Shown here: piece after piece, positions 1 to 64,000 of the stretch
Numbering within the stretch: position 1 is the stretch's first letter
Layout: each line of letters begins with the position of its first letter
Source: Thermococcus sp. 4557
Lineage (GTDB): Archaea > Methanobacteriota_B > Thermococci > Thermococcales > Thermococcaceae
NCBI RefSeq assembly: GCF_000221185.1
Contig: NC_015865.1
Span: forward strand, 1,054,001 to 1,118,000
Direction: 5' to 3'
Length of the DNA stretch: 64,000 nucleotides
Made by a program: the position numbers and the translations under genes
The notes under the pieces: model-generated
What the model was told of the DNA's origin: nothing
The model's database searches: none
The model's input: the letters and a program-made list of their open reading frames with translations, nothing else

Positions 1-1
1 C

Positions 2-1078
2 GAGACCCTGCTCCGCTACAACCTGCTGAGCGAGGAGGAAAAGGCCAGTGCCGTTGAACTGATAAGAAACGCCCAGCTTGACTACGGCCTCTGGGGCAAC
101 ACCGTCCTCGGTCCGCAGCCCTACGAAACGGCCCTCGCGGTCAAGGCCCTCCTCGACCTCGGCGTCCCCGCGAACGACCCCCTCATCCAGGCCGCCAAGG
201 AGTGGCTTCTCAGCATAAGCAACGGCGGCTGGGGAACCCACGTCACGACCCCGCACTTCTCGTACATGCTCAAACCGGACGTGCTGACCACCATAACGGT
301 CCTCGAAGCCCTAGAGAACGTGGCCACCCCCGAAGAGCTTGAACCCCACCTCCAGTGGCTCATGGACCAGAGAATAAACGGCGGCTGGGCCTATTGGAAG
401 GCCTACTACGTCTGGCAGGAGAACAGGGAGTACCCAGGAACCCCGAGCGTTGAGCTTACCGTGCGCGCCACCGACATGCTCCTCAGATACGGCCACAACT
501 ACACCTCCAAGACCCTTGACTTCGTTATGAACGCCAGGGACAGCGGGCTGATAAGGAACAAGCCCATCGAGACCGCGAACGCTGTGCTCTATCTCTGCCG
601 CTTCCAGTACATACCCCCAGTCAGCCTCAACGATGTGAGGGCAGAGCTCGACAGTGACATCTTTGAGGTCATCGCGCCCGGCATGGACAACGAGAGCGTG
701 GCGGAGATAGTGAACCGCCTGAGCGACACGTTCAGCGGCGGCTTCATCGCGGCTAACGGCACCGGAATCGGCGAGGGAAGCTACATCGTTCTCTCGAACT
801 TCAGTGGCTACAGTATAAGGGTCTACAACCCCTACCTGCCCTTCCACATAGACGGCGATAACGTTACCGTCGGCAACGTCACCGTTCCGCTGAACAAGTC
901 AGTTGTCCTCATACCCGGCAAGACACCGGAAGGGGTGGTGCTCTTCGTATTCTACGAGCCGGAGAACGAGGGGATAGCGAAGGACGTCTTCACCACGGGC
1001 TTCATCAAGTACATCGGCGGAAGCGCAATGGTGCTCGTCGTCGAGAACGGAAGGATAAAAGTAATAGCGGTGGGGTGA
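2..1078 (+). CDS. Prenyltransferase/terpene-cyclase-repeat protein, 3' part
   Basis: The reading frame is open from the window edge, so only the C-terminal 358 residues are visible and the start lies outside. Repeated motifs of the kind YGLWGNT, GGWGTH and GGWAYWK, separated by helical stretches with PYETALAVKALLDLG, are typical of the alpha/alpha-barrel repeats of prenyltransferases and squalene cyclases. Archaeal proteins with these repeats are often secreted or surface proteins and not enzymes; no catalytic DxDD motif is seen in this part. The last 100 residues are beta-rich with several N-x-S/T sequons, which suggests an extracellular domain. The stop lies 7 bases before the CetZ gene, so the two are probably co-transcribed. 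The fold is likely; the function is unknown. Confidence 0.7.
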   Translation, partial: ETLLRYNLLSEEEKASAVELIRNAQLDYGLWGNTVLGPQPYETALAVKALLDLGVPANDPLIQAAKEWLLSISNGGWGTHVTTPHFSYMLKPDVLTTITVLEALENVATPEELEPHLQWLMDQRINGGWAYWKAYYVWQENREYPGTPSVELTVRATDMLLRYGHNYTSKTLDFVMNARDSGLIRNKPIETANAVLYLCRFQYIPPVSLNDVRAELDSDIFEVIAPGMDNESVAEIVNRLSDTFSGGFIAANGTGIGEGSYIVLSNFSGYSIRVYNPYLPFHIDGDNVTVGNVTVPLNKSVVLIPGKTPEGVVLFVFYEPENEGIAKDVFTTGFIKYIGGSAMVLVVENGRIKVIAVG

Positions 1079-1085
1079 TAGAGAA

Positions 1086-2240
1086 GTGAGGGCTCTAATC
1101 ATCGGGGTCGGTCAGTGCGGAACTAAAATCGCCGACCTCTTTTCTCTTGTTGATTTTGAAACCCTTGCGATAAACACTTCCCGTGGGGACCTTGAATACC
1201 TCAAGCACGTTCCCCACGAGCGCAGGATACTCATCGGTGAGGGCATAACCGGGGGAAAGGGCGTCAACGCCAACCCCATACTCGGCAGAGAAGCCATGAA
1301 GCGCGACCTGCCCGTTGTGATGCGCAAGATAGGGTCAATAATAGGCTACGAGGACGTGGACATATTCTTCCTCACCTTCGGATTCGGCGGCGGAACCGGG
1401 GCCGGGGGGACGCCCATCCTCGCGGAGGCCCTGAAGGAGGAGTATCCCGACTCCCTCGTCGTCGCAATAGGGGCCCTTCCCCTCAGGGAGGAGGGCATCA
1501 GGCCAACAATCAACGCCGCCATAACCATAGACAAGCTCTCGAAGATAGCCGACTCCATAATCGCCATAGACAACAACAAGCTCCGCGGGAGCGGCGACGA
1601 CATAACCCACGCCTACGAGCGGATAAACTATACAATAGTCGAGCGCATAGCTTCCCTCCTGGCGCTCGTCGATGTTCCCGGCGAGCAGACCCTCGACGCG
1701 AGCGACCTGAAGTTCGTCCTCAAGGCGTTCGGCAGCTTCGCCACAGTGGGGTACGCAAAGGCCGAAGCGGGCAGGGTCAAGAGCCTCTCGCGCCTCATTA
1801 TAAAATCGTTCGAAAACGAGGGACTGTACCTCGACGCCAACATAGAGTCCGCGCTCTACGGCCTCGTGGCGGTCCACGGGCCCCCGGAGGTCCTGAAGGC
1901 AGGGGATATCTTTGAAGCGCTCGACTATCTCACCAACAAAATAAAGGGAAAGCAGATATTCCGCGGCTTCTACCCCGACCCGCGCGAGAGGGAGGTCGAG
2001 GTTGTAACCCTCCTCAGCGGCATCTACGACAGCAAGAGCATAGAGGACATCATAATCACCGCCAGAAACTACGCCCAGTCGTTTATGAAGGCAAAAGAGG
2101 AAGCAGAAAGCCGGAAAAAAGAGCTTCTGAGCGGTCTGCCGGATTTCGACGACGTCTATCCCTCAGGTGACGTATACGAGGGGACGTTCCCCGACGTGAA
2201 CGAGGTGGCAAAGAGGCTGAGGAGGGGAAAGGATGACTGA
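1086..2240 (+). CDS. cetZ: CetZ/FtsZ-like tubulin-superfamily GTPase
   Basis: A 384-residue protein with a GTG start preceded by a GGTGA-type ribosome binding site that overlaps the end of the upstream gene. The N-terminal GVGQCGTK (residues 7-14) and the tubulin signature GGGTGAG (101-107) form the nucleotide-binding site of the tubulin/FtsZ fold. Overall length and the absence of an FtsZ-type C-terminal tail fit the archaeal CetZ group, members of which control cell shape and motility in haloarchaea. It lies between a surface-type repeat protein and a run of pilin-like genes, overlapping the next gene by 8 bases. A role in positioning or shaping an envelope structure is inference from context. 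The family call is firm, the CetZ subgroup less so. Confidence 0.85.
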   Translation: MRALIIGVGQCGTKIADLFSLVDFETLAINTSRGDLEYLKHVPHERRILIGEGITGGKGVNANPILGREAMKRDLPVVMRKIGSIIGYEDVDIFFLTFGFGGGTGAGGTPILAEALKEEYPDSLVVAIGALPLREEGIRPTINAAITIDKLSKIADSIIAIDNNKLRGSGDDITHAYERINYTIVERIASLLALVDVPGEQTLDASDLKFVLKAFGSFATVGYAKAEAGRVKSLSRLIIKSFENEGLYLDANIESALYGLVAVHGPPEVLKAGDIFEALDYLTNKIKGKQIFRGFYPDPREREVEVVTLLSGIYDSKSIEDIIITARNYAQSFMKAKEEAESRKKELLSGLPDFDDVYPSGDVYEGTFPDVNEVAKRLRRGKDD

Positions 2241-2862
2241 CCCTGTGAAAGACTCCGTCGAAGTGGCCCTCGACCTTGACGAGAAGGAGGTCTACTCCCA
2301 CATAGCCCACGAGAGCGCCGAGGACATCATCAGGATTATCTCCTCCCTCGATGCCGAGAGGGCGAAGCTCCACGGGGAGGTCATCTACTACAAGGACGAC
2401 TGGGACGACCTCATCAGGGAGAGGATGGCAAAGGGAAAGCGCCACACCGCCTTTGACTTCTACAACCCTGCACTCCTCGACATCTGGGAGGCAAAGGTCA
2501 GGGAGCTGAAGGAGCTCAAAAAGAAGGAGAAACTCGGCTACGCCCTGCTCGCGGCGGTACTCGCCCTGACCGGGGCTGCATCGGTTATGACCGGCCAGGC
2601 CTACGTCCTCCTCGGCATGGCACTGCTGCCGCTGGCGGTTCTCATACGCGACCGCGGCAGGGACAGATCCGACCTGATATACTACGAACTCACGCAGTTT
2701 TTCATCGACGAGCTGGGCGAACTCGTCAGAAAGCACAACCTCCAGCCCGAGCGCTACAAGTTCAAAATATTCAGCGGTGATTACTTCGGTATCGAGGCCA
2801 GAAAACTCGGAACGGGCCTTTTCGCGGTAGTAACGGCCGAAAAATCCAAGGGCAACCATTAA
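2233..2862 (+). CDS. Conserved two-helix membrane protein, unknown function
   Basis: A 209-residue protein starting at an ATG that overlaps the cetZ stop by 8 bases. It has an acidic, probably coiled N-terminal half (about residues 1-95), then two adjacent hydrophobic segments at roughly 100-138 joined by a short turn, then a basic RDRGRDRSD stretch and a C-terminal cytoplasmic-looking domain. I do not recognise the family. The tight overlap with cetZ suggests the two products work together, possibly as a membrane anchor for the GTPase; this is inference only. Confidence 0.65.
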   Translation: MTDPVKDSVEVALDLDEKEVYSHIAHESAEDIIRIISSLDAERAKLHGEVIYYKDDWDDLIRERMAKGKRHTAFDFYNPALLDIWEAKVRELKELKKKEKLGYALLAAVLALTGAASVMTGQAYVLLGMALLPLAVLIRDRGRDRSDLIYYELTQFFIDELGELVRKHNLQPERYKFKIFSGDYFGIEARKLGTGLFAVVTAEKSKGNH

Positions 2863-2868
2863 ATAGAT
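2857..2868 (+). promoter_or_regulatory. Putative TATA box of the pilin-like operon
   Basis: The sequence ATTAAATAG lies at the 3' end of the upstream gene, about 40 bases before the ATG of the first pilin-like gene. This spacing fits an archaeal TATA box with transcription starting near 2888. It could let the surface-protein genes be expressed separately from cetZ. Weak by itself. Confidence 0.35.
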
Positions 2869-2902
2869 GTTCAAAGATATACCAGTAGTGAGGGGAGAAA
2901 AC

Positions 2903-3454
2903 ATGAAGATTGCGAGACGCGGCCAGGTGTCACTTGAATTTATGCTCGTGTTCGGGATAATGCTCATACTTCTGATTTACTCAGTCAACAGCATCACATT
3001 CCAGCAGGGTTCGACTTCAACGGAGACCCTTAAAATGCAGGTGCTCCTCGAGGAGAAGAGCCTCGCCAACGCGATAGCCGGCACCGTGGCGCAGGTGTAC
3101 TCTCAAGGGCCGGGTGCGAAGTCCACCACCTATGTAAAGGTCACCTACCTCGCCGAGCCAGACTACCTGCAGAAAGCCTTTGGCTCCGCGAAGGTGACGA
3201 TAGGGGGAAACGAAGACTCCATGCTCGTATGGGTGGGGGACAGCTCTGTTACAAGCGGGGCAAATAAGAACACCGTATCCACCGAGGTTCCCTACAGCCT
3301 GGAAGACTTCGATGACCTCTCGTTTTCGGACGGCCTCCCTTCGAAGTCCATAAGGATAGTAGTTACGTGGGATCCAAGCGAGGATGAAGGATGGAGCAAA
3401 AATGTCGCCGGCGACTATCTCGAAATCACGATAAACATCAATCCCGGTGGGTGA
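2903..3454 (+). CDS. Pilin-like protein with class III signal peptide
   Basis: The start chosen is the ATG at 2903, preceded by GAGGGGAG, and not the in-frame ATG at 2867, because this gives a proper N-terminus, MKIARRGQVSLEF, followed by a 20-residue hydrophobic helix. RRGQVSLEF matches the archaeal class III signal peptide (Q-x-S-x-E), cut by the prepilin peptidase FlaK/PibD between G and Q. The mature protein (183 aa in all) has a pilin-like N-terminal helix and a beta-rich soluble domain. It is the first of three small proteins of this type in a row. It probably forms or caps a type IV pilus-like surface filament; the precise role is unknown. Confidence 0.8.
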   Translation: MKIARRGQVSLEFMLVFGIMLILLIYSVNSITFQQGSTSTETLKMQVLLEEKSLANAIAGTVAQVYSQGPGAKSTTYVKVTYLAEPDYLQKAFGSAKVTIGGNEDSMLVWVGDSSVTSGANKNTVSTEVPYSLEDFDDLSFSDGLPSKSIRIVVTWDPSEDEGWSKNVAGDYLEITININPGG

Positions 3455-3456
3455 CG

Positions 3457-3900
3457 ATGAGGCGGGGCCAGATAAGTCTTGACTTCCTGTTTGCGGTCAC
3501 TTTGGTAATGATCACGATGCTCAATGTGGTTTACATAGCCAACAGCGAAAGGGGCAACGCGGAGACCTTCGATACCGTGTCAAGGCTCAAGGTGTTCTCA
3601 GTGGACGTGAGGGACACCGTGGCCAAGGTGTACGCCTCAGGGGATGGATTCAGCGTTAGAAAAACCGCCCCGTTTACCCTCAAAAGCGGAGAGAAGATAG
3701 TGGTGAGACTAAAAGCTGACGACAACACGATAACAGTGATCGGAATAATCGGGGGAAAACGGTACACGATAGTCCAGAAGAGCCCGGTCCCGATATACCA
3801 GGATGATTCAATACAGCTCAGCTCGAACAGGGCCGAGATATGGATAGTGGCCAGAGAGGAGGAGGGGAAGACGTATGTCGAGCTCCAGGCCTCGCCGTAG
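3457..3900 (+). CDS. Pilin-like protein with class III signal peptide
   Basis: The start is the ATG at 3457, two bases after the previous stop; upstream in-frame starts lie inside the previous gene. The 147-residue product begins MRRGQISLDF and continues into a hydrophobic helix, a class III signal peptide with D in place of the usual E at position +5. The rest is predicted beta-rich with a KRYTIVQKSP segment. It is a minor-pilin-like subunit by size and position. Its stop lies 26 bases inside the next gene. Confidence 0.78.
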   Translation: MRRGQISLDFLFAVTLVMITMLNVVYIANSERGNAETFDTVSRLKVFSVDVRDTVAKVYASGDGFSVRKTAPFTLKSGEKIVVRLKADDNTITVIGIIGGKRYTIVQKSPVPIYQDDSIQLSSNRAEIWIVAREEEGKTYVELQASP

Positions 3901-4357
3901 GGGTCAGACCGCGCTGGAGGTTCTCTTCATAATGGGGATAATCCTAACGGGGATAGTCATCATAACCCCCTCCTATCTTAACGAAAACAGAAGTGCATCC
4001 CTGGTAACGTACGTCAGAAACTCCGCCACGAGTGCATGCGCATACCTCAACTCGGGGGTCGCAACAAACGACAACCAGTACCGCGTTCTCAACAGGATCA
4101 TCACGGCCTCAAACTACACCTCCAAATCGTTCCGCGTTGTTTCCATCACCTCAAGCGAAAGCGGGGACACCATAACGATAAACATACGGATAGAGTATTC
4201 TGGAAACATCGACCTGAAGAACGGCGGCATCGCGGGAAGGATAAAAACCTTCATAACCCGCGACTTAGTGGCTCACAGCGACGCTAGACTCAGCGGGGGA
4301 ACCCTCTACTACGGGGACAAGAAGGTCGTCATCAAGGTAAAAGTGGTGAGATCATGA
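3875..4357 (+). CDS. Pilin-like protein with class III signal peptide
   Basis: A 160-residue protein whose ATG is preceded by GGAGGGGAAG and overlaps the upstream gene by 26 bases. The N-terminus RRRGQTALEVLF is a class III signal peptide with cleavage expected between G and Q, followed by a hydrophobic helix (about residues 15-32). The stop overlaps the next start as ATGA, so translation is coupled. Probably a minor pilin-like subunit of the same filament as its neighbours. Confidence 0.78.
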   Translation: MSSSRPRRRGQTALEVLFIMGIILTGIVIITPSYLNENRSASLVTYVRNSATSACAYLNSGVATNDNQYRVLNRIITASNYTSKSFRVVSITSSESGDTITINIRIEYSGNIDLKNGGIAGRIKTFITRDLVAHSDARLSGGTLYYGDKKVVIKVKVVRS

Positions 4358-5841
4358 GGCGAAAGGGACAAATATTTTCGCTGGACGCAATGCTGTCCCT
4401 TATAATGGTGGTAATGATAATCGGAATGATCAGCACCACTTCAACCGCGTTAAAGAGCGAGATAACCACGATGGTGGGCTGGTACGAGAGGAGCAACGTT
4501 GGAGACGACATTCTGGACATCCTGGTAAAGACCCCCGGGGATCCGGAGGATTGGGAAACCGACCCCTCCACGCTCATCCACCTGGGTCTTGAGAACCCAT
4601 CCTATCCAGATACAATCGATTTCAAGAAGGTGGAGGCGCTCAACAACGCCTACCTAGACAATGACGATGCCATCAGGAGGGCGCTGCTCAACCTCAGCAT
4701 GGGGAGGGACTTCAGCCTCGGCCTTTTCCTCACGAAGATCGAGATCAGCGGTGACGTAACGGTCATTCCCCCCAATACCGAGGGCTCCGTGGACGTAGAA
4801 GAGGAAAGCCAGGTCTCAATATCCCAGACAAACGGCTTCGCCTTTGGTAGGCCTGTGATAGCGGAGTGGATGAACCCGGAGAGGTCAGATGCAGAGGGGA
4901 CCGGAAATATAGACCACGTGATAAACATAACTGCCGGGGAGAGCTTTGTGTTCAAACTGACCGGCGACAACACCAACGTTAGGATTATTGTACATGAACC
5001 CGGATCAGGCCAGCCCAGCAGGTACGATATCCCTTCCGGGGTTGTCGTCCATATCGACGTGGATACTGGGTACCTCCTGATAGGGTGGACGAAGCTGAGC
5101 GACGGGACGTACAAGATCTGGATACCATACAAACCCGGAAACCCCGTCTGGACAACGTGGTCCGGCACAATCTGGTGGGGTCAGCAGGGAGGGGTATCAT
5201 CCTCGGACCTCAACATAAGGTACGTGTACGCAACAGAGGTGACCCACGCCGACTACAACATCACACTGGTAAACGGGAAGTTCATGTACGACCCGACGGA
5301 GGTCGGAAAATCCATGGAAAAATCCCCCTGGATCACGTATTCCGAGAGGCGCGTTCCCATGAGCAAGATTGTGTACTCCAGCCAGTACACCGTAGCGCCT
5401 TCCGGCCTTCCAAAGGAGCTGTACGTTGGAACCATATACAATCCAATACCAGAATACATGAGCCTCAAGGTCCAGTTCGATGATCCCGGCTACATAGTAA
5501 TGGTAGCCTGGCTGAGGGGCACAAACGTCTCGGGCTACTCCGTAATGGCGGCGTACCGGGGTGAATCGGACCCCACAATGAGGGCAATCATAAACCAGAC
5601 CATAAATGGGAACACCATAGTGAAGTACTACTCATCGCAGAGTCCAGACTACATCGTCATACCCTGGAAGGACTTCCTGACCACGATCAAACCAGGTGAG
5701 AACCTCGACGTGTATGTGTGGGTGTACAAGATGAGCAACGTTGATTCCCTAACCGTAACCGACCTCAGTGGCATAAGCACCCTTATGAAACCCCAGACGA
5801 GTCTGGCGGTGTTAAGACTTCGCGTGTGGGATGAACCATGA
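4354..5841 (+). CDS. Large envelope protein with pilin-like N-terminus
   Basis: A 495-residue protein whose ATGA start overlaps the preceding stop. It begins MRRKGQIFSLDAMLSL, a variant of the class III signal in which two extra residues follow GQ, then a hydrophobic helix to about residue 30. The remainder is a long beta-rich, N-x-S/T-containing domain that looks extracellular. It lacks a second membrane segment. It may be a filament-tip adhesin or scaffold anchored by its N-terminal helix. I do not recognise a named domain. Confidence 0.7.
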   Translation: MRRKGQIFSLDAMLSLIMVVMIIGMISTTSTALKSEITTMVGWYERSNVGDDILDILVKTPGDPEDWETDPSTLIHLGLENPSYPDTIDFKKVEALNNAYLDNDDAIRRALLNLSMGRDFSLGLFLTKIEISGDVTVIPPNTEGSVDVEEESQVSISQTNGFAFGRPVIAEWMNPERSDAEGTGNIDHVINITAGESFVFKLTGDNTNVRIIVHEPGSGQPSRYDIPSGVVVHIDVDTGYLLIGWTKLSDGTYKIWIPYKPGNPVWTTWSGTIWWGQQGGVSSSDLNIRYVYATEVTHADYNITLVNGKFMYDPTEVGKSMEKSPWITYSERRVPMSKIVYSSQYTVAPSGLPKELYVGTIYNPIPEYMSLKVQFDDPGYIVMVAWLRGTNVSGYSVMAAYRGESDPTMRAIINQTINGNTIVKYYSSQSPDYIVIPWKDFLTTIKPGENLDVYVWVYKMSNVDSLTVTDLSGISTLMKPQTSLAVLRLRVWDEP

Positions 5842-7982
5842 GGAGAAGGGGTTTCATGTTCACACTTGACGCGGTTCTCGCCATACTGCTGGTTACCATG
5901 TTCGTGGTCAGCATGGTGCAGGTGACCAGCACATCAAGTCAGGTGTACTCGACATATATGCGCTCCCAGGACAAATACCTGGCGGAAGACACGCTGACGA
6001 TGCTTAGAACCCTCCCGCTGAGGGAGCTCGTCCCACCTGACAAGCTGGAGTCCTGGATGAGCGGTCCTGATCCCATTCTCAACACCACCCTGGTAACGCC
6101 GGACATGTCTCCGATAGACATAGTTTCAACGTACTGGGCCACGGATCCCATCTATCCGGGGGTTGACTTCAAACACAAGGCAGAGATGATAATGGGCTAC
6201 GTCCTCAACAACACCCTGAAGGGCTACAACTACGAGATGATGATAAACAACTACACCAGCCCGTACCTTAAGAAGACCGGTTCCGACTCCTCAGTCGCCC
6301 CGGATGTCATTCCCGCAACGCTCCTGATAAGCGGCTACGCCTACAACCAGACCCCCAGGGGCTACATGGCGAGGGCGTTCCTTACGAAAGCTGAGTACAC
6401 GAGGCAGGACATCTTTGGTATACAGAGGGTTCTGGCGAGGTGCCATTACGCTGATGAATACGGATGGGCTCAGGCTAACACGCTGACGGTCCAGAGCCAC
6501 TTCAGACTTCCAAACGATGCGGACATAGAAAACGCCGACATTAGGCTTGTGGCAAGAACGGGATACCAGACATCATCCTTTGACCTGAACGGACATTCCC
6601 TGGGTACTGGCTACTACAGCAACATCAAAGGATACCTGCAGGGTGGGGATAACGTTCTAACGGCCACATTTTCAACCCAGTACAGTACCAGGTACTGCTA
6701 CGAGCTAGGATACGGTAGTGGTTCCTTGATGTACGTCAAGTACTCCACCAACACCACAAGTTTTCAGCTCTTTGACCCGGTGAGGCGTTACGGAGAGCTC
6801 TACGACGTTACGAGCTACACGGGGATATACTACCTCAATGCCCTCTTCGCACCGGGAAACATCACGGGAATATCACTACACCTCGTCACAGAGGGAGTCC
6901 ACAATATCAACATCTACTACTCATACTGTTCAAACAACTATTGGATTGCACACAGAGAGGTACCAACTACTGGAGTACAGACAGTCGATATAAGCGCACA
7001 GGAAATTGAGCAGAACCTGACCGCGTGGGGGTTCAGCCTCAACGACCTGTCCAAGACGTACTTCAAGATCGTAATCGCCCTTGACGCCGAATGGGATGAG
7101 CAGCACAGGTATTTCGTGTATGATACCACAGGCAGGGAAAGGCACCTCTACGGAAACGGGCAGTCGTGGATACGGATAGATTACGTTCCAAGGACTGTAG
7201 TCAGCAGGTACGCGATACCCCTTTCTATATTCAAGAACTACAACCAGATAAGCTACGGCGGTACCTGCTACGGGATAAGATGCCAAAGGATGAGCTTCTC
7301 CTACACCCTGCCCCCCAAGTCCATCCCCTGGTACGTTGACGTATGGACGGCCATCCAGTTCACAACCTTTACCCCCACCGCAACGACGACGCTGTCCGAA
7401 AACGGCCAGGTATTCTACGATGACTATTCCGATATCTACATGATAAGGGTCGGATACTCCCAGCTGAACGATAACATGATGGTACCGGGCCAGTCGAACA
7501 CCTACGTGGCTGAAAGCTCGGACTCATACCAGTACGGATTCAGAAAAGGTGAGAGCAGGGCAATAATCAACTACTTCATAGAGGGCTACGCGGGTTACGG
7601 AGACGTCTTTCCAAAGCCCCTCCAGGGATATCCCGGCTACAATGGGTACCGGCTCACGTACTACTACTCAAAGGGAGGCGGCACGTACGAGCGCACGATA
7701 CTGATAGGAGACTCCCCATACCTTGACATAACGGTGGATGATCTCGACCCAACCAAATACGCGGTCGATGATGCTATACTCCGGCTGTTCAACAACCTCA
7801 ACTTCCTGGCAGACACGGATCCCAACGGGTGGAAGAGCCAGCCTTTCGATGGGTCCCAGAATAACCCGATAGACGTTGACCTGCCGGAGAGCGTTAGGAT
7901 AGACTTCGTCTCCATGGGCAACATTCCAGGACTGTTCGAACCAATATCGATAACCCTTCGCGTCTGGAGGGAAGAGAGATGA
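5838..7982 (+). CDS. Large envelope protein with pilin-like N-terminus
   Basis: A 714-residue protein joined to the previous gene by an ATGA overlap. It starts MRRRGFMFTLDAVLAI followed by a hydrophobic helix. This resembles the upstream class III signals, but the GQ is replaced by GF, so prepilin peptidase processing is uncertain. The body is rich in Tyr, Asn, Ser and Thr with many sequons and looks like a beta-sandwich surface protein. Two regions (near residues 220-285 and 500-560) look like jelly-roll modules, though I cannot name them. Likely surface exposed, function unknown. Confidence 0.68.
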   Translation: MRRRGFMFTLDAVLAILLVTMFVVSMVQVTSTSSQVYSTYMRSQDKYLAEDTLTMLRTLPLRELVPPDKLESWMSGPDPILNTTLVTPDMSPIDIVSTYWATDPIYPGVDFKHKAEMIMGYVLNNTLKGYNYEMMINNYTSPYLKKTGSDSSVAPDVIPATLLISGYAYNQTPRGYMARAFLTKAEYTRQDIFGIQRVLARCHYADEYGWAQANTLTVQSHFRLPNDADIENADIRLVARTGYQTSSFDLNGHSLGTGYYSNIKGYLQGGDNVLTATFSTQYSTRYCYELGYGSGSLMYVKYSTNTTSFQLFDPVRRYGELYDVTSYTGIYYLNALFAPGNITGISLHLVTEGVHNINIYYSYCSNNYWIAHREVPTTGVQTVDISAQEIEQNLTAWGFSLNDLSKTYFKIVIALDAEWDEQHRYFVYDTTGRERHLYGNGQSWIRIDYVPRTVVSRYAIPLSIFKNYNQISYGGTCYGIRCQRMSFSYTLPPKSIPWYVDVWTAIQFTTFTPTATTTLSENGQVFYDDYSDIYMIRVGYSQLNDNMMVPGQSNTYVAESSDSYQYGFRKGESRAIINYFIEGYAGYGDVFPKPLQGYPGYNGYRLTYYYSKGGGTYERTILIGDSPYLDITVDDLDPTKYAVDDAILRLFNNLNFLADTDPNGWKSQPFDGSQNNPIDVDLPESVRIDFVSMGNIPGLFEPISITLRVWREER

Positions 7983-10567
7983 GAAAGAGACGGGCGTACA
8001 TCATAAACTCCACCGTCATACTCCTAATCATACCACTCATACTCCTCCTCGCCACTTACGAGGACGTATCCTCCCAGATAGTCTTCTATCAGAGCGAGAG
8101 GATGCAGGTCGAGAGGACGTACAGAGTGGTGTCGTACATAGAGATGGACTTCCAGAGAACCCTGGAGATATCCGGGAAGAGGGCGGTGGTAACCGTAGTC
8201 GATTACATAGCAAGCACCGGAAACTTCCTGAGCGCCTCCAGCAGCCCTGCCAACATCACCATAAGGGACCTGATGCTGGTCGAAGAAGCCCAGGGTGTGA
8301 GCCAGCAGTACGCGGACAAGCTGATGAAGGATCAGACCGTTTTCAGGTGGCTGCTCAATATCTCCTCCGAGCTTGACAAGCAGGGGTACACACTGGAGGT
8401 GGACGACACCGCCATTTCAGACGTGGCAAGCATGAGCCGCGATAAGAGAAAAGAGTTCCTCCGGAAGAACGTTGATATAACCGTCGCCCCCCTCGACTCG
8501 TTCAGGATAGTTGTGAGGGCCAGAATAGACAACGTCAAGATATACGATTCGGCGAATAACGTCGTTTACCAGGGCACGATTCCAAGGGACGGCTACGTGT
8601 ACTCCATCGTGTCGATAGAGGAACTGGAGGACCCGATGTTCTCAGCCCTAACCGGTGGAAGGTACTTCAGATCCATAAGGCCGTGCAACTACACGTACCC
8701 CGAGCTAATAGACAGGCCGATAAAGGTTCTCTACGGCGACGGAGCCAGCACCGTGTACCATTACCCTGGTGTCTATTCCAAGACCACAGATATCGGGAAC
8801 ATCTTCTTCGGAAACGCGTACCCCGGCGATGGTGCCTCGGCGTACGTCATAAAGAGCGGAACGCCCACGGACCCATCCATTCCGATGATAGTGAACACAA
8901 GCCTGACTGAAGGGGGAGATCTGGCCGATCCTTCTAAAGTTTTCAAAACAGGGGATCTGGGAGTCCTGGCATTCGATGAGACGTCGGGTGGCGGCTCGAA
9001 CAGCTGGTGCTCGGGCCTGGAGTACCGGCTGAACATAACCGTGACCAACAACGCAGGCGAGGACCTCAACGACTATCAAATACCCATACTGCTGAGCACC
9101 GCCAAGGATCTAACGACCCAGGTTCTCGGCTTCCTGTTCTCCCACACGGACTACTCAGAAAACCAAGACCCCTTCAAGAACGGCGCCGCGATCGAGATTT
9201 ACGACGAAAACTGCCGTCCGGTCCCGTTCTGGATCGAATACTGGTCTCCCAGAAAATCAAAGGCGCTGATATGGATACGCGACAGTCTCGAGGACAGGGA
9301 GAGTAAAACCTACAGCATATACTTCGGTGAGGGGACTCCAACAAAGGGATACCACCCTGAACAGGTCTTCCTGTTCTTCGATGATTTCACGGATCCCTGG
9401 ACCGAAAAATGGCAAGAAGTGGACGACACCCCCACACAGTCCGGGGGCGAACTGACGATCCCCGGCGGTAACTCATACTACGTGGTGCGGACAAAGGAGA
9501 CCCTGGACTACAGCGACTCGTTCGCCATTAGATTCAGGATGAAGGGAACTGCAAACAGCGACTGGGACAGCGGCGTTGGAATAGACGATGTTCTGCGACA
9601 CACGGTGCTCTTCACCGATGATTACTCTGGCAGTGGGGACGGAATGGCGATTCATCTTGCCGGCTGGTGGCCAGCAACAGCAGTCGGTGACGGGGGACGT
9701 GCTGACATAAGAACGTTTAACACGTACGAGGCACAGGTGGTACCCCTGACCAATATACTACGGATTACGGAGTTCACATTCAGGGACATCCTGGACCAAG
9801 ACGCCAACGCAATATCAAGGCAGGAGAGGGCAGATACCAGGTCGTTGGGGTGGACGTTTGGTACTCCCCAATATGTATATCTCGTGACAGACACGGACGG
9901 AAGTACGATCCCAGATACCATCTTTGACTACGTCTTGGTGAGAAAACATCCCAGCTCAGGAGACCTCCTCGACGACCCCAATTTCAACGGTATAAAGGTA
10001 TCATCACCCCAGAAACTCCGGAGGGACATAGAAGAAAAACCAGAGGGAAGTAGTTCAATAACAATCACACCGGCAAGGGCCTACGACCTCCAGCCTTTCG
10101 TGGAGTGTCTCATGGATCAGAGATACTTTGGAACGTACTCCGGCTGGTCATTCTTTGAGAGGCTGGAGAACAGCAACCGCAACCACGAAGGCTACGTACG
10201 GCTCGCGAAGAGGATGCAGGATGAGCTGGGGATAAAGTATGGCAACGAGTACTACCCGATAGGCCTCGTCAGCTTCATGATACCCCACAGGGTCTACGAC
10301 GAGAAGCTGTTCAATATATTCGTCAGCCTTCAAATCGCCCCGGAGGAAGGGGTGTCCAGTGCGGACTACAATTTCCTGAACCACTACTTCAAGTCGAGGG
10401 ACGTTATCTCCAGTACCGGCTATCGTGTGTGGGGAATCTCCTACGAAGACCCGAACAATCCGAACCCCAATCTTCACAACCCGAGAGAGGTCCCGTTCTT
10501 CATTGACTACGAAACGGCTACCGCGATCTTCGGTACCGAAGGGGCAAACGACCTGCTGAAGAGGTGA
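7979..10567 (+). CDS. Large surface protein with DUF2341-like domain
   Basis: An 862-residue protein coupled to its neighbour by ATGA. The N-terminus, MRKRRAYIINSTVILLIIP, is a basic stretch plus a hydrophobic helix, like an uncleaved anchor. Residues about 345-455 (LNITVTNNAGEDL through SYPIYFG-type endings, with DENCRPVPFWIEYW) resemble DUF2341, and the next 200 residues look like a concanavalin/LamG-type sandwich; these two are found together in archaeal surface proteins that bind ligands. It is probably the adhesive component of the structure made by this operon. The domain call is from motif memory. Confidence 0.7.
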   Translation: MRKRRAYIINSTVILLIIPLILLLATYEDVSSQIVFYQSERMQVERTYRVVSYIEMDFQRTLEISGKRAVVTVVDYIASTGNFLSASSSPANITIRDLMLVEEAQGVSQQYADKLMKDQTVFRWLLNISSELDKQGYTLEVDDTAISDVASMSRDKRKEFLRKNVDITVAPLDSFRIVVRARIDNVKIYDSANNVVYQGTIPRDGYVYSIVSIEELEDPMFSALTGGRYFRSIRPCNYTYPELIDRPIKVLYGDGASTVYHYPGVYSKTTDIGNIFFGNAYPGDGASAYVIKSGTPTDPSIPMIVNTSLTEGGDLADPSKVFKTGDLGVLAFDETSGGGSNSWCSGLEYRLNITVTNNAGEDLNDYQIPILLSTAKDLTTQVLGFLFSHTDYSENQDPFKNGAAIEIYDENCRPVPFWIEYWSPRKSKALIWIRDSLEDRESKTYSIYFGEGTPTKGYHPEQVFLFFDDFTDPWTEKWQEVDDTPTQSGGELTIPGGNSYYVVRTKETLDYSDSFAIRFRMKGTANSDWDSGVGIDDVLRHTVLFTDDYSGSGDGMAIHLAGWWPATAVGDGGRADIRTFNTYEAQVVPLTNILRITEFTFRDILDQDANAISRQERADTRSLGWTFGTPQYVYLVTDTDGSTIPDTIFDYVLVRKHPSSGDLLDDPNFNGIKVSSPQKLRRDIEEKPEGSSSITITPARAYDLQPFVECLMDQRYFGTYSGWSFFERLENSNRNHEGYVRLAKRMQDELGIKYGNEYYPIGLVSFMIPHRVYDEKLFNIFVSLQIAPEEGVSSADYNFLNHYFKSRDVISSTGYRVWGISYEDPNNPNPNLHNPREVPFFIDYETATAIFGTEGANDLLKR

Positions 10568-10571
10568 AATC

Positions 10572-11327
10572 ATGTCCATGGAGGATCTGCTGTACCGCAT
10601 AGGCGAATCAGTGTATTCGGTAGGTGGCAAGGTTAGGGGTTTTCTGTTTCCCACCCCTACCGAAAGACCCCCCAAGTTCAGCCTCCTCAAGAGGTTCATC
10701 AGGAAGCCCCTAACCGTTCACGAGTTTCTCAGCCTCAGACTCCAGATAGCGTTTCTTATCTACCTCCTGGCCAACCTGGCGATGCTGCTCATTCGGCTGA
10801 GCCCAATATGGATAGCGGCCGTTGGAGCGGCCTACCTCATGTACCTCCGGTACACCCTCCTGAAAAACAGGGACTTCTTCATAGCCCCCCAGCCGTACAG
10901 AACATTCTACTACGGAATCTCAGGAATAACCCTCGCCGCGTTCCTCGGATACACTGCAGTAAGAAGGATCGCGACCTCCGTGTACTACTACTATGGCTAC
11001 CTGGTGGTCGTCTTCGCGGCCGTCATGGCATTCAGGTGGTACTTCAAGCAGAAATACGGAAGGGACTACACCTACGGCGTTGTTGAGGAGATTAAAGGCG
11101 ATGTCGTCAGGGTCTTTGTGCACGACGACATAGCGGCGAACGTCAAGCCCGGCCACTACTGGGTCGATGCCGTGGAAGACCTGGAAGTTGGCAGGGTCGT
11201 GAAGCTCATCGTGGAGGACAGAAAGCTCAAGGGGGCAGTTCCGGTAAGGATAATAGAAGTTTACCTCGAGGAACCCCCCGCTCAATCTTCCCAGAGCTCG
11301 ACGGAGCCAAAGGAAGAAACCGAATGA
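10572..11327 (+). CDS. DUF2101-type membrane protein
   Basis: A 251-residue protein starting four bases after the previous stop. It has hydrophobic segments at about 54-90, 110-130 and 137-155, then a soluble C-terminal domain with VVEEIKGDVVRVFVHDDIAANVKPGHYWVD, a small beta-barrel-like domain. I associate this arrangement with the DUF2101 family of Thermococcales, whose function is unknown. It ends the + strand operon; its last 46 bases overlap the end of a convergent small gene on the other strand. Confidence 0.6.
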   Translation: MSMEDLLYRIGESVYSVGGKVRGFLFPTPTERPPKFSLLKRFIRKPLTVHEFLSLRLQIAFLIYLLANLAMLLIRLSPIWIAAVGAAYLMYLRYTLLKNRDFFIAPQPYRTFYYGISGITLAAFLGYTAVRRIATSVYYYYGYLVVVFAAVMAFRWYFKQKYGRDYTYGVVEEIKGDVVRVFVHDDIAANVKPGHYWVDAVEDLEVGRVVKLIVEDRKLKGAVPVRIIEVYLEEPPAQSSQSSTEPKEETE

Positions 11328-11557
11328 AGAACGAGCAAATATATCGAGTGACAGGGCTCAATGAGGTTCGTCTTGACGAACCCCTCACCCCTCCTCTTTA
11401 TCTCCAGGGGTTCGACGCCGGGGCATTCCGGAAAAATTATGACTGCATCTTCGCTCTCAAGGAAACGGAAGCCGAGCCCGTCGCAGACCTTCTCCAAGAA
11501 CCCCCTGAACTCCTCCCATCTATCGATCCCGGTGCGGTAGTAGACCGTATGGCCCAC
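11282..11557 (-). CDS. Small conserved-looking protein, unknown function
   Basis: A 91-residue protein on the - strand. I start it at the GTG at 11557 because GGTGAT sits three bases before it and a TATA-like CTTTTTAAGG lies about 35 bases upstream; longer in-frame versions would read through that promoter. The sequence, with DRWEEFRGFLEKV and EDAVIIFPECPGVEPLEIKR, has the mixed helix/strand pattern of a real small protein. The + strand ORF over the same place lacks these signals. The 3' end overlaps the convergent DUF2101 gene by 46 bases. No family recognised. Confidence 0.55.
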   Translation of the reverse strand: MGHTVYYRTGIDRWEEFRGFLEKVCDGLGFRFLESEDAVIIFPECPGVEPLEIKRRGEGFVKTNLIEPCHSIYLLVLHSVSSFGSVELWED

Positions 11558-11662
11558 ACTATCACCACAAGAAGTAAGAATTAAAACCTTAAAAAGTTTT
11601 CTAATTTGCAATCCCAAATTGTAACCAGCAAGACTTTTCAGAGGTGACCTCAAGGGGATGGA

Positions 11663-11727
11663 GGAGCGATGATGAGAGAACCCGTTGCCGATAAAAAGAT
11701 GGGGAGAGGACCGACTAGCTGAGCTCC
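11663..11727 (+). ncRNA. C/D box guide sRNA candidate overlapping guaAA 3' end
   Basis: Box C ATGATGA (11669-11675), a 12-base spacer, box D' CCGA (11688-11691), a degenerate box C' ATGGGGA (11699-11705), a 13-base spacer and box D CTGA (11719-11722). The outer boxes are closed by a perfect five-pair terminal stem GGAGC/GCTCC (11663-11667 with 11723-11727), as expected for a kink-turn. This is the architecture of archaeal box C/D 2'-O-methylation guide RNAs. The last bases overlap the end of guaAA antisense to it. The weak points are box C' and the 7-base D'-C' gap. Confidence 0.55.
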
Positions 11728-12284
11728 CCGCAGAGCTCCGCAAAGTTGCGGTAAATGTCTGCCCCACGCTCCGTGTGGAAGACCTCAGGGTGGAACTGCA
11801 CGCCGTATATCGGCAGGCTCTCGTGCTTCATGGCCTCAACCGGGCAGGTCTCACTCCTGGCCAAGAGCCTGAAGCCCTCGGGAAGCTCCTTCACCTCGTC
11901 CATGTGGCTCTCCCAGACCTTGAGCCTCTTCGGAAGTCCCTGGAAGATGTCGTTCTCCTCCAGTATCTCCACCTCAACGAGGCTGTATTCGGCCTTCTCA
12001 CCCTTCCCAACCTTTCCGCCGAAGTGCTTCGCTATCAGCTGGTGGCCAAGGCAGATGCCAAGGATTGGAACGTTGAACTCGTCGTAGTGCTCCAAGATGG
12101 CGGAGCAGTTGCCGGTCTTCTCGATGTCCGGGCCGCCCGAGAAGATTATGCCCTTTGGCTTCATGGCCTTTATCTCCTCAAGCGGCGTCGTGTTGGGGAT
12201 TATCCTGGCCTCGACGCCGAGATAGCGCAGGGTTCTCCAAATCCTGTGGACGTACTGCCCGCCGTTGTCCATTATAACTATCAT
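11715..12284 (-). CDS. guaAA: GMP synthase, glutamine amidotransferase subunit
   Basis: A 189-residue class I glutamine amidotransferase that releases ammonia from glutamine for the separate GuaAB synthase subunit, which aminates XMP to GMP. Visible are the nucleophile Cys78 in GICLGHQ and the catalytic His-Glu in FHPEVFH. Archaea commonly split GMP synthase into these two subunits. The ATG has GGAGGTGAG six bases before it and overlaps the vapC stop as ATGA. The separation of the two subunit genes by a toxin-antitoxin pair is unusual. Confidence 0.95.
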
Positions 12285-12727
12285 GAACTCACCTCCAAGA
12301 GTTTGAAGAAGGCGTCGGATTCTTCAACGAGATAAAAAGCCCTCAAACCGAGGGATTTTGCTAGTTCGGCCATCTTTCTGTCGTTCGTAACCAGAACCGC
12401 GTCAAGATAACGGGCGGTTGCGATGAAATAGATGTCAGAGGCCCGGTGGTGTGTCTGAAAAGCCACCTCTCGAAGCTCCTCGATGAGCAGTTCCTCCGGA
12501 ACCCACGCAATTATTTCACTGTAATAAGTCAGCGCCTTTTCAACCTGCTCCCGCTCAAAATACCTCGAGAGAACAGCAACGAACTCAACTTCGCCCAGAC
12601 GGGGGGCGTAAAGTTCTATTGAGCCAAGGTGTGCGTATTCTATGATTTTCTCGGCGACTTCTGCTCTTTCAGGATAGAAGCTGGAAAACAGATGAAAAAC
12701 AACGGAGGTGTCAACCACGACCCTCAT
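12281..12727 (-). CDS. vapC: VapC-type PIN-domain ribonuclease toxin
   Basis: A 148-residue PIN-domain protein. It has the first acidic residue in VVVDTS (Asp6), an internal Glu in [10 protein letters not shown] and the late acidic pair in HHRASDIYF and VTNDRKM, forming the expected Mg-binding site of VapC RNases. It would cut RNA when not held by its antitoxin, encoded directly upstream with an ATGA overlap. Its own stop overlaps the guaAA start in the same way, so toxin and GMP synthase subunit are translated together. All key acidic residues seem present, so the toxin is probably active. Confidence 0.85.
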
Positions 12728-12933
12728 GTTTCCTCCTCCCTTAAGCGAAGGAGATAGTCCGTCGGGTCTTCCTTGAACTTCTCGGGGGTTACCTTCTTCC
12801 GCATTTCCCTTGCCAGCTCAAGAAAGTCCTCGTGGTAAATCCTCACCCTGAGCCTCTGCCCTTCCTTCAGCTTGAGGGGCTTGAGGGGCCTCAGCACGCC
12901 GTTCTCGTAAACCACTTCAATAATCTCGCCCAT
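12724..12933 (-). CDS. vapB: AF2212/DUF104-type antitoxin
   Basis: A 69-residue protein starting at the ATG at 12933, which has GGTGAG four bases before it; an earlier in-frame start lies in the promoter. The N-terminal half, MGEIIEVVYENGVLRPLKPLK, is the typical strand-rich DUF104 (AF2212-like) DNA-binding head that precedes PIN-domain toxins in archaea; the charged C-terminal half (EFKEDPTDYL-like region) would wrap the toxin. It probably represses its own transcription, and hence perhaps also guaAA. A TATA-like CTTATTTA lies about 35 bases upstream. Confidence 0.82.
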   Translation of the reverse strand: MGEIIEVVYENGVLRPLKPLKLKEGQRLRVRIYHEDFLELAREMRKKVTPEKFKEDPTDYLLRLREEET

Positions 12934-12974
12934 ACTCTCACCGTTTAAAATTGGAAGCGAAGGTAAATAAGCTT

Positions 12975-13898
12975 TCACTCGAACTCAATCGTTGCCGGAG
13001 GCTTGTTGGTGATGTCGTAGAGCACCCTTCCAACCTCGGGAATCTCGCTGGTTATCCTGAAGGCTATCCTCTGCAGGACCTCGAAGGGAACGTTCATGGC
13101 GTTGGCCGTCATACCATCGAGGCTCTCAACAACGCGGACGGCGATTGTTTCCTTGTAGGCCCTTATGTCGCCCTGAACGCCGACGGTCTTCACCCCCAGC
13201 AGAACAGCGAATGCCTGCCAGGGCTTTAGACCGGCCTTCTCGATCTCCTCCTCGACTATGGCGTTTGCCTCTCTAACGATGGCAACCTTCTCCGGCGTGA
13301 CCTCTCCAAGGACGCGGACGGCCAATCCCGGCCCCGGAAAGGGCATGCGGTTGTATATCTTCTCAGGTAATCCAAGCTCCTTACCCAGCTCCCTGACCTC
13401 GTCCTTGTAGAGGTCGCGGAGCGGCTCTATCAGCTTGAGGTTGAGCCTCTCGGGCAGTCCTCCAACGTTGTGGTGGCTCTTGATTTTCCCCTTGCTCTCG
13501 ATCCAGTCCGGGGCTATCGTTCCCTGGATTAGGAACTGGGCGTCGATCTCCCTCGCGACCTCTTCAAACACCTCAATGAAGACCCTGCCGATTATCTTCC
13601 TCTTCTCCTCGGGGTCGGTGACCCCTTTAAGCTCGCTGAAGAACCTCTCGCCGGCATCGACGTAGTGCAGGTTGAGACCGAACTCGTCCCTGAAGGTCCT
13701 GACGACGAATTCAGGTTCACCCTTCCTCATAAAGCCGGTGTTGACGAAGACCGCGTGGAGTTTATCGCCTATGGCCTTGTGAGCAAGCACCGCAGCGACC
13801 GAGCTGTCAACGCCGCCGGAGAGTGCTATTATTGCCTTACCATCACCGACCGTTCCCCTAATCTCCTCAACCTTCTCCTCGATGAACCTCTCCCACAT
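12975..13898 (-). CDS. guaAB: GMP synthase, ATP pyrophosphatase subunit
   Basis: A 307-residue subunit that adenylates XMP and accepts ammonia from GuaAA to give GMP. The PP-loop motif ALSGGVDSS (about residues 25-33) and the C-terminal dimerisation domain ending in KPPATIEFE are those of the family. The start is the ATG at 13898, which has AGGTGGTG five bases before it; the eight extra upstream residues would spoil that site. TATA TTTATAAA lies at 13934-13941, flanked by two copies of the purine-promoter motif. Confidence 0.95.
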
Positions 13899-13915
13899 GA
13901 GCACCACCTTTTTGC

Positions 13916-17101
<3,186 letters not shown>

Positions 17102-17117
17102 GATTGACCCTCCTTTA

Positions 17118-17177
17118 TTGACGAATTAATGTAAAAAAGTTTTGTTTTTAAGGTTTATTTTGACGGAAAAATGTTAA
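17118..17177 (-). promoter_or_regulatory. purL promoter: TATA between two purine-box sites
   Basis: Two 18-bp hyphenated palindromes on the + strand, TTGACGAATTAATGTAAA (17118-17135) and TTGACGGAAAAATGTTAA (17160-17177), start exactly 42 bp apart. The - strand TATA box CCTTAAAAAC (17153-17144) lies between them. The proximal site falls at the expected transcription start, 17 bases before the purL ATG, which suits a repressor or a looping regulator. Confidence 0.65.
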
Positions 17178-17214
17178 ACAAAAATCATCCAGCCCCTCTT
17201 AGTGACAGCGAAGA

Positions 17215-18423
17215 TTAGGGACTCCCCATCTCCAGGACAACGAGTTCGCTTCCCCTTACCCCCACTATATCCCCGTTATGGGACCCAACCACTCTAAATG
17301 AGCCGAGCTTGAGGGTTTTATTCGCGAGAGGCAGGTAAAGCAGGGTCTCATTCCCTTTATAGCTCACCAAAACGAAGTCCTCGCCCAGGGAATACGCCCC
17401 ATCGTACCTTCCATTAATCCTCATCACTTCCCCGCCGCAGTTAAAAATCGATACGTGATCCCTGTAAAGGGCCAGGAAATGCCTTGAGGATCCCACAAAA
17501 TCAAAAGCGGGCCCAGCTTTGAACGTGTAGTTCTCAATGTAATGCACGTTGCTCGCGTTGTAAAAGTACAGGCCACCCTCCAGACCCCGGTACAATACAA
17601 GGGCGGCAAAGCAACCATCAAAAACTTCCACCGCGCTTATCACCGTTACATTCTTCTCTTCACCGGAAAATTGCAGGCAGTATCTCTCGTTAATTCCCAC
17701 GCTTCTAGGACCACTCTCATCAAAGTACACGAACGCTTTGCCCTCGCTTGAGAGGGCATAGCCGGCCCCATTTTCTTCGATGTGGAGCGAGAAAACAGGG
17801 TACTCCTCGTAACCGCACTCCACCGGAAGAGAGCCTTCCCAGAGGAGTTCGCCCTCTTTGAAGTAGTAGAGCCTCCAGGTGTAGGGTACACCGACAACAG
17901 CATACTCGCCGGCCGCCACCACCCTGGGAGCCGTACCCCTCCGATCGCTCTTGAATGAGTATTTTCTGGTCTCACCGTTCTCTGGGAAGTAAAAGAGGAT
18001 ATCAACTTTGAGATCCCTGTCATCATGCTCCGCAGTGACGACAAAATCATCCCCCACGGCCACAGAGCTGTCCGACTTCACCGATTTAGACCATTTATCG
18101 TTCAGGATGATGCCGTTGGAGCGCTTCAGATGGACTTTGTAGTTCAAATAGGTGACCAGGTAATCCCCAGCGTTCCCGAGTATTTTCTCGGACCCAACGC
18201 GATACCCCTTAACACCCCCGTTTCTTAGTAGGTATGCATTTCCGCCCGAGCGCACAATTATACCGCCGGGGGACACCTTCACGTCATCGATCTCTGAGAA
18301 AGGATAGACTATGAGAGTGTAGCCTTCATGATGCTCCGTGTTAGGGGTAAGTGTGCTAACGGGCCACAGGGCCAGCAAAAGGAGGGGAATTAAAAGCAAC
18401 GTCAGGAGATACACCCTCTTCAT
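17215..18423 (-). CDS. Secreted or membrane-anchored beta-repeat protein
   Basis: A 402-residue protein. I start it at the ATG at 18423, preceded by GGTGAT; the GTG three codons earlier would sit on that site. The N-terminus MKRVYLLTLLLIPLLLLAL is a signal peptide or anchor. The rest is beta-rich with repeating strand patterns such as SPGGIIVRSGGNAYLL and GDFVLVSYKGNETLLYL, suggesting a beta-propeller. No enzymatic motif is visible. It separates purL-purP from purDPSQ and has no obvious link with purine synthesis. Confidence 0.65.
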   Translation of the reverse strand: MKRVYLLTLLLIPLLLLALWPVSTLTPNTEHHEGYTLIVYPFSEIDDVKVSPGGIIVRSGGNAYLLRNGGVKGYRVGSEKILGNAGDYLVTYLNYKVHLKRSNGIILNDKWSKSVKSDSSVAVGDDFVVTAEHDDRDLKVDILFYFPENGETRKYSFKSDRRGTAPRVVAAGEYAVVGVPYTWRLYYFKEGELLWEGSLPVECGYEEYPVFSLHIEENGAGYALSSEGKAFVYFDESGPRSVGINERYCLQFSGEEKNVTVISAVEVFDGCFAALVLYRGLEGGLYFYNASNVHYIENYTFKAGPAFDFVGSSRHFLALYRDHVSIFNCGGEVMRINGRYDGAYSLGEDFVLVSYKGNETLLYLPLANKTLKLGSFRVVGSHNGDIVGVRGSELVVLEMGSP

Positions 18424-18637
18424 GCAGATCACCCCGGATGAAAGTCAAAATCATCCATCAACTCCACAATCCAGTATCTTTTTATTGAATCTTGAGCTTT
18501 ATAAGATTTTCATCTCATTTAGTAATTTGAGCAAGACTTCGATCACCAGCGAAAAATCCAGAGGTTTCATCAACGGGCCAATCCACGCCCCAAACAGCCA
18601 GAGGGCGAATGGAAACTAAAATAAGAACGAGAAAAGC

Positions 18638-19309
18638 CTATCTCCTCGCCCACTCCACCATGCTCCTGAAGAGCCTCAGGCCGTCTTCACTGCCCAAAAA
18701 GCGGTCGCTCGCACGCTCCGGATGGGGCATGGTTCCGAGGACGTTGCCCCCCTCGTTGGCTATCGCCGCTATGTTCAGAACCGAGCCGTTGGGGTTGGCT
18801 TCTCCGCTCACGTTTCCTTTTTCGTCGCTGTACTGGAAGACGATTCTGACCTTCGATGGGTCGTCAACGTAGTAGTTGCCCTCCGCATGGGCTATCGGCA
18901 TCCTTATGACCTCCCCCAGCTCGTAGAGGAAAGTGAACGGCGTTTCAACGTCGTTAACGCGAAGGTGAACCCACCTGCAGAGGAAGCGCGGAATTCTGTT
19001 CGGCCTCAGTGCTCCCGGAAGGAGACCCGCCTCCGTCAGAACCTGAAAGCCATTGCATATCCCGAGGACGGGCCTTCCCTCGCGGGCGAACTCCTTGACC
19101 TCCTCCATTATCTCCTGACGGGCGGCTATCGCCCCGGCGCGAAGATAATCGGCGTAGCTGAAGCCACCAGGCAGGATAACCCCGTCGAAGTCCTTGAGGC
19201 TGGCTTTGTACCAGACGCGCTCCGCTTCTCCTCCGGCCTTCCGTATGGCCCTCTCCGTCTCGAAGTCGCAGTTCGTTCCGGGGAATACGATCACGGCGAA
19301 GCGGACCAT
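18638..19309 (-). CDS. purQ: Phosphoribosylformylglycinamidine synthase glutaminase
   Basis: A 223-residue class I glutamine amidotransferase that supplies ammonia to PurL. The nucleophile Cys85 in LGICNGFQ and the His-Glu pair in MPHPERASD are present, as is the N-terminal [10 protein letters not shown] signature. The ATG at 19309 follows the purS stop by one base and has GGTGA six bases before it. Last gene of the purD-purP2-purS-purQ operon. Confidence 0.96.
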
Positions 19310-19310
19310 C

Positions 19311-19553
19311 TCAGTTCACCGGCTCTATGCTGTACTCGTAGTCGTGGATGAGCGGGTTAGCGAGGAGTTTCCTGCACATCTCCTCGACCTCTTCCTCAGG
19401 TTTCTCGCTCTCCAGCTCAAACTCAAAGTACTTGGGAACGCGCAGGTTCTCCACCGCGTAGCCGAGGTTCCTGAGGGCGTTTCCTATGACCCTTCCCTCG
19501 GGGTCGTTCAGTCCTTCCCTAAGGCGAACGATGACGGTAACTCTCCACCTCAT
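19311..19553 (-). CDS. purS: PurS subunit of FGAM synthase
   Basis: An 80-residue PurS, the small dimer that bridges PurL and PurQ so that ammonia passes between them. The pattern [27 protein letters not shown] is characteristic. I take the ATG at 19553, preceded by GGTGG, and drop three upstream residues. It sits between purP2 and purQ in the same operon. Confidence 0.93.
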
Positions 19554-19563
19554 TCCAACCACC

Positions 19564-20706
19564 TCACGTGACTACCTTCTCAAGCTCGTCGAGCTCAAGG
19601 GCGCGCTTTATCTCAAGGGCAACCCTCCTTCCCGTACTCATCGGCTTCCTCCAGAGGGCGTTTCCGTAGGGGTGCCCCATCGCCATGTGGATGTTGGTTC
19701 CGCCGCCTGTCCTCGGGGCGACGTCGTAGATGTAGAAGTTGAGGTCCTTGTCCACCGCAGTTTGCAGGGTGAAGGGGCCGATGATTCCAGGGGAATAATA
19801 GTCCTGGGTGGCCTTCACATAGCGTTCGGCCATGTCGAAGACCTTCTCAAGGAGGGACTCGCGGAGCGTTGAGGATGCATGACCGGTGACGGTGTATTCC
19901 GGCTCGAACTGGTGCTCCGGTAAGGTGAGTTGCTGGGAAGCTGGAAGACGAACGTGGCCGTCCAGGCTGGTCTCAAAGCGCCAGTCTATCCCCAAAAGCT
20001 CTATCTCCTCGTCTATCGGCGAGTAGAAGAAGTCGAAGTTGAACACCGGGCCGATGATGTAGCGCTCAATTCTGGCCCTGGCGAGGTCTTCCTCGGTGAT
20101 CACGCCGAGCTTGATGAGCTTCTCAGCCTTCTCGCGGAACTCCTTGTAGCTTGCAGCGGTGAAGAAGCCGCGCTCAAGCCTCTTCTTCGCGTGCGGGAGC
20201 TTGACGATGACGAGGCCGACTTCATCAATCTCCTCTGGCTTAACGGGCTCCGGATAGGGAAGCCCCGCCTTCTCAAGGAGCCAGTAGTAGCTCTTCTCCT
20301 CGCTCCTCTCCTCGCTTCTGAGTAAGTTCCTGCTGCCGAAGAGCGGGACGCGGAAATCGTTCTCAACCCCCTCAATGCCGGTGTAGACCACGAAGGAGCG
20401 GTTCGGCACGAAGATAACGTTCCTCTTTACCAGCTCCTCCTGGACATCAATGATCTGAGCAAACTTCTCAAGGACCATAACCTCGTCAATGAAGCCCTTG
20501 CTCAGACCGTCCCTCGTCTTCCGAAGCTCGAAGTACTCGGCGTAGGTCCTGTGTCTGCCCCTCTGGGCGACGACGAGAACCGGAAGGCCTTCCTCCTTCG
20601 CACCGTCGGCTATGTCCAGAGCGGAGTGGCTTCCAATAACTCCAACGGTGATTTTCTCCGGATCGTAGCTTTCAAGAACGCTCAAAATCTCCTCACGGCT
20701 TATCAT
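19564..20706 (-). CDS. purP: PurP-family FAICAR synthetase, longer paralogue
   Basis: A 380-residue ATP-grasp protein starting at the ATG at 20706 behind AGGTGG. It has the PurP motifs GSHSALDIADGAKEEGL near the N-terminus, the lid segment IVKLPHAKKRLERGFF and the C-terminal DVAPRTGGGTNIHM and STGRRVALEIK. Compared with the 331-residue paralogue it has an extra N-terminal helix and a longer middle. PurP makes FAICAR from AICAR, formate and ATP, the penultimate step to IMP. Lying inside purDPSQ, it is the better candidate for the classical enzyme, but this is inference. Confidence 0.9.
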   Translation of the reverse strand: MISREEILSVLESYDPEKITVGVIGSHSALDIADGAKEEGLPVLVVAQRGRHRTYAEYFELRKTRDGLSKGFIDEVMVLEKFAQIIDVQEELVKRNVIFVPNRSFVVYTGIEGVENDFRVPLFGSRNLLRSEERSEEKSYYWLLEKAGLPYPEPVKPEEIDEVGLVIVKLPHAKKRLERGFFTAASYKEFREKAEKLIKLGVITEEDLARARIERYIIGPVFNFDFFYSPIDEEIELLGIDWRFETSLDGHVRLPASQQLTLPEHQFEPEYTVTGHASSTLRESLLEKVFDMAERYVKATQDYYSPGIIGPFTLQTAVDKDLNFYIYDVAPRTGGGTNIHMAMGHPYGNALWRKPMSTGRRVALEIKRALELDELEKVVT

Positions 20707-20716
20707 TCCAACCACC

Positions 20717-22033
20717 TCAGCATGAATTCGGATCGAACTCCTTTCCAAATTCCCTCATGGTTCGTATTCTCCTCTCAACGCTCTCCCTCGTGCCAACGTC
20801 TCTGCGATAGAACAGCTCCCCTTTCACGTGGCCGATGGCATTCTGGGCTATCTTCTCCGCCTCTCCGAGCGTACCGGCGACTCCAACGACTGCTATGGCA
20901 CGGGAGCCGAGGAGCGTGAAGTTCTCGTCAATGGAGGCGTAGTAAAGCTTCGCCCCGGTTTTGGCGATGGCCTTCTCGTCCACCTGAACTTTAACTCCTT
21001 TAATCGGGTTCAGGGGATAGCCCTTTGGAGCGAGGTACTTGACGACCGTTGCCTTTCTCTCGAACTCCGCCTTTCCGAGGCTGCCGTCAGCGATTCCCTC
21101 GGCGATATCAAGCAGGCTCGTCTTAAGGAGAGGGAGAACGTTCATTGCCTCAGGGTCGCCGAAGCGGGCATTGTACTCGATTATGACGGGACCCTCTTTG
21201 GAGAGCATGAACTGGCCGTAGAGGATTCCCCTGTACGGCGTTCCGTTCTTCCTCATGGCTTCAACGGTAGCTTTAAGCGTCTCAAGGGCCTTTTCATAGT
21301 CTTTCCGCGGAACGAAGGGGAGAAGACCGCTGGAGCAGGAGTAGCTCCCCATGCCGCCTGTGATAGGGCCTCCATCACCCTCGTAGGCGTGAGGATAGTC
21401 CTGGGCAAGGGGCATCGAAAGGACACGCTTTCCGTCAGTGAAGACCTGGAAGGTGAACTCAACGCCGTCGGTTCTTTCCTCTATGAGAACCTTTCCATCT
21501 TTTCTGATGAGTTCCTCGGCATAGGCCTTGGCTTCCTCGTTATCCTGCAGCTGATAGCCGACCACTTTAACACCCTTCCCGCCGGTGAGTCCAAGGGGCT
21601 TCACGACGACCGGCCTTCCGAAGTCGTCTATCCAGGAACGCATCTCGGAGACGTCCTCAAAGACGCGGAAGAGCTTCCTGCCTGGAATCTCATACTTCTC
21701 CATGAGGGCGCGGGCGAAGGCCTTGTTGGTCTCTAACTGGGCGGCCTCTTTAGTCGGCCCAACCGCCGGGATGCCCTCACGCTCAAAGGAATCGACTATA
21801 CCCTTCTCAAGCGGTGCCTCCGGACCTATGAAGGCAAGCTCTATCCCCCACCCCTTGGCGAATTCGATAACTTTCTCGATATCTGTTTCCCTAACCAGGC
21901 CGTAGTCATTTGCGAGCCTGGCCAGCCCAGGATTTCTGTGCTTCGAAACGACGTACAGCTCGGCGCCGCTTCTCACGAGCGCCTCACCGATGGCGTTCTC
22001 CCTACCGCCGCCTCCAACGAGCAGAACCTTCAT
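20717..22033 (-). CDS. purD: Phosphoribosylamine-glycine ligase
   Basis: A 438-residue ATP-grasp enzyme that joins glycine to phosphoribosylamine to give GAR. It has the N-terminal MKVLLVGGGGRENAI signature and the ATP-grasp core with KPLGLTGGKGVKVV and YNARFGDPE. The ATG at 22033 has GGTGA five bases before it. First gene of the purD-purP2-purS-purQ operon, divergent from purE. Confidence 0.96.
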   Translation of the reverse strand: MKVLLVGGGGRENAIGEALVRSGAELYVVSKHRNPGLARLANDYGLVRETDIEKVIEFAKGWGIELAFIGPEAPLEKGIVDSFEREGIPAVGPTKEAAQLETNKAFARALMEKYEIPGRKLFRVFEDVSEMRSWIDDFGRPVVVKPLGLTGGKGVKVVGYQLQDNEEAKAYAEELIRKDGKVLIEERTDGVEFTFQVFTDGKRVLSMPLAQDYPHAYEGDGGPITGGMGSYSCSSGLLPFVPRKDYEKALETLKATVEAMRKNGTPYRGILYGQFMLSKEGPVIIEYNARFGDPEAMNVLPLLKTSLLDIAEGIADGSLGKAEFERKATVVKYLAPKGYPLNPIKGVKVQVDEKAIAKTGAKLYYASIDENFTLLGSRAIAVVGVAGTLGEAEKIAQNAIGHVKGELFYRRDVGTRESVERRIRTMREFGKEFDPNSC

Positions 22034-22038
22034 GAGCT

Positions 22039-22109
22039 TCACCATTTACTTGTCAAAAACTTCAGCTTTTAAGCTTTGTTTTTACATCAAAATGGCAAAA
22101 TTTATAAAG
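22039..22109. promoter_or_regulatory. purD/purE divergent promoter with paired purine-box sites
   Basis: Distal site TTTACATCAAAATGGCAA (22081-22098) and a weaker proximal site TCACCATTTACTTGTCAA (22039-22056) begin 42 bp apart. The purD TATA (GCTTAAAAGC, - strand, 22074-22065) lies between them. The purE TATA (TTTATAAAG, 22101-22109) directly abuts the distal site, which would cover its BRE. The proximal copy overlaps the purD ribosome binding site, so part of its match is forced by that signal. Confidence 0.6.
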
Positions 22110-22138
22110 ACCGAAGTAAACTCCCTCCGGTGAAGTCC

Positions 22139-22570
22139 ATGAGGGTGCTCGTGGTGATGGGAAGCAAGAGCGACTCCCATATAGCCGAGAAGGTTACTGC
22201 TGTTCTCGACGAGTTCGGCGTTGAGTACGACGTTGAAGTCGCCTCGGCTCACAGGAACCCAAAAAAGGTTGAGGAACTGGCCAAAAAGGATTACGACGTT
22301 TTCATAGCCATCGCCGGGCTGAGCGCCGCCCTTCCAGGGGTTATCGCAGCCCACACAGTTAGGCCAGTCATAGGAGTTCCGGTTTCGGCGAAGCTCAACG
22401 GCCTCGACGCCCTCCTTAGCATAGCCCAAATGCCCCCTGGAGTCCCGGTTGCAGCCATGGGAATAGACAACGGGAAGAACGCGGCATTACTGGCGATTGA
22501 AATTCTCGCGGTAAAGAACGAGGAGCTGAGGGAAAAGCTCGAAGAGTACAGGAAAAAGATGCGGGCATGA
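22139..22570 (+). CDS. purE: N5-CAIR mutase / AIR carboxylase
   Basis: A 143-residue PurE that carries out the carboxylation step to CAIR. The [12 protein letters not shown] and [11 protein letters not shown] motifs hold the phosphate-binding Ser and catalytic His; [12 protein letters not shown] follows. No purK is seen in the window, so this could be the class that uses CO2 directly; the sequence does not settle this. Start at 22139 behind GGTGAAG; a TATA lies about 30 bases upstream. It converges with purT across a gene-free gap of about 130 bases rich in T tracts. Confidence 0.94.
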
Positions 22571-22700
22571 GCCCGCATCGAGACAATCTCTTATTCGACC
22601 CTCACTTTATTTTAGAAACGTCTGATTTAAGCACACATTTTGGAACATTTTAGCCTTTTTAAGCCTTTCCTTCTTTCGTCGAACTGTAACAAGATGTTAA

Positions 22701-23990
22701 TCAAATTATGTGTTTTCTCCTCTCGTAATCCTGGGAGTGCCACTCTGAACACCTAGTCCTAAGCTCGACCATGTGCGCCACCATCTCGGCACGCCTCTTT
22801 GCCGCTCCAACCTCCTTATCCCAAGCAAGCGCAACACCCAGCCTTCTGCCTGGGTACGCCTCCGGCTTTCCAAAGAGGCGAATCGTCGAGTTGGGGACGC
22901 TCATGGCCTTAGCCAGGCCGCGGAACCGCGGGGAGTAACCGGAAACGTTGGTCTTTATGACGTGGGTGGCAGCTGGCGTTAGGATTGGGAACAGGCGGTA
23001 GTCTTCAACCCACTCGCCGGGAATCGGAAGGCCGAGAACCGCCCTAAGGTGCAGTCCGAACTCGGAGAAGCCCGTTGGATGCGATGCCAGCGTCACCATG
23101 CCGGTGTCGTGGGGCCTCGGCGAGACCTCGTTGGCCCAGACCCTATCGCCCTTCACGAACATCTCTACACCGAACAGTCCGAGGCCGCCGAGGACGTCGG
23201 TGATGCGCTTGGCAATCCTGTAAACCTCGCGCTCGGCCTTTTCGCTTATCTCCGCCGGCTGCCAGCTCGCGTGGTAGTCGCCGTCAATCTGGTAGTGACC
23301 GACCGGTCTCGGGAAGGTCGTGACGATTTCACCGTTCTCATCGTAGTGCCGCACAGCAAGCTCGGTAATCTCGACGTCGAAGTCAATATGTTCTTCCACG
23401 ATTATCTTGTCGGCGCTGCCGCGAGCCTTCTTTTTAGCGACTTCCCACGCCTTCGGAACATCCTCCGGCCCCTTAACGAAGTAGGAACCCTTACCTGAGG
23501 AGCTCATTATGGCCTTGGTGTGGCAGGGGTAGCCTATGCTCTCACAGGCCTCGTAGAGCTCATCCAGAGTGGTCGCGTAGGCGTAGCGTGAAGTCGGAAC
23601 CTTGGCTTCCTTCGCGAGGGTTTCCCTCGTCCTCTCCCTGTGCATGGCTATCCAGGTTGCTTTCGCGTTTGGAACCACGAAGTAGCCGTCCTTCTCCAGT
23701 TCGAAGAGGGCATCGAGGTTGATCGCCTCAATCTCGGGGATTATCGCATCGGGTTTTTCTCGCTCAATCACGGAAAACAGGAAGTCCGCATCCCTCATGT
23801 TTCCCACGTAGGAACGGTGAGAAACCTGCATCGCCGGAGCGTTGGCGTAGCGGTCGACCGCCACGACCTCAACTCCCAGCCTCTGAGCTTCAATAGCTAT
23901 CTCCTTTCCCAGCTCGCCGCTTCCGAGGAGCACTATCTTCTGGGCAGAATCCGTTGTGGCCGTTCCGAGCTCATCCCGGGGCTTGATCAT
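22701..23990 (-). CDS. purT: Formate-dependent GAR transformylase
   Basis: A 429-residue ATP-grasp enzyme that makes FGAR from GAR, formate and ATP, replacing the folate-dependent PurN. Together with PurP it makes this pathway folate-independent. Typical motifs are KIVLLGSGELGKEIAIEAQR, MSSSGKGSYF and NEVSPRPHDTGMVT. The ATG at 23990 has GAGGTGAT four bases before it. Transcribed alone, divergent from purM. Confidence 0.96.
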   Translation of the reverse strand: MIKPRDELGTATTDSAQKIVLLGSGELGKEIAIEAQRLGVEVVAVDRYANAPAMQVSHRSYVGNMRDADFLFSVIEREKPDAIIPEIEAINLDALFELEKDGYFVVPNAKATWIAMHRERTRETLAKEAKVPTSRYAYATTLDELYEACESIGYPCHTKAIMSSSGKGSYFVKGPEDVPKAWEVAKKKARGSADKIIVEEHIDFDVEITELAVRHYDENGEIVTTFPRPVGHYQIDGDYHASWQPAEISEKAEREVYRIAKRITDVLGGLGLFGVEMFVKGDRVWANEVSPRPHDTGMVTLASHPTGFSEFGLHLRAVLGLPIPGEWVEDYRLFPILTPAATHVIKTNVSGYSPRFRGLAKAMSVPNSTIRLFGKPEAYPGRRLGVALAWDKEVGAAKRRAEMVAHMVELRTRCSEWHSQDYERRKHII

Positions 23991-24007
23991 GACCATCACC
24001 TCAGGTT

Positions 24008-24077
24008 TTGACGTTAAAATGTTAAAAATTCATAATATTTAAGCCTTTTTAAGCATAAAAATGACAAACCTTTTAAG
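24008..24077. promoter_or_regulatory. purT/purM divergent promoter with paired purine-box sites
   Basis: TTGACGTTAAAATGTTAA (24008-24025) and TAAGCATAAAAATGACAA (24050-24067) begin 42 bp apart. The purT TATA (GGCTTAAATATT, - strand, 24044-24033) lies between them, and the purM TATA (CCTTTTAAG, 24069-24077) starts one base after the distal site. The first site differs at only two positions from the distal purL site. Confidence 0.65.
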
Positions 24078-24107
24078 CCCTCGGTAGAACTCCCACCGGT
24101 GATGCTC

Positions 24108-25109
24108 ATGCTGACCTACGCGCAGGCTGGAGTTGACGACGAGAAAACCGCGAGGGCCCTCAGGGGAATCATAGGGCTCGCGAAGAAGACCTTCGAGTTC
24201 AGGAGGGGCAAAACCGGTGAACCGAGTGGAATAGGCCACTACGCGGCGTTGATGGATTTTGGCGAATTCTACCTCACAATGACGACTGACGGAGTCGGAA
24301 CCAAGGTGCTCGTGGCCGAAGCCGTCGGCAAGTTCGACACGATAGGGATAGACATGATAGCGATGAACGTGAACGACCTGCTCTGCGTTGGTGCCGAACC
24401 GGTGGCACTCGTTGACTATCTTGCCGTGAAGGAGCCGGACGAGATGGTGTTCAATGAGATAGCCAAGGGACTCTACGAGGGGGCGAGGCAGGCAGGGATA
24501 GCGATAGTCGGGGGAGAGACCGCGGTGATGCCGGACCTGATAAACGGCTTCGATCTGGCAGGAACGGCCATAGGTACGGTCAGGAAGGGAGAGGTAATAA
24601 CCGGGCAGAAGATAAAGCCAGGGGATGTCGTCATCGGAATTGCCAGCTCGGGGATACACTCCAACGGTCTGACACTGGCGAGAAAGCTCCTCATCCCGAA
24701 GTACGACCTCGACTACGAATACGAGGGAAGAAAGCTCTGGGAGTGGCTTTTGGAGCCAACGAGGATTTATGTGAAGGCCCTTCTCGAACTGCTGAACAGC
24801 TTCGAGGTTCACGGACTGGCGCACATAACCGGTGGGGGCCTGACCAACCTGAAGCGCCTCACGAACTACGGCTTCTCAATCGAGATGCCCCCGATCGATG
24901 GAATATTCAGGCTGATTCACGAAAACGGCGTTCCTCTGGAGGAGATGTTCAGGGTCTTCAACATGGGCGTTGGCATGGTCGCGGTCGTTCCGCAGGAAGA
25001 GAAGGAAACGGCTTTGGAAATCCTCAACAAACACTTCGAGAGCTTCGAGCTTGGAACGGTCACGGAAAAAGAAGGGATAGTCGTGAAGAACTATGGGGTA
25101 AGGCTTTAA
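24108..25109 (+). CDS. purM: AIR synthetase (phosphoribosylformylglycinamidine cyclo-ligase)
   Basis: A 333-residue PurM, which closes the imidazole ring of FGAM to AIR with ATP. The signatures [24 protein letters not shown] (read in part) and [14 protein letters not shown] are present, as is [12 protein letters not shown]. The ATG at 24108 has GGTGAT four bases before it; earlier in-frame starts sit in that site. A small gene follows 30 bases downstream. Confidence 0.96.
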
Positions 25110-25139
25110 GCCCCTTCCCAAACTTTTCTTGGTGGTCGC

Positions 25140-25310
25140 ATGGAGCTCACGGTAAAGAAGAAGGCATTCCTTGAGAACCTGCCGGAGCTGGTGGAAAAGG
25201 CCGTAAGCGAATACGGAATCCGGCTGAGGAGAATAGTAATAGAAGAAGACGAAAAGGGCTGCTACACAGTTCTCGTAACCTACGAGTCCAGCTTCAAGCC
25301 TCCCCAGTGA
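25140..25310 (+). CDS. Small charged protein (56 aa), unknown function
   Basis: A 56-residue reading frame with a GGTGG ribosome binding site three bases before its ATG. Its pattern, MELTVKKKAFLENLPELVEKAV followed by two strands (RIVIEEDEKGC, YTVLVTYES), is that of a compact helix-strand-strand protein and not of random sequence. It follows purM on the same strand and its end overlaps the convergent purC end by 17 bases. No family recognised; probably co-transcribed with purM. Confidence 0.6.
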   Translation: MELTVKKKAFLENLPELVEKAVSEYGIRLRRIVIEEDEKGCYTVLVTYESSFKPPQ

Positions 25311-25989
25311 GACGGTGGTAGAGCTCCTCGTAGGCGTTTATCAGGTCACCTTTATCAAACCTGAAGACGTCCTTGTCGAGGCTCTTCTTCGTCTTAGCGT
25401 CCCAGAAGCGGCAGGTGTCTGGGCTTATCTCGTCACCGAGGATAATCTCGCCCCTTTCGTTCTTTCCAAACTCCAGCTTGAAGTCGACTAGGATTATCCC
25501 GCGCTCGGCAAAGTACTCCTTGAGAATCTCGTTTACTTTAAGGGCTATGCGCTCCATCTCCTTTATCTCGCCCTCGCTTATCCCGAGAACCTTTGCGTGG
25601 TGGTGGTTTATCATAGGATCACCGAGGCTGTCGTCTTTATAATAGAGTTCGACTATTGGCTCCGGCAGTTCCCTTCCTTCCTCAATGGGAAGGCGCTTCT
25701 TCAGGCTACCGGCAACGACGTTCCTAACCACGACCTCAAGCGGATACATCCTGAGCCTCTCAACGATGAGCCTGTTGTCTCCGGCGACGCCGATGAAGTG
25801 CGTCTTAACACCTTTCTCCTCGAGAACCTTGAAGAGAACCGCGCTAATCTGAGCATTGAGCCAGCCTTTGCCCTTGAACTGGGCCTTCTTCTTGCCATCA
25901 AAGGCCGTTGCATCGTCCTTAAACTCCATGATGACCTTTCCATCGTCGAGAGGGATAACCTTCTTGGCCTTACCTTCGTAAACCTGCAT
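25294..25989 (-). CDS. purC: SAICAR synthetase
   Basis: A 231-residue PurC that joins aspartate to CAIR. The N-terminal MQVYEGKAKKVIPLDDGKVIMEFKDDATAF pattern (read in part) and the DFKLEFG and DEISPDTCRFWD motifs are characteristic. The ATG at 25989 has GGTGAAG before it. Transcribed alone; divergent from purF. Confidence 0.96.
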   Translation of the reverse strand: MQVYEGKAKKVIPLDDGKVIMEFKDDATAFDGKKKAQFKGKGWLNAQISAVLFKVLEEKGVKTHFIGVAGDNRLIVERLRMYPLEVVVRNVVAGSLKKRLPIEEGRELPEPIVELYYKDDSLGDPMINHHHAKVLGISEGEIKEMERIALKVNEILKEYFAERGIILVDFKLEFGKNERGEIILGDEISPDTCRFWDAKTKKSLDKDVFRFDKGDLINAYEELYHRLTGEA

Positions 25990-25994
25990 GGACT

Positions 25995-26076
25995 TCACCA
26001 TTTTTGTGTAAAATCTTACTATATTTAAGGCTTATTTTAGCATAAAAATGGCAATCAATGGGCAAAGCTTTTAAAC
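25995..26076. promoter_or_regulatory. purC/purF divergent promoter with paired purine-box sites
   Basis: Distal site TTAGCATAAAAATGGCAA (26037-26054) differs from the purM site at two positions. A weaker proximal site TCACCATTTTTGTGTAAA (25995-26012) starts exactly 42 bp before it. The purC TATA (CCTTAAATAT, - strand, 26030-26021) is between them. A purF TATA (CTTTTAAAC, 26068-26076) lies 13 bases after the distal site; the weaker box AATTATTAA near 26107-26115 is a possible alternative. Confidence 0.6.
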
Positions 26077-26150
26077 ATAAAGAGGCTAAAGTACGGCGTC
26101 AAGTCCATAATTATTAACATGCTTACGTCAATAAGTCGGCGGGATTCATT

Positions 26151-27485
26151 ATGAGGGAGAAGTGCGGTGTCTTTGCAGCGGTTACCGAGAACGCGCCCAG
26201 AAAAGCCTACTACGCGCTGATAGCACTTCAGCACAGGGGACAGGAGAGCGCGGGAATAAGCGTCTGGAAACACAGGATAAAAACGGTAGCCGGCCGGGGG
26301 CTCGTTTCGGAGGTCTTCAGGAACGGTGAGATAGCAAAGCTGAAATCCAAGATGGCAATAGCCCACGTCAGGTATTCCACCTCCGGCTCCCTCACGGAAA
26401 CCCAGCCGCTGGAGACGGGCTGCTGCGGAAAGAGCATCGCGATAGCCCACAACGGGACCCTCACGAATTTCCTTCCCCTCAGGCGGCACTACGAACGGCT
26501 GGGAGTTAAGTTCAGGCACTCGGTGGATTCCGAGCTGTTGGGGATTTCTTTTCTCTGGCACCTCCGCGAGACCGGGGACGAGTTTGAGGCCATGAAGGCA
26601 GTCTTTGAGGAGGTCAAAGGGGCCTATTCCGTGGCCCTTCTCTTCGACGGGAAGATACTCGTTGCAAGGGACCCGGTCGGCTTCAGACCGCTCAGCTACG
26701 GGAGTGGAGACGGCCACTACTTCGCCTCGGAGGATTCTGCGTTGAGGCTCTTTGTGGAGGAGGTAAGGGACGTCAAGCCGGGAGAGGTCTTCCTCCTCTC
26801 GGAGGATGGAATAGAGAGCCGAATAATAGAAACGGGGAAGCATCACGGCTGCGTCTTTGAGTACATATACTTCGCCCGCCCGGACAGCACGATAGACGGT
26901 GTAAACGTCTATACTGCGAGGGTCAAGATGGGGGAGGAGCTGGCAAAGGAGAGTCCAGCCGATGGAGACGTCGTCATAGCCGTGCCGGATTCGGGAAGGG
27001 CGGCGGCGCTTGGATTCTCCAGGATCAGCGGGATTCCCTACTCAGAGGGCCTCATAAAGAACCGCTACATAGGAAGGACGTTCATAACCCCCGGGCAGTT
27101 CTACCGCGAGCTGAAGGTCAAGCTAAAGCTCTCGCCGGTGAGGGAGGTAATAGAGGGCAAGAGCGTCGTGCTGGTCGATGACTCAATCGTCAGGGGAACG
27201 ACTATGAAGCGCATCGTCGCCATGCTCAGAAGGTCCGGCGCGAGGGAGGTTCACGTCAGAATAGCCTCACCGCCGATAAGGTACCCGTGCTACATGGGGG
27301 TGGACATTCCGACGAGGCACGAACTCATAGCGGCCTTTGGAAGCGTTGAGAAGGTGAGAGAATCCATAGGGGCCGACAGCCTGGCTTACCTCAGCGTCGA
27401 TGGGCTGAAAAAGGCCGTTGGGAGAAATGATCTCTGTCTGGCATGCCTCACCGGTGAGTATCCAGAGTGGGCTTTTAGGTTTTAA
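26151..27485 (+). CDS. purF: Amidophosphoribosyltransferase
   Basis: A 444-residue PurF, the first committed enzyme, which makes phosphoribosylamine from PRPP and glutamine. The short propeptide MREK precedes the catalytic Cys5 (CGVFAAV), as in the Bacillus type. The PRPP-binding motif [13 protein letters not shown] is intact. Four cysteines in HGCVFEY, YPCYMG and [10 protein letters not shown] match the 4Fe-4S ligands of the Bacillus enzyme. No strong ribosome binding site is seen before the ATG. The end overlaps the convergent mazF-like gene by four bases. Confidence 0.95.
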
Positions 27486-27818
27486 TCCATCCCAAATGTC
27501 TTCTTCAGTGTCAGTTTAACCTCTTCAAGTTTCTCCGGCCGCACCCTGGCTATCGTTTTGATTACAAGAGACTTCTCCACGGTGAAAACAGAGGAACAAT
27601 CAATGAAGCTTTTCTTATTTAACCTCCCGCTCAGAAGGTCGTTCTGAGTCAGCTCAACCTGGAACTCTTTAAAATGGGACTTACTCGTAATCTTCAGGAC
27701 TATCACGTCACTACTCATTGAGTTCAGTTCGTCGGAACTAACGACCAAAACCGGCCGGAGTTTGCTTCCCAAGTAGTCTGTGAAAGGAAGCTCCAAAAGA
27801 ACTATATCTCCCTGTCAA
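27482..27818 (-). pseudogene. mazF: MazF/PemK-type toxin, frameshifted just after its start
   Basis: The open frame from about 27809 encodes GDIVLLELPFTDYLGSKLRPVLVV, the N-terminus of a MazF-type RNase, but has no normal start; a TTG at 27796 would remove the first strand. A TTG at 27816-27818 overlaps the antitoxin stop as TTGA, the usual coupling, and reads MT before going out of frame. Removing one G from the GGG run (CCC, 27810-27812) would give MTGDIVLLELPFTD, an exact family-like start and a 111-residue protein. So the gene is probably broken by one inserted G, or the sequence has an error. Confidence 0.7.
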
Positions 27819-28003
27819 ATTTCAAAGAGCTCCTCGGCATCCTCTCCCTCCTTGAGGAGCTTTAGGTACCCCAGCTCCTTGAGGGCATCTCTCTCTTCAA
27901 TCTTCTCTATCCTTATCCGAAGCTTCGCACCTTGGGGAATGTTGAGCTTTTCAAGGGGAATTATAACGTCCCCCCTATACACGGCAACTATCACCTTGGA
28001 CAT
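27815..28003 (-). CDS. Small antitoxin, AF2212/DUF104-like
   Basis: A 62-residue protein, MSKVIVAVYRGDVIIPLEKLNIPQG followed by KLRIRIEKIEERDALKELGYLK. The strand-rich head with a basic loop is that of AF2212/DUF104-type antitoxins, and the acidic tail would bind the toxin encoded directly downstream. There is no ribosome binding site, and TATA CTTTTAAAC-type sequence (28024-28032) lies about 27 bases before the ATG, so the mRNA is probably leaderless. Confidence 0.7.
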   Translation of the reverse strand: MSKVIVAVYRGDVIIPLEKLNIPQGAKLRIRIEKIEERDALKELGYLKLLKEGEDAEELFEI

Positions 28004-28034
28004 GGTTAAAGATTGGGAAAGAAACTTTTAAACA

Positions 28035-30032
28035 TTAGTGCCTTTCGAGTTTCTTTAGTCTCGCCGCGGAGAACTTGAACTCCGGTGTTCCAGCTTTGTT
28101 TAGAGCTGGGCTCGTTATTTTGTTCGCCTTGAAGTGGAAGGGAACCGCAACTACGCCAGAGGGAACACCGCCGAGCTTGGCCCTCATTCTAATCTTCCCG
28201 CGCCTCGTCTCAATCTCGACCCAGTCGCCATCGTGGATTCCAAGCCTCTCCGCGTCGCTCCTGTTTATCAGCACCCTGGGCTCTCCCATCAGCCTAACGA
28301 GCGAGGGACTCCTGAGAGTCATTTCACCGGTGTTGTAGTGGCTTATCAGCCTGATTGTGGTGAGGATGAAGGGGTACTCGTAGTCCGGCCTCTCCCATGG
28401 CTGCACCTGCTCCACCGCGATGAACCTGGCCTTTCCGTCTGGGGTTGCGAACTCCCAGGTGTGGAGCCTCTTCTTCGGAAGGAATACCCCATCCCCCGCC
28501 TTCAGCTCGTCAACGCTCATCTCCTCCAGCGAAGGGAAGAGGCGGAAATACTCGGCGGTGATCTCTTCAACGCTAGAGTAGTTGAATCCAGGCAAACCGA
28601 GGGCCCTGCCGAGCATGGTCAGTATCTCCCAGTCGGGCTTCGAATCACCCATCGGCTCGCAGACCTTGTGGCTCCACTGAATCCTCCTCTCGCTGTTCAT
28701 GTACGAGCCTTCCTTCTCGCAGAAGGCCGAAGCCGGCAGAACGTAGTGGGCGTAGCGGGCAGTTCTCGTCATGAAGATATCCTGAACGACGAGGAGGTCG
28801 AGCTTTCTGAGGGCATTTCTCACCCGGACGAAGTCCGCCTCGCTGACGGCAGGGTTTTCCCCGACTATGTAGAGCGCCTTGATGTCGCTGCTCTCTATCG
28901 CCTCCCAGAGCTCTGTGAGGTAAAGTCCGCGCTCCGTTGGGAGGTCTTCCACGCCCCATATCTTCGCCACGCGCTTCCTGAACCTCTCGTCGGTCAGGGG
29001 GACGTAACCTGGCAGGAACTCACTCAGCGCTCCCATATATGCCGCTCCCTGAACGTTGTTCTGACCGCGCATCGGGTAGAGGCCGCCCCTTTCGCCGATG
29101 TAGCCGAGGAGCAGGGCGAGGTCTATAACGGCCATAACGTTCTCAACACCTGAAACGTGCTGTGTCAAACCCATGCCCCACATTATCGCGCCGCTTCCGG
29201 CGAGGGCAAAGGTCCTCGCAACTTCTCTGATCGTTTCAGCCGGAATTCCGGTTACCTTCTCCGCGTACTCCGGCGTATACTTCATCACAGCCATCCTTAT
29301 CTCGGAGAAGCCAACGGTTCTGGTCTTTATGAACTCCTCATCGTAGAGCTCCTCCCGGATTATGATGTTCATCAGGGCGTTTGCGAGGGCTATGTCCGTC
29401 CCCGGGCGAATGACGAGACTGTAGTCCGCGAAGGCCATCGTCCTGGTTTCCCTGACGTCAACAACGATCACCTTCGCCCCCCTTTTCTTGGCCCTCAGGA
29501 TGTAGTCCATGACAACGGGGTGGGTCTCGGCGGGATTGTAGCCCCAGATGAGTATGGCCCCGAATCCTCCTAAGTCTTCGTAGGGGTTGGTCTGTGCCCC
29601 GGCTCCAACGGTCATCTTGAGGGCGTGAACGCTCGCCTCGTGGCAGAGGCGGGCACAGTTGTCTATGTTGTTGGTGCCGAAAAGCCGCGCGATCTTCTGG
29701 AGGAGGTAGTTCTCCTCGTTGCTCACCTTCGATGAGGCTATGAACGCTACAGCATCGGCACCGTACAGCTCGCGGATTTCGAGGAGTTTACCCGCTATCT
29801 CCTCGATGGCCCTTCCCCAGCTTATCGGCCTCATCTTGGAGCCTTCACGCTTCAGGGGGCGCTTGAGCCTGTCCCCGGAAAGAACGAATTCCGTCGCGTG
29901 GAGGCCCTTGGGGCAGAACTTGCCCCTGTTGGGCTCGCCTCGGTGGGGTTTAACCCTCATAGTCTTGGGATCAACGAGAAGCCTGCAGCCGAAGCCGCAG
30001 TAGGGACACACGACCGTCTTGGGCTCGCTCAC
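28035..30032 (-). CDS. fdhF: Formate dehydrogenase-like molybdopterin/tungstopterin oxidoreductase
   Basis: A 665-residue catalytic subunit of the FDH-H type, expected to oxidise formate at a Mo/W-bis-pterin centre. The start is the GTG at 30032 behind AGGTGG. Cys9, Cys12, Cys16 and Cys40 bind one 4Fe-4S cluster. Cys130 in NCARLCHEAS takes the place of the selenocysteine in E. coli FdhF, followed by the conserved His131. The dinucleotide-binding C-terminal domain is complete. No hydrogenase, ferredoxin or NAD-binding subunit is nearby, so the electron partner is unknown. Other members of this family, such as arsenite or nitrate enzymes, are less likely because of the CxH motif. Confidence 0.85.
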   Translation of the reverse strand: MSEPKTVVCPYCGFGCRLLVDPKTMRVKPHRGEPNRGKFCPKGLHATEFVLSGDRLKRPLKREGSKMRPISWGRAIEEIAGKLLEIRELYGADAVAFIASSKVSNEENYLLQKIARLFGTNNIDNCARLCHEASVHALKMTVGAGAQTNPYEDLGGFGAILIWGYNPAETHPVVMDYILRAKKRGAKVIVVDVRETRTMAFADYSLVIRPGTDIALANALMNIIIREELYDEEFIKTRTVGFSEIRMAVMKYTPEYAEKVTGIPAETIREVARTFALAGSGAIMWGMGLTQHVSGVENVMAVIDLALLLGYIGERGGLYPMRGQNNVQGAAYMGALSEFLPGYVPLTDERFRKRVAKIWGVEDLPTERGLYLTELWEAIESSDIKALYIVGENPAVSEADFVRVRNALRKLDLLVVQDIFMTRTARYAHYVLPASAFCEKEGSYMNSERRIQWSHKVCEPMGDSKPDWEILTMLGRALGLPGFNYSSVEEITAEYFRLFPSLEEMSVDELKAGDGVFLPKKRLHTWEFATPDGKARFIAVEQVQPWERPDYEYPFILTTIRLISHYNTGEMTLRSPSLVRLMGEPRVLINRSDAERLGIHDGDWVEIETRRGKIRMRAKLGGVPSGVVAVPFHFKANKITSPALNKAGTPEFKFSAARLKKLERH

Positions 30033-30106
30033 GCTACCACCTGTGAGCATCTAAACGGCAAAAATAAAAAGCTTTCTGGAATAAATTTGATGAAAAAGTG
30101 TTCAAA

Positions 30107-30700
30107 TCAGAGGACCTTCCCCAGGAAGTACTCGTGAACCCTTGTGTCGTCGGTCAGCTCCGGATGGAACTCCAGCCCGATAACGTTGTCCTGCTCGACT
30201 CCCACGACCCTGTCTCCAAGCCACGCTATCGGCTTCACCTTATCGCTGAGTAGCCCCACTATCCTCGGGGCGCGGATAAAGACCCCTGGGAAGGGCTCGT
30301 CGCTGAAGGCGAGCCTTATTGGAGCCTCGAAGCTGTCCACCTGCCTGCCGTAGGCGTTTCTGTTTACCCTGACGTCGAGAAGCCCGAGGAACCTCTGCTC
30401 CGGGGTGGCGCCTATTACCTCCTTCGAGAGCATTATCAGGCCTGCGCAGGTGCCCATTATGGGAAGTCCTTCCTCGCCGAGCTTCCGGACCGGCTCGAGG
30501 AGGCCGTTCTTCAGCATAAGCCTCGAGATGGTCGTGCTCTCGCCACCGGGGATTATGATCGCGGAAATTCCCTCCAGCTGCCCCGGTTTCCTGAGCCAGA
30601 GAACCTCCCCGGCCACGCCGAGGTTTTCCAGGGCTTTCCTTGCCGCCTCGATGTGCTCGCTGACGTCGCCCTGGAGGCCTATAACGCCCACCTTGACCAT
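30107..30700 (-). CDS. pdxT: Pyridoxal 5'-phosphate synthase, glutaminase subunit
   Basis: A 197-residue glutaminase feeding ammonia to PdxS for direct PLP synthesis. Seen are the family motif IIPGGESTTISR, the nucleophile Cys85 in MGTCAGLIML and the His-Glu pair in LEFHPELTDD. It starts 30 bases after pdxS on the same strand, so the two form an operon. Confidence 0.97.
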   Translation of the reverse strand: MVKVGVIGLQGDVSEHIEAARKALENLGVAGEVLWLRKPGQLEGISAIIIPGGESTTISRLMLKNGLLEPVRKLGEEGLPIMGTCAGLIMLSKEVIGATPEQRFLGLLDVRVNRNAYGRQVDSFEAPIRLAFSDEPFPGVFIRAPRIVGLLSDKVKPIAWLGDRVVGVEQDNVIGLEFHPELTDDTRVHEYFLGKVL

Positions 30701-30730
30701 TTCAATCCCCCCACAGAAAAGGGAGAAGAG

Positions 30731-31738
30731 TCAGACGCCCCTCTCCTCAAGGCGAACTTCGAGCTCCTCGATCTCCTGGCCGCGCATCGGCTCGCCGATC
30801 TCCTTGCTTATCTCAACGAGAACGTCCGGCTCGTCCCAGTGGTTAACGGCCTCGACTATGGCCCTGGCCATCTTCTCAGGCTGGGAGCTCTTGAAGATTC
30901 CCGAGCCGACGAAGACGCCGTCCATGCCCATCTGCATCATCAGCGCGGCGTCTGCAGGGGTGGCGACTCCTCCGGCGGCAAAGTTGACGACCGGAAGCCT
31001 TCCAAGCTTCCTTATTTCGAGGAGTATCTTGTAGAGGCCGTCAACTATCTCGCGGTAGGTGTAGGAACCATAGATTGGCTCGTTCTCGAGAACGTGCCTT
31101 GGCAGACCGCTGATTTCCCTGACCTCGAAGGCCAGCCTGAAATAAGGCTCCGCGAACTTTTCAGCCACTCCGTAGACCTGCTCATCCGTCATGCGCTGGA
31201 GGAGTGCTATGTTGTCCCTGAGAAGGCGGACGTGCCTTACCGCCTCGATGATGTTTCCAGTCCCAGCCTCGCCCTTCGTCCTCATCATTGCCGCGCCTTC
31301 CCATATCCTCCTGACGGCCTCACCGAGGTTCCTGTTGCCGCAGACGAAGGGGACGTTGAACTCGCGCTTGTCTATGTGGAAGTAGGGGTCAGAAGGCGTG
31401 AGAACCTCGCTCTCGTCAATCATGTCAACGCCCAGAGCTTCGAGTATTTTCGCCTCGGCGACGTGGCCGATCCTGACCTTCGCCATAACCGGAATGGTCA
31501 CCGCGTCCATTATCTCCTGAATCTTCTCTATCGGGGCCATCCTCGCCACGCCGCCGGCCTTCCTGATGTCCGCCGGAACCCTGTGGAGGGCCATGACCGA
31601 AACCGCACCGGCTTCCTCCGCTATTCTGGCCTGCTCCGCGTTCGTGACGTCCATTATCACTCCGCCCTTAACCATCTTGGCAAAACCGCGCTTCAGCCTG
31701 TCCGTGCCCTTGGCCTCTATAACGTGGAGCTTTCCCAT
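30731..31738 (-). CDS. pdxS: Pyridoxal 5'-phosphate synthase, synthase subunit
   Basis: A 335-residue PdxS that builds PLP from ribose 5-phosphate, glyceraldehyde 3-phosphate and ammonia. The [24 protein letters not shown] stretch (read in part) carries the substrate lysines, and [21 protein letters not shown] the phosphate site. It is longer than the bacterial enzyme by an insert near residues 170-210, as in other Thermococcales. The ATG at 31738 is preceded by GGTGGTGG. Two inverted repeats lie in the promoter. Confidence 0.97.
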
Positions 31739-31752
31739 GGCCACCACCATTT

Positions 31753-31800
31753 CAAGTTATGACTTGCAATATTATTCAAGAAGAAACTTGAATATAAACC
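31753..31800 (-). promoter_or_regulatory. pdxS promoter with two inverted repeats
   Basis: ATTCAAG-aagaaa-CTTGAAT (31774-31793) and CAAGT-tatg-ACTTG (31753-31766) are perfect inverted repeats sharing the half-site CAAG/CTTG, with centres 24 bp apart. The first overlaps the - strand TATA (GGTTTATATTC, 31800-31790) and the second falls in the short leader before the ribosome binding site. They look like operators of a pyridoxal-related regulator; the regulator is unknown. Confidence 0.45.
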
Positions 31801-31870
31801 TTGCCGCGGAGAAGGTTCGGAGGGGCCGAAAAGGTATCGAGAGAATCGAAAAAAGATGAAAAACCTTTGC

Positions 31871-32704
31871 TCAAAGCTTTCCAATTATCTCAAGGCTGAC
31901 GTCGAAGTTTCTGACCGAGTGTGTGAGGTAGCCGAGGCTTATGACGTCGATGTCGAGCACCGCGTACTCCTCGATGTTTTCAGGAGTTATCCCGCCGGAG
32001 ACTTCGATTTTCACCCTCTCGTGAAGGCCCTCACGCCTTAGAGCCTCGACCGTCTCAGCTATCTCGGCCGGACTCATGTTGTCAAGCATCACCACGTCCG
32101 CCCCGGCCTTTGCCGCTTTGAGGGCATCCTCAAGGCTCTCGACCTCAACCTCGACGACCTTGTAAACGCTGAAAGACTTGGCGCGCCTTATGGCCTCCTC
32201 CAGCGGAACGAGAGCGAGGTGGTTGTCCTTTATGAGCACCGCGTCGCTCAGCGAGAAGCGGTGAGGCTCCCCGCCGCCGATAAGTATTGCCCGCTTGTCC
32301 AGCGGCTTGAGGAGGGTCTTCCTCGTCCCTGCAACGCGAACCTTAGGGTTTACGGCCTTAACCTTCTCGACGAGCCTTCTGACCTCGGTCGCAATCCCGC
32401 TCATCCTGCCCATAATGTTCAAAGCCGTCCTCTCGACGAGGAGTATCGAGCGGGCGTCGCCCTCAAGCTCGAGGATTACGTCTCCCCTCTTCACTTCCTC
32501 GCCGTCGCGTTTTCTGACCGAAACCGTGACCCCGAAGTGCTCGAAGAGGGCCTTGGCTTCTTCAACGCCCGCTATTATTCCTTTCTGCTTCGCAATTATT
32601 ACTGCCTTGGCCCTGATTCCCTCCGGAACCACCGCCTCACTCGTGACGTCGCCGAAGGGAGCGTCCTCCTCAAGGAACCTGAGCAGATATGAAAGAGAGA
32701 TCAT
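31871..32704 (-). CDS. nadC: Quinolinate phosphoribosyltransferase
   Basis: A 277-residue NadC that turns quinolinate and PRPP into nicotinate mononucleotide. EEDAPFGDVTSEAV, RVAGTRKTLLKPLDKRAILIGGGEPHRFSL (read in part) and the C-terminal EVSGGITPENI are family motifs. The ATG has GGAGGG six bases before it. Last gene of the nadB-nadA-nadC operon, 49 bases after nadA. Confidence 0.97.
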   Translation of the reverse strand: MISLSYLLRFLEEDAPFGDVTSEAVVPEGIRAKAVIIAKQKGIIAGVEEAKALFEHFGVTVSVRKRDGEEVKRGDVILELEGDARSILLVERTALNIMGRMSGIATEVRRLVEKVKAVNPKVRVAGTRKTLLKPLDKRAILIGGGEPHRFSLSDAVLIKDNHLALVPLEEAIRRAKSFSVYKVVEVEVESLEDALKAAKAGADVVMLDNMSPAEIAETVEALRREGLHERVKIEVSGGITPENIEEYAVLDIDVISLGYLTHSVRNFDVSLEIIGKL

Positions 32705-32753
32705 AAGTTTCCCTCCATACTTAACAAAAACTACGAAATCTTTCCCTCTGAAC

Positions 32754-33662
32754 TTAACTCATCTCCAGCATCCTCTCGATGGCCTTCCTAGCCTTCTCCG
32801 CTATATCCTCCGGCACTTCAACCCGGTACTTCATGTCCCTGAGCGACTCGTAGACGTGGTTTAGGGCTATCGCCTTCATGCCGATGCAGACCGCGTCTTC
32901 CCTGGCGGGGTGAAACTTGATATCGGGGTAGAGCTTCCCGAGCCTGTAAACCATCTCGTGCTCGGTGAAGACGACCCACTCGTCGTGCTCGGGGGCGCGC
33001 TTTATCATCCCGCCCGTGGAGACTATTATGTCGGCCCTTTCCTGCACTTCCGGCTCGCACTCGGGGTGGACCATCAGCTTGGCGTTGGGGTAGAGCTTCC
33101 TCGCGCGCTCCACGTCCTCGACGGTGAACTTCCTGTGAACGTAGCAGTGTCCGTACTCGGGGACGGGGATGACCTTCTTTCCTGTGACCTTGGCGACGTG
33201 GTGGGCCAGGTTCTTGTCCGGGCCGAAGATTACCACGTCGGAATCTAGCTTTTCGACTATTTTGACCGCGTTGGCTGAGGTTACCGTTACGTCAGCATAG
33301 GCCTTGGTCTTGGCGGTGGTGTTCACGTAGAGAACCACCGGAGCGTCCGGATACTGCTCTTTGGCCCTGAGGATGTGCTCGACCTTCAGCATGTTGGCCA
33401 TCGCGCAGGTGGCCGTTTTAGCCGGCAGGAGAACTGTCTTTTCAGGGTTGAGGATTTTGGCGGTCTCGGCCATGAAGTCAACGCCCGCAAAAACGATGAC
33501 GTCCGCATCAACATCAACGGCCTTCCTAGCCAGCTCAAGGCTGTCACCGAGGAAATCCGCCACATCCTGAACCTCAGGTAGCTGGTAGTTGTGGGCCATT
33601 ATTATGGCGTTGCGCTCCTCCTTCAGGCGTTCAATCTCAGCTATGAGCGTCTCCTTCTCCAT
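32754..33662 (-). CDS. nadA: Quinolinate synthase
   Basis: A 302-residue NadA that condenses iminoaspartate with dihydroxyacetone phosphate. Three cysteines expected to bind a 4Fe-4S cluster are seen in [20 protein letters not shown] and [34 protein letters not shown] is the family N-terminal motif. The start is the ATG at 33662 with GAGGTGAG before it; the longer frame upstream is not supported. Confidence 0.97.
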
Positions 33663-33724
33663 AATCTCACCTCGCTTGGATGGTGGTAGAGGGAGAAGAT
33701 TAAAAGGTTGTTGGCCACCTATGG

Positions 33725-35125
33725 TTAGAGCCTGCACCTTCCGTCGAAGAAGCTCGGTCTCTCGAGGGATTTGCTCATAGCCGGAAAGTCCTCGCGGTAG
33801 TGGGCGCCCCGGCTTTCTTCCCTTGCGAGGGCACACTCAAGGACTCCCCTCGCGAGCAGCTTTAACCTAGGGTCTGCCTCGATTCCCTCCAGTTCCCTAA
33901 GGCCCTCCTTAAGGGTCTTCGCACTCCTAACGATTCCGGCGTGATTCCACAGGAGTTCCCTCAGCGAGTCAACGTCCCCGGCCCCGTAGCCGTGATATGC
34001 CGGCTCCTTCACGTCCCCCCGCCTCGGCTTATCCCTCGCTATGGTTCTTGCAACTTCAAGGCCAGAAACGAGGCACTCAAGGAGGGAATTGCTGGCGAGT
34101 CTGTTCGCCCCATGGAAGCCGTTGCAGGAAGCTTCACCCACCGCGTAGAGGTTCTTAACGGCAGTTCTATACCAGAGGTCAACCGCTATCCCGCCCATCG
34201 TGTAGTGGGCTATCGGAGAGACTGGAATGAGGTCTCTGGCCGGGTCGATTCCGTCCTTCCTCAGGAAAGCGTATATCTGAGGGAAGCGTTTCTTGAAGCC
34301 CTCTATGCCGGTTGCATCGAGGAAGACTCTCCTGCCGGCCTTCATCTGGTTATATATCGCCCTAGCGACGATGTCCCTCGTGGAGAGCTCGTTCACGAAG
34401 CGCTCGCCGTCTTCGGTTACCAGCTTTGCTCCCGCTCCCCTGACGGCCTCGCTGATGAGGAAAACGCCGTTCTTGCCGACGTAGCCGGTCGGGTGGAACT
34501 GGACGAACTCCAGATCCCTCGCTGGGGCACCCTTCATTATAGCGTCGCCTATGAGGGTGCCGAGGTTGAGGGGCGAACCGGCGGTGTACTTGAAGAGCGA
34601 GGCAAAGCCGCCCGTGGCTATAACGGTGGCATCGAACGTAAGAAGCTCTCCGTCGAGAAAGACCCCGTAGGCCTTGCCCTCCCTCACCGCCAGCTCCTCG
34701 ACAATGCCCTCAACGAAGTGAACGCCCGCTTCCCTGGCGGCCAGATAGAGGACTTTCATGAGGTGCTTTCCGGTCTCGTTTCTTACGGTGAAGACGCGGT
34801 GGAATGAGTGCCCCCCCTCGGTCTCGTTGGTCTCGAACTCAAGGCCTATTGAGAGCAGAAAGTCGTAGGCCTCCCCCGCCTTCGAGATGACGCTCCATAC
34901 GGTCTCCTCATCGTTGAGATACTTGCCGGCCGTGATCGTGTCGAGAACATGGGCTCTGGGAGAATCTCCGTCGAGAATGGGAAAGGCTATCCCGGCCTGG
35001 GCAAGGTAGGAGTTGCTCTCCTTTATTCCCCTTCCGATGACCGTCATGTCGAAGCCCCGTCTCGCAAGGGCTATTGCAGCGGTTAATCCCGCGGCACCGC
35101 TTCCGATGATTCCAACGCTGGTCAT
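33725..35125 (-). CDS. nadB: L-aspartate oxidase
   Basis: A 466-residue FAD enzyme that makes iminoaspartate for NadA. The Rossmann motif [20 protein letters not shown], the succinate-dehydrogenase-like catalytic regions [10 protein letters not shown] and [10 protein letters not shown], and [17 protein letters not shown] are present. Using an oxidase in an anaerobe implies an acceptor other than oxygen, such as fumarate. First gene of the nad operon; a CCTTTTAAC TATA (35166-35157, - strand) is about 35 bases upstream. Confidence 0.95.
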
Positions 35126-35179
35126 GACCCTCGCCAGAGCATAAAAAGAAGAGATAGTTAAAAGGGTTGCCTTTAAAGT

Positions 35180-36502
35180 TCAGCGGCGCCTGAAGAGCCA
35201 GAGACCTCCCAGGAGTACCAGAGCAGCAACTGCCATATTGCCAAAGAACGGAACCTCGTTCGTCGTGCTCACCTCGCTTAAATCATAGAAATACTCGGAG
35301 TTCTGAACTTTGTTGTCAGTATCGTCGATCCAGACTACAATATAAGTCTCTGGAGAATGGGCGGGCTTTGCTACAATCGCTGGGTTTCGTTTGCTGTTGG
35401 ATTCCTTGATTAACGTCTCGGCACTGCCCAGCAGCGTCCCATCAGGCTTCAGCCGCTGGATGTTCAGGTAGAATGGGTCGTTGTTGTCATCGGGATTGTC
35501 CCTGAGCTCCCAGACAAACACAAGGTAGTTATTTGTGCCGTTCTCGACGAAGGTCAAATCGCCGTGGCCCGCGTTGTAGTCCGTGAAGAGCTGGGTGGTG
35601 CTTCCAAGGGAAACGGAGCCATCATCGGCAATGTAAACGGGACAGGTGTACCATACAAGCCTCTCAGAAGTTCCACCGGATCTAGAGTATGCCGCCAGGA
35701 AACCGCCGTTGGTGTAAGCCACGGAGGTATGGTATGCATCTTTTGAAGTTGCAGGGTCGATAGGGGTGTAATCAATCGAGCTGGTATCAACATGACCGTT
35801 GGACAGGAGTTTAAATTTCAGGAAGCCCACCTCGTAGTTCCCGGAATCGTCAGCCACTCTAAACACCGCACCAAAAACGCCGAGATCCGGGTTATAACCA
35901 AGGGAGAGATACTTTATTGCCCCCCCGTTTGTGTACCTGTCCTTTCCATCAAACAGCAAACCCGAGTCCACAATGTTGCCGTTCTCGTCTATAACAGCGT
36001 AGTAGAGCTCATTCCTGGCACTGTAGGATGCCCTGCCAAAGAGAACCACAACGTATCCACCACCATAGCTGACTCCAACGTAGTCTCCAACCGGATGCTC
36101 GTCGTATATCTGGAATACGTCAGTCAGGGGGTTTCCTTGATAGTCATAAAGCCTGCCGTACAGATGGCCATCAGAGTCCCTCTCCCACACCACGAGATAC
36201 TTATTGTCCTCAGCCGAGCCGCCGGAGACGAGTTCACTCATCTTCGATGCCACTCCCACTTCCATGGCCTTGCCGGAGTCGTCGATTGTAATGTTCTTCG
36301 CCCCAGTATTGTTGCGCACCCAGTACAGTGCCCCAAAGGCTCCAGATTCGTTGCTCCAAACGATGAAATAGTAACCGTCGTCAAATCCGTCGGTAGCAAC
36401 GTCAACCCAGTACCCTGAAGAGCTGCCACCGTTGTTGTGAACCGCTGCAACAGTGCCCGACAGGAGAACCAGAAGCATTGTGAAAACCACAATCCTTCGC
36501 AT
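35180..36502 (-). CDS. Secreted beta-propeller-like protein with C-terminal anchor
   Basis: A 440-residue protein starting at the ATG at 36502 behind GGTGGTG. It has a signal peptide (MRRIVVFTMLLVLLSGTVAA), repeats of the form YFIVWSNESG, YLVVWERDSDG, YVVVLFGRAS and YIVVWIDDTD that suggest beta-propeller blades, and a C-terminal VPFFGNMAVAALVLLGGL-type helix ending in RRR. The tail resembles archaeosortase-type PEF/PGF signals and not the CGP-CTERM tail common in this order. Ligand unknown. TATA near 36532-36542. Confidence 0.72.
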   Translation of the reverse strand: MRRIVVFTMLLVLLSGTVAAVHNNGGSSSGYWVDVATDGFDDGYYFIVWSNESGAFGALYWVRNNTGAKNITIDDSGKAMEVGVASKMSELVSGGSAEDNKYLVVWERDSDGHLYGRLYDYQGNPLTDVFQIYDEHPVGDYVGVSYGGGYVVVLFGRASYSARNELYYAVIDENGNIVDSGLLFDGKDRYTNGGAIKYLSLGYNPDLGVFGAVFRVADDSGNYEVGFLKFKLLSNGHVDTSSIDYTPIDPATSKDAYHTSVAYTNGGFLAAYSRSGGTSERLVWYTCPVYIADDGSVSLGSTTQLFTDYNAGHGDLTFVENGTNNYLVFVWELRDNPDDNNDPFYLNIQRLKPDGTLLGSAETLIKESNSKRNPAIVAKPAHSPETYIVVWIDDTDNKVQNSEYFYDLSEVSTTNEVPFFGNMAVAALVLLGGLWLFRRR

Positions 36503-36567
36503 CAACACCACCATATAGAATACCACAGCAAAAAATAAAAAGCTTTGCCCGAGAAATGCCGGGAAAA

Positions 36568-38052
<1,485 letters not shown>

Positions 38053-38083
38053 TTAACATGAACCTGGCAGGGGTTTTTAAGGG
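38053..38083 (-). promoter_or_regulatory. guaB promoter with single purine-box-like site
   Basis: TTAACATGAACCTGGCAG (38053-38070, + strand) matches 13 of 18 positions of the purE site TTTACATCAAAATGGCAA. It lies directly downstream of the guaB TATA (38074-38083), where the transcription start is expected. I see no convincing second copy 42 bp upstream. Confidence 0.4.
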
Positions 38084-38278
38084 TTTCCACGATGAGGGCG
38101 AATCCAGGCATCGAGGAGCCACGCACATCCCCAGCGTCGACGATATGACAAAAGAACCAGGAAAAGTTTACGTTCAATCCAAACTTTCCCCTTTTTTACC
38201 CATCGGTTCATCACAAATACAAAGAACAAGCCGAAAGACTAAAATAGACATCGATGTCCACATTTTTCGGTGATTACC

Positions 38279-38630
38279 ATGGAGGCAGCCGTAAGAAACG
38301 TTGCAAGGGGGGAGGGCCAAACCCTCCGCTGGAAAGGTTGAGAGGAGCTTTGGTTTTGAGGAGCTGTTGGGTGAAATCCTGAAGGAAGGTCTCTTCTGGG
38401 CGGCCCTCGGTCGGCCGTCGGAGGTCATGCCGTTTCTGAGGGGCAAGCTCTTGAGCAACGGCATCGGTATGGACCGTGGACGCAGGGAATACCTGGAGTA
38501 CCTGCTCGACGACCTGGAAAGGTTCTACAAGAGGGTGTCGTGGAGCGACGAGATTGACGAGCGGCACTGGAAGGCGCTGAGGTCCTTCCACAGGGACATA
38601 GTCTCGGTGATTTCTTCCGAGAGGGCTTAG
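38279..38630 (+). pseudogene. Small conserved-looking gene with a one-base frameshift in a G tract
   Basis: An ATG at 38279 has an ideal GGTGAT four bases before it and reads MEAAVRNVARG, but hits a stop after 20 codons. From a run of six Gs (38307-38312) onward the +1 frame is open to 38630 and encodes ERSFGFEELLGEILKEG and a helical protein ending in DIVSVISSERA. Removing one G gives a continuous 116-residue protein. The only start in the second frame is a TTG without a ribosome binding site. Either a real lesion, slippage-controlled expression, or a sequencing error. Family unknown. Confidence 0.6.
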
Positions 38631-38658
38631 CTTTTTAACCCCTCTTCCCTACTCCTTC

Positions 38659-38714
38659 TGGGATGATGAGGGAAGTTTCGTCCGAGCGGTGAGGAAACTC
38701 GCATGGGCTGACCA
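38659..38714 (+). ncRNA. Box C/D guide sRNA
   Basis: Box C ATGATGA (38663-38669), 12-base spacer, box D' CCGA (38682-38685), 3-base gap, box C' GTGAGGA (38689-38695), 12-base spacer, box D CTGA (38708-38711), with a short TGG/CCA outer stem. Both spacers have exactly the 12 bases typical of archaeal guides. By the N-plus-five rule the methylated residues would be the fifth of ACGAAACTTCCC and the fifth of CCCATGCGAGTT. A TATA-like GCTTTTTAAC (38631-38640) precedes it. It lies alone in the gap between two genes. Confidence 0.75.
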
Positions 38715-38761
38715 CCCTCAACCTTTTAAACGGCTCTTCTCTTTGCCCATCGGGAGGAAAA

Positions 38762-40894
38762 ATGGACGAAAAACTGGAGAAGTTCATCTCTCACCTCAAG
38801 GTGCTCGTCGAGATGGAGCGTAAGGCCGAGATAGAGGCCATGCGCCTGGAGATGAAAAGGCTCAGCGGGCGCGAGAGGGAAAAGGTCGGGAGGGCCGTTC
38901 TGGGACTCAACGGGAAGGTCGTCGGGGAGGAGCTGGGCTACTTTTTGGTGAAATACGGCCGCGATAGAGAGATAAAGACCGAGATAAGCGTTGGCGATCT
39001 GGTGGTTGTCAGCAGGAGGGACCCGCTGAAGAGCGACCTGGTTGGAACGGTCGTCGAGAAGGGGAAGCGGTTCATAACGGTCGCCCTTGAAACCGTCCCG
39101 GAGTGGGCCCTAAAGGGAGTCCGCATCGACCTCTACGCCAACGACATAACCTTCAAGCGCTGGCTTGAGAACCTTGAGGCCCTTCGCGAGAGCGGGAGGA
39201 AGGCGCTGGAGCTTCACCTCGGTCTGAGGGAGCCGGAAGAAAGTGAGGCCCTTGAGTTCACGCCCTTTGATAGGAGCCTGAACGCGAGCCAGAGGAGGGC
39301 GGTCGCCAAAGCCCTTGGAAGCCCGGACTTCTTCCTTATCCACGGGCCCTTTGGAACCGGAAAGACGAGAACTCTGGCCGAGCTGATAAGGCAGGAGGTG
39401 GAGAGGGGCAACAGGGTTCTGGCAACGGCGGAGAGCAACGTTGCCGTGGACAATCTCGTGGAGAGACTCGTTGACTCCGGTTTGAAGGTCGTCCGCGTCG
39501 GCCACCCGAGCAGGGTCTCAAGGAGCCTCCACGAGACGACCCTGGCTTACCTCATAACCCGGCATGAACTCTACGGCGAGCTGAGGGAGCTGAGGGTTAT
39601 CGGCCAGAATCTGGCGGAAAAGCGCGACACGTTCACCAAACCATCGCCGAAGTACAGGCGCGGGCTGAGCGACAAGGAGATACTCAGGCTGGCCTCGAAG
39701 GGCATCGGGACGAGGGGCGTTCCGGCAAGGCTGATCAGGGAGATGGCGGAGTGGATTAAGATCAACCGGCAGGTCCAGAAGACCTTCGACGATGCCAGAA
39801 AGCTTGAGGAGAGAATAGCGAGGGAAATCATCCGAGAGGCGGACGTTGTTTTAACGACGAACTCCTCTGCGGGCCTCGACGTCGTTGACTACGGCTCCTA
39901 CGACGTGGCGATAATAGACGAGGCTACCCAGGCAACCATCCCAAGCGTCCTCATACCCATAAACCGCGCGAAGCGGTTCGTTTTGGCCGGAGACCACAAG
40001 CAGCTGCCCCCGACGATACTCAGCGAGAAGGCCAAGGAGTTAGGCAATACGCTCTTCGAGGGACTGATTGAGCGCTATCCCGGGAAGAGCGAGATGCTCA
40101 CAGTCCAGTACAGAATGAACGAAAGGCTCATGGAGTTCCCGAGCAGGGAGTTCTACGGCGGCCGGATAGAGGCGGACGAGAGCATCAGGGCGATAACCCT
40201 CGCCGACCTCGGGGTTAAAAGCCCCGCGTGCGATGGTTTGTGGAACGAAGTCCTCAGGCCGGAGAACGTCCTGGTCTTCGTGGACACCTCTGGAAGGGAA
40301 GACCGCTTCGAGAGACAGCGCTATGGGAGCGAGAGCAGGGAGAACCCGCTTGAGGCGAGGCTGGTTAAGGAGGTCGTTGAAAAACTCTTGGAGCTCGGTC
40401 TCAATCCGGAGTGGATTGGAGTGATTACCCCCTACGACGACCAGCGCGACCTGATACGCTCGCTCCTGCCGGAGGAGGTCGAGGTGAAGACTGTGGACGG
40501 CTACCAGGGAAGGGAAAAGGAGGTAATCGTCCTGTCCTTCGTCCGCTCCAACAGAAAGGGCGAGCTTGGTTTCTTAAAGGATCTGAGAAGGTTAAACGTC
40601 TCGCTGACGAGGGCCAAGAGGAAGCTGATTTTGATAGGCGATTCATCGACTTTGAGTGTCCATCCAACCTACAAACGGCTGGTGGAGTTTGTGAGTGAGA
40701 GGGAAACTGTGGTCGATGCAACAGGACTAACCAAACCGCCATCAAGTATGTCCATAGACAACGTGAGGGAAATTCTCGGGATTTCGAAGACGAAAGACTC
40801 AATAGACGTTCCAGAAGATGCCGAAAAAGTCAGGGAAAAGGACAGGGACAGAATGCGGTCAATATATGAGGGCACATCCTACAATCCTTTTTAA
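38762..40894 (+). CDS. IGHMBP2/UPF1-like superfamily 1 helicase
   Basis: A 710-residue ATP-dependent DNA/RNA helicase. An N-terminal beta-barrel domain (about 1-130) precedes Walker A GPFGTGKT (195-202), motif Ia [13 protein letters not shown], Walker B IIDEATQA (near 380), motif [16 protein letters not shown] and the C-terminal [21 protein letters not shown] and NVSLTRAK motifs of the UPF1-like group. Residues 270-330 form a helical insert. Likely role in nucleic-acid remodelling or repair. TATA CCTTTTAAAC near 38728-38738, GGGAGGA before the ATG. Confidence 0.92.
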
Positions 40895-40902
40895 TGGATA
40901 CC

Positions 40903-40920
40903 CCCGGAACATGTTTCGGG
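40903..40920. promoter_or_regulatory. Palindrome near the taw3 transcription start
   Basis: CCCGGAACATGTTTCGGG is an 18-bp near-perfect palindrome (one G/T pair). It lies about 25 bases after the TATA-like CCTTTTTAATGG (40886-40897), so at or just after the expected transcription start. It could be an operator or a small leader hairpin. Confidence 0.35.
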
Positions 40921-40957
40921 AGTACACTCTGTCAAAATGGACGGGTAGGTGTGAGAA

Positions 40958-41566
40958 ATGTTCCTCTACACCAAAAACTTCGATGAGCAGAAAGCTAGAG
41001 CGATGGAAGGCCTCAGGCATGCCTTAGCCGAGAATAAGGTTGATGAGGACATAATACCGCTCTTGGAAAAGATAAACTCGCTCGAGAACTACTTTACCAC
41101 CTCATCCTGCTCGGGCAGGATTTCGGTCATGGAGATGCCGGACTTCGGGGACAAGGTTAATTCCGTCTGGCTCGGCAAGTGGCACAGAACCGTCAAAGTC
41201 GAGGAGGTGCTTGAGGCAATCGGGAGGCACGAGAAGGGACAGCTCTGGTTCCTGGTCAGGAGTCCGATTCTTCACGTCGGGGCGAGAACCATGGAGGACG
41301 CCGTTAAGTTGCTCAACCTCGCCATCGGGCTGGGCTTCAAGTACTCGAACATTAAAAGCGTGAGCCACAAAAAGCTCCTCGTTGAGATACGCTCCACCGA
41401 GAGAATGGACGTCCCGCTCGGCGCGGACGGGGAGTTGTGGGTGAACGAGGACTACATTGAGAGAATCGTTGCCATAGCGAACGACCAGCTGAGAAGGTTT
41501 AAGGGGAAGCTGAAGAGGCTGGAGGAAGAGGTTGGAAAGATAGAGAACACCCACCAGCTCATTTAA
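40958..41566 (+). CDS. taw3: tRNA wybutosine-pathway methyltransferase Taw3
   Basis: A 202-residue TYW3/Taw3 homologue, which methylates N4 of 7-(aminocarboxypropyl)-demethylwyosine at position 37 of tRNA-Phe. The family N-terminus with ENYFTTSSCSGRISV, then WLGKWHRTV, and the PILHVGARTMEDAV and GFKYSNIKSV motifs are clear. GGTGTGAG precedes the ATG. The stop overlaps the convergent DUF1464 gene by four bases. Confidence 0.94.
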   Translation: MFLYTKNFDEQKARAMEGLRHALAENKVDEDIIPLLEKINSLENYFTTSSCSGRISVMEMPDFGDKVNSVWLGKWHRTVKVEEVLEAIGRHEKGQLWFLVRSPILHVGARTMEDAVKLLNLAIGLGFKYSNIKSVSHKKLLVEIRSTERMDVPLGADGELWVNEDYIERIVAIANDQLRRFKGKLKRLEEEVGKIENTHQLI

Positions 41567-42630
41567 ACATCAATCGGGAGCTTTACGTAGTCAAGGACGC
41601 TTCCACGGCTCTTCTTTATCTCCACGTGCTCCACGAGCTCCTTGAACTGACCTCCAGCGAGGCCGTCGCCGATTATGGCGCTCCCCTGGGCGGCCTCTTT
41701 GGCCTTACCCTCAAGGCCCCTCTGCCTGACGACGGGAAGGTCAAAGAGCTCCTCGAAGGTATCCTCCACGTCCTTCCTCAGCTCGTCCATGCGCATCAGC
41801 CTGCCTGAGAGGATTATCTCTCTGGCCCTTCCAACGACGGCAAGTTCTGAGGCAACGGCCTTAATGAAGCCGTCCTTCATAGCCTCCCAGGCCCTTGAGA
41901 AGGGCTCCTCGTCGAGCCGCTTGGCAAACTCCTCCGGTGGAAGTATCTCGTTGGCCGCTATTACCGTTGCCCCGCCCCAGAAGAGATGCCACTTCTTTAT
42001 CCCTCCCATCAAATAGGCGACCTCGCCGTCGAGGGCGCCGCTGTTTACGTACGCAGGGCCGGGGAATATCGTCCCGCCGATGCCATCAACGATTTTTCCT
42101 CCCTTCACAGCTCCAGCGTAGTTGTAGCCGAAGCCCACCTCGAGGAGGACGAAGGAAACCTCGCTGTACTCAATTCCAAGCCTCTTCGCCTGGTCGTAGA
42201 TGCCGAGCACGGTTATCGCCATCTTGTCCGCCGTCCCCATGTCCACCTTGTTGTACTTCCTCCACTCAGGGACGGTCGGAAGGTGAATAACGCCCGGAAT
42301 GAACCAGACGTTCATGCCCTTCTCGGCCATCTGGCCGACCATCTCCTGGAGGCCGAGGAGAACGGGGATTTCCTTCATTTCCTCCTCTCTGACGAGGGTC
42401 ATCTCGAAGCGGTCCCTCTCGGTCAGCTCGCTTATGTGCTTCAGCGGAACCCCGTAGCCAGAGGGGCCGATTATGAGCTCGGCGTTGAAGTCCTCGATGG
42501 CCTTAACGATCCTCCCCGGGTCTTCGGCAACGACCTCGCTCGGAAACGTTAAATCGAGCTTTATCCTTCCGTCCTCAAGGCCTATGACATCGAAGCTCTT
42601 GGTTCCAGGGTCAACACCTATGACCCTCAC
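41563..42630 (-). CDS. DUF1464 ASKHA-fold protein (butyrate-kinase-like)
   Basis: A 355-residue protein with an actin/sugar-kinase (ASKHA) phosphate-1 motif, GVDPGTKSFDVIGLEDG at the N-terminus, and a second Gly-rich motif IDGIGGTIFPGP. I associate this set with DUF1464, annotated as a predicted butyrate kinase; the activity is not established. Its substrate and pathway cannot be read from the neighbours, which are taw3 and the thermosome gene. Confidence 0.8.
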   Translation of the reverse strand: MRVIGVDPGTKSFDVIGLEDGRIKLDLTFPSEVVAEDPGRIVKAIEDFNAELIIGPSGYGVPLKHISELTERDRFEMTLVREEEMKEIPVLLGLQEMVGQMAEKGMNVWFIPGVIHLPTVPEWRKYNKVDMGTADKMAITVLGIYDQAKRLGIEYSEVSFVLLEVGFGYNYAGAVKGGKIVDGIGGTIFPGPAYVNSGALDGEVAYLMGGIKKWHLFWGGATVIAANEILPPEEFAKRLDEEPFSRAWEAMKDGFIKAVASELAVVGRAREIILSGRLMRMDELRKDVEDTFEELFDLPVVRQRGLEGKAKEAAQGSAIIGDGLAGGQFKELVEHVEIKKSRGSVLDYVKLPIDV

Positions 42631-42764
42631 GAGAACTCCCTCCAGTTCAACCGGTCATCCAGAAAAGAAAGTCGCCGTTTATAAAACTGTCCCCGTTTAA
42701 CCCGTTAAAGCCTAAAAGCGGGGAATAAGAACGAGAAAAATTAAGGGAGTCGAATTAAGGGCCT

Positions 42765-44402
42765 TCAGTCGAGGTCGCTACCGAAGTCGCTGCCTCCGCC
42801 CTCGCCGCCCTTGTCCTTCTCGAGCTTGCTGGCGGCGATGACGTCGTCGATCCTGAGGATCATTATTGCCGCCTCGCTGGCGCTCTTGATGGCCTGCTTG
42901 GTGACCCTGACCGGGGCGATGACGCCCTTCTCCATCATGTCGGCCGGCTCGCCCTCGAAGACGTCGACACCGATGGTCGGGCCCTTCTCCTTGTGGGCGG
43001 CGATGACCTTCACGAGGATCTCGATCGGGTCGAGACCGGCGTTCTCGGCGAGGGTCCTCGGGATGACCTTGAGGGCCTCGGCGAAGTTCTCGATGGCGAG
43101 CTGCTCCTTGCCGCCGACCTCCTTGGCGAACTCGTCGAGCCTTATGCTGAGCTCGATCTCCGGAGCACCGCCGGCGGCGAGTATCTTGCCGTCCTCGACG
43201 ATGTCCTTGACGACCTTGACGGCGTCCTCAAGGGCGCGCTCAACCTCGTCGACGACGTGCTCGGTGCCGCCGCGGATGAGTATAGTGACGGCCTTCGGGT
43301 TCTTGCAGCCCTCGACGAAAATCATGTTCTCGCCGGCGACCTTCCTCTGCTCGACGAGCTCGGCCTCACCGAGGTCCTCGGCAGTGAGGTCGCGGACGTT
43401 GGTGACGATCTTGGCGCCGGTGGCCTTGGCGAGCTTCTCCATGTCGCTCTTCTTAACCCTCCTCACGGCGAGGATGCCGTACTTGGCCAGGTAGTGCTGG
43501 GCGAGGTCATCGATGCCCTTCTGGACGAAGACGACGTTGGCGCCGACCTCCTTGATCTTGTCGACCATCTCGCGGAGCATCTTCTCCTCCTGCTCGAGGA
43601 AGGCCTGGAGCTGCTCCGGGCTGGTGATCCTGATCTCGGCGTCGGTCTCGGTCTCCTTGACCTCGAGGGCCTCGTTGATGAGGGCAATCTTCGCGTTCTC
43701 AACCCTCTTCGGCATTCCCGGGTGGACAACTTCCTTGTCGATGACGACGCCGCGAACGAGCCTGGTGTCCCTGACACTGCCGCCCTCCTTCTTCTCGAAC
43801 TTGATGTTGTCGAGGTCGACCTTGTAGGTGCCGTCGACCTTCTCGGCGACCTGCCTGACGGCGTCAACAGCTATCTCGGCGAGGTACTCGCGCTCCTCCT
43901 CGGCGGCCTTACCGGTGATGGAGGTGACAGCGGCCTTCTTGAGGATCTCGGCGTCCTCAACGTCGATCTCCCTGGCCATGTTGTCAAGTATCTCCTGGGC
44001 CTTCTCGGCGGCCAGGGCGTAACCCTTTATGATTATGCTCGGATGGATGTTCTGGTCAAGGAGCTCCTCAGCCTTCCTGAGAAGCTCACCGGCGATGACG
44101 ACGGCGGTAGTGGTTCCATCGCCAGCCTCCTTGTCCTGAGTCTTAGCAACCTCAACCATCATCTTCGCGGCCGGGTGCTGGATGTCCATCTCGTCGAGGA
44201 TGGTTGCACCGTCGTTGGTGATGACGATGTCTCCGAGGCTGTCAACGAGCATCTTGTCCATACCCTTCGGGCCGAGGGTGGTCCTGACGGTCTCCGCGAT
44301 TATCCTCGCGGCAAGAATGTTGAGCCTCTGGGCATCCCTTCCAACGTACCTCTGGGTTCCCTCAGGCAGAATAACAACCGGCTGTCCAGCGAGCTGGGCC
44401 AT
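42765..44402 (-). CDS. Thermosome (group II chaperonin) subunit
   Basis: A 545-residue subunit of the ATP-driven double-ring chaperonin. The ATP-site motifs [24 protein letters not shown] and [15 protein letters not shown] and the C-terminal GGAPEIELS are canonical. The tail [14 protein letters not shown] is glycine-rich with an acidic end. Thermococcus species often have two such genes, one heat- and one cold-induced; which this is cannot be told here. A strong TATA TTTATAAATA (44498-44489, - strand) with an A-rich BRE lies about 90 bases upstream. Confidence 0.97.
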
Positions 44403-44513
44403 CTCCCCTCACCTCCGCCCGCTTTTGTTTTCCACCAATGAGAGCTTTTAGTTACAATTAGTGTTTCCGGTCTATGGTTCCTTTGGCTTATTTATAAATT
44501 TTTCGGTTTCTTG

Positions 44514-44529
44514 GCCGCACTAGTGCGGC
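44514..44529. repeat. Perfect 16-bp palindrome between chlID and the thermosome promoter
   Basis: GCCGCACTAGTGCGGC is a perfect palindrome located just upstream of the thermosome TATA/BRE and downstream of the chlID stop. It can form a stem of seven G/C-rich pairs as RNA. It may be a terminator hairpin for the long operon ending at 44640, or an operator of the thermosome gene. The rest of this 237-base gap shows no gene; a second hairpin CGTTCT-n9-AGAACG lies near 44611-44631. Confidence 0.45.
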
Positions 44530-44639
44530 AGCCCGGTACACCCGAAGGGGAAAGTTTTAGGAAATCAGAGCCACCAGCTGTTCAGTCTTCTCTCCCACCC
44601 CGGCACAGCCGTTCTTCCAGCTACAGAACGCTTCGGGGG

Positions 44640-46553
44640 CTAAACTTTATGCACCTTTGCCCCGGCAACCCGCTCCAGGATGGGGACATAGGACAGGCCC
44701 GGGCTTATCCCCCTTCCTCTCGTGTCATAAACCGTGAGCTCAATCTCCCTCTTTTTCAGCGCCCTGGCAAGCTCCGTTATTTCCTCCTTAATCCTCCTTC
44801 CAAAGAGCGGCACGTTTGCCTTTCCGTCGGTTATTAGAAAAGCCCTCACCTTGACCGACCGGTCCTTCATCCTCTCCCTGTTCGCCAAAAGCAAAAGATT
44901 GTAGAGGGCAGAGCTTAAAGGTGTCCTCCCTCCAGTCGGAACGCTCTCTATTTTCTCAAGCACTTCCCAGTAGTTCTTAGTGGGTGGAACAAATATCTCC
45001 GCCTGGTTACCTTTCGCAACGATCATGGCCATCTTTGACTTTTTGATGTAGCCGTTCTCAACCAATTTCTCCGCTATTCCCTTCGCAATGCTTATCCTCT
45101 TCTGCACGGCCATGCTTCCGCTCGAATCCAGGAGCAAAACCCAGAGCGTTGGTGCCTTTGCCTTCCTGACCCTAACACGAACGTCCTTTAAATTAAGCTT
45201 TATTGGAGGCTTTTTTCCATTCAGAGCTGCCCAAACCAGAGAGTTGTAAAAATCAACGTCTTTAATTTTGCCGTTGGTTGGTGGGAGATACGAAACTGGA
45301 ACGCCTTTGGGGAAGTTTATTACTGTAACGCTGACGTCCCTTGAGGACCGGTATCCCGTGAATTCGCCTCCATCAAAGTTTTTGCTTTCTATCCCCGGGA
45401 TTTTAGCCTCGCTCGAGCGAAAATTCTGCTCTAAGTTTCCAGTTCCTCGACTTCGAGCGCTTCCACTTTTTTCTCCCTTCTTGTGCTCATGCTTGTGGTG
45501 GTGCTTATGATCTTGATTGTGCTCCCTATCATCTTTAGGCTTTGGGGGCCTCATCTGGGGCGGCTTTTGGAACGGCCTGTCCCTCAGGCGGTGCGGTAAA
45601 GCTAATTCCATAGCTTTTTCTAAGTCTTCCAGTGAGACCCTTCTCCTCCCGTTTAGGGCGGCTATCGCTTTGGCCGTCTTTATCGTGGCTATCTCGGCCC
45701 TGTTGGTTTTGATTCCCAGGTTAACGACCGTTTCAGCCAAAAGCTTCAGCAAATCGTCGCTTATCTCGACCTTCGGCAGAACCTCCCTCGCCTTAACGAT
45801 CCTCTCCGTGAGCTTCTTCTCTTCGCTCTCATATTTTTTGTAGAAGTTTATGGGGTCTTCATGGAACTCCTCAACGCGCTTGACTATCTCTATCCTCTCC
45901 TCCGGGTTCATAGGTGCTGAAACTTCAACGCATAAACCGAACCTGTCGAGGATCTGCGGTCTGAGCTCGCCTTCCTCTGGGTTCATGCTTCCAACCAGGA
46001 TGAACCTCGCCGGATGCCTGAAGGAGATTCCCTCCCTCTCTATAGTGTTCCATCCCATTGCTGCAGCATCTAAGAGTGAATCGGCTATGTAGTCGTCCAG
46101 GAGGTTGACCTCATCAATGTAGAGCACGTTTCTGTTTGCTTCCGCTAGTATTCCCGGCTGCAGAGCTTTTTTGCCCTCCTTTAAAAAGCGCTCCACATCA
46201 ACGGTTCCAACGAGCCTGTCTATGGTAACACTGAGGGGCAGGTCCACAACGCGCATCTTCCTCTTTGCCACTGGCAGTCCTTCTCCCCGCTCATACCTCT
46301 CATAACAGCTGTCGCACATCTCCAGCGGGTTCCCCGGATTGCAGTTGAAGGGACAGTCCGCCACAACTTCAATCTCGGGCAAGACGTTGGCCAGAGCCCT
46401 AACTAAGGTCGATTTTCCCGTTCCCTTATCTCCTTTAAGCAGGACACCACCAATCAGTGGATTAACGGCCACGGCCAGCAGTGCCAGCTTGGCCTTTTCC
46501 TGCCCGACTATTGCGGAGAACGGGAAGACTAATCGTTTTTCACGAGGCTCCAT
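44640..46553 (-). CDS. Fused ChlI-ChlD-type metal chelatase AAA/vWA subunit
   Basis: A 637-residue protein. Residues 10-330 are a ChlI-type AAA+ module with Walker [13 protein letters not shown], Walker [14 protein letters not shown] and the family four-Cys insert ([18 protein letters not shown]). Residues 330-420 are a His/Lys-rich linker ([12 protein letters not shown]), a likely metal-binding segment. The C-terminal von Willebrand A domain has an intact MIDAS motif, [10 protein letters not shown]. It would drive the CobN subunit encoded upstream with a 25-base overlap. RBS GGTGGAGG. Strong family call. Confidence 0.88.
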
Positions 46554-49500
46554 ATTCCCTCCACCTCCCTCATGTTTTCACTCCAGTGTTCGTCGTCTTC
46601 AGCCGTGTAGATTTCAATCGTCCCGCCCTGGACTTCCCCTTCACCAAGGCTTTCTTCCAGAATTCCTTCGATTTCCGAATAAACCTCCATGAGCCTTTCA
46701 ATGAGCTCCTCACTCGTCTCCCACAGGCCGCGCTCATAGGCTTCAATCAGCCTTCTCGCGATCTCCTCGATGGCGTAGGGGTTGTGTTCCTCGAACCATT
46801 TTCTCATCTCTTCATCCAGAACGTATTTCCCTGCTATCTCGTCAAAAACCCAGTCTTCAACGAGCTTTGTTGTCGCCTCCCAGCCGTATATGTGGTTGAT
46901 CTTCTTGGAGAACTCGCTCGCCCCCCGGTAGCCGTGCTTCTTCATCTCCTCAATCCACCGCTCGTTGAGGAGCTTTGCTCTGACGACCCTCTCGAGCTCA
47001 ACTTTCATGTCAACGATTTTGGTATCGCTTATGTCCCTCGTGTCCGTCTGAACCACTTCAGCGTTCTTGCCGGTTAGGGCATCAACTGCGGCCTTGAACC
47101 CTCCGTGATGGGCAAAATAGCAGCAGCAGTTCGTCGGGTCGTGCTCGTCGCTTATGTGGTTTCTGTTGATTACGTCCACCTCTTTTAGGCTCAGAACCAG
47201 CGAGTCATATGCTTCAACGCCAAAGGTATCCTTTCCGTAGGCATAGCCGCTCCACTGAATCCACACCTTAGCTAAGTCCTCGTCACTCCCCCAGCCCGAT
47301 GATTCAACCGCTAAATTCACTCCAGCCCCGTAGGCACCCGGTGGGGCCGAGAAAACCCTAAACCTTGCGAACCTCCGTGCTTCCTCAAAGCTCTTTCCGA
47401 GCTCAATGAGCTTTTTGATGTGCCCAACGTAGTGCTTTCTAGTGTAGTTCATCTCCAAGGGCTCATCCAGCGTAACGACCTTCTCTATGGCCTCGTCAAT
47501 CAGGTAGATATAGTTCGGCAGCGTGTCCCTCACGATTCCGCTTATCCTCACCAGAACGTCAATCCTCGGCCTTCCGAGCTCCTCCAGAGGTATGACTTCA
47601 AGCCCGGCAACCACGTCCCCCTTCCAAACCGGTCTGACTCCAATCAGGTACAGAATCTGGGCCATCTGCTCTCCATCCGCCTTATAACCGTCTATGCTCC
47701 AGAGAACCTGTCCGACGCTTTCCGGGTATTTTCCGTGCTTTTTCCTGTATTCCTCCAGGAGCTTCTCCGCGGTTTCAATCCCTACCTGCCACGCCGCTTT
47801 AGTCGGCAGAGTCCTTGGATCAACTGCATAGAAGTTCCTTCCCGTTGGCAGAATTTCGAACTTCCCCCTCGTTATCGCGCCTGAGGGGCCGGGTTCAACG
47901 TATTCTCCACTCAGTCCCTTCAAGAATCCTTCGTGCTCCTTTTTACACTCAATTATTTTCTCCCCAACTTCCAGGGCTTTTCTAAACGTTTCTTCAAGCT
48001 TTTCTTTCTTCTTGACTTTAAATCCAAACTTCTCAATTTCTTCCCCAATGACTTCAAAGCCTTCTCCCTTAAGCAAACGCTCCAGGCTCTTGACTGCTAT
48101 CTTGTGGAAGATTTCCAACAGTTCTCTGTTCGTGAACCCGTTTGTAGTTCCCAGGGGGTTCTTTTTCATCTCATCGTAGTCCAGGTCTACTGCCTCGGCT
48201 ATGACTCTCCTAATCGAAGGGGAAGCGTAGGAATCATAGGCCATTGCAGTGGCAACGTATTCTGCCAGCCTCTCGGGCTCCTCTGGCGGATAGCCGAAGA
48301 TGTGCAGGCCGAGGTTTATCTGGGAGCCCCTCATCAGCTCAACGTAGCGGTGGATTTCCTCTATCGTCTGCTCTTCACTTTCCGGGTCCGCTATTCTCAG
48401 CCTGTTTTCTTTGGCCTTCTCAAGAATCTGCTCGTAAATCTTCTTTCTCCTTGCCTCGTCTCCCAAGTTCTTAGCCTTTGCATACTGGGTCAGGAGGGAG
48501 TCCAAATCGTCCAGAACCTCCGCCATTCCCATCGGGGGGTAGATGTGGTCTACAAGCGCTGCGTAGCTTCTCCTCTTGGCAATGACTCCCTCCATCGGGT
48601 TGGAGACAGCATAAACGTAGAGGTGAGGAACGTCGTCCAGGCTCGCCTCAGGAACACACGAGGGGGAGAGCCCAACGCCTTTTCCGGGCCTGAATTCAAG
48701 GTAGCCGTGGGTTCCGAAGTGAACTATTACATCAGCCTTGAATTTCCGCGTTATCCACCTGTAAACGGCCCACCACTGGTGCGGTGGGACTATCCTTGGG
48801 TCATGCAAAATTCTACAAACTTTTCCGTCGCACCTGGCCCCGGCGCAGCCGAACTTGGGCTGGGGGGTTATGAAGACGTTTCCAAACCTTATCCCCGGGA
48901 CGACGAACTTTCCGTCGTGGACCATACCAACCAGCGCTTTGTCAACTTTTCCAGCCAGGACATCCTCAGGTCTTCCCCAGTCCCTGACGATTCTTTCCCT
49001 CAAGTCCTCCGGCAGCTCGTTGAACCACTCCAGATACTCCTCCAGGCCCACGAAGTCAATTGCTCCTCCGCTTTTGACGATCTCCTCAACGCTCGTCCAC
49101 CTGAACTCGCTTATAGCCTTCCTCTCCAGGATAAGCTTTATCAGCTCTTCACCGTTCTCCGGCAGGTCTTCGCCAACGTAGTAGCCTTCTTCTTTGAGCC
49201 CCTGCAGAAGTCTGACGATGCTCTCGGGAACATCCAGGCCGAAGCCAACGGCGACGTTTGCCTCAAGGCCTTTGCACGGCGGGTTTATCAAAACGATTGC
49301 TATCCTAACTTCATCCTTGGGCTTCTTCCTGAGCTCAATCCACTTCTTCACCCTTCTGGCCAGGTACCTCATGTGCTCTTCATAGGGCTCGCCCCTCTTG
49401 TAGCCCTCAATGTTTCTGGTTCCGGCTATGAAAATCGGCTCAATTGCACCCGCAACTTCCGGAATTATTACCCCATAGACCTGAGTCATGTAGTCAACGC

Positions 49501-50287
49501 CCTTCTCGCTTTTCTTCCAATCCTCAAGGGACTGGTAGTAGGACCTTATCGGGGCGAAGACCGGGACGTTGAGCCTCCCCAGGTTCTTCAGCTCGACCGT
49601 GCCGAAGGAGATTAAGCTCACCAGAGCTTCTACAACCGGCTTTCCATCCTTCATGAAGAACTCCTCAACGGCCTCGCTCTTCTCCCTCCCAAGCCCCGTC
49701 CTTGAGTCTTTTCCGTAGGTGAAGACCGGGACTACCCCAAAGCCTTCCCCCTCAAGGGCCTTGATGAGCTCTCCAATTGGTCTGAACTCCTTGTAAAGCC
49801 AGGCACTCCTCCAGAAGAGAACTCCAATGAGGGGCCTCTTCCCGTAGGCTTTCAGGTATTCGTCCAGGCTTTCAAAAAGGCCCAGTTCAGGGTGATAGAT
49901 GCCGTGCATCGGCACCTCCTGGGGAGCTTCGTAATCAATCTCCGCTCCAGCGAGGCTCGCAAGGAACCTGACCAGGTTCCTCAGGTTCTTTTCACCCCCA
50001 AGGACGTAGTAGGTCTTGGCCTTTATCAGAAACTCCTCCGGGACGTTTGCCAGGCCCTCCAGGCCGGCGCAGGCGATGACTTTAGCTCTGCTTTCTTTAA
50101 TCCTCTCCTCCACTATTTCAGGAAGCCCGTGGGCGTAGATGAAGATTACATCCGATTTCTCTATCCTCTCCAGCTCCCTCTCGCAGTTCTGGTCGGTGAG
50201 CACGAGCCCATCTATTCTCTCCTCCTCAAGTATCTCCCTCAGCAGGGGTAGGGGCCTCGCGCCGTATCCTAAGATGAAGCATATCAT
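46529..50287 (-). CDS. cobN: CobN-type cobaltochelatase / Mg-chelatase H-like subunit
   Basis: A 1252-residue large chelatase subunit that would insert a metal, by family knowledge Co or Mg, into a tetrapyrrole. [45 protein letters not shown] (read in part) and [23 protein letters not shown] are typical CobN regions. It starts by ATGA overlap with the ABC ATPase gene and has GGAGGTGA before it. In this operon with a corrinoid/metallophore-type importer, a role in cobalt-corrinoid metabolism is likely. No corrin-ring biosynthesis gene is in the window. Confidence 0.9.
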
Positions 50288-51057
50288 TGAATCACCTCCG
50301 TTCTGGGGAGTATGAGCCTGAAGCCGTCGAACTCAAGGACGCACACGGGGACGCCGTAGACATCGCGGAGTATCTCCTCCCGCAGGACTTCATGCGGCCT
50401 CCCGACGGCCCGAATCCTGCCCTCCTTGACGAGGGCTATCCTGTCGGAGTAGAGGGAGGCCAAGTTGGGGTCGTGGAGCGTCATGATGGCCGAGATGCCC
50501 TCCTTCCGTGCGAGCCTCTTGACTATCCCGAGGACTTTGACCTGATTCTTGAAGTCAAGGTGAGCCGTTGGCTCGTCGAGGAGCAGAACCCTCGGCTCCT
50601 GGACGAGGGCCCTCGCTATCAGAACCAGCTGCATCTGACCGCCGCTCAGCTGGGTGTAAGGTTTATCCTTAAAGCGCTCGAGTCCAAGAAGTCTGAGCTT
50701 TTCGAGGGCCTTCTCGTAGTGCTCATTTCCAGGGCTCTCAAAGGGGCCGAGCTGGGAAGCCAAACCCGTGACGACCACGTCCAGAACCGTGTAGGGGAAG
50801 GGCGGCGTGTGGGACTGGGGGACGTAGCCGGCCAGCTTGGCCCTCTCCCTGATGGGCAGTTCATGGAAGTCCCGCCCCTCAATGAAGACGCACCTCTCCT
50901 TTGGCTTCAGCAGGCCGTAGATGGCCTTCAGTATGGTGGTCTTCCCGCTTCCGTTAGGGCCGAGGAGCGTCACAACTTCCCCTTCCTTCACCTCGAGGGT
51001 GACCCCTTCGATGCTGAAATCACCGTAGCTGAACGACAGGCCTCTGACCTCAAGCAT
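50284..51057 (-). CDS. ABC transporter ATPase, FecE/BtuD family
   Basis: A 257-residue ATPase of metal-chelate/corrinoid importers. Walker A LGPNGSGKTT, signature QLSGGQMQL and Walker B VLLLDEPTAHLD are intact. I start it at the ATG at 51057; upstream residues overlap the permease gene. It lies between the permease and cobN with coupled starts. Confidence 0.93.
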   Translation of the reverse strand: MLEVRGLSFSYGDFSIEGVTLEVKEGEVVTLLGPNGSGKTTILKAIYGLLKPKERCVFIEGRDFHELPIRERAKLAGYVPQSHTPPFPYTVLDVVVTGLASQLGPFESPGNEHYEKALEKLRLLGLERFKDKPYTQLSGGQMQLVLIARALVQEPRVLLLDEPTAHLDFKNQVKVLGIVKRLARKEGISAIMTLHDPNLASLYSDRIALVKEGRIRAVGRPHEVLREEILRDVYGVPVCVLEFDGFRLILPRTEVIQ

Positions 51058-52096
51058 CCCATCCACCGCCCGTCTTCCTAAGCAGGTAAGCGAAGAAGGG
51101 AATTCCAAGGAGGGTCGTTATTATACCAATCGGTATCTCGTAGGTCGCCACAGACCTCGCGAGCGTATCTGCTAGGGCCATAAACGAAGCCCCGAGGGTT
51201 ATCGTCAGGGGTATCAAGGTCTTGTGGTCCGGGCCAAAGGCCATCCTCACTATGTGTGGTATCATCAGCCCGACCCACCCGATTATACCGCAGAAGGCTA
51301 TGGAAACGGCCGTTATCATGGAGACGACGACTATGAAGACAAACTTCAGCTTCTCGGTCTCGACACCCACGATTTTAGCCTCTTCACCGAAGGAGAGCAC
51401 GTTCAGCTGCCAGCGCATTGAGTATATCAAGAAACAGCCGACGAGGATCACCGGGAAGGCCACCCTAACCGAGCCCCAGTCCGAGTTGGCGAAGCTCCCC
51501 ATGAGCCAGTAGACGATGCTCGCCAGCTTGTCGTGCTCCATGAGGAACTTGAGGAGGGACGTTAAAGCTGAGAAGAAGGCGTTGACTATGATTCCAGCGA
51601 GTACGAGCGAGACTGGGGTTATCCTTCCGCCGACCCTCGCCAGCGAGGTCGTTATGAAGACCGCGAGGAGCGCGAAGGCGAACGCTGAAGGAGTCACCCC
51701 TACGCCAACGGAGAGGCCTATAGCCAAAGCCGCACCGAATGCGGCTCCGGAAGAGATGCCGAGGATGTAGCTGTTGACGAGGGGGTTCCTGAATATGGCC
51801 TGCAGGACGGCGCCCGAAATGGCAAGGGCAGAACCAACGAGCATGGCCATCAAGACGCGGGGGAGGCGTATCTCAAAGAGTATGGTCTGGTAAACGCTCG
51901 GGTAGGGGATTGTGACGGAGAGGGATACCTTCCCGAGGGTTAAGGTTTTCAAAACTTCGGAGATGATCTGAGCCCCTTTAAGGAGCACCATGCTCACTAC
52001 GGCGGAGGGGGGAATTGGATAGGTTCCTATACACAGACTTACGATGAGGGCAAGAACCGGGGAGAGCAAAAAGGAGAGGTAGAGTGCCTTCCTCAT
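51050..52096 (-). CDS. ABC transporter permease, FecCD/BtuC family
   Basis: A 348-residue permease with about ten membrane helices and the family motifs GSALAISGAVLQAIFRNPLV and GIIGWVGLMIPHIVR. The ATG at 52096 has GGGTGG at a good distance; an ATG two codons earlier overlaps the upstream stop but leaves no room for a ribosome binding site. It forms the channel of the importer with its neighbours. Confidence 0.93.
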   Translation of the reverse strand: MRKALYLSFLLSPVLALIVSLCIGTYPIPPSAVVSMVLLKGAQIISEVLKTLTLGKVSLSVTIPYPSVYQTILFEIRLPRVLMAMLVGSALAISGAVLQAIFRNPLVNSYILGISSGAAFGAALAIGLSVGVGVTPSAFAFALLAVFITTSLARVGGRITPVSLVLAGIIVNAFFSALTSLLKFLMEHDKLASIVYWLMGSFANSDWGSVRVAFPVILVGCFLIYSMRWQLNVLSFGEEAKIVGVETEKLKFVFIVVVSMITAVSIAFCGIIGWVGLMIPHIVRMAFGPDHKTLIPLTITLGASFMALADTLARSVATYEIPIGIITTLLGIPFFAYLLRKTGGGWDA

Positions 52097-52098
52097 GC

Positions 52099-53226
52099 TC
52101 ATCCACCCTGGTAGAACGGGCTGTAGAACTTCTCAATCAGCTCGTCTCTGACCGACTCCCAGCTCTGGTAGCGGTCGGGGTAGACTATGTTGGCCATCTG
52201 GTAGAGGCCGACTATTATCCTCGGGCCCCAGTCGAGGTAGCCCTTTGAACCTGCGAGGATGCCGCAGACGTGTCCTTCTTTCGCAGCCTTGATTTCCTGC
52301 CACCTTGAGTCATTTTTAATGCCGTTTACGGCGTCCTCAAGCCTGTCCTGGCTGAATGACGTCACGATTAAAACGTCCGTGTCTTTGCCCCAGTAGGCAA
52401 TTATCTTCTCGATGTCGAGCTTGGGCCACTGGGTGTCGAAGGTCATGTCGAAAGCTAAGTTGTGGGCACCGACGAGCTCCACCATGCTCGCCCACGCGCT
52501 TCCGTTGGCGTAGACAGTGACGGGGCCCGCGATGTCCTTGGGGGCGCTTATGAGGAGGGCGTTCTTCCTCTCGCTCTCTGGAATCTGGGCGGCGGTTTCC
52601 TTCACGGCGCTGAGCTTCTCCTCCATCCATCCGGCCAGTTCACCGGCCTTCTCTTCTTTATCAAAGACCTTTCCAAGGAGTTCAACGACCTCCACGTTAT
52701 CCTCGATGGTCTCAGCAGTGAGCGCTATGACGGGTATGCCGAGCTCTTCCGCCTTCTGTATCGTCTCGGCGTCGGCGTACTTGCCGCCGTACCAGTCGAT
52801 TATTATAAGGTCGGGATTCAAACCGACGACGGTCTCCCAGTTGAGGCCCTTGAAGTTGCTGCCAACGACGGTTCTGTTCTTCACATCATCCGGGAGGTAG
52901 GGGTCGTAGGGGACGTACTTGCCTATGCCGACTATCCTGTCCTGGACGCCGATGACACAGAGTATCTCCGCCCAGTAGCTGGAGAGCACTATCACCCTCC
53001 CGGGCGGCTTATCTATGGTGACGGCCCTTCCCGCGGAGTCCGTGACGGTTATCGGGTACTTGGGGGCGTTGGTTATTGTCGGGGATGAAGCCGTCTCCGT
53101 TGGGCTGGAGGAGGACGCGGGAGTAGTCGTGGCGGTCTTGCCGCTTATACAGCCACTCGCCACGACGGTGAGGAGCAAGACGCCGACCAAAAGCACTGAA
53201 AACACCTTTCTGCGGAAGGTTATCAT
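52099..53226 (-). CDS. Substrate-binding lipoprotein of metal-chelate/corrinoid importer
   Basis: A 375-residue periplasmic-type binding protein. The N-terminus has a hydrophobic signal and lipobox VVASGCISG, then a Thr/Ser/Pro linker to residue 55 and a helical-backbone metal-receptor domain (TDSAGRAVTIDKPPGRVIVLSS, NPDLIIIDW). The start at 53226 follows GGTGGTGAG. First gene of the five-gene operon ending in the chelatase subunits, which suggests a cobalt-corrinoid ligand; iron or other metal chelates remain possible. Confidence 0.9.
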   Translation of the reverse strand: MITFRRKVFSVLLVGVLLLTVVASGCISGKTATTTPASSSSPTETASSPTITNAPKYPITVTDSAGRAVTIDKPPGRVIVLSSYWAEILCVIGVQDRIVGIGKYVPYDPYLPDDVKNRTVVGSNFKGLNWETVVGLNPDLIIIDWYGGKYADAETIQKAEELGIPVIALTAETIEDNVEVVELLGKVFDKEEKAGELAGWMEEKLSAVKETAAQIPESERKNALLISAPKDIAGPVTVYANGSAWASMVELVGAHNLAFDMTFDTQWPKLDIEKIIAYWGKDTDVLIVTSFSQDRLEDAVNGIKNDSRWQEIKAAKEGHVCGILAGSKGYLDWGPRIIVGLYQMANIVYPDRYQSWESVRDELIEKFYSPFYQGG

Positions 53227-53243
53227 GCTCACCACCGCTGTGC

Positions 53244-53263
53244 TACTAATTTCCAATTTAGTA
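53244..53263. promoter_or_regulatory. Operator-like palindrome before the importer-chelatase operon
   Basis: TACTAATTTCCAATTTAGTA is a 20-bp hyphenated palindrome, 16 of 20 positions symmetric, lying 18 bases before the ATG and downstream of A/T-rich TATA candidates (53280-53310). Its position suits a repressor responding to metal or corrinoid status. Confidence 0.45.
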
Positions 53264-53356
53264 ATACAAAATCCGAGAGATATAGCTAACTTTTAACACT
53301 TTTTAAAACAACAGGTTCCCAACTTATGGTTTTTGATAACACCAAAACAAAAATAA

Positions 53357-54067
53357 TTATGTCCACATGTTTACGTAAAATTTAATACCAAGCTCCTCCA
53401 GCCTCTCCTTCAGTCCCTCGACCTCCCCCTCCGGCCAGCAGTGTTCCGAGCACCAACCCTCGTCCCTGGGGTTCGTCAGGGGTTTTCCAACGAGCGGGTT
53501 CAGGACGACGTAGAAGTCCGTCGCAATCCGCTTCAGACCCTCCTCGATGTAGGGCCACGCGTCAAAGTCCCTCGCCACGGGGATTCTGAGTTCGAGCGGG
53601 ATTCCGTAGTCCGAAACGACCCCAAGGCCCCTCAGGAAGAGCTCCCAGAGCTTTTTTGCGGGCTTTTCGGGGAGGCCGTAGAGCTCGGGTGGTGCCTTGA
53701 GGTCAGTGGCTACGTGGTCAACGAGGCCGGCTTTTAAAAGCCTCTCCAGCGGGCCAATGAGGGTGAGGTTCGTGTTGAGGCTTATGGGAACGTCGAGGAG
53801 CTTAACCCCGGCGAAGAGCGAGCTAAGTTCTCTCCACTGCATCAGTGGCTCCCCTCCGGTGACGTGGAAGTAATCAATGAGAAACGCGCTCGCCTCAAGC
53901 TCGTCGAGGAGGGCTTTTTCATCGAGGGGGAAGCAGTCAAGGCCCTTCGCTATGCGCCAGTTGTGGCAGAACGGACATTTAAGGTTGCACCCGCAGAGCC
54001 AGAGCGTGAAGGTTCCCCTGCCGTGGACGTCCACCATCCTGACTCTCTTCCACCCGCTCGTGAGCAT
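53357..54067 (-). CDS. nrdG: Anaerobic ribonucleotide reductase activase
   Basis: A 236-residue radical-SAM enzyme that installs the glycyl radical on NrdD. The CxxxCxxC cluster motif is Cys27, Cys31 and Cys34 (LCGCNLKCPFCHN), and the SAM-binding VTGGEPLMQW follows. It starts 21 bases after nrdD behind GGAGGTGG, so the two are an operon. Confidence 0.93.
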   Translation of the reverse strand: MLTSGWKRVRMVDVHGRGTFTLWLCGCNLKCPFCHNWRIAKGLDCFPLDEKALLDELEASAFLIDYFHVTGGEPLMQWRELSSLFAGVKLLDVPISLNTNLTLIGPLERLLKAGLVDHVATDLKAPPELYGLPEKPAKKLWELFLRGLGVVSDYGIPLELRIPVARDFDAWPYIEEGLKRIATDFYVVLNPLVGKPLTNPRDEGWCSEHCWPEGEVEGLKERLEELGIKFYVNMWT

Positions 54068-54088
54068 CTAACCACCTCCAAAAAGAAA

Positions 54089-57000
54089 TCAAGAGGAGTA
54101 GTGCCTCCTCGTCCAGAACTCCTTCTTCCTGAAGGGGTTCCAGTTCTTGAGAGGTCTGTAGTAGCCGATTATCCTGCTCCATACCTCGACGTTCTCGCTT
54201 CCACAGCGCGGGCAGTGGGTGTGCAGACCAGTTGTTGAGTAGCCGCAGGCGTTGCAGACGGTAACCGCTGGAGTGTAGCTCCAGTAGACGAGCTGGGTTC
54301 TCATGAGCCTTTTCGTGAGTTTTGCAAGGGCCTCAGGGTCCGGCTCCTCCCCGAGGAATATGTGCATCATAACCCCACCGGTGAAGCTCCTCTGGACTTT
54401 CTCCTCCACCCGTATCCTGTCGGCCAGTTCAAGGGAACCGTAGTAGGGCGCCACGCTGGTCGAGTAAATAGGGTTCTCCGGGTCGCTGAGGTACTCCCTA
54501 AGCTCCGGAAACTCGTGCAGGTCTTTTATAGCGAGCTTCGCCGCAGCACTCTCACCGGGAACCTCCTCGACGTTCCAGGGCGTCCCGCTCTCGCGCATCC
54601 ACTCCCTCGCCTTTGCCGTCGCGAACTCCACCATCTCCTTCATCAGCTCCGCCGCTTTCATCCAGTCCTTTCTCGTTCCCTCCTCCCAGAGCTCCGGCTC
54701 GTTGAGGTAAATCGCGGCCGCCTCAGGAAGGCCGAGGATTCCGACGGTGTTGAAGTGACTGCTCGGAAACTCCTGAAGGTAGAGGTGAATCATGCTGTAC
54801 ATGTGCCGGTAAGCTGTGATAAGCCTCACGTAGCGCTCCCTGAACCAGTCCGTTGTCCTCCTCACGACTTCAAGAATCCTCTCGTACTCCTCCCAGAACC
54901 TATTGTCGTCGCCGTTCGCCTTGAGGGCGAGCCTTGGCAGGTTCACGGTTGTAACGTTAACCGAGCCGGTGACGTCAGGCATCGCCCAGAGTCCGCCGAA
55001 ACGTCCCCTCTCAAGCCTTTCCAGCGCTTCCTCCTCGGCGCTTTTCCCGGAGACGCCGAAGGCGAACGCCATCTCAGTCTTGTCGATGGCAATTCTGCAG
55101 CAGTTGTGAGTAACAACTCCGGAGCTGTGGGTGAAGTAGTGGATACCCTCAACCTCCACATCGTAAAAGGTTCCGTTAACTTCTATCTCCTCCACCTCTA
55201 CAACCGTGACCCACGCGAGGTTTCCGTCCACACGATGCTTTACTGCGTCACTTGGGCGTCCTATCTCTTCTCCCCAGCTTCCTGGGAAGTAAACAACAAC
55301 TGAACCATCACGGTTCTCCCTGAAGTAGGCAGAGCCCCTGGTTATTGCTGCAAGTGTCAGAACGTCCTCAGCAAGCTCCCTGTTTTTTATGTGGAGCTCC
55401 CAAGCGCCCTTTCTCCAGTAACCGTCGCTGTGCAAGAGGCCCTTCAGGAAGGCCCTTCTCACCCCTGCCGGAGCATGCCAGATTACTCCAGGAATCCTCT
55501 TCTCGTGACTTAACCCGCTTACACCTTCGTCATAGAGCGCCCTAGCAAGGTAGGCATCGTATATTATCACGTACGTGAGACTCTCCCAGCGGGGGTCTCT
55601 TTTTACTTTGGGTTCCTTCCCAAGGACATTTATCGAGAACTGCACGAGAAATTCCTTCACGTCCTTTTCCTCACTGTTTATAGAGAACTGGATTCCGCTG
55701 AGGTAATATCCTCCTCTGTGCTTCTCTTCGCGAGTTCTTCTGGCCATGTTGGAGCTTCTTATAAACGTTCCGTCGCCGTAGAACAGGCCGAGGAAGTACC
55801 CAAAGTCATCATCGACATCAATTTCACGTCCATCTTCAAGCTGAAGTTTTGCCTTTTCCCCTTCAATCTCGGTCAAGACTACTGGTATGCGATATGCATA
55901 GCCGCTGAGAGAACGCTTAGCTAACTCTTCAGCCCTCATGAGTCTGACACTGTTATCATACTTAACCAATACGGGAATTGGATGGTCTGGGGATACCACA
56001 AAGCTTCTCCCATCAGAAAGACGCACTCTGATGGCTTTTCCATACTCTTTTTTCAGGAACCGTTTAACAGGTTTCCATTTAACTTTCCCACCATCCAGGT
56101 CAACGGCGAGAACCTCCACGGCATCCCTCACTCCGTACCATTCTGCTCCATCGTCTTCTCTGGACTCCAACTCACCGGCAAAGCGCTCGAAAAGCTCCTT
56201 TATGGGTGCAACTCCAACACCGCCGTCAGCACGGTAGAGAACCTTCTCGTTCTCATACAGACACATCGCGTAGCTCGCGTCCGGGTCTACAACGTTCGTG
56301 TTCAGCCAGTAGAAGCTCCCGCGCTTCGACGCCGTCCCAAAGACCGCCTCAAAGACTTCCGGGTCATCCCAGAGCATCTTGGCTGTGACCATCAGCGTCG
56401 GAATCGGGAATGTGAAGGGCTGGCCGAGCGCGTCCCCCTCGCGGAGGACCTCCGTTAGGGCTACGAAGAACTCCTTGGCTTCCTTCTCGTACTCACCGAG
56501 CGGTTCGACCTTCTCGCCCGCGTAAACCGCGTGGTCGCCATCGAGCATCTTCTTGGGAGCGTCGAGCGTTACGGTGAAGTTGGTGAAGGGCGTATTCCCA
56601 GTTATGAACACAGAGCCATTTCTCATTGCTATAACTGTCTCATTTTCCGTATTAACAGACCAAATTACTCCTGAATAATCGACTTCTCTTATTTCTTGGA
56701 TGTACTCGTGCCCTGTTTTTGTTAGGGTTATTATGTACTGGGCTTTCTTAGAGGGAAGATTTGGTATTCTAACTGAAATCGAAACATTGTATCCTGCAAG
56801 AATGGCAACTGCAACTATTGCATCTTTTATTTCCTTATCTGTCGTTGTTATTCTGACTCTGTTCTCTCTCTTTTCAGTGTATCCATCTCCCTTAACGTAT
56901 GTCTCAATGAAAACCTTGGCCTGCTCCCTGCTCAGCTGATAGAGCCATAGAGGAGGCTTTTTCTCGGTTATTCCCAGCTTCTCCATGACTATCCTCGAGG

Positions 57001-58060
57001 ATTTAGAATTCAAGCGAATTGCCTTTGCGCTTCCCCAGCCAGGATCATCTCTTATAGTATACTCAAGCCCCAGCCTTGACAAAATATCTAGTATTTCTTG
57101 GTATTCCTTTGGGTGAGACTCAGGAGATTGCACTATAGTTATTCGGGCTGTTCCCTTGGATTTCTTTTCGATAGAACCTTCAGAAAGTATCCATGCAAGG
57201 AGTTTTATCCATGTCTCATCTATCTCAACCCCATCACTCTCTAGCTCGGTAACGGCAGGTGTGGGAATAGGAACTGGAGATTTGAATTGTACGACCTCCT
57301 CAATTGGAGTAAGCGTATACCTGTCCGAGTTAAAGACTTTTCTTACAACTCTATGCCTTGGGGAAATTAACTGGTCCTGTGTTCTGTTCCGTAGGTTGTA
57401 CATCTTACCCGAATAGTGGGATATGTGAACATGCCTGACAACCTTTGGTTCTATTTTTCTGGTCTCAACGTTGAATGTGTATATGACATCACCAACATTT
57501 ATTTCATTATACCGTTTCCATCCATAAGGGGTTAGTATGACAGTATCCTCAGACAAACATTGCATCCCCACCCTGCTCGGGTAGTTGAGGTTGTAAACCA
57601 AGCGCTGAATCTGCTGTCTGATTTTGCGCCTGTTCAGGCTTTCTTTCCTGATGAAGGACCCGGCGTACCACTCGACCGAGCTCAAAGCCTGGGCGCCGCT
57701 GAAGTAGTGCTGCATCGTTATGAGGTAGTTCGCTATGTGGTCGACGTAGGTGTCGAAGTGCCTAGCCGGTCTTGAGACTATCGTGGGCGTCTTAAGGCCC
57801 TTTTCAAGGAGCCTCGCAGTGCTGTGGCCGGTGCAGTAGGGGATGTAGAGGCTGTATGGTAGCTTGTGGATGTAGATGTCCCCTGAGAAGTGCGCCTCTC
57901 GGCCTTCCTTCGGGACGAGCGAGATGCCCGCCGTTAAAGCCTCCTCCATCACGTAGGCGAAGAATCCGGTCGGTCCGGGGTAGCGGTTTGCGTTCTCCAG
58001 AACGTCCAGACTGCTCCAGCCCGCGTACTCCTGAATGATGTCACGCTTTACGGTCTCCAT
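54089..58060 (-). CDS. nrdD: Anaerobic ribonucleoside-triphosphate reductase with two inteins
   Basis: A 1323-residue precursor; without inteins the enzyme is 614 residues, usual for archaeal class III reductase. It reduces NTPs to dNTPs with a glycyl radical made by NrdG. I start it at the ATG at 58060, preceded by AAGGTGAG; 34 upstream in-frame residues read through the promoter. The C-terminal zinc site has two CxxC pairs (VCNACGY, HCPRCGS) followed by the radical glycine in SRIIGYYRPL. Inteins interrupt conserved sites after VGMQ and after SYAM. All key residues are present after splicing. Confidence 0.95.
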   Translation of the reverse strand: METVKRDIIQEYAGWSSLDVLENANRYPGPTGFFAYVMEEALTAGISLVPKEGREAHFSGDIYIHKLPYSLYIPYCTGHSTARLLEKGLKTPTIVSRPARHFDTYVDHIANYLITMQHYFSGAQALSSVEWYAGSFIRKESLNRRKIRQQIQRLVYNLNYPSRVGMQCLSEDTVILTPYGWKRYNEINVGDVIYTFNVETRKIEPKVVRHVHISHYSGKMYNLRNRTQDQLISPRHRVVRKVFNSDRYTLTPIEEVVQFKSPVPIPTPAVTELESDGVEIDETWIKLLAWILSEGSIEKKSKGTARITIVQSPESHPKEYQEILDILSRLGLEYTIRDDPGWGSAKAIRLNSKSSRIVMEKLGITEKKPPLWLYQLSREQAKVFIETYVKGDGYTEKRENRVRITTTDKEIKDAIVAVAILAGYNVSISVRIPNLPSKKAQYIITLTKTGHEYIQEIREVDYSGVIWSVNTENETVIAMRNGSVFITGNTPFTNFTVTLDAPKKMLDGDHAVYAGEKVEPLGEYEKEAKEFFVALTEVLREGDALGQPFTFPIPTLMVTAKMLWDDPEVFEAVFGTASKRGSFYWLNTNVVDPDASYAMCLYENEKVLYRADGGVGVAPIKELFERFAGELESREDDGAEWYGVRDAVEVLAVDLDGGKVKWKPVKRFLKKEYGKAIRVRLSDGRSFVVSPDHPIPVLVKYDNSVRLMRAEELAKRSLSGYAYRIPVVLTEIEGEKAKLQLEDGREIDVDDDFGYFLGLFYGDGTFIRSSNMARRTREEKHRGGYYLSGIQFSINSEEKDVKEFLVQFSINVLGKEPKVKRDPRWESLTYVIIYDAYLARALYDEGVSGLSHEKRIPGVIWHAPAGVRRAFLKGLLHSDGYWRKGAWELHIKNRELAEDVLTLAAITRGSAYFRENRDGSVVVYFPGSWGEEIGRPSDAVKHRVDGNLAWVTVVEVEEIEVNGTFYDVEVEGIHYFTHSSGVVTHNCCRIAIDKTEMAFAFGVSGKSAEEEALERLERGRFGGLWAMPDVTGSVNVTTVNLPRLALKANGDDNRFWEEYERILEVVRRTTDWFRERYVRLITAYRHMYSMIHLYLQEFPSSHFNTVGILGLPEAAAIYLNEPELWEEGTRKDWMKAAELMKEMVEFATAKAREWMRESGTPWNVEEVPGESAAAKLAIKDLHEFPELREYLSDPENPIYSTSVAPYYGSLELADRIRVEEKVQRSFTGGVMMHIFLGEEPDPEALAKLTKRLMRTQLVYWSYTPAVTVCNACGYSTTGLHTHCPRCGSENVEVWSRIIGYYRPLKNWNPFRKKEFWTRRHYSS
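55103..56263 (-). other. Intein 2 of NrdD (387 aa, LAGLIDADG)
   Basis: Precursor residues 600-986. It starts with Cys (CLYENEKVL) and ends VVTHN before the extein Cys of CCRIAID, giving fully canonical splice residues. Two LAGLIDADG-type motifs, YFLGLFYGDGTF and FLKGLLHSDGYW, keep their acidic residues, so the homing endonuclease may be active. Block-B-like FVVSPDHPIPV follows the N-terminal block. Inserted directly before the conserved double Cys of the active-site region. Confidence 0.93.
56594..57559 (-). other. Intein 1 of NrdD (322 aa, LAGLIDADG)
   Basis: Precursor residues 168-489. It begins CLSEDTVILTPYGWKRYNEI, a classical N-terminal splice block, and ends FITGN before extein Thr (TPFTNFT). 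The penultimate residue is Gly and not the usual His, a known but uncommon variant. The motifs LLAWILSEGS and FIETYVKGDGYT are the two LAGLIDADG blocks. Base composition is visibly more A/T-rich than that of the extein, as expected for a laterally acquired element. Confidence 0.92.
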
Positions 58061-58070
58061 AGCCCTCACC

Positions 58071-58113
58071 TTGGATAATTTATCCAACAACTGAGACGGC
58101 GGCGGGGGATATA
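58071..58113 (-). promoter_or_regulatory. nrdD promoter with perfect 17-bp palindrome
   Basis: TTGGATAATTTATCCAA (58071-58087) is a perfect palindrome with a one-base centre. The - strand TATA GCATTATATCC (58113-58103) lies about 25 bases upstream, so the palindrome covers the expected transcription start, just before the ribosome binding site. This is a classical repressor position. Confidence 0.55.
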
Positions 58114-58246
58114 ATGCTTCCCCTTGAACCACCGGTCGTTTGTGCAACATCAAGGCGAACAATTGGGCCTCTGGACGAGATAGACAAATTATTCATGAAC
58201 ACATGACCACCACACTGACGACAAACACCACACCCATGATAAATAG

Positions 58247-58301
58247 TGACAAATATCTGTCATTTAGACAGCATTTATAACAAAAATCTGACGTTCAGAC
58301 A
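58247..58301. promoter_or_regulatory. Cluster of inverted repeats upstream of TPR gene
   Basis: TGACAAATATCTGTCA (58247-58262), CTGTCATTTAGACAG (58257-58271) and TCTGACGTTCAGA (58287-58299) are inverted repeats that share the half-site TCTG/CAGA or TGTC/GACA. CTGTCATTTAGACA and CTGACGTTCAGACA are also direct repeats 31 bp apart, three helical turns. They lie just upstream of the TPR-gene TATA (CTTTTTAAC, 58321-58329), a position for an activator or repressor. Confidence 0.45.
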
Positions 58302-58362
58302 CACGACCTTGAGACTATATCTTTTTAACCCGTTCGGCGAACCGAAACCCGGTGATGTGAAA

Positions 58363-59388
58363 ATGGGCGATATCAAGGCCGAATGGGAAAATGCCCTCAC
58401 CGCGAAGGACTGTGAGAGGCTCCTGGAGCTCTTTGACGATTACATAGACTCCATAGAGGACGAGGAGACCCTCAGAAAGGAGCTCGAGAGGCTCAAGGGG
58501 GTCGCCGAGGAGTGCGAGGATCCCTACGACCTGGCCCACGAGATAGGCCACGTCTACGCGCACCTCGACGACGCCGAGGCAGGAATCGAGCTCTACAGGA
58601 GGGTGGCCGAGAGGAAGAAGGATGACCCCGAGGAGTACGCCACCGCGCTCTACTATCTGGCGGACGCCTACGAGCACTTCGGCATGCCGGATAAGGCGAT
58701 AGAGACCTACAAGGAGCTCCTCAAACTCGAGGAGGAGGTTCTGAAGAACGAGCGGGAGATAGCGCTCACGCTGGCGAACCTGGCGGTGAACTACGACGAG
58801 CTCGGCGAGACCGAGAAGGCCATCGAGCTAATGGAGCGCGCGAGGGGAATCTTCGAGGGAATACGGGACGAGAAGAACCACATGATAAGCCTCCTCGACC
58901 TTGCGCACTTCAGGTACGAGCTCGGGGACTATGACGCGGCGGAGGCGCTGATAAACGAGGTTCTCAGGAACCCGAGGGAGGACGAGATCGAGATAAACGC
59001 CAGGCTGGTCGAGGCCGAGATACTGGCCGGAAGGGAGGAGTACGACAGGGCTTTCAGGGCCATACGGGACGCCCTTGTAAAGGCCATAAACGTAAGCGAC
59101 GATATTTTTGGCCTGGTCTTCGACACGCTGGTTGATTTCATCGAGGGGCTCTTCAACGAGGGTTCCTACGGCGTTGTCGCGGAGAACATGGAGTCCTTTG
59201 CGGAGCTCTTCGAGGACGACACCGCTTACTTCTTCAGGGCCATCGCCGAGCTTGCCCGCTGGAAGGGCGGGGAGGACGGTGCGAAGGAGCGCTTTGACGA
59301 GCTCTACTCCAGGGTGGAGAACGAGGAACTCCGCTCGGTTCTGGACGAGTGGAAGAGGCCGAAGCTGAGTTTAAGTTTGGGGCTTTGA
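58363..59388 (+). CDS. Tetratricopeptide-repeat protein
   Basis: A 341-residue acidic, all-helical protein. Units like YDLAHEIGHVYAHLDDAEAGIELYRRV, TALYYLADAYEHFGMPDKAIETYKE and ALTLANLAVNYDELGETEKAIELME (each read in part) are clear TPRs. The start is the ATG at 58363, behind GGTGATGTG; a longer frame reads through the promoter. TPR proteins hold protein partners together; the partner is unknown. Divergent from nrdD across a gap full of inverted repeats. Confidence 0.88.
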   Translation: MGDIKAEWENALTAKDCERLLELFDDYIDSIEDEETLRKELERLKGVAEECEDPYDLAHEIGHVYAHLDDAEAGIELYRRVAERKKDDPEEYATALYYLADAYEHFGMPDKAIETYKELLKLEEEVLKNEREIALTLANLAVNYDELGETEKAIELMERARGIFEGIRDEKNHMISLLDLAHFRYELGDYDAAEALINEVLRNPREDEIEINARLVEAEILAGREEYDRAFRAIRDALVKAINVSDDIFGLVFDTLVDFIEGLFNEGSYGVVAENMESFAELFEDDTAYFFRAIAELARWKGGEDGAKERFDELYSRVENEELRSVLDEWKRPKLSLSLGL

Positions 59389-59444
59389 TGCCCCTGCCCG
59401 ATATGTTTTTATCGTCCACCCAGTGATTCCAACGGGGCGGGAAG

Positions 59445-60674
59445 ATGGGGATGATCGGCCGGCTGTTCAGTTCAGTTCTGGGGCACGTAAAAAACCCCCT
59501 GTACAGGAACTCCCTCTACATATCCCTGTCGATGATGGTCACCGCGGCCGCGGGATTTGTGTTCTGGAACGTTGCCGCGAGGCTCTATTCCCCGTCCGAC
59601 GTTGGGACTGCCTCCGCCGTGATATCAGCGATAAGCCTGGTCTTCACAATATCGATGCTCGGCCTGAACTTCTCGATGATAAGGTTCTACCCCCGCTACG
59701 GGGAGAGGGTCATAGGCAGCGCGCTGGCCGCGACCCTCGCCGCATCCCTCGCAGTTTCCACTACCTACGCGCTGCTCGCGGGGAGGATGGGGTCGTTTGA
59801 GGGCGTTTTCTCGGCGGAGTTCTTCGCCCTCTTCGTGCTGTTCTCCCTGGCCGCCACAGCCTACAACGTGCTCGCGATTTACGCGATAGCCCGGAGGAAA
59901 GCGGAGCACAGCTTTGTCCAGAGCGTACTGTTCTCAGCCAGGTTCGCCTTCCTGTTCGCCCTCGTCTCCCTGGGCACCCTGGGCATAGTGTCCTCCTTCG
60001 GCCTGGGCCTGCTTCTGGGGACGGTTTACGGGCTGGCCTCCGCCGGGTGGATGCGGCCAAGGCTGGATACCGAGTTTTTAAGGGAGTCCCTCACGTTCTC
60101 CATCGGCAACTACGTGGCCGACCTCGCCAACGTGGCGCCGAACTACGTGATGCCCACGGTTGTTCTGACGGTCCTCGGGAGCGAGGAGGCGGCGTACTTC
60201 TACATAGCATTCTCCGTCGCGAACCTGCTCATGTTCGTCCCCAACGCGGTGAACACCTCTTTCTTCGTCGAGGGGAGCCACGGGCTTGAGAACGTATGGG
60301 GAACCCTCAAAAGGGCCACGCTTGTCAGCTACGCTTACCTTGCCGCCGCGACCGGCTTCGTGTGGTTTTTTGGTGGGCTTCTGCTCGGGCTGTTCGGGGA
60401 GGAGTACGTGGCAGGTTTTGGGCTTCTGAAGCTCATGATGCTGGGTTCCTTCCTGGTGGTCCCGGTGAACTTCTCGGTGACCATCCTCAACATCCAGAAG
60501 CGGGTGAGGGAGGTTGCCCTCCTCAACGTCCTCAAGGCTGGGCTCTTCCTGGGGCTCAGCTACGCCCTCATGGGGCCGATGGGGATCGATGGGATAGGCG
60601 CGGCGTGGATCGGTGCGTACGGGACGGTACTGGCGGTGATTGCGCTCACCGGGACCATAAGAAGGGCAGCTTGA
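59445..60674 (+). CDS. Wzx-like polysaccharide/lipid-linked oligosaccharide flippase
   Basis: A 409-residue membrane protein with about twelve hydrophobic segments. The N-terminal pattern, NSLYISLSMMVTAAAGFVFWNVAARLYSPSDVGTASAVIS (read in part), is typical of the MOP/polysaccharide-export flippase family that moves lipid-linked glycans across the membrane. Glycosyltransferase and UDP-sugar dehydrogenase genes follow within 4 kb, so a role in surface glycan or N-glycan assembly is plausible. Confidence 0.85.
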   Translation: MGMIGRLFSSVLGHVKNPLYRNSLYISLSMMVTAAAGFVFWNVAARLYSPSDVGTASAVISAISLVFTISMLGLNFSMIRFYPRYGERVIGSALAATLAASLAVSTTYALLAGRMGSFEGVFSAEFFALFVLFSLAATAYNVLAIYAIARRKAEHSFVQSVLFSARFAFLFALVSLGTLGIVSSFGLGLLLGTVYGLASAGWMRPRLDTEFLRESLTFSIGNYVADLANVAPNYVMPTVVLTVLGSEEAAYFYIAFSVANLLMFVPNAVNTSFFVEGSHGLENVWGTLKRATLVSYAYLAAATGFVWFFGGLLLGLFGEEYVAGFGLLKLMMLGSFLVVPVNFSVTILNIQKRVREVALLNVLKAGLFLGLSYALMGPMGIDGIGAAWIGAYGTVLAVIALTGTIRRAA

Positions 60675-60709
60675 GGGTGGAGGGAAGATATAGAAATGGA
60701 ACCGAGGAT

Positions 60710-60985
60710 TCAGATCCTCGAGACGGTCTCAACTTCCGCGCTCTCGACGTTCTCGACCTCGCGGAAGAGGTCGGCGACGGCGTCGTAGGAGTAGCCCTCC
60801 TCGTCCCTTCCGAGGACGTAGAACTTGAGGGCGACGAGACCGAAGGCAATCGGCTCGCGCTCGACCTTGGCGAGGCCGAACTTCTCGGGGATGACGGCCT
60901 TCAGCTTCTCCTCGAGCTCGTCGAGGTTGACATCCGGGTCGGTCGGCATGACCTTAATAACACCAACGAGGTTGAAGTCGCTCAT
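60710..60985 (-). CDS. ef1b: Translation elongation factor aEF-1beta
   Basis: A 91-residue archaeal EF-1beta, the guanine-nucleotide exchange factor for aEF-1alpha. VGVIKVMPTDPDVNLDELEEKLK (read in part) and the C-terminal VADLFREVENVESAEVETVSRI are the family pattern. The ATG at 60985 has GGAGGTGA six bases before it. Co-transcribed with the zinc-ribbon gene 18 bases upstream, a pairing I remember as common in Thermococcales. Confidence 0.95.
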   Translation of the reverse strand: MSDFNLVGVIKVMPTDPDVNLDELEEKLKAVIPEKFGLAKVEREPIAFGLVALKFYVLGRDEEGYSYDAVADLFREVENVESAEVETVSRI

Positions 60986-61003
60986 CTTTTTCACCTCCAG
61001 ACT

Positions 61004-61183
61004 TCACGGCCCCTCCCAGCCGCACTTCGGGCACTTGTAGGGGACTGAGAGGACCCTGCAGCTTTCGCAGCGCCAGATGATCTCCTCGCCGCAGTTCGGG
61101 CAGACGAAGTGAGTGGCGTGCTCCCTAGGGGTTATCTCCTTTCCGCATGATGTGCACACGGGTATCTCGAACTTGGCTTCCAC
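61004..61183 (-). CDS. Zinc-ribbon RNA-binding-type protein
   Basis: A 59-residue protein with four CxxC pairs (VCTSCGK, VCPNCGE, RCESCRV, KCPKCGW), enough for two zinc ribbons. The start is the GTG at 61183 with GGAGGTG six bases before it; the TTG five codons earlier lies in that site. Such proteins are found next to aEF-1beta and are thought to act in translation; direct evidence is lacking. Confidence 0.85.
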
Positions 61184-61198
61184 TGCGAACACCTCCAA

Positions 61199-61982
61199 GA
61201 AAGGTGGTTTTAATCACTGGTGGGCATTGAGGGAGTTGGCTTATAAGCTTTTCCCCGAGGGAGATGCCTTTAAGCAGGATAAATTCGCTGACTCATGGCT
61301 GTAGACCAAATCATCAAGTATCCTGGAAGGATCTTCGACAACTGCAGCCCATCTTGAAACCGTGTGAAGATGCGGGGTTCCACCCCTGCACCCCGTTCTA
61401 TTCGAATTACTGGGGGGCTCCGCCCCCACACCCCCGGAGGTTTACCCTATGGGGGCAGGTTCTCAGAGAAATGAGAGGGCCCCCATTATGGGGGATGTTC
61501 AAAGATGTACATAAGAGAGTTGCAGAGGTTATTTCTAAATGCTTTTAGCGAGAAATGCACCCCAATTGGAGCTTAACAGTCTTAGAATCACGAATCTGGA
61601 TCAAACTCAACGGGACTGTCGTCCCTTGCGTCGAGCTTTGCTCGACGTCGCGCAGAAGCTTTTGGAAAAAGCTTGACCAAGAAACTTTTCTGGCGAAAAG
61701 TTTGATCAAAGTTCGTGATTCCTTCCAAAAATGCAACTTGGGGAACGTTGGCACTCTCAACAGGAATTTTCAAGCAGGAATTTACTCTCAAAGCTCCTGA
61801 AACACGGGTTTGACTCTAAAAGCGCTCCAACGGAGCGCGGGAGAAGTAAACCCACACAAACAAAGCAACTTCAAAAGGAATTCCCCACTAAAACACATGT
61901 TCAAAAAGGCAAACACTCCCAAAAGAGCACTCAAACAGGAATCACCGACCTTGATCAAACTTCGCGAAGGCGAAGTTTGTAT
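61199..61982. repeat. Gene-free, hairpin-rich region
   Basis: No convincing gene in 784 bases. It holds many perfect inverted repeats: a nested hairpin ATGGGGGC/GCCCCCAT around TCTCA/TGAGA (61449-61486); GGGAC/GTCCC (61612-61625); CGTCGAGC/GCTCGACG (61629-61647); AAGCTTTT/AAAAGCTT (61656-61674); AAACTTTTC/GAAAAGTTT (61682-61703); GCGCTCC/GGAGCGC (61822-61838); AAACTTCGC/GCGAAGTTT (61957-61978). Several are next to a shared GATCAAAC word (61599, 61704, 61953). The short ORFs here look like chance. A TATA-like GCTTATAAGC lies near 61240. Confidence 0.6.
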
Positions 61983-62060
61983 TGGTGGGCCCGCGGGGCT
62001 TCGAACCCCGGACCTCCCGCTTATCAGGCGGGCGCTCTGACCAGGCTGAGCCACGGGCCC
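61983..62060 (-). tRNA. tRNA-Ile (GAT)
   Basis: A 78-base tRNA on the - strand with encoded CCA. The acceptor stem GGGCCCG/CGGGCCC, D arm, T arm with GGTTCGAAGCC and anticodon stem around CTGATAA are all visible; the anticodon GAT reads Ile codons. No intron. It follows tRNA-Glu by 13 bases and is probably co-transcribed. Confidence 0.95.
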
Positions 62061-62073
62061 AGGAGAAGGATTC

Positions 62074-62151
62074 TGGTGCCCCGGCCGGGATTTGAACCCG
62101 GGTCGCGGGATCGAGAGTCCCGCATGATTGACCGGGCTACACCACCGGGGC
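62074..62151 (-). tRNA. tRNA-Glu (CTC)
   Basis: A 78-base tRNA with encoded CCA on the - strand. Acceptor stem GCCCCGG/CCGGGGC, D arm with GTGTAGCCCGG, anticodon loop CTCTCGA (anticodon CTC, Glu) and T arm GGTTCAAATCC are complete. No intron. Confidence 0.95.
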
Positions 62152-62180
62152 GTGTCCGAGATTAGGGAGGAGGGAGGGTT

Positions 62181-62191
62181 TAAAAAGTTTT
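62181..62191 (-). promoter_or_regulatory. Promoter of the tRNA-Glu/tRNA-Ile pair
   Basis: On the - strand CTTTTTAAACC, preceded by a CGAAAA BRE-like stretch, lies about 30 bases before the tRNA-Glu 5' end. This spacing fits an archaeal stable-RNA promoter. Confidence 0.65.
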
Positions 62192-62503
62192 CGGTCGGGC
62201 CCGGCGGGAGGGGGCGATGGGGCCCTAGATAGAGGGGAATGGAACAGGTCGTGGGATTTGAGCAATCTAAGGGTACATAAAAGGGCATCAGACGCGGCTG
62301 CTGTTACAATCTACACCAACACCGGCCGATTTAACAACGACTAACGTTCCGTGTACAAACCGGAGTACCCCAGATGGTTAGAAAGCTTTAAGAGCGTGGA
62401 GCCAATAAGCCGCAATGGAATCTCCAAGGTGATGCAATAATCCAGCGGGGGATTTAAATCACGAACCATGGATGAGGTGTAACAAGGGGAGCCGGTGGAA
62501 ATC
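62192..62503. other. Intergenic stretch with no gene seen
   Basis: About 310 bases between the tRNA promoter and a truncated glycosyltransferase start. I see no credible reading frame or structured RNA. A TATA-like GATTTAAATC (62452-62461) about 45 bases before the ATG at 62504 probably served the truncated gene. Confidence 0.5.
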
Positions 62504-62656
62504 ATGGGGCAGAGGGTTCTGGTCGTGATCCCAGCGTACAACGAGGGGCCGGAGGCAGGGTCGGTTAGGGCAGTTTCTTTTGATGGTAAACACGCAAACA
62601 GAGCAACCCTCCGATCTCCCGAGGGAATGGCAGCACATTATGTCGCGGGGGTTTAA
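62504..62656 (+). pseudogene. Truncated glycosyltransferase family 2 N-terminus
   Basis: With a GGTGG ribosome binding site and an upstream TATA, this 50-codon frame starts MGQRVLVVIPAYNEG, the unmistakable first strand and nucleotide-binding loop of a GT2 enzyme. After about 16 residues the similarity stops and a non-family tail runs to a stop. It looks like the promoter and first codons of one glycosyltransferase gene joined to the upstream part of the next, as left by deletion or recombination. Confidence 0.6.
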
Positions 62657-62660
62657 TAGG

Positions 62661-63589
62661 ATGGAGAGAAAGGTCAGCCCCGAGGACGTCACAATCCTCA
62701 TCCCAACCAGGAACGAGGAGGATGGAATAGGGGAAGTCATTGATGGGTTCAAAAAACTGGGATACACCAACATTCTAGTCATAGATGGCCACAGCACCGA
62801 CAGGACGAGGGAGATAGCAAAGGAGAAGGGTGCAACCGTTGTAGTGCAAAGCGGAAAGGGCAAGGGACAGGCCGTTGCAGAGGCGTTCAACCTCATCGAC
62901 ACTGATGTAATCGTCATGATCGACGGGGACGGGACGTACGACCCCAAGGACATCGGGAAGATGCTTCAGCCGATTGAGAGGGGCATAGCGGAGCATGTGA
63001 TCGGTAACAGACTGGAGAACTTTGAAGATGGGCTTTTACCCGGCTTAATCTGGTTGGGAACAAGATATTCAACGCGCTCTTCCGGTTCATGTACGGGGTC
63101 AAGGTTCACGATCTCTTAACAGGATACCGGGCCCTGACGAAGGAGCTCTACAAGAGCGTGGAGCTTGAGAAGCACGGATTTGAGATCGAGACGGAGCTCA
63201 CAGTTGAGACGATAGCCAAGGGGTTCCGCATCGCGGAGGTTCCGATAAGCTACCGTAAGAGGAAAGGTGAGGCAAACCTCCACCCGATAAAGGACGGCTG
63301 GAGGATAGGGAAGACGATAATAGAGCTTATGGTCAGGTATAATCCGGGGAGGTACCTGTACCTCCTGGGATTCCTTGCCCTGCTGGTGGGCTTCATAACC
63401 GGGGTCTACGTGATACAGGAGTGGCAGAGGGGGGTAACTCACTACCTGCTGGCACCGCTCACATCGATTTTCGTGATCACGGGGATTAACCTCGTGATAT
63501 TCGGGTTCGTCACGGGGTACATATTCAAGAGCATGGCGGGTTTGAAGAGGGAGATAAGGGAAGTGGGGCTGAAGATAAAACAGAAGTAA
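62661..63589 (+). pseudogene. Dolichyl-phosphate-sugar synthase-like GT2, frameshifted
   Basis: The first frame (from ATG 62661, possibly ATG 62583) encodes VTILIPTRNEEDGIGEVIDG, the metal-binding MIDGDGTYDPKD and up to RLENFEDG. The second frame resumes with the family continuation FNALFRFMYGVKVHDLLTGYRAL, EIETELTVE and two C-terminal membrane helices. Adding one G to the GGG at 63030-63032 gives an unbroken AFTRLNLVGNKIFNALF. This is an AglJ/DPM1-like enzyme that loads sugar onto dolichyl phosphate. Broken by one missing base, or a sequence error. No clear ribosome binding site. Confidence 0.75.
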
Positions 63590-63610
63590 GATATTGTGGA
63601 GGCGAAACCC

Positions 63611-64000
63611 ATGAAAATCTCAGTCCTCGGTCTCGGATACATAGGCCTTCCAACCGCGCTCCTGTTTGCAGCAAGCGGTCACGAGGTCATCGGGGTTGAT
63701 GTGGACAAAAGAAAGGTGGAGCTCCTGAATTCGGGGGAGCTTCCTTTTCAGGAGCCGGGACTCGATGAGCTCTTTGAAAAGGCCCGGGGCAACTTCAGGG
63801 CCAGCACCCAGGTTGAAGAATCTGACGTCTTTCTAATCGCAGTCCCAACACCGCTTGATGAACACACTAAAGCGGCCGACCTCAAATACGTCAAATCCGC
63901 CGCGGAGATGATATGGCCCCACCTCAGGGAAGGGAATCTGGTCATACTGGAGTCCACGGTCCCGCCTAACACCACGGAAAGACTGCTTATCCCGATACTC
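63611..64000 (+). CDS. UDP-sugar dehydrogenase (WecC-like), 5' part
   Basis: The first 130 residues of an NAD-dependent nucleotide-sugar dehydrogenase, cut by the window end. The Rossmann motif VLGLGYIGLPTALLFAASGH, the FQEPGLDEL segment and the IAVPTPLDEHTKAADL and ESTVPPNTTE motifs point to UDP-GlcNAc/UDP-ManNAc 6-dehydrogenase and fit less well with UDP-glucose dehydrogenase. GGAGG lies nine bases before the ATG. It follows the glycosyltransferase by 21 bases, so a surface-glycan cluster begins here. Confidence 0.9.
   Translation, partial: MKISVLGLGYIGLPTALLFAASGHEVIGVDVDKRKVELLNSGELPFQEPGLDELFEKARGNFRASTQVEESDVFLIAVPTPLDEHTKAADLKYVKSAAEMIWPHLREGNLVILESTVPPNTTERLLIPIL

Follow-up and report, generated by a model that had tools for sequence, protein, structure and literature searches.

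A CetZ-linked operon of pilin-like and large surface proteins in Thermococcus sp. 4557 and its probable role in the clade 1 type IV pilus system

A gene cluster of Thermococcus sp. 4557, in which a gene for the tubulin-family GTPase CetZ is followed by genes for pilin-like and very large surface proteins, belongs to the clade 1 type IV pilus system of Thermococcales, which is already known. The operon probably supplies the minor pilins and the tip adhesin of this pilus, whose motor is encoded at a distance, together with a dedicated cytoskeletal unit formed by CetZ and a membrane protein. A preliminary description of the sequence had not recognised it as a described system, and here the literature speaks otherwise. 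Among the genes of clade 1 type IV pilus loci in Thermococci are those of a squalene cyclase and of a GTPase of the FtsZ family (Makarova et al. 2016, PMC4858521, where Szabo 2007 is the source cited for these loci), and cetZ regions are pilin-associated in 15 of 15 Thermococcales, with a well conserved organisation and a suggested scaffold role for the protein (Brown & Duggin 2023, PMC9856176). The neighbourhood and the CetZ scaffold proposal of the latter study are the same as ours; what is added here is a count over 89 genomes, the independence from the archaellum, a single case of separation, involving the DUF2101 gene, a hypothesis on the CetZ tail and its partner, and the grading of six prepilin-type starts. 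The literature searched yielded no experiments on cetZ in this group.

Organisation of the locus and its products

The window, i.e. the whole stretch of 64,000 nucleotides analysed, corresponds to positions 1,054,001 to 1,118,000 of a closed Thermococcaceae genome of 2,011,320 bp. All nine genes previously listed were recovered in the stated order by Pfam matches and by comparison of orthologue N-termini: CetZ, a two-helix membrane protein, three class III pilins, large proteins A and B, a DUF2341 protein and a DUF2101 membrane protein, all on the forward strand between positions 1086 and 11327 of the window. From the cyclase-like gene, which precedes them on the same strand, through DUF2101, the intergenic distances are 7, -8, 4, 2, -26, -4, -4, -4 and 4 nt. 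Starts overlapping all the way through, as first worded, are not found, some gaps being positive (up to 7 nt); the tight spacing (-26 to +7 nt) remains and is consistent with a single transcript. At its 3' end the unit meets convergent GMP synthase genes on the opposite strand. The same gene order was found in every orthologous locus read, far beyond chance.

The product of the first gene had been described as a repeat-rich exported protein preceding cetZ. Export and position hold, and the protein can now be specified: positions 2 to 1078 encode only the C-terminal part of a squalene-hopene-cyclase-like protein with alpha/alpha repeats, 742 aa in full length, whose reading frame (ORF L004:10850-13078) starts about 1.15 kb before the window. 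The match to squalene-hopene cyclase is weak (Pfam SQHop_cyclase_C, 27.3 bits, cut-off 26.1). No cyclase-like homologue was detected upstream of cetZ in two loci (L078 and L081), and the gene is therefore not obligatory.

The GTPase gene (positions 1086 to 2240) is one of three tubulin-superfamily genes in the genome, and is the one encoding CetZ, while the other two score closer to FtsZ. Its product matches the Pfam families Tubulin (103.4 bits, cut-off 33) and CetZ_C (59.8 bits, cut-off 21.6) and falls far below the cut-off of the FtsZ equivalog (115 bits against 295). Among solved structures, those ranking first by sequence are 4B46 and 4B45, which are H. volcanii CetZ1 and CetZ2, respectively (PMC9856176). 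The GTP-signature GGGTGAG and the T7-loop aspartates are near-invariant among relatives, within a nearly invariant catalytic core. At the C-terminus, a helix-like stretch is followed by the motif LLxGLPDFDDxY (residues ~347-358), present in practically every species, and then by a tail of variable length. This layout resembles that of FtsZ, where a conserved C-terminal peptide binds membrane tethers.

The next gene (positions 2233 to 2862) encodes a 209-aa membrane protein, a candidate partner of CetZ, in which a conserved cytosolic N-terminal half, including the stretch KRHTAFDFYNP, is followed by two long helices forming a hairpin and by a C-terminus that is again cytosolic. The two long helices are also seen in its AlphaFold model (pLDDT 78). 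The protein belongs to no Pfam family, and a fold search against the PDB returned nothing below an E-value of 0.5.

Six proteins carry prepilin-type starts, written here with an arrow at the prepilin-type site. Pilin 1 (RRG↓QVSLEF) scores 26.9 bits with the Class_IIIsignal profile, above its cut-off; its frame is readable from position 2867 up to 3454, and comparison of orthologues makes position 2903, giving MKIARRG↓QVSLEF, the more likely start. Pilin 3 (RRG↓QTALEV, positions 3875 to 4357) scores 19.3 bits, below the profile cut-off, and has a conserved N-terminus. Pilin 2 (RRG↓QISLDF, positions 3457 to 3900), large protein A (KG↓QIFSLDA, positions 4354 to 5841, with the acidic residue at +6) and large protein B (RRG↓FMFTLDA, positions 5838 to 7982) were assigned by N-termini kept in about 55 orthologues. 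In these loci the three small pilins start with [KR][GA]↓QxSLE, ↓Q(I/L)SxD and ↓QxxxE, protein A with ↓Q(L/I)xSLDA and protein B with ↓F(I/V)FTLDA. The 862-aa DUF2341 protein (positions 7979 to 10567; Pfam DUF2341, 63 bits) has a degenerate start of the same kind, of the form [KR]R[GA]↓F(L/I)xN, with [GA]↓F(L/I)(L/I/M)N kept across the loci. The pilin-like set, earlier counted as three class III pilins and two large variants, thus keeps these five members and gains the DUF2341 protein as a sixth. The G/A site is conserved in all six over the ~55 loci, and the starts can be graded from canonical to degenerate; only the DUF2341 protein is without an acidic residue at +5/+6.

In the pseudopili of bacterial type II secretion, the tip-most subunit is the one devoid of Glu5. 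By analogy, the lack of an acidic residue near +5 suggests a position at the pilus tip for the DUF2341 protein, a candidate tip adhesin. A tip location of DUF2341 proteins has been proposed, on other grounds, by Makarova et al. 2016 (PMC4858521).

The AlphaFold model of large protein B (pLDDT 82.6) features an N-terminal helix of 49 residues (10-58, low-confidence), followed by a beta-rich exodomain; the predicted layout is that of a pilin bearing a large head. Its N-terminus matches DUF7288 at 19 bits, below the cut-off. No fold identity could be assigned: the best matches, to carbohydrate-binding or multi-domain beta-sandwich proteins, reach TM values of only 0.1-0.14 over the whole chain and are read as shared beta-sandwich domains only. 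The last gene of the unit, and the least tightly linked one, encodes the DUF2101 membrane protein (positions 10572 to 11327; Pfam, 254 bits).

Conservation of the linkage in Thermococcaceae

A cetZ gene was identified in 89 of 94 Thermococcaceae genomes, from six genera, and in 73 of the 74 of good quality. The gene for the two-helix protein is present in exactly the same genomes (89/89) and adjoins cetZ in all 88 testable ones, at -26 to +102 nt, the 89th being split by a contig break. DUF2101, also found in 73 of 74 good-quality Thermococcaceae genomes and in none of 14 control genomes, lies on the same strand as cetZ, 8.2-11.2 kb apart, in 74 of the 75 genomes having both on one contig. The only exception is a genome (G100) in which DUF2101 has moved 35 kb away, leaving the stretch from cetZ to DUF2341 intact. 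Frequent separation of cetZ from the pilin genes in relatives, named beforehand as the finding that would speak against the association, was looked for and not found: in none of the 55 loci read does cetZ stand apart from them. In three of the loci BLAST did not pick up pilin 3, though space for it remains. Overall, these counts are strong support for cetZ being physically tied to a set of pilus-type genes; as the genomes share ancestry, they represent the conservation of one arrangement and not independent origins.

Over 56 sequences, CetZ has a mean pairwise identity of 86%, compared with 60% for the two-helix protein and 33-49% for the pilins and the large proteins. The much slower evolution of CetZ compared with the pilins would be expected if it served cell shape or some other general function, its place in the operon reflecting shared regulation only and the pili being made independently of it. 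In H. volcanii, CetZ1 has a role in shape and motility, and haloarchaeal cetZ2 is often not beside pili (PMC9856176); in our analysis, a PilB-like ATPase was found near cetZ2 in 10 of the 48 loci retrieved with haloarchaeal CetZ2, among the matches listed (Haloferax and one Salinigranum locus). We regard such a purely general function as unlikely: within the family cetZ is never parted from the membrane-protein gene, nor from the pilins in the loci read, while DUF2101 did move once, and CetZ is near pilus ATPases in Haloferax as well. It counts against the pilus model favoured here that the high conservation of CetZ could reflect another essential role.

Motor, shaft pilins and relation to the archaellum

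As first described, no PilB or PilC gene lies in the operon. The nearest ones are found at 1.3305-1.3343 Mb, 277 kb from cetZ, where a 622-aa PilB ATPase (T2SSE) is encoded together with two PilC proteins (two T2SSF in tandem); an exported protein and a DUF515 protein are encoded alongside. Searches of 61 genomes of the genus found a PilB in every one; its distance from cetZ is 201-829 kb in the 27 genomes where it could be measured, and the two are linked in none. The motor absent from the operon is unlinked, not missing. The lack of linkage in 27 of 27 genomes counts against a functional connection with the operon, and little can be made of a co-occurrence when the motor is universal. A tandem PilC about 4.5 kb from cetZ, with an opposite-strand gene in between, occurs in one distant archaeon (G070, locus L085), a suggestive but single case that is given no weight here. 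The genome of Thermococcus sp. 4557 has one more pair of ATPase and platform genes, at 3.6-6 kb, which stands among archaellin genes and is that of the archaellum.

Small class III pilins are encoded at 511.7 kb (62 and 64 aa) and at 1.83 Mb (55 aa), in the latter case beside the gene of a 402-aa prepilin peptidase of the Peptidase_A24/Arc_PepC type. They would fit the shaft pilins and the EppA peptidase of clade 1. Clade 1 pili of methanococci, methanobacteria and Thermococci (PMC4858521) share with our locus the class III minor pilins and a large DUF2341 protein, and with the genome the combination of one ATPase with two TadC/PilC proteins and small stand-alone major pilins (~70 aa); their peptidase is of the EppA type, the candidate counterpart here being the Peptidase_A24/Arc_PepC protein. 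The assignment of PilB to clade 1 is taken from the same source. DUF2341 proteins are also present in M. jannaschii. The FtsZ-family GTPase and the squalene cyclase are common to our locus and the Thermococci clade 1 loci. What differs here is that the operon is separated from its motor by ~277 kb, and that, in the genomes searched, two of its products, the two-helix protein and DUF2101, are confined to Thermococcaceae, save for two weak C-terminal matches of the two-helix protein within the same phylum.

As filament subunits, the two very large pilin-like proteins and the DUF2341 protein are out of the ordinary, and small shaft pilins are missing from the operon, as would suit a short pseudopilus or a membrane-anchored adhesin or secretion complex in place of a long pilus. 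This reading is rather improbable, given that the genome does encode small class III pilins of the shaft type, along with a prepilin peptidase, and that the homologous clade 1 system yields pili in Methanococcus maripaludis (PMC4858521).

The archaellum could be set apart by means of six near-complete genomes without archaellin (G008, G010, G017, G036, G047 and G085), where the only platforms are two of PilC type and no archaellum-type ATPase is found among the matches listed. In each of the six, cetZ and DUF2101 remain syntenic; the full order is intact in the five loci read, except for the cyclase-like gene, missing in one. The operon is therefore independent of the archaellum, and PilB/PilC1/PilC2, the only such machinery left, is in these genomes the sole platform of this kind able to serve it. 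That the operon is part of the archaellum, or of the polar cap organising archaella in Pyrococcus and Thermococcus with CetZ as a cap component, is thus disfavoured and very improbable, in spite of the proteinaceous cap under the archaella of P. furiosus (PMC5517150) and of the effect of CetZ1 on Haloferax archaella (PMC11621097). The cap, moreover, was never seen without archaella (PMC5517150).

A proposed role for CetZ

According to the pilus model favoured here, the prepilin peptidase would remove the leaders of the pilin-like proteins of the operon, and PilB, PilC1 and PilC2 would extrude the subunits. The DUF2341 protein would be tip-most, with the two large beta-rich proteins below it as adhesins, and the 55-64-aa pilins would form the shaft. 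CetZ would polymerise beneath the membrane, tethered to the two-helix protein, most likely via its C-terminal LLxGLPDFDDxY motif, and the unit formed by the two would position or stabilise the base of the pilus as a cytoplasmic scaffold. It is in this sense that CetZ would place or assemble a surface structure.

The motif of the CetZ tail and the conserved cytosolic half of the two-helix protein are a candidate docking pair, proposed from adjacency, co-occurrence and conservation only. A more specific version, in which a tubulin-family filament acts as a cradle of the pilus, CetZ binding the Thermococcaceae-specific two-helix protein through LLxGLPDFDDxY, much as FtsZ does with its membrane tethers, and thereby fixing the pilus site, can be advanced only tentatively.

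Two other systems offer a comparison. The bacterial PilM-PilN pair is a pilus alignment complex, in which PilM is actin/FtsA-like. It is likewise operon-encoded, with a cytoskeletal-fold cytoplasmic protein and a small membrane protein beside pilin genes; CetZ is tubulin-like, PilM is not its homologue, and the likeness is one of analogy only. In the haloarchaeal regulon of cetZ2 with PilB2/PilC2 (clade 4F), the CetZ gene adjoins the pilus ATPase gene. A common ancestry beyond CetZ was considered and not retained, the other operon proteins giving no profile matches in the 48 loci; as far as accessory genes are concerned, the haloarchaeal and Thermococcales associations look independent, or appear to share only CetZ and the pilus machinery.

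If the cradle reading is true, Thermococcaceae would possess a tubulin-based counterpart of bacterial PilM-PilN, and CetZ would have become associated with pili on more than one occasion, in Thermococcaceae and in Haloferax. With a single CetZ, one invariant membrane partner and one pilus gene set, Thermococcales are a clean test ground, and working genetics are available in Thermococcus kodakarensis and Pyrococcus furiosus. The association itself being published, the value of the present analysis lies in a mechanism narrowed enough to be tested and in the evidence for an operon independent of the archaellum.

Genes flanking the cetZ operon

The operon is preceded by a gene for a cyclase-like exported protein, of which window positions 2-1078 hold one part, the full reading frame lying at 10850-13078 of L004, a stretch of the source genome reaching upstream of the window. 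This protein evolves fast, with a mean identity of 38%. No homologue was detectable upstream of cetZ at two other cetZ loci, L078 and L081, where the operon is intact apart from the missing cyclase-like gene.

Further upstream, at L004:1206-6411 (about 1,043.2-1,048.4 kb of the genome, outside the window), three tandem genes for DUF1102 exported proteins are accompanied by those for a signal-peptidase-like protein and for one DUF11 and one DUF5305 protein. This is a second surface-structure cluster near the cetZ operon, found on the same strand and at most about 10 kb away from it.

Downstream, window 11715-13922 is a purine operon with a toxin-antitoxin pair inside. On the minus strand, the genes for the GATase subunit of GMP synthase (11715-12284) and for GMP synthase B (12975-13922) are separated by those for a PIN-domain toxin (12281-12727) and an AF2212-like antitoxin (12724-12978), with overlapping starts.

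The PilB gene

The PilB ATPase gene of genome G001 (L167:1478-4915) contains an intein-like insertion, presumably an intein of the KlbA type, which begins with ALYDF and ends with VSN, followed by CMGTIHAN. Many relatives carry at this gene an ORF of about 1,070-1,230 codons, while in others the ORF is uninterrupted; judged from ORF length, the long form is present in about half of the genus.

CetZ genes in a distant archaeon

Six tubulin-superfamily matches in total were obtained in G070, the genome of a distant archaeon. At its locus L086 (contig C37), the CetZ query matches several tandem places, which suggests that two or three CetZ-like genes follow one another there. At L085:662-10000, about 4.5 kb separate a CetZ gene from tandem TadC/PilC genes, which are found together with genes for large exported proteins; L085 is a possible further CetZ-pilus neighbourhood, beyond Thermococcaceae and Haloarchaea.
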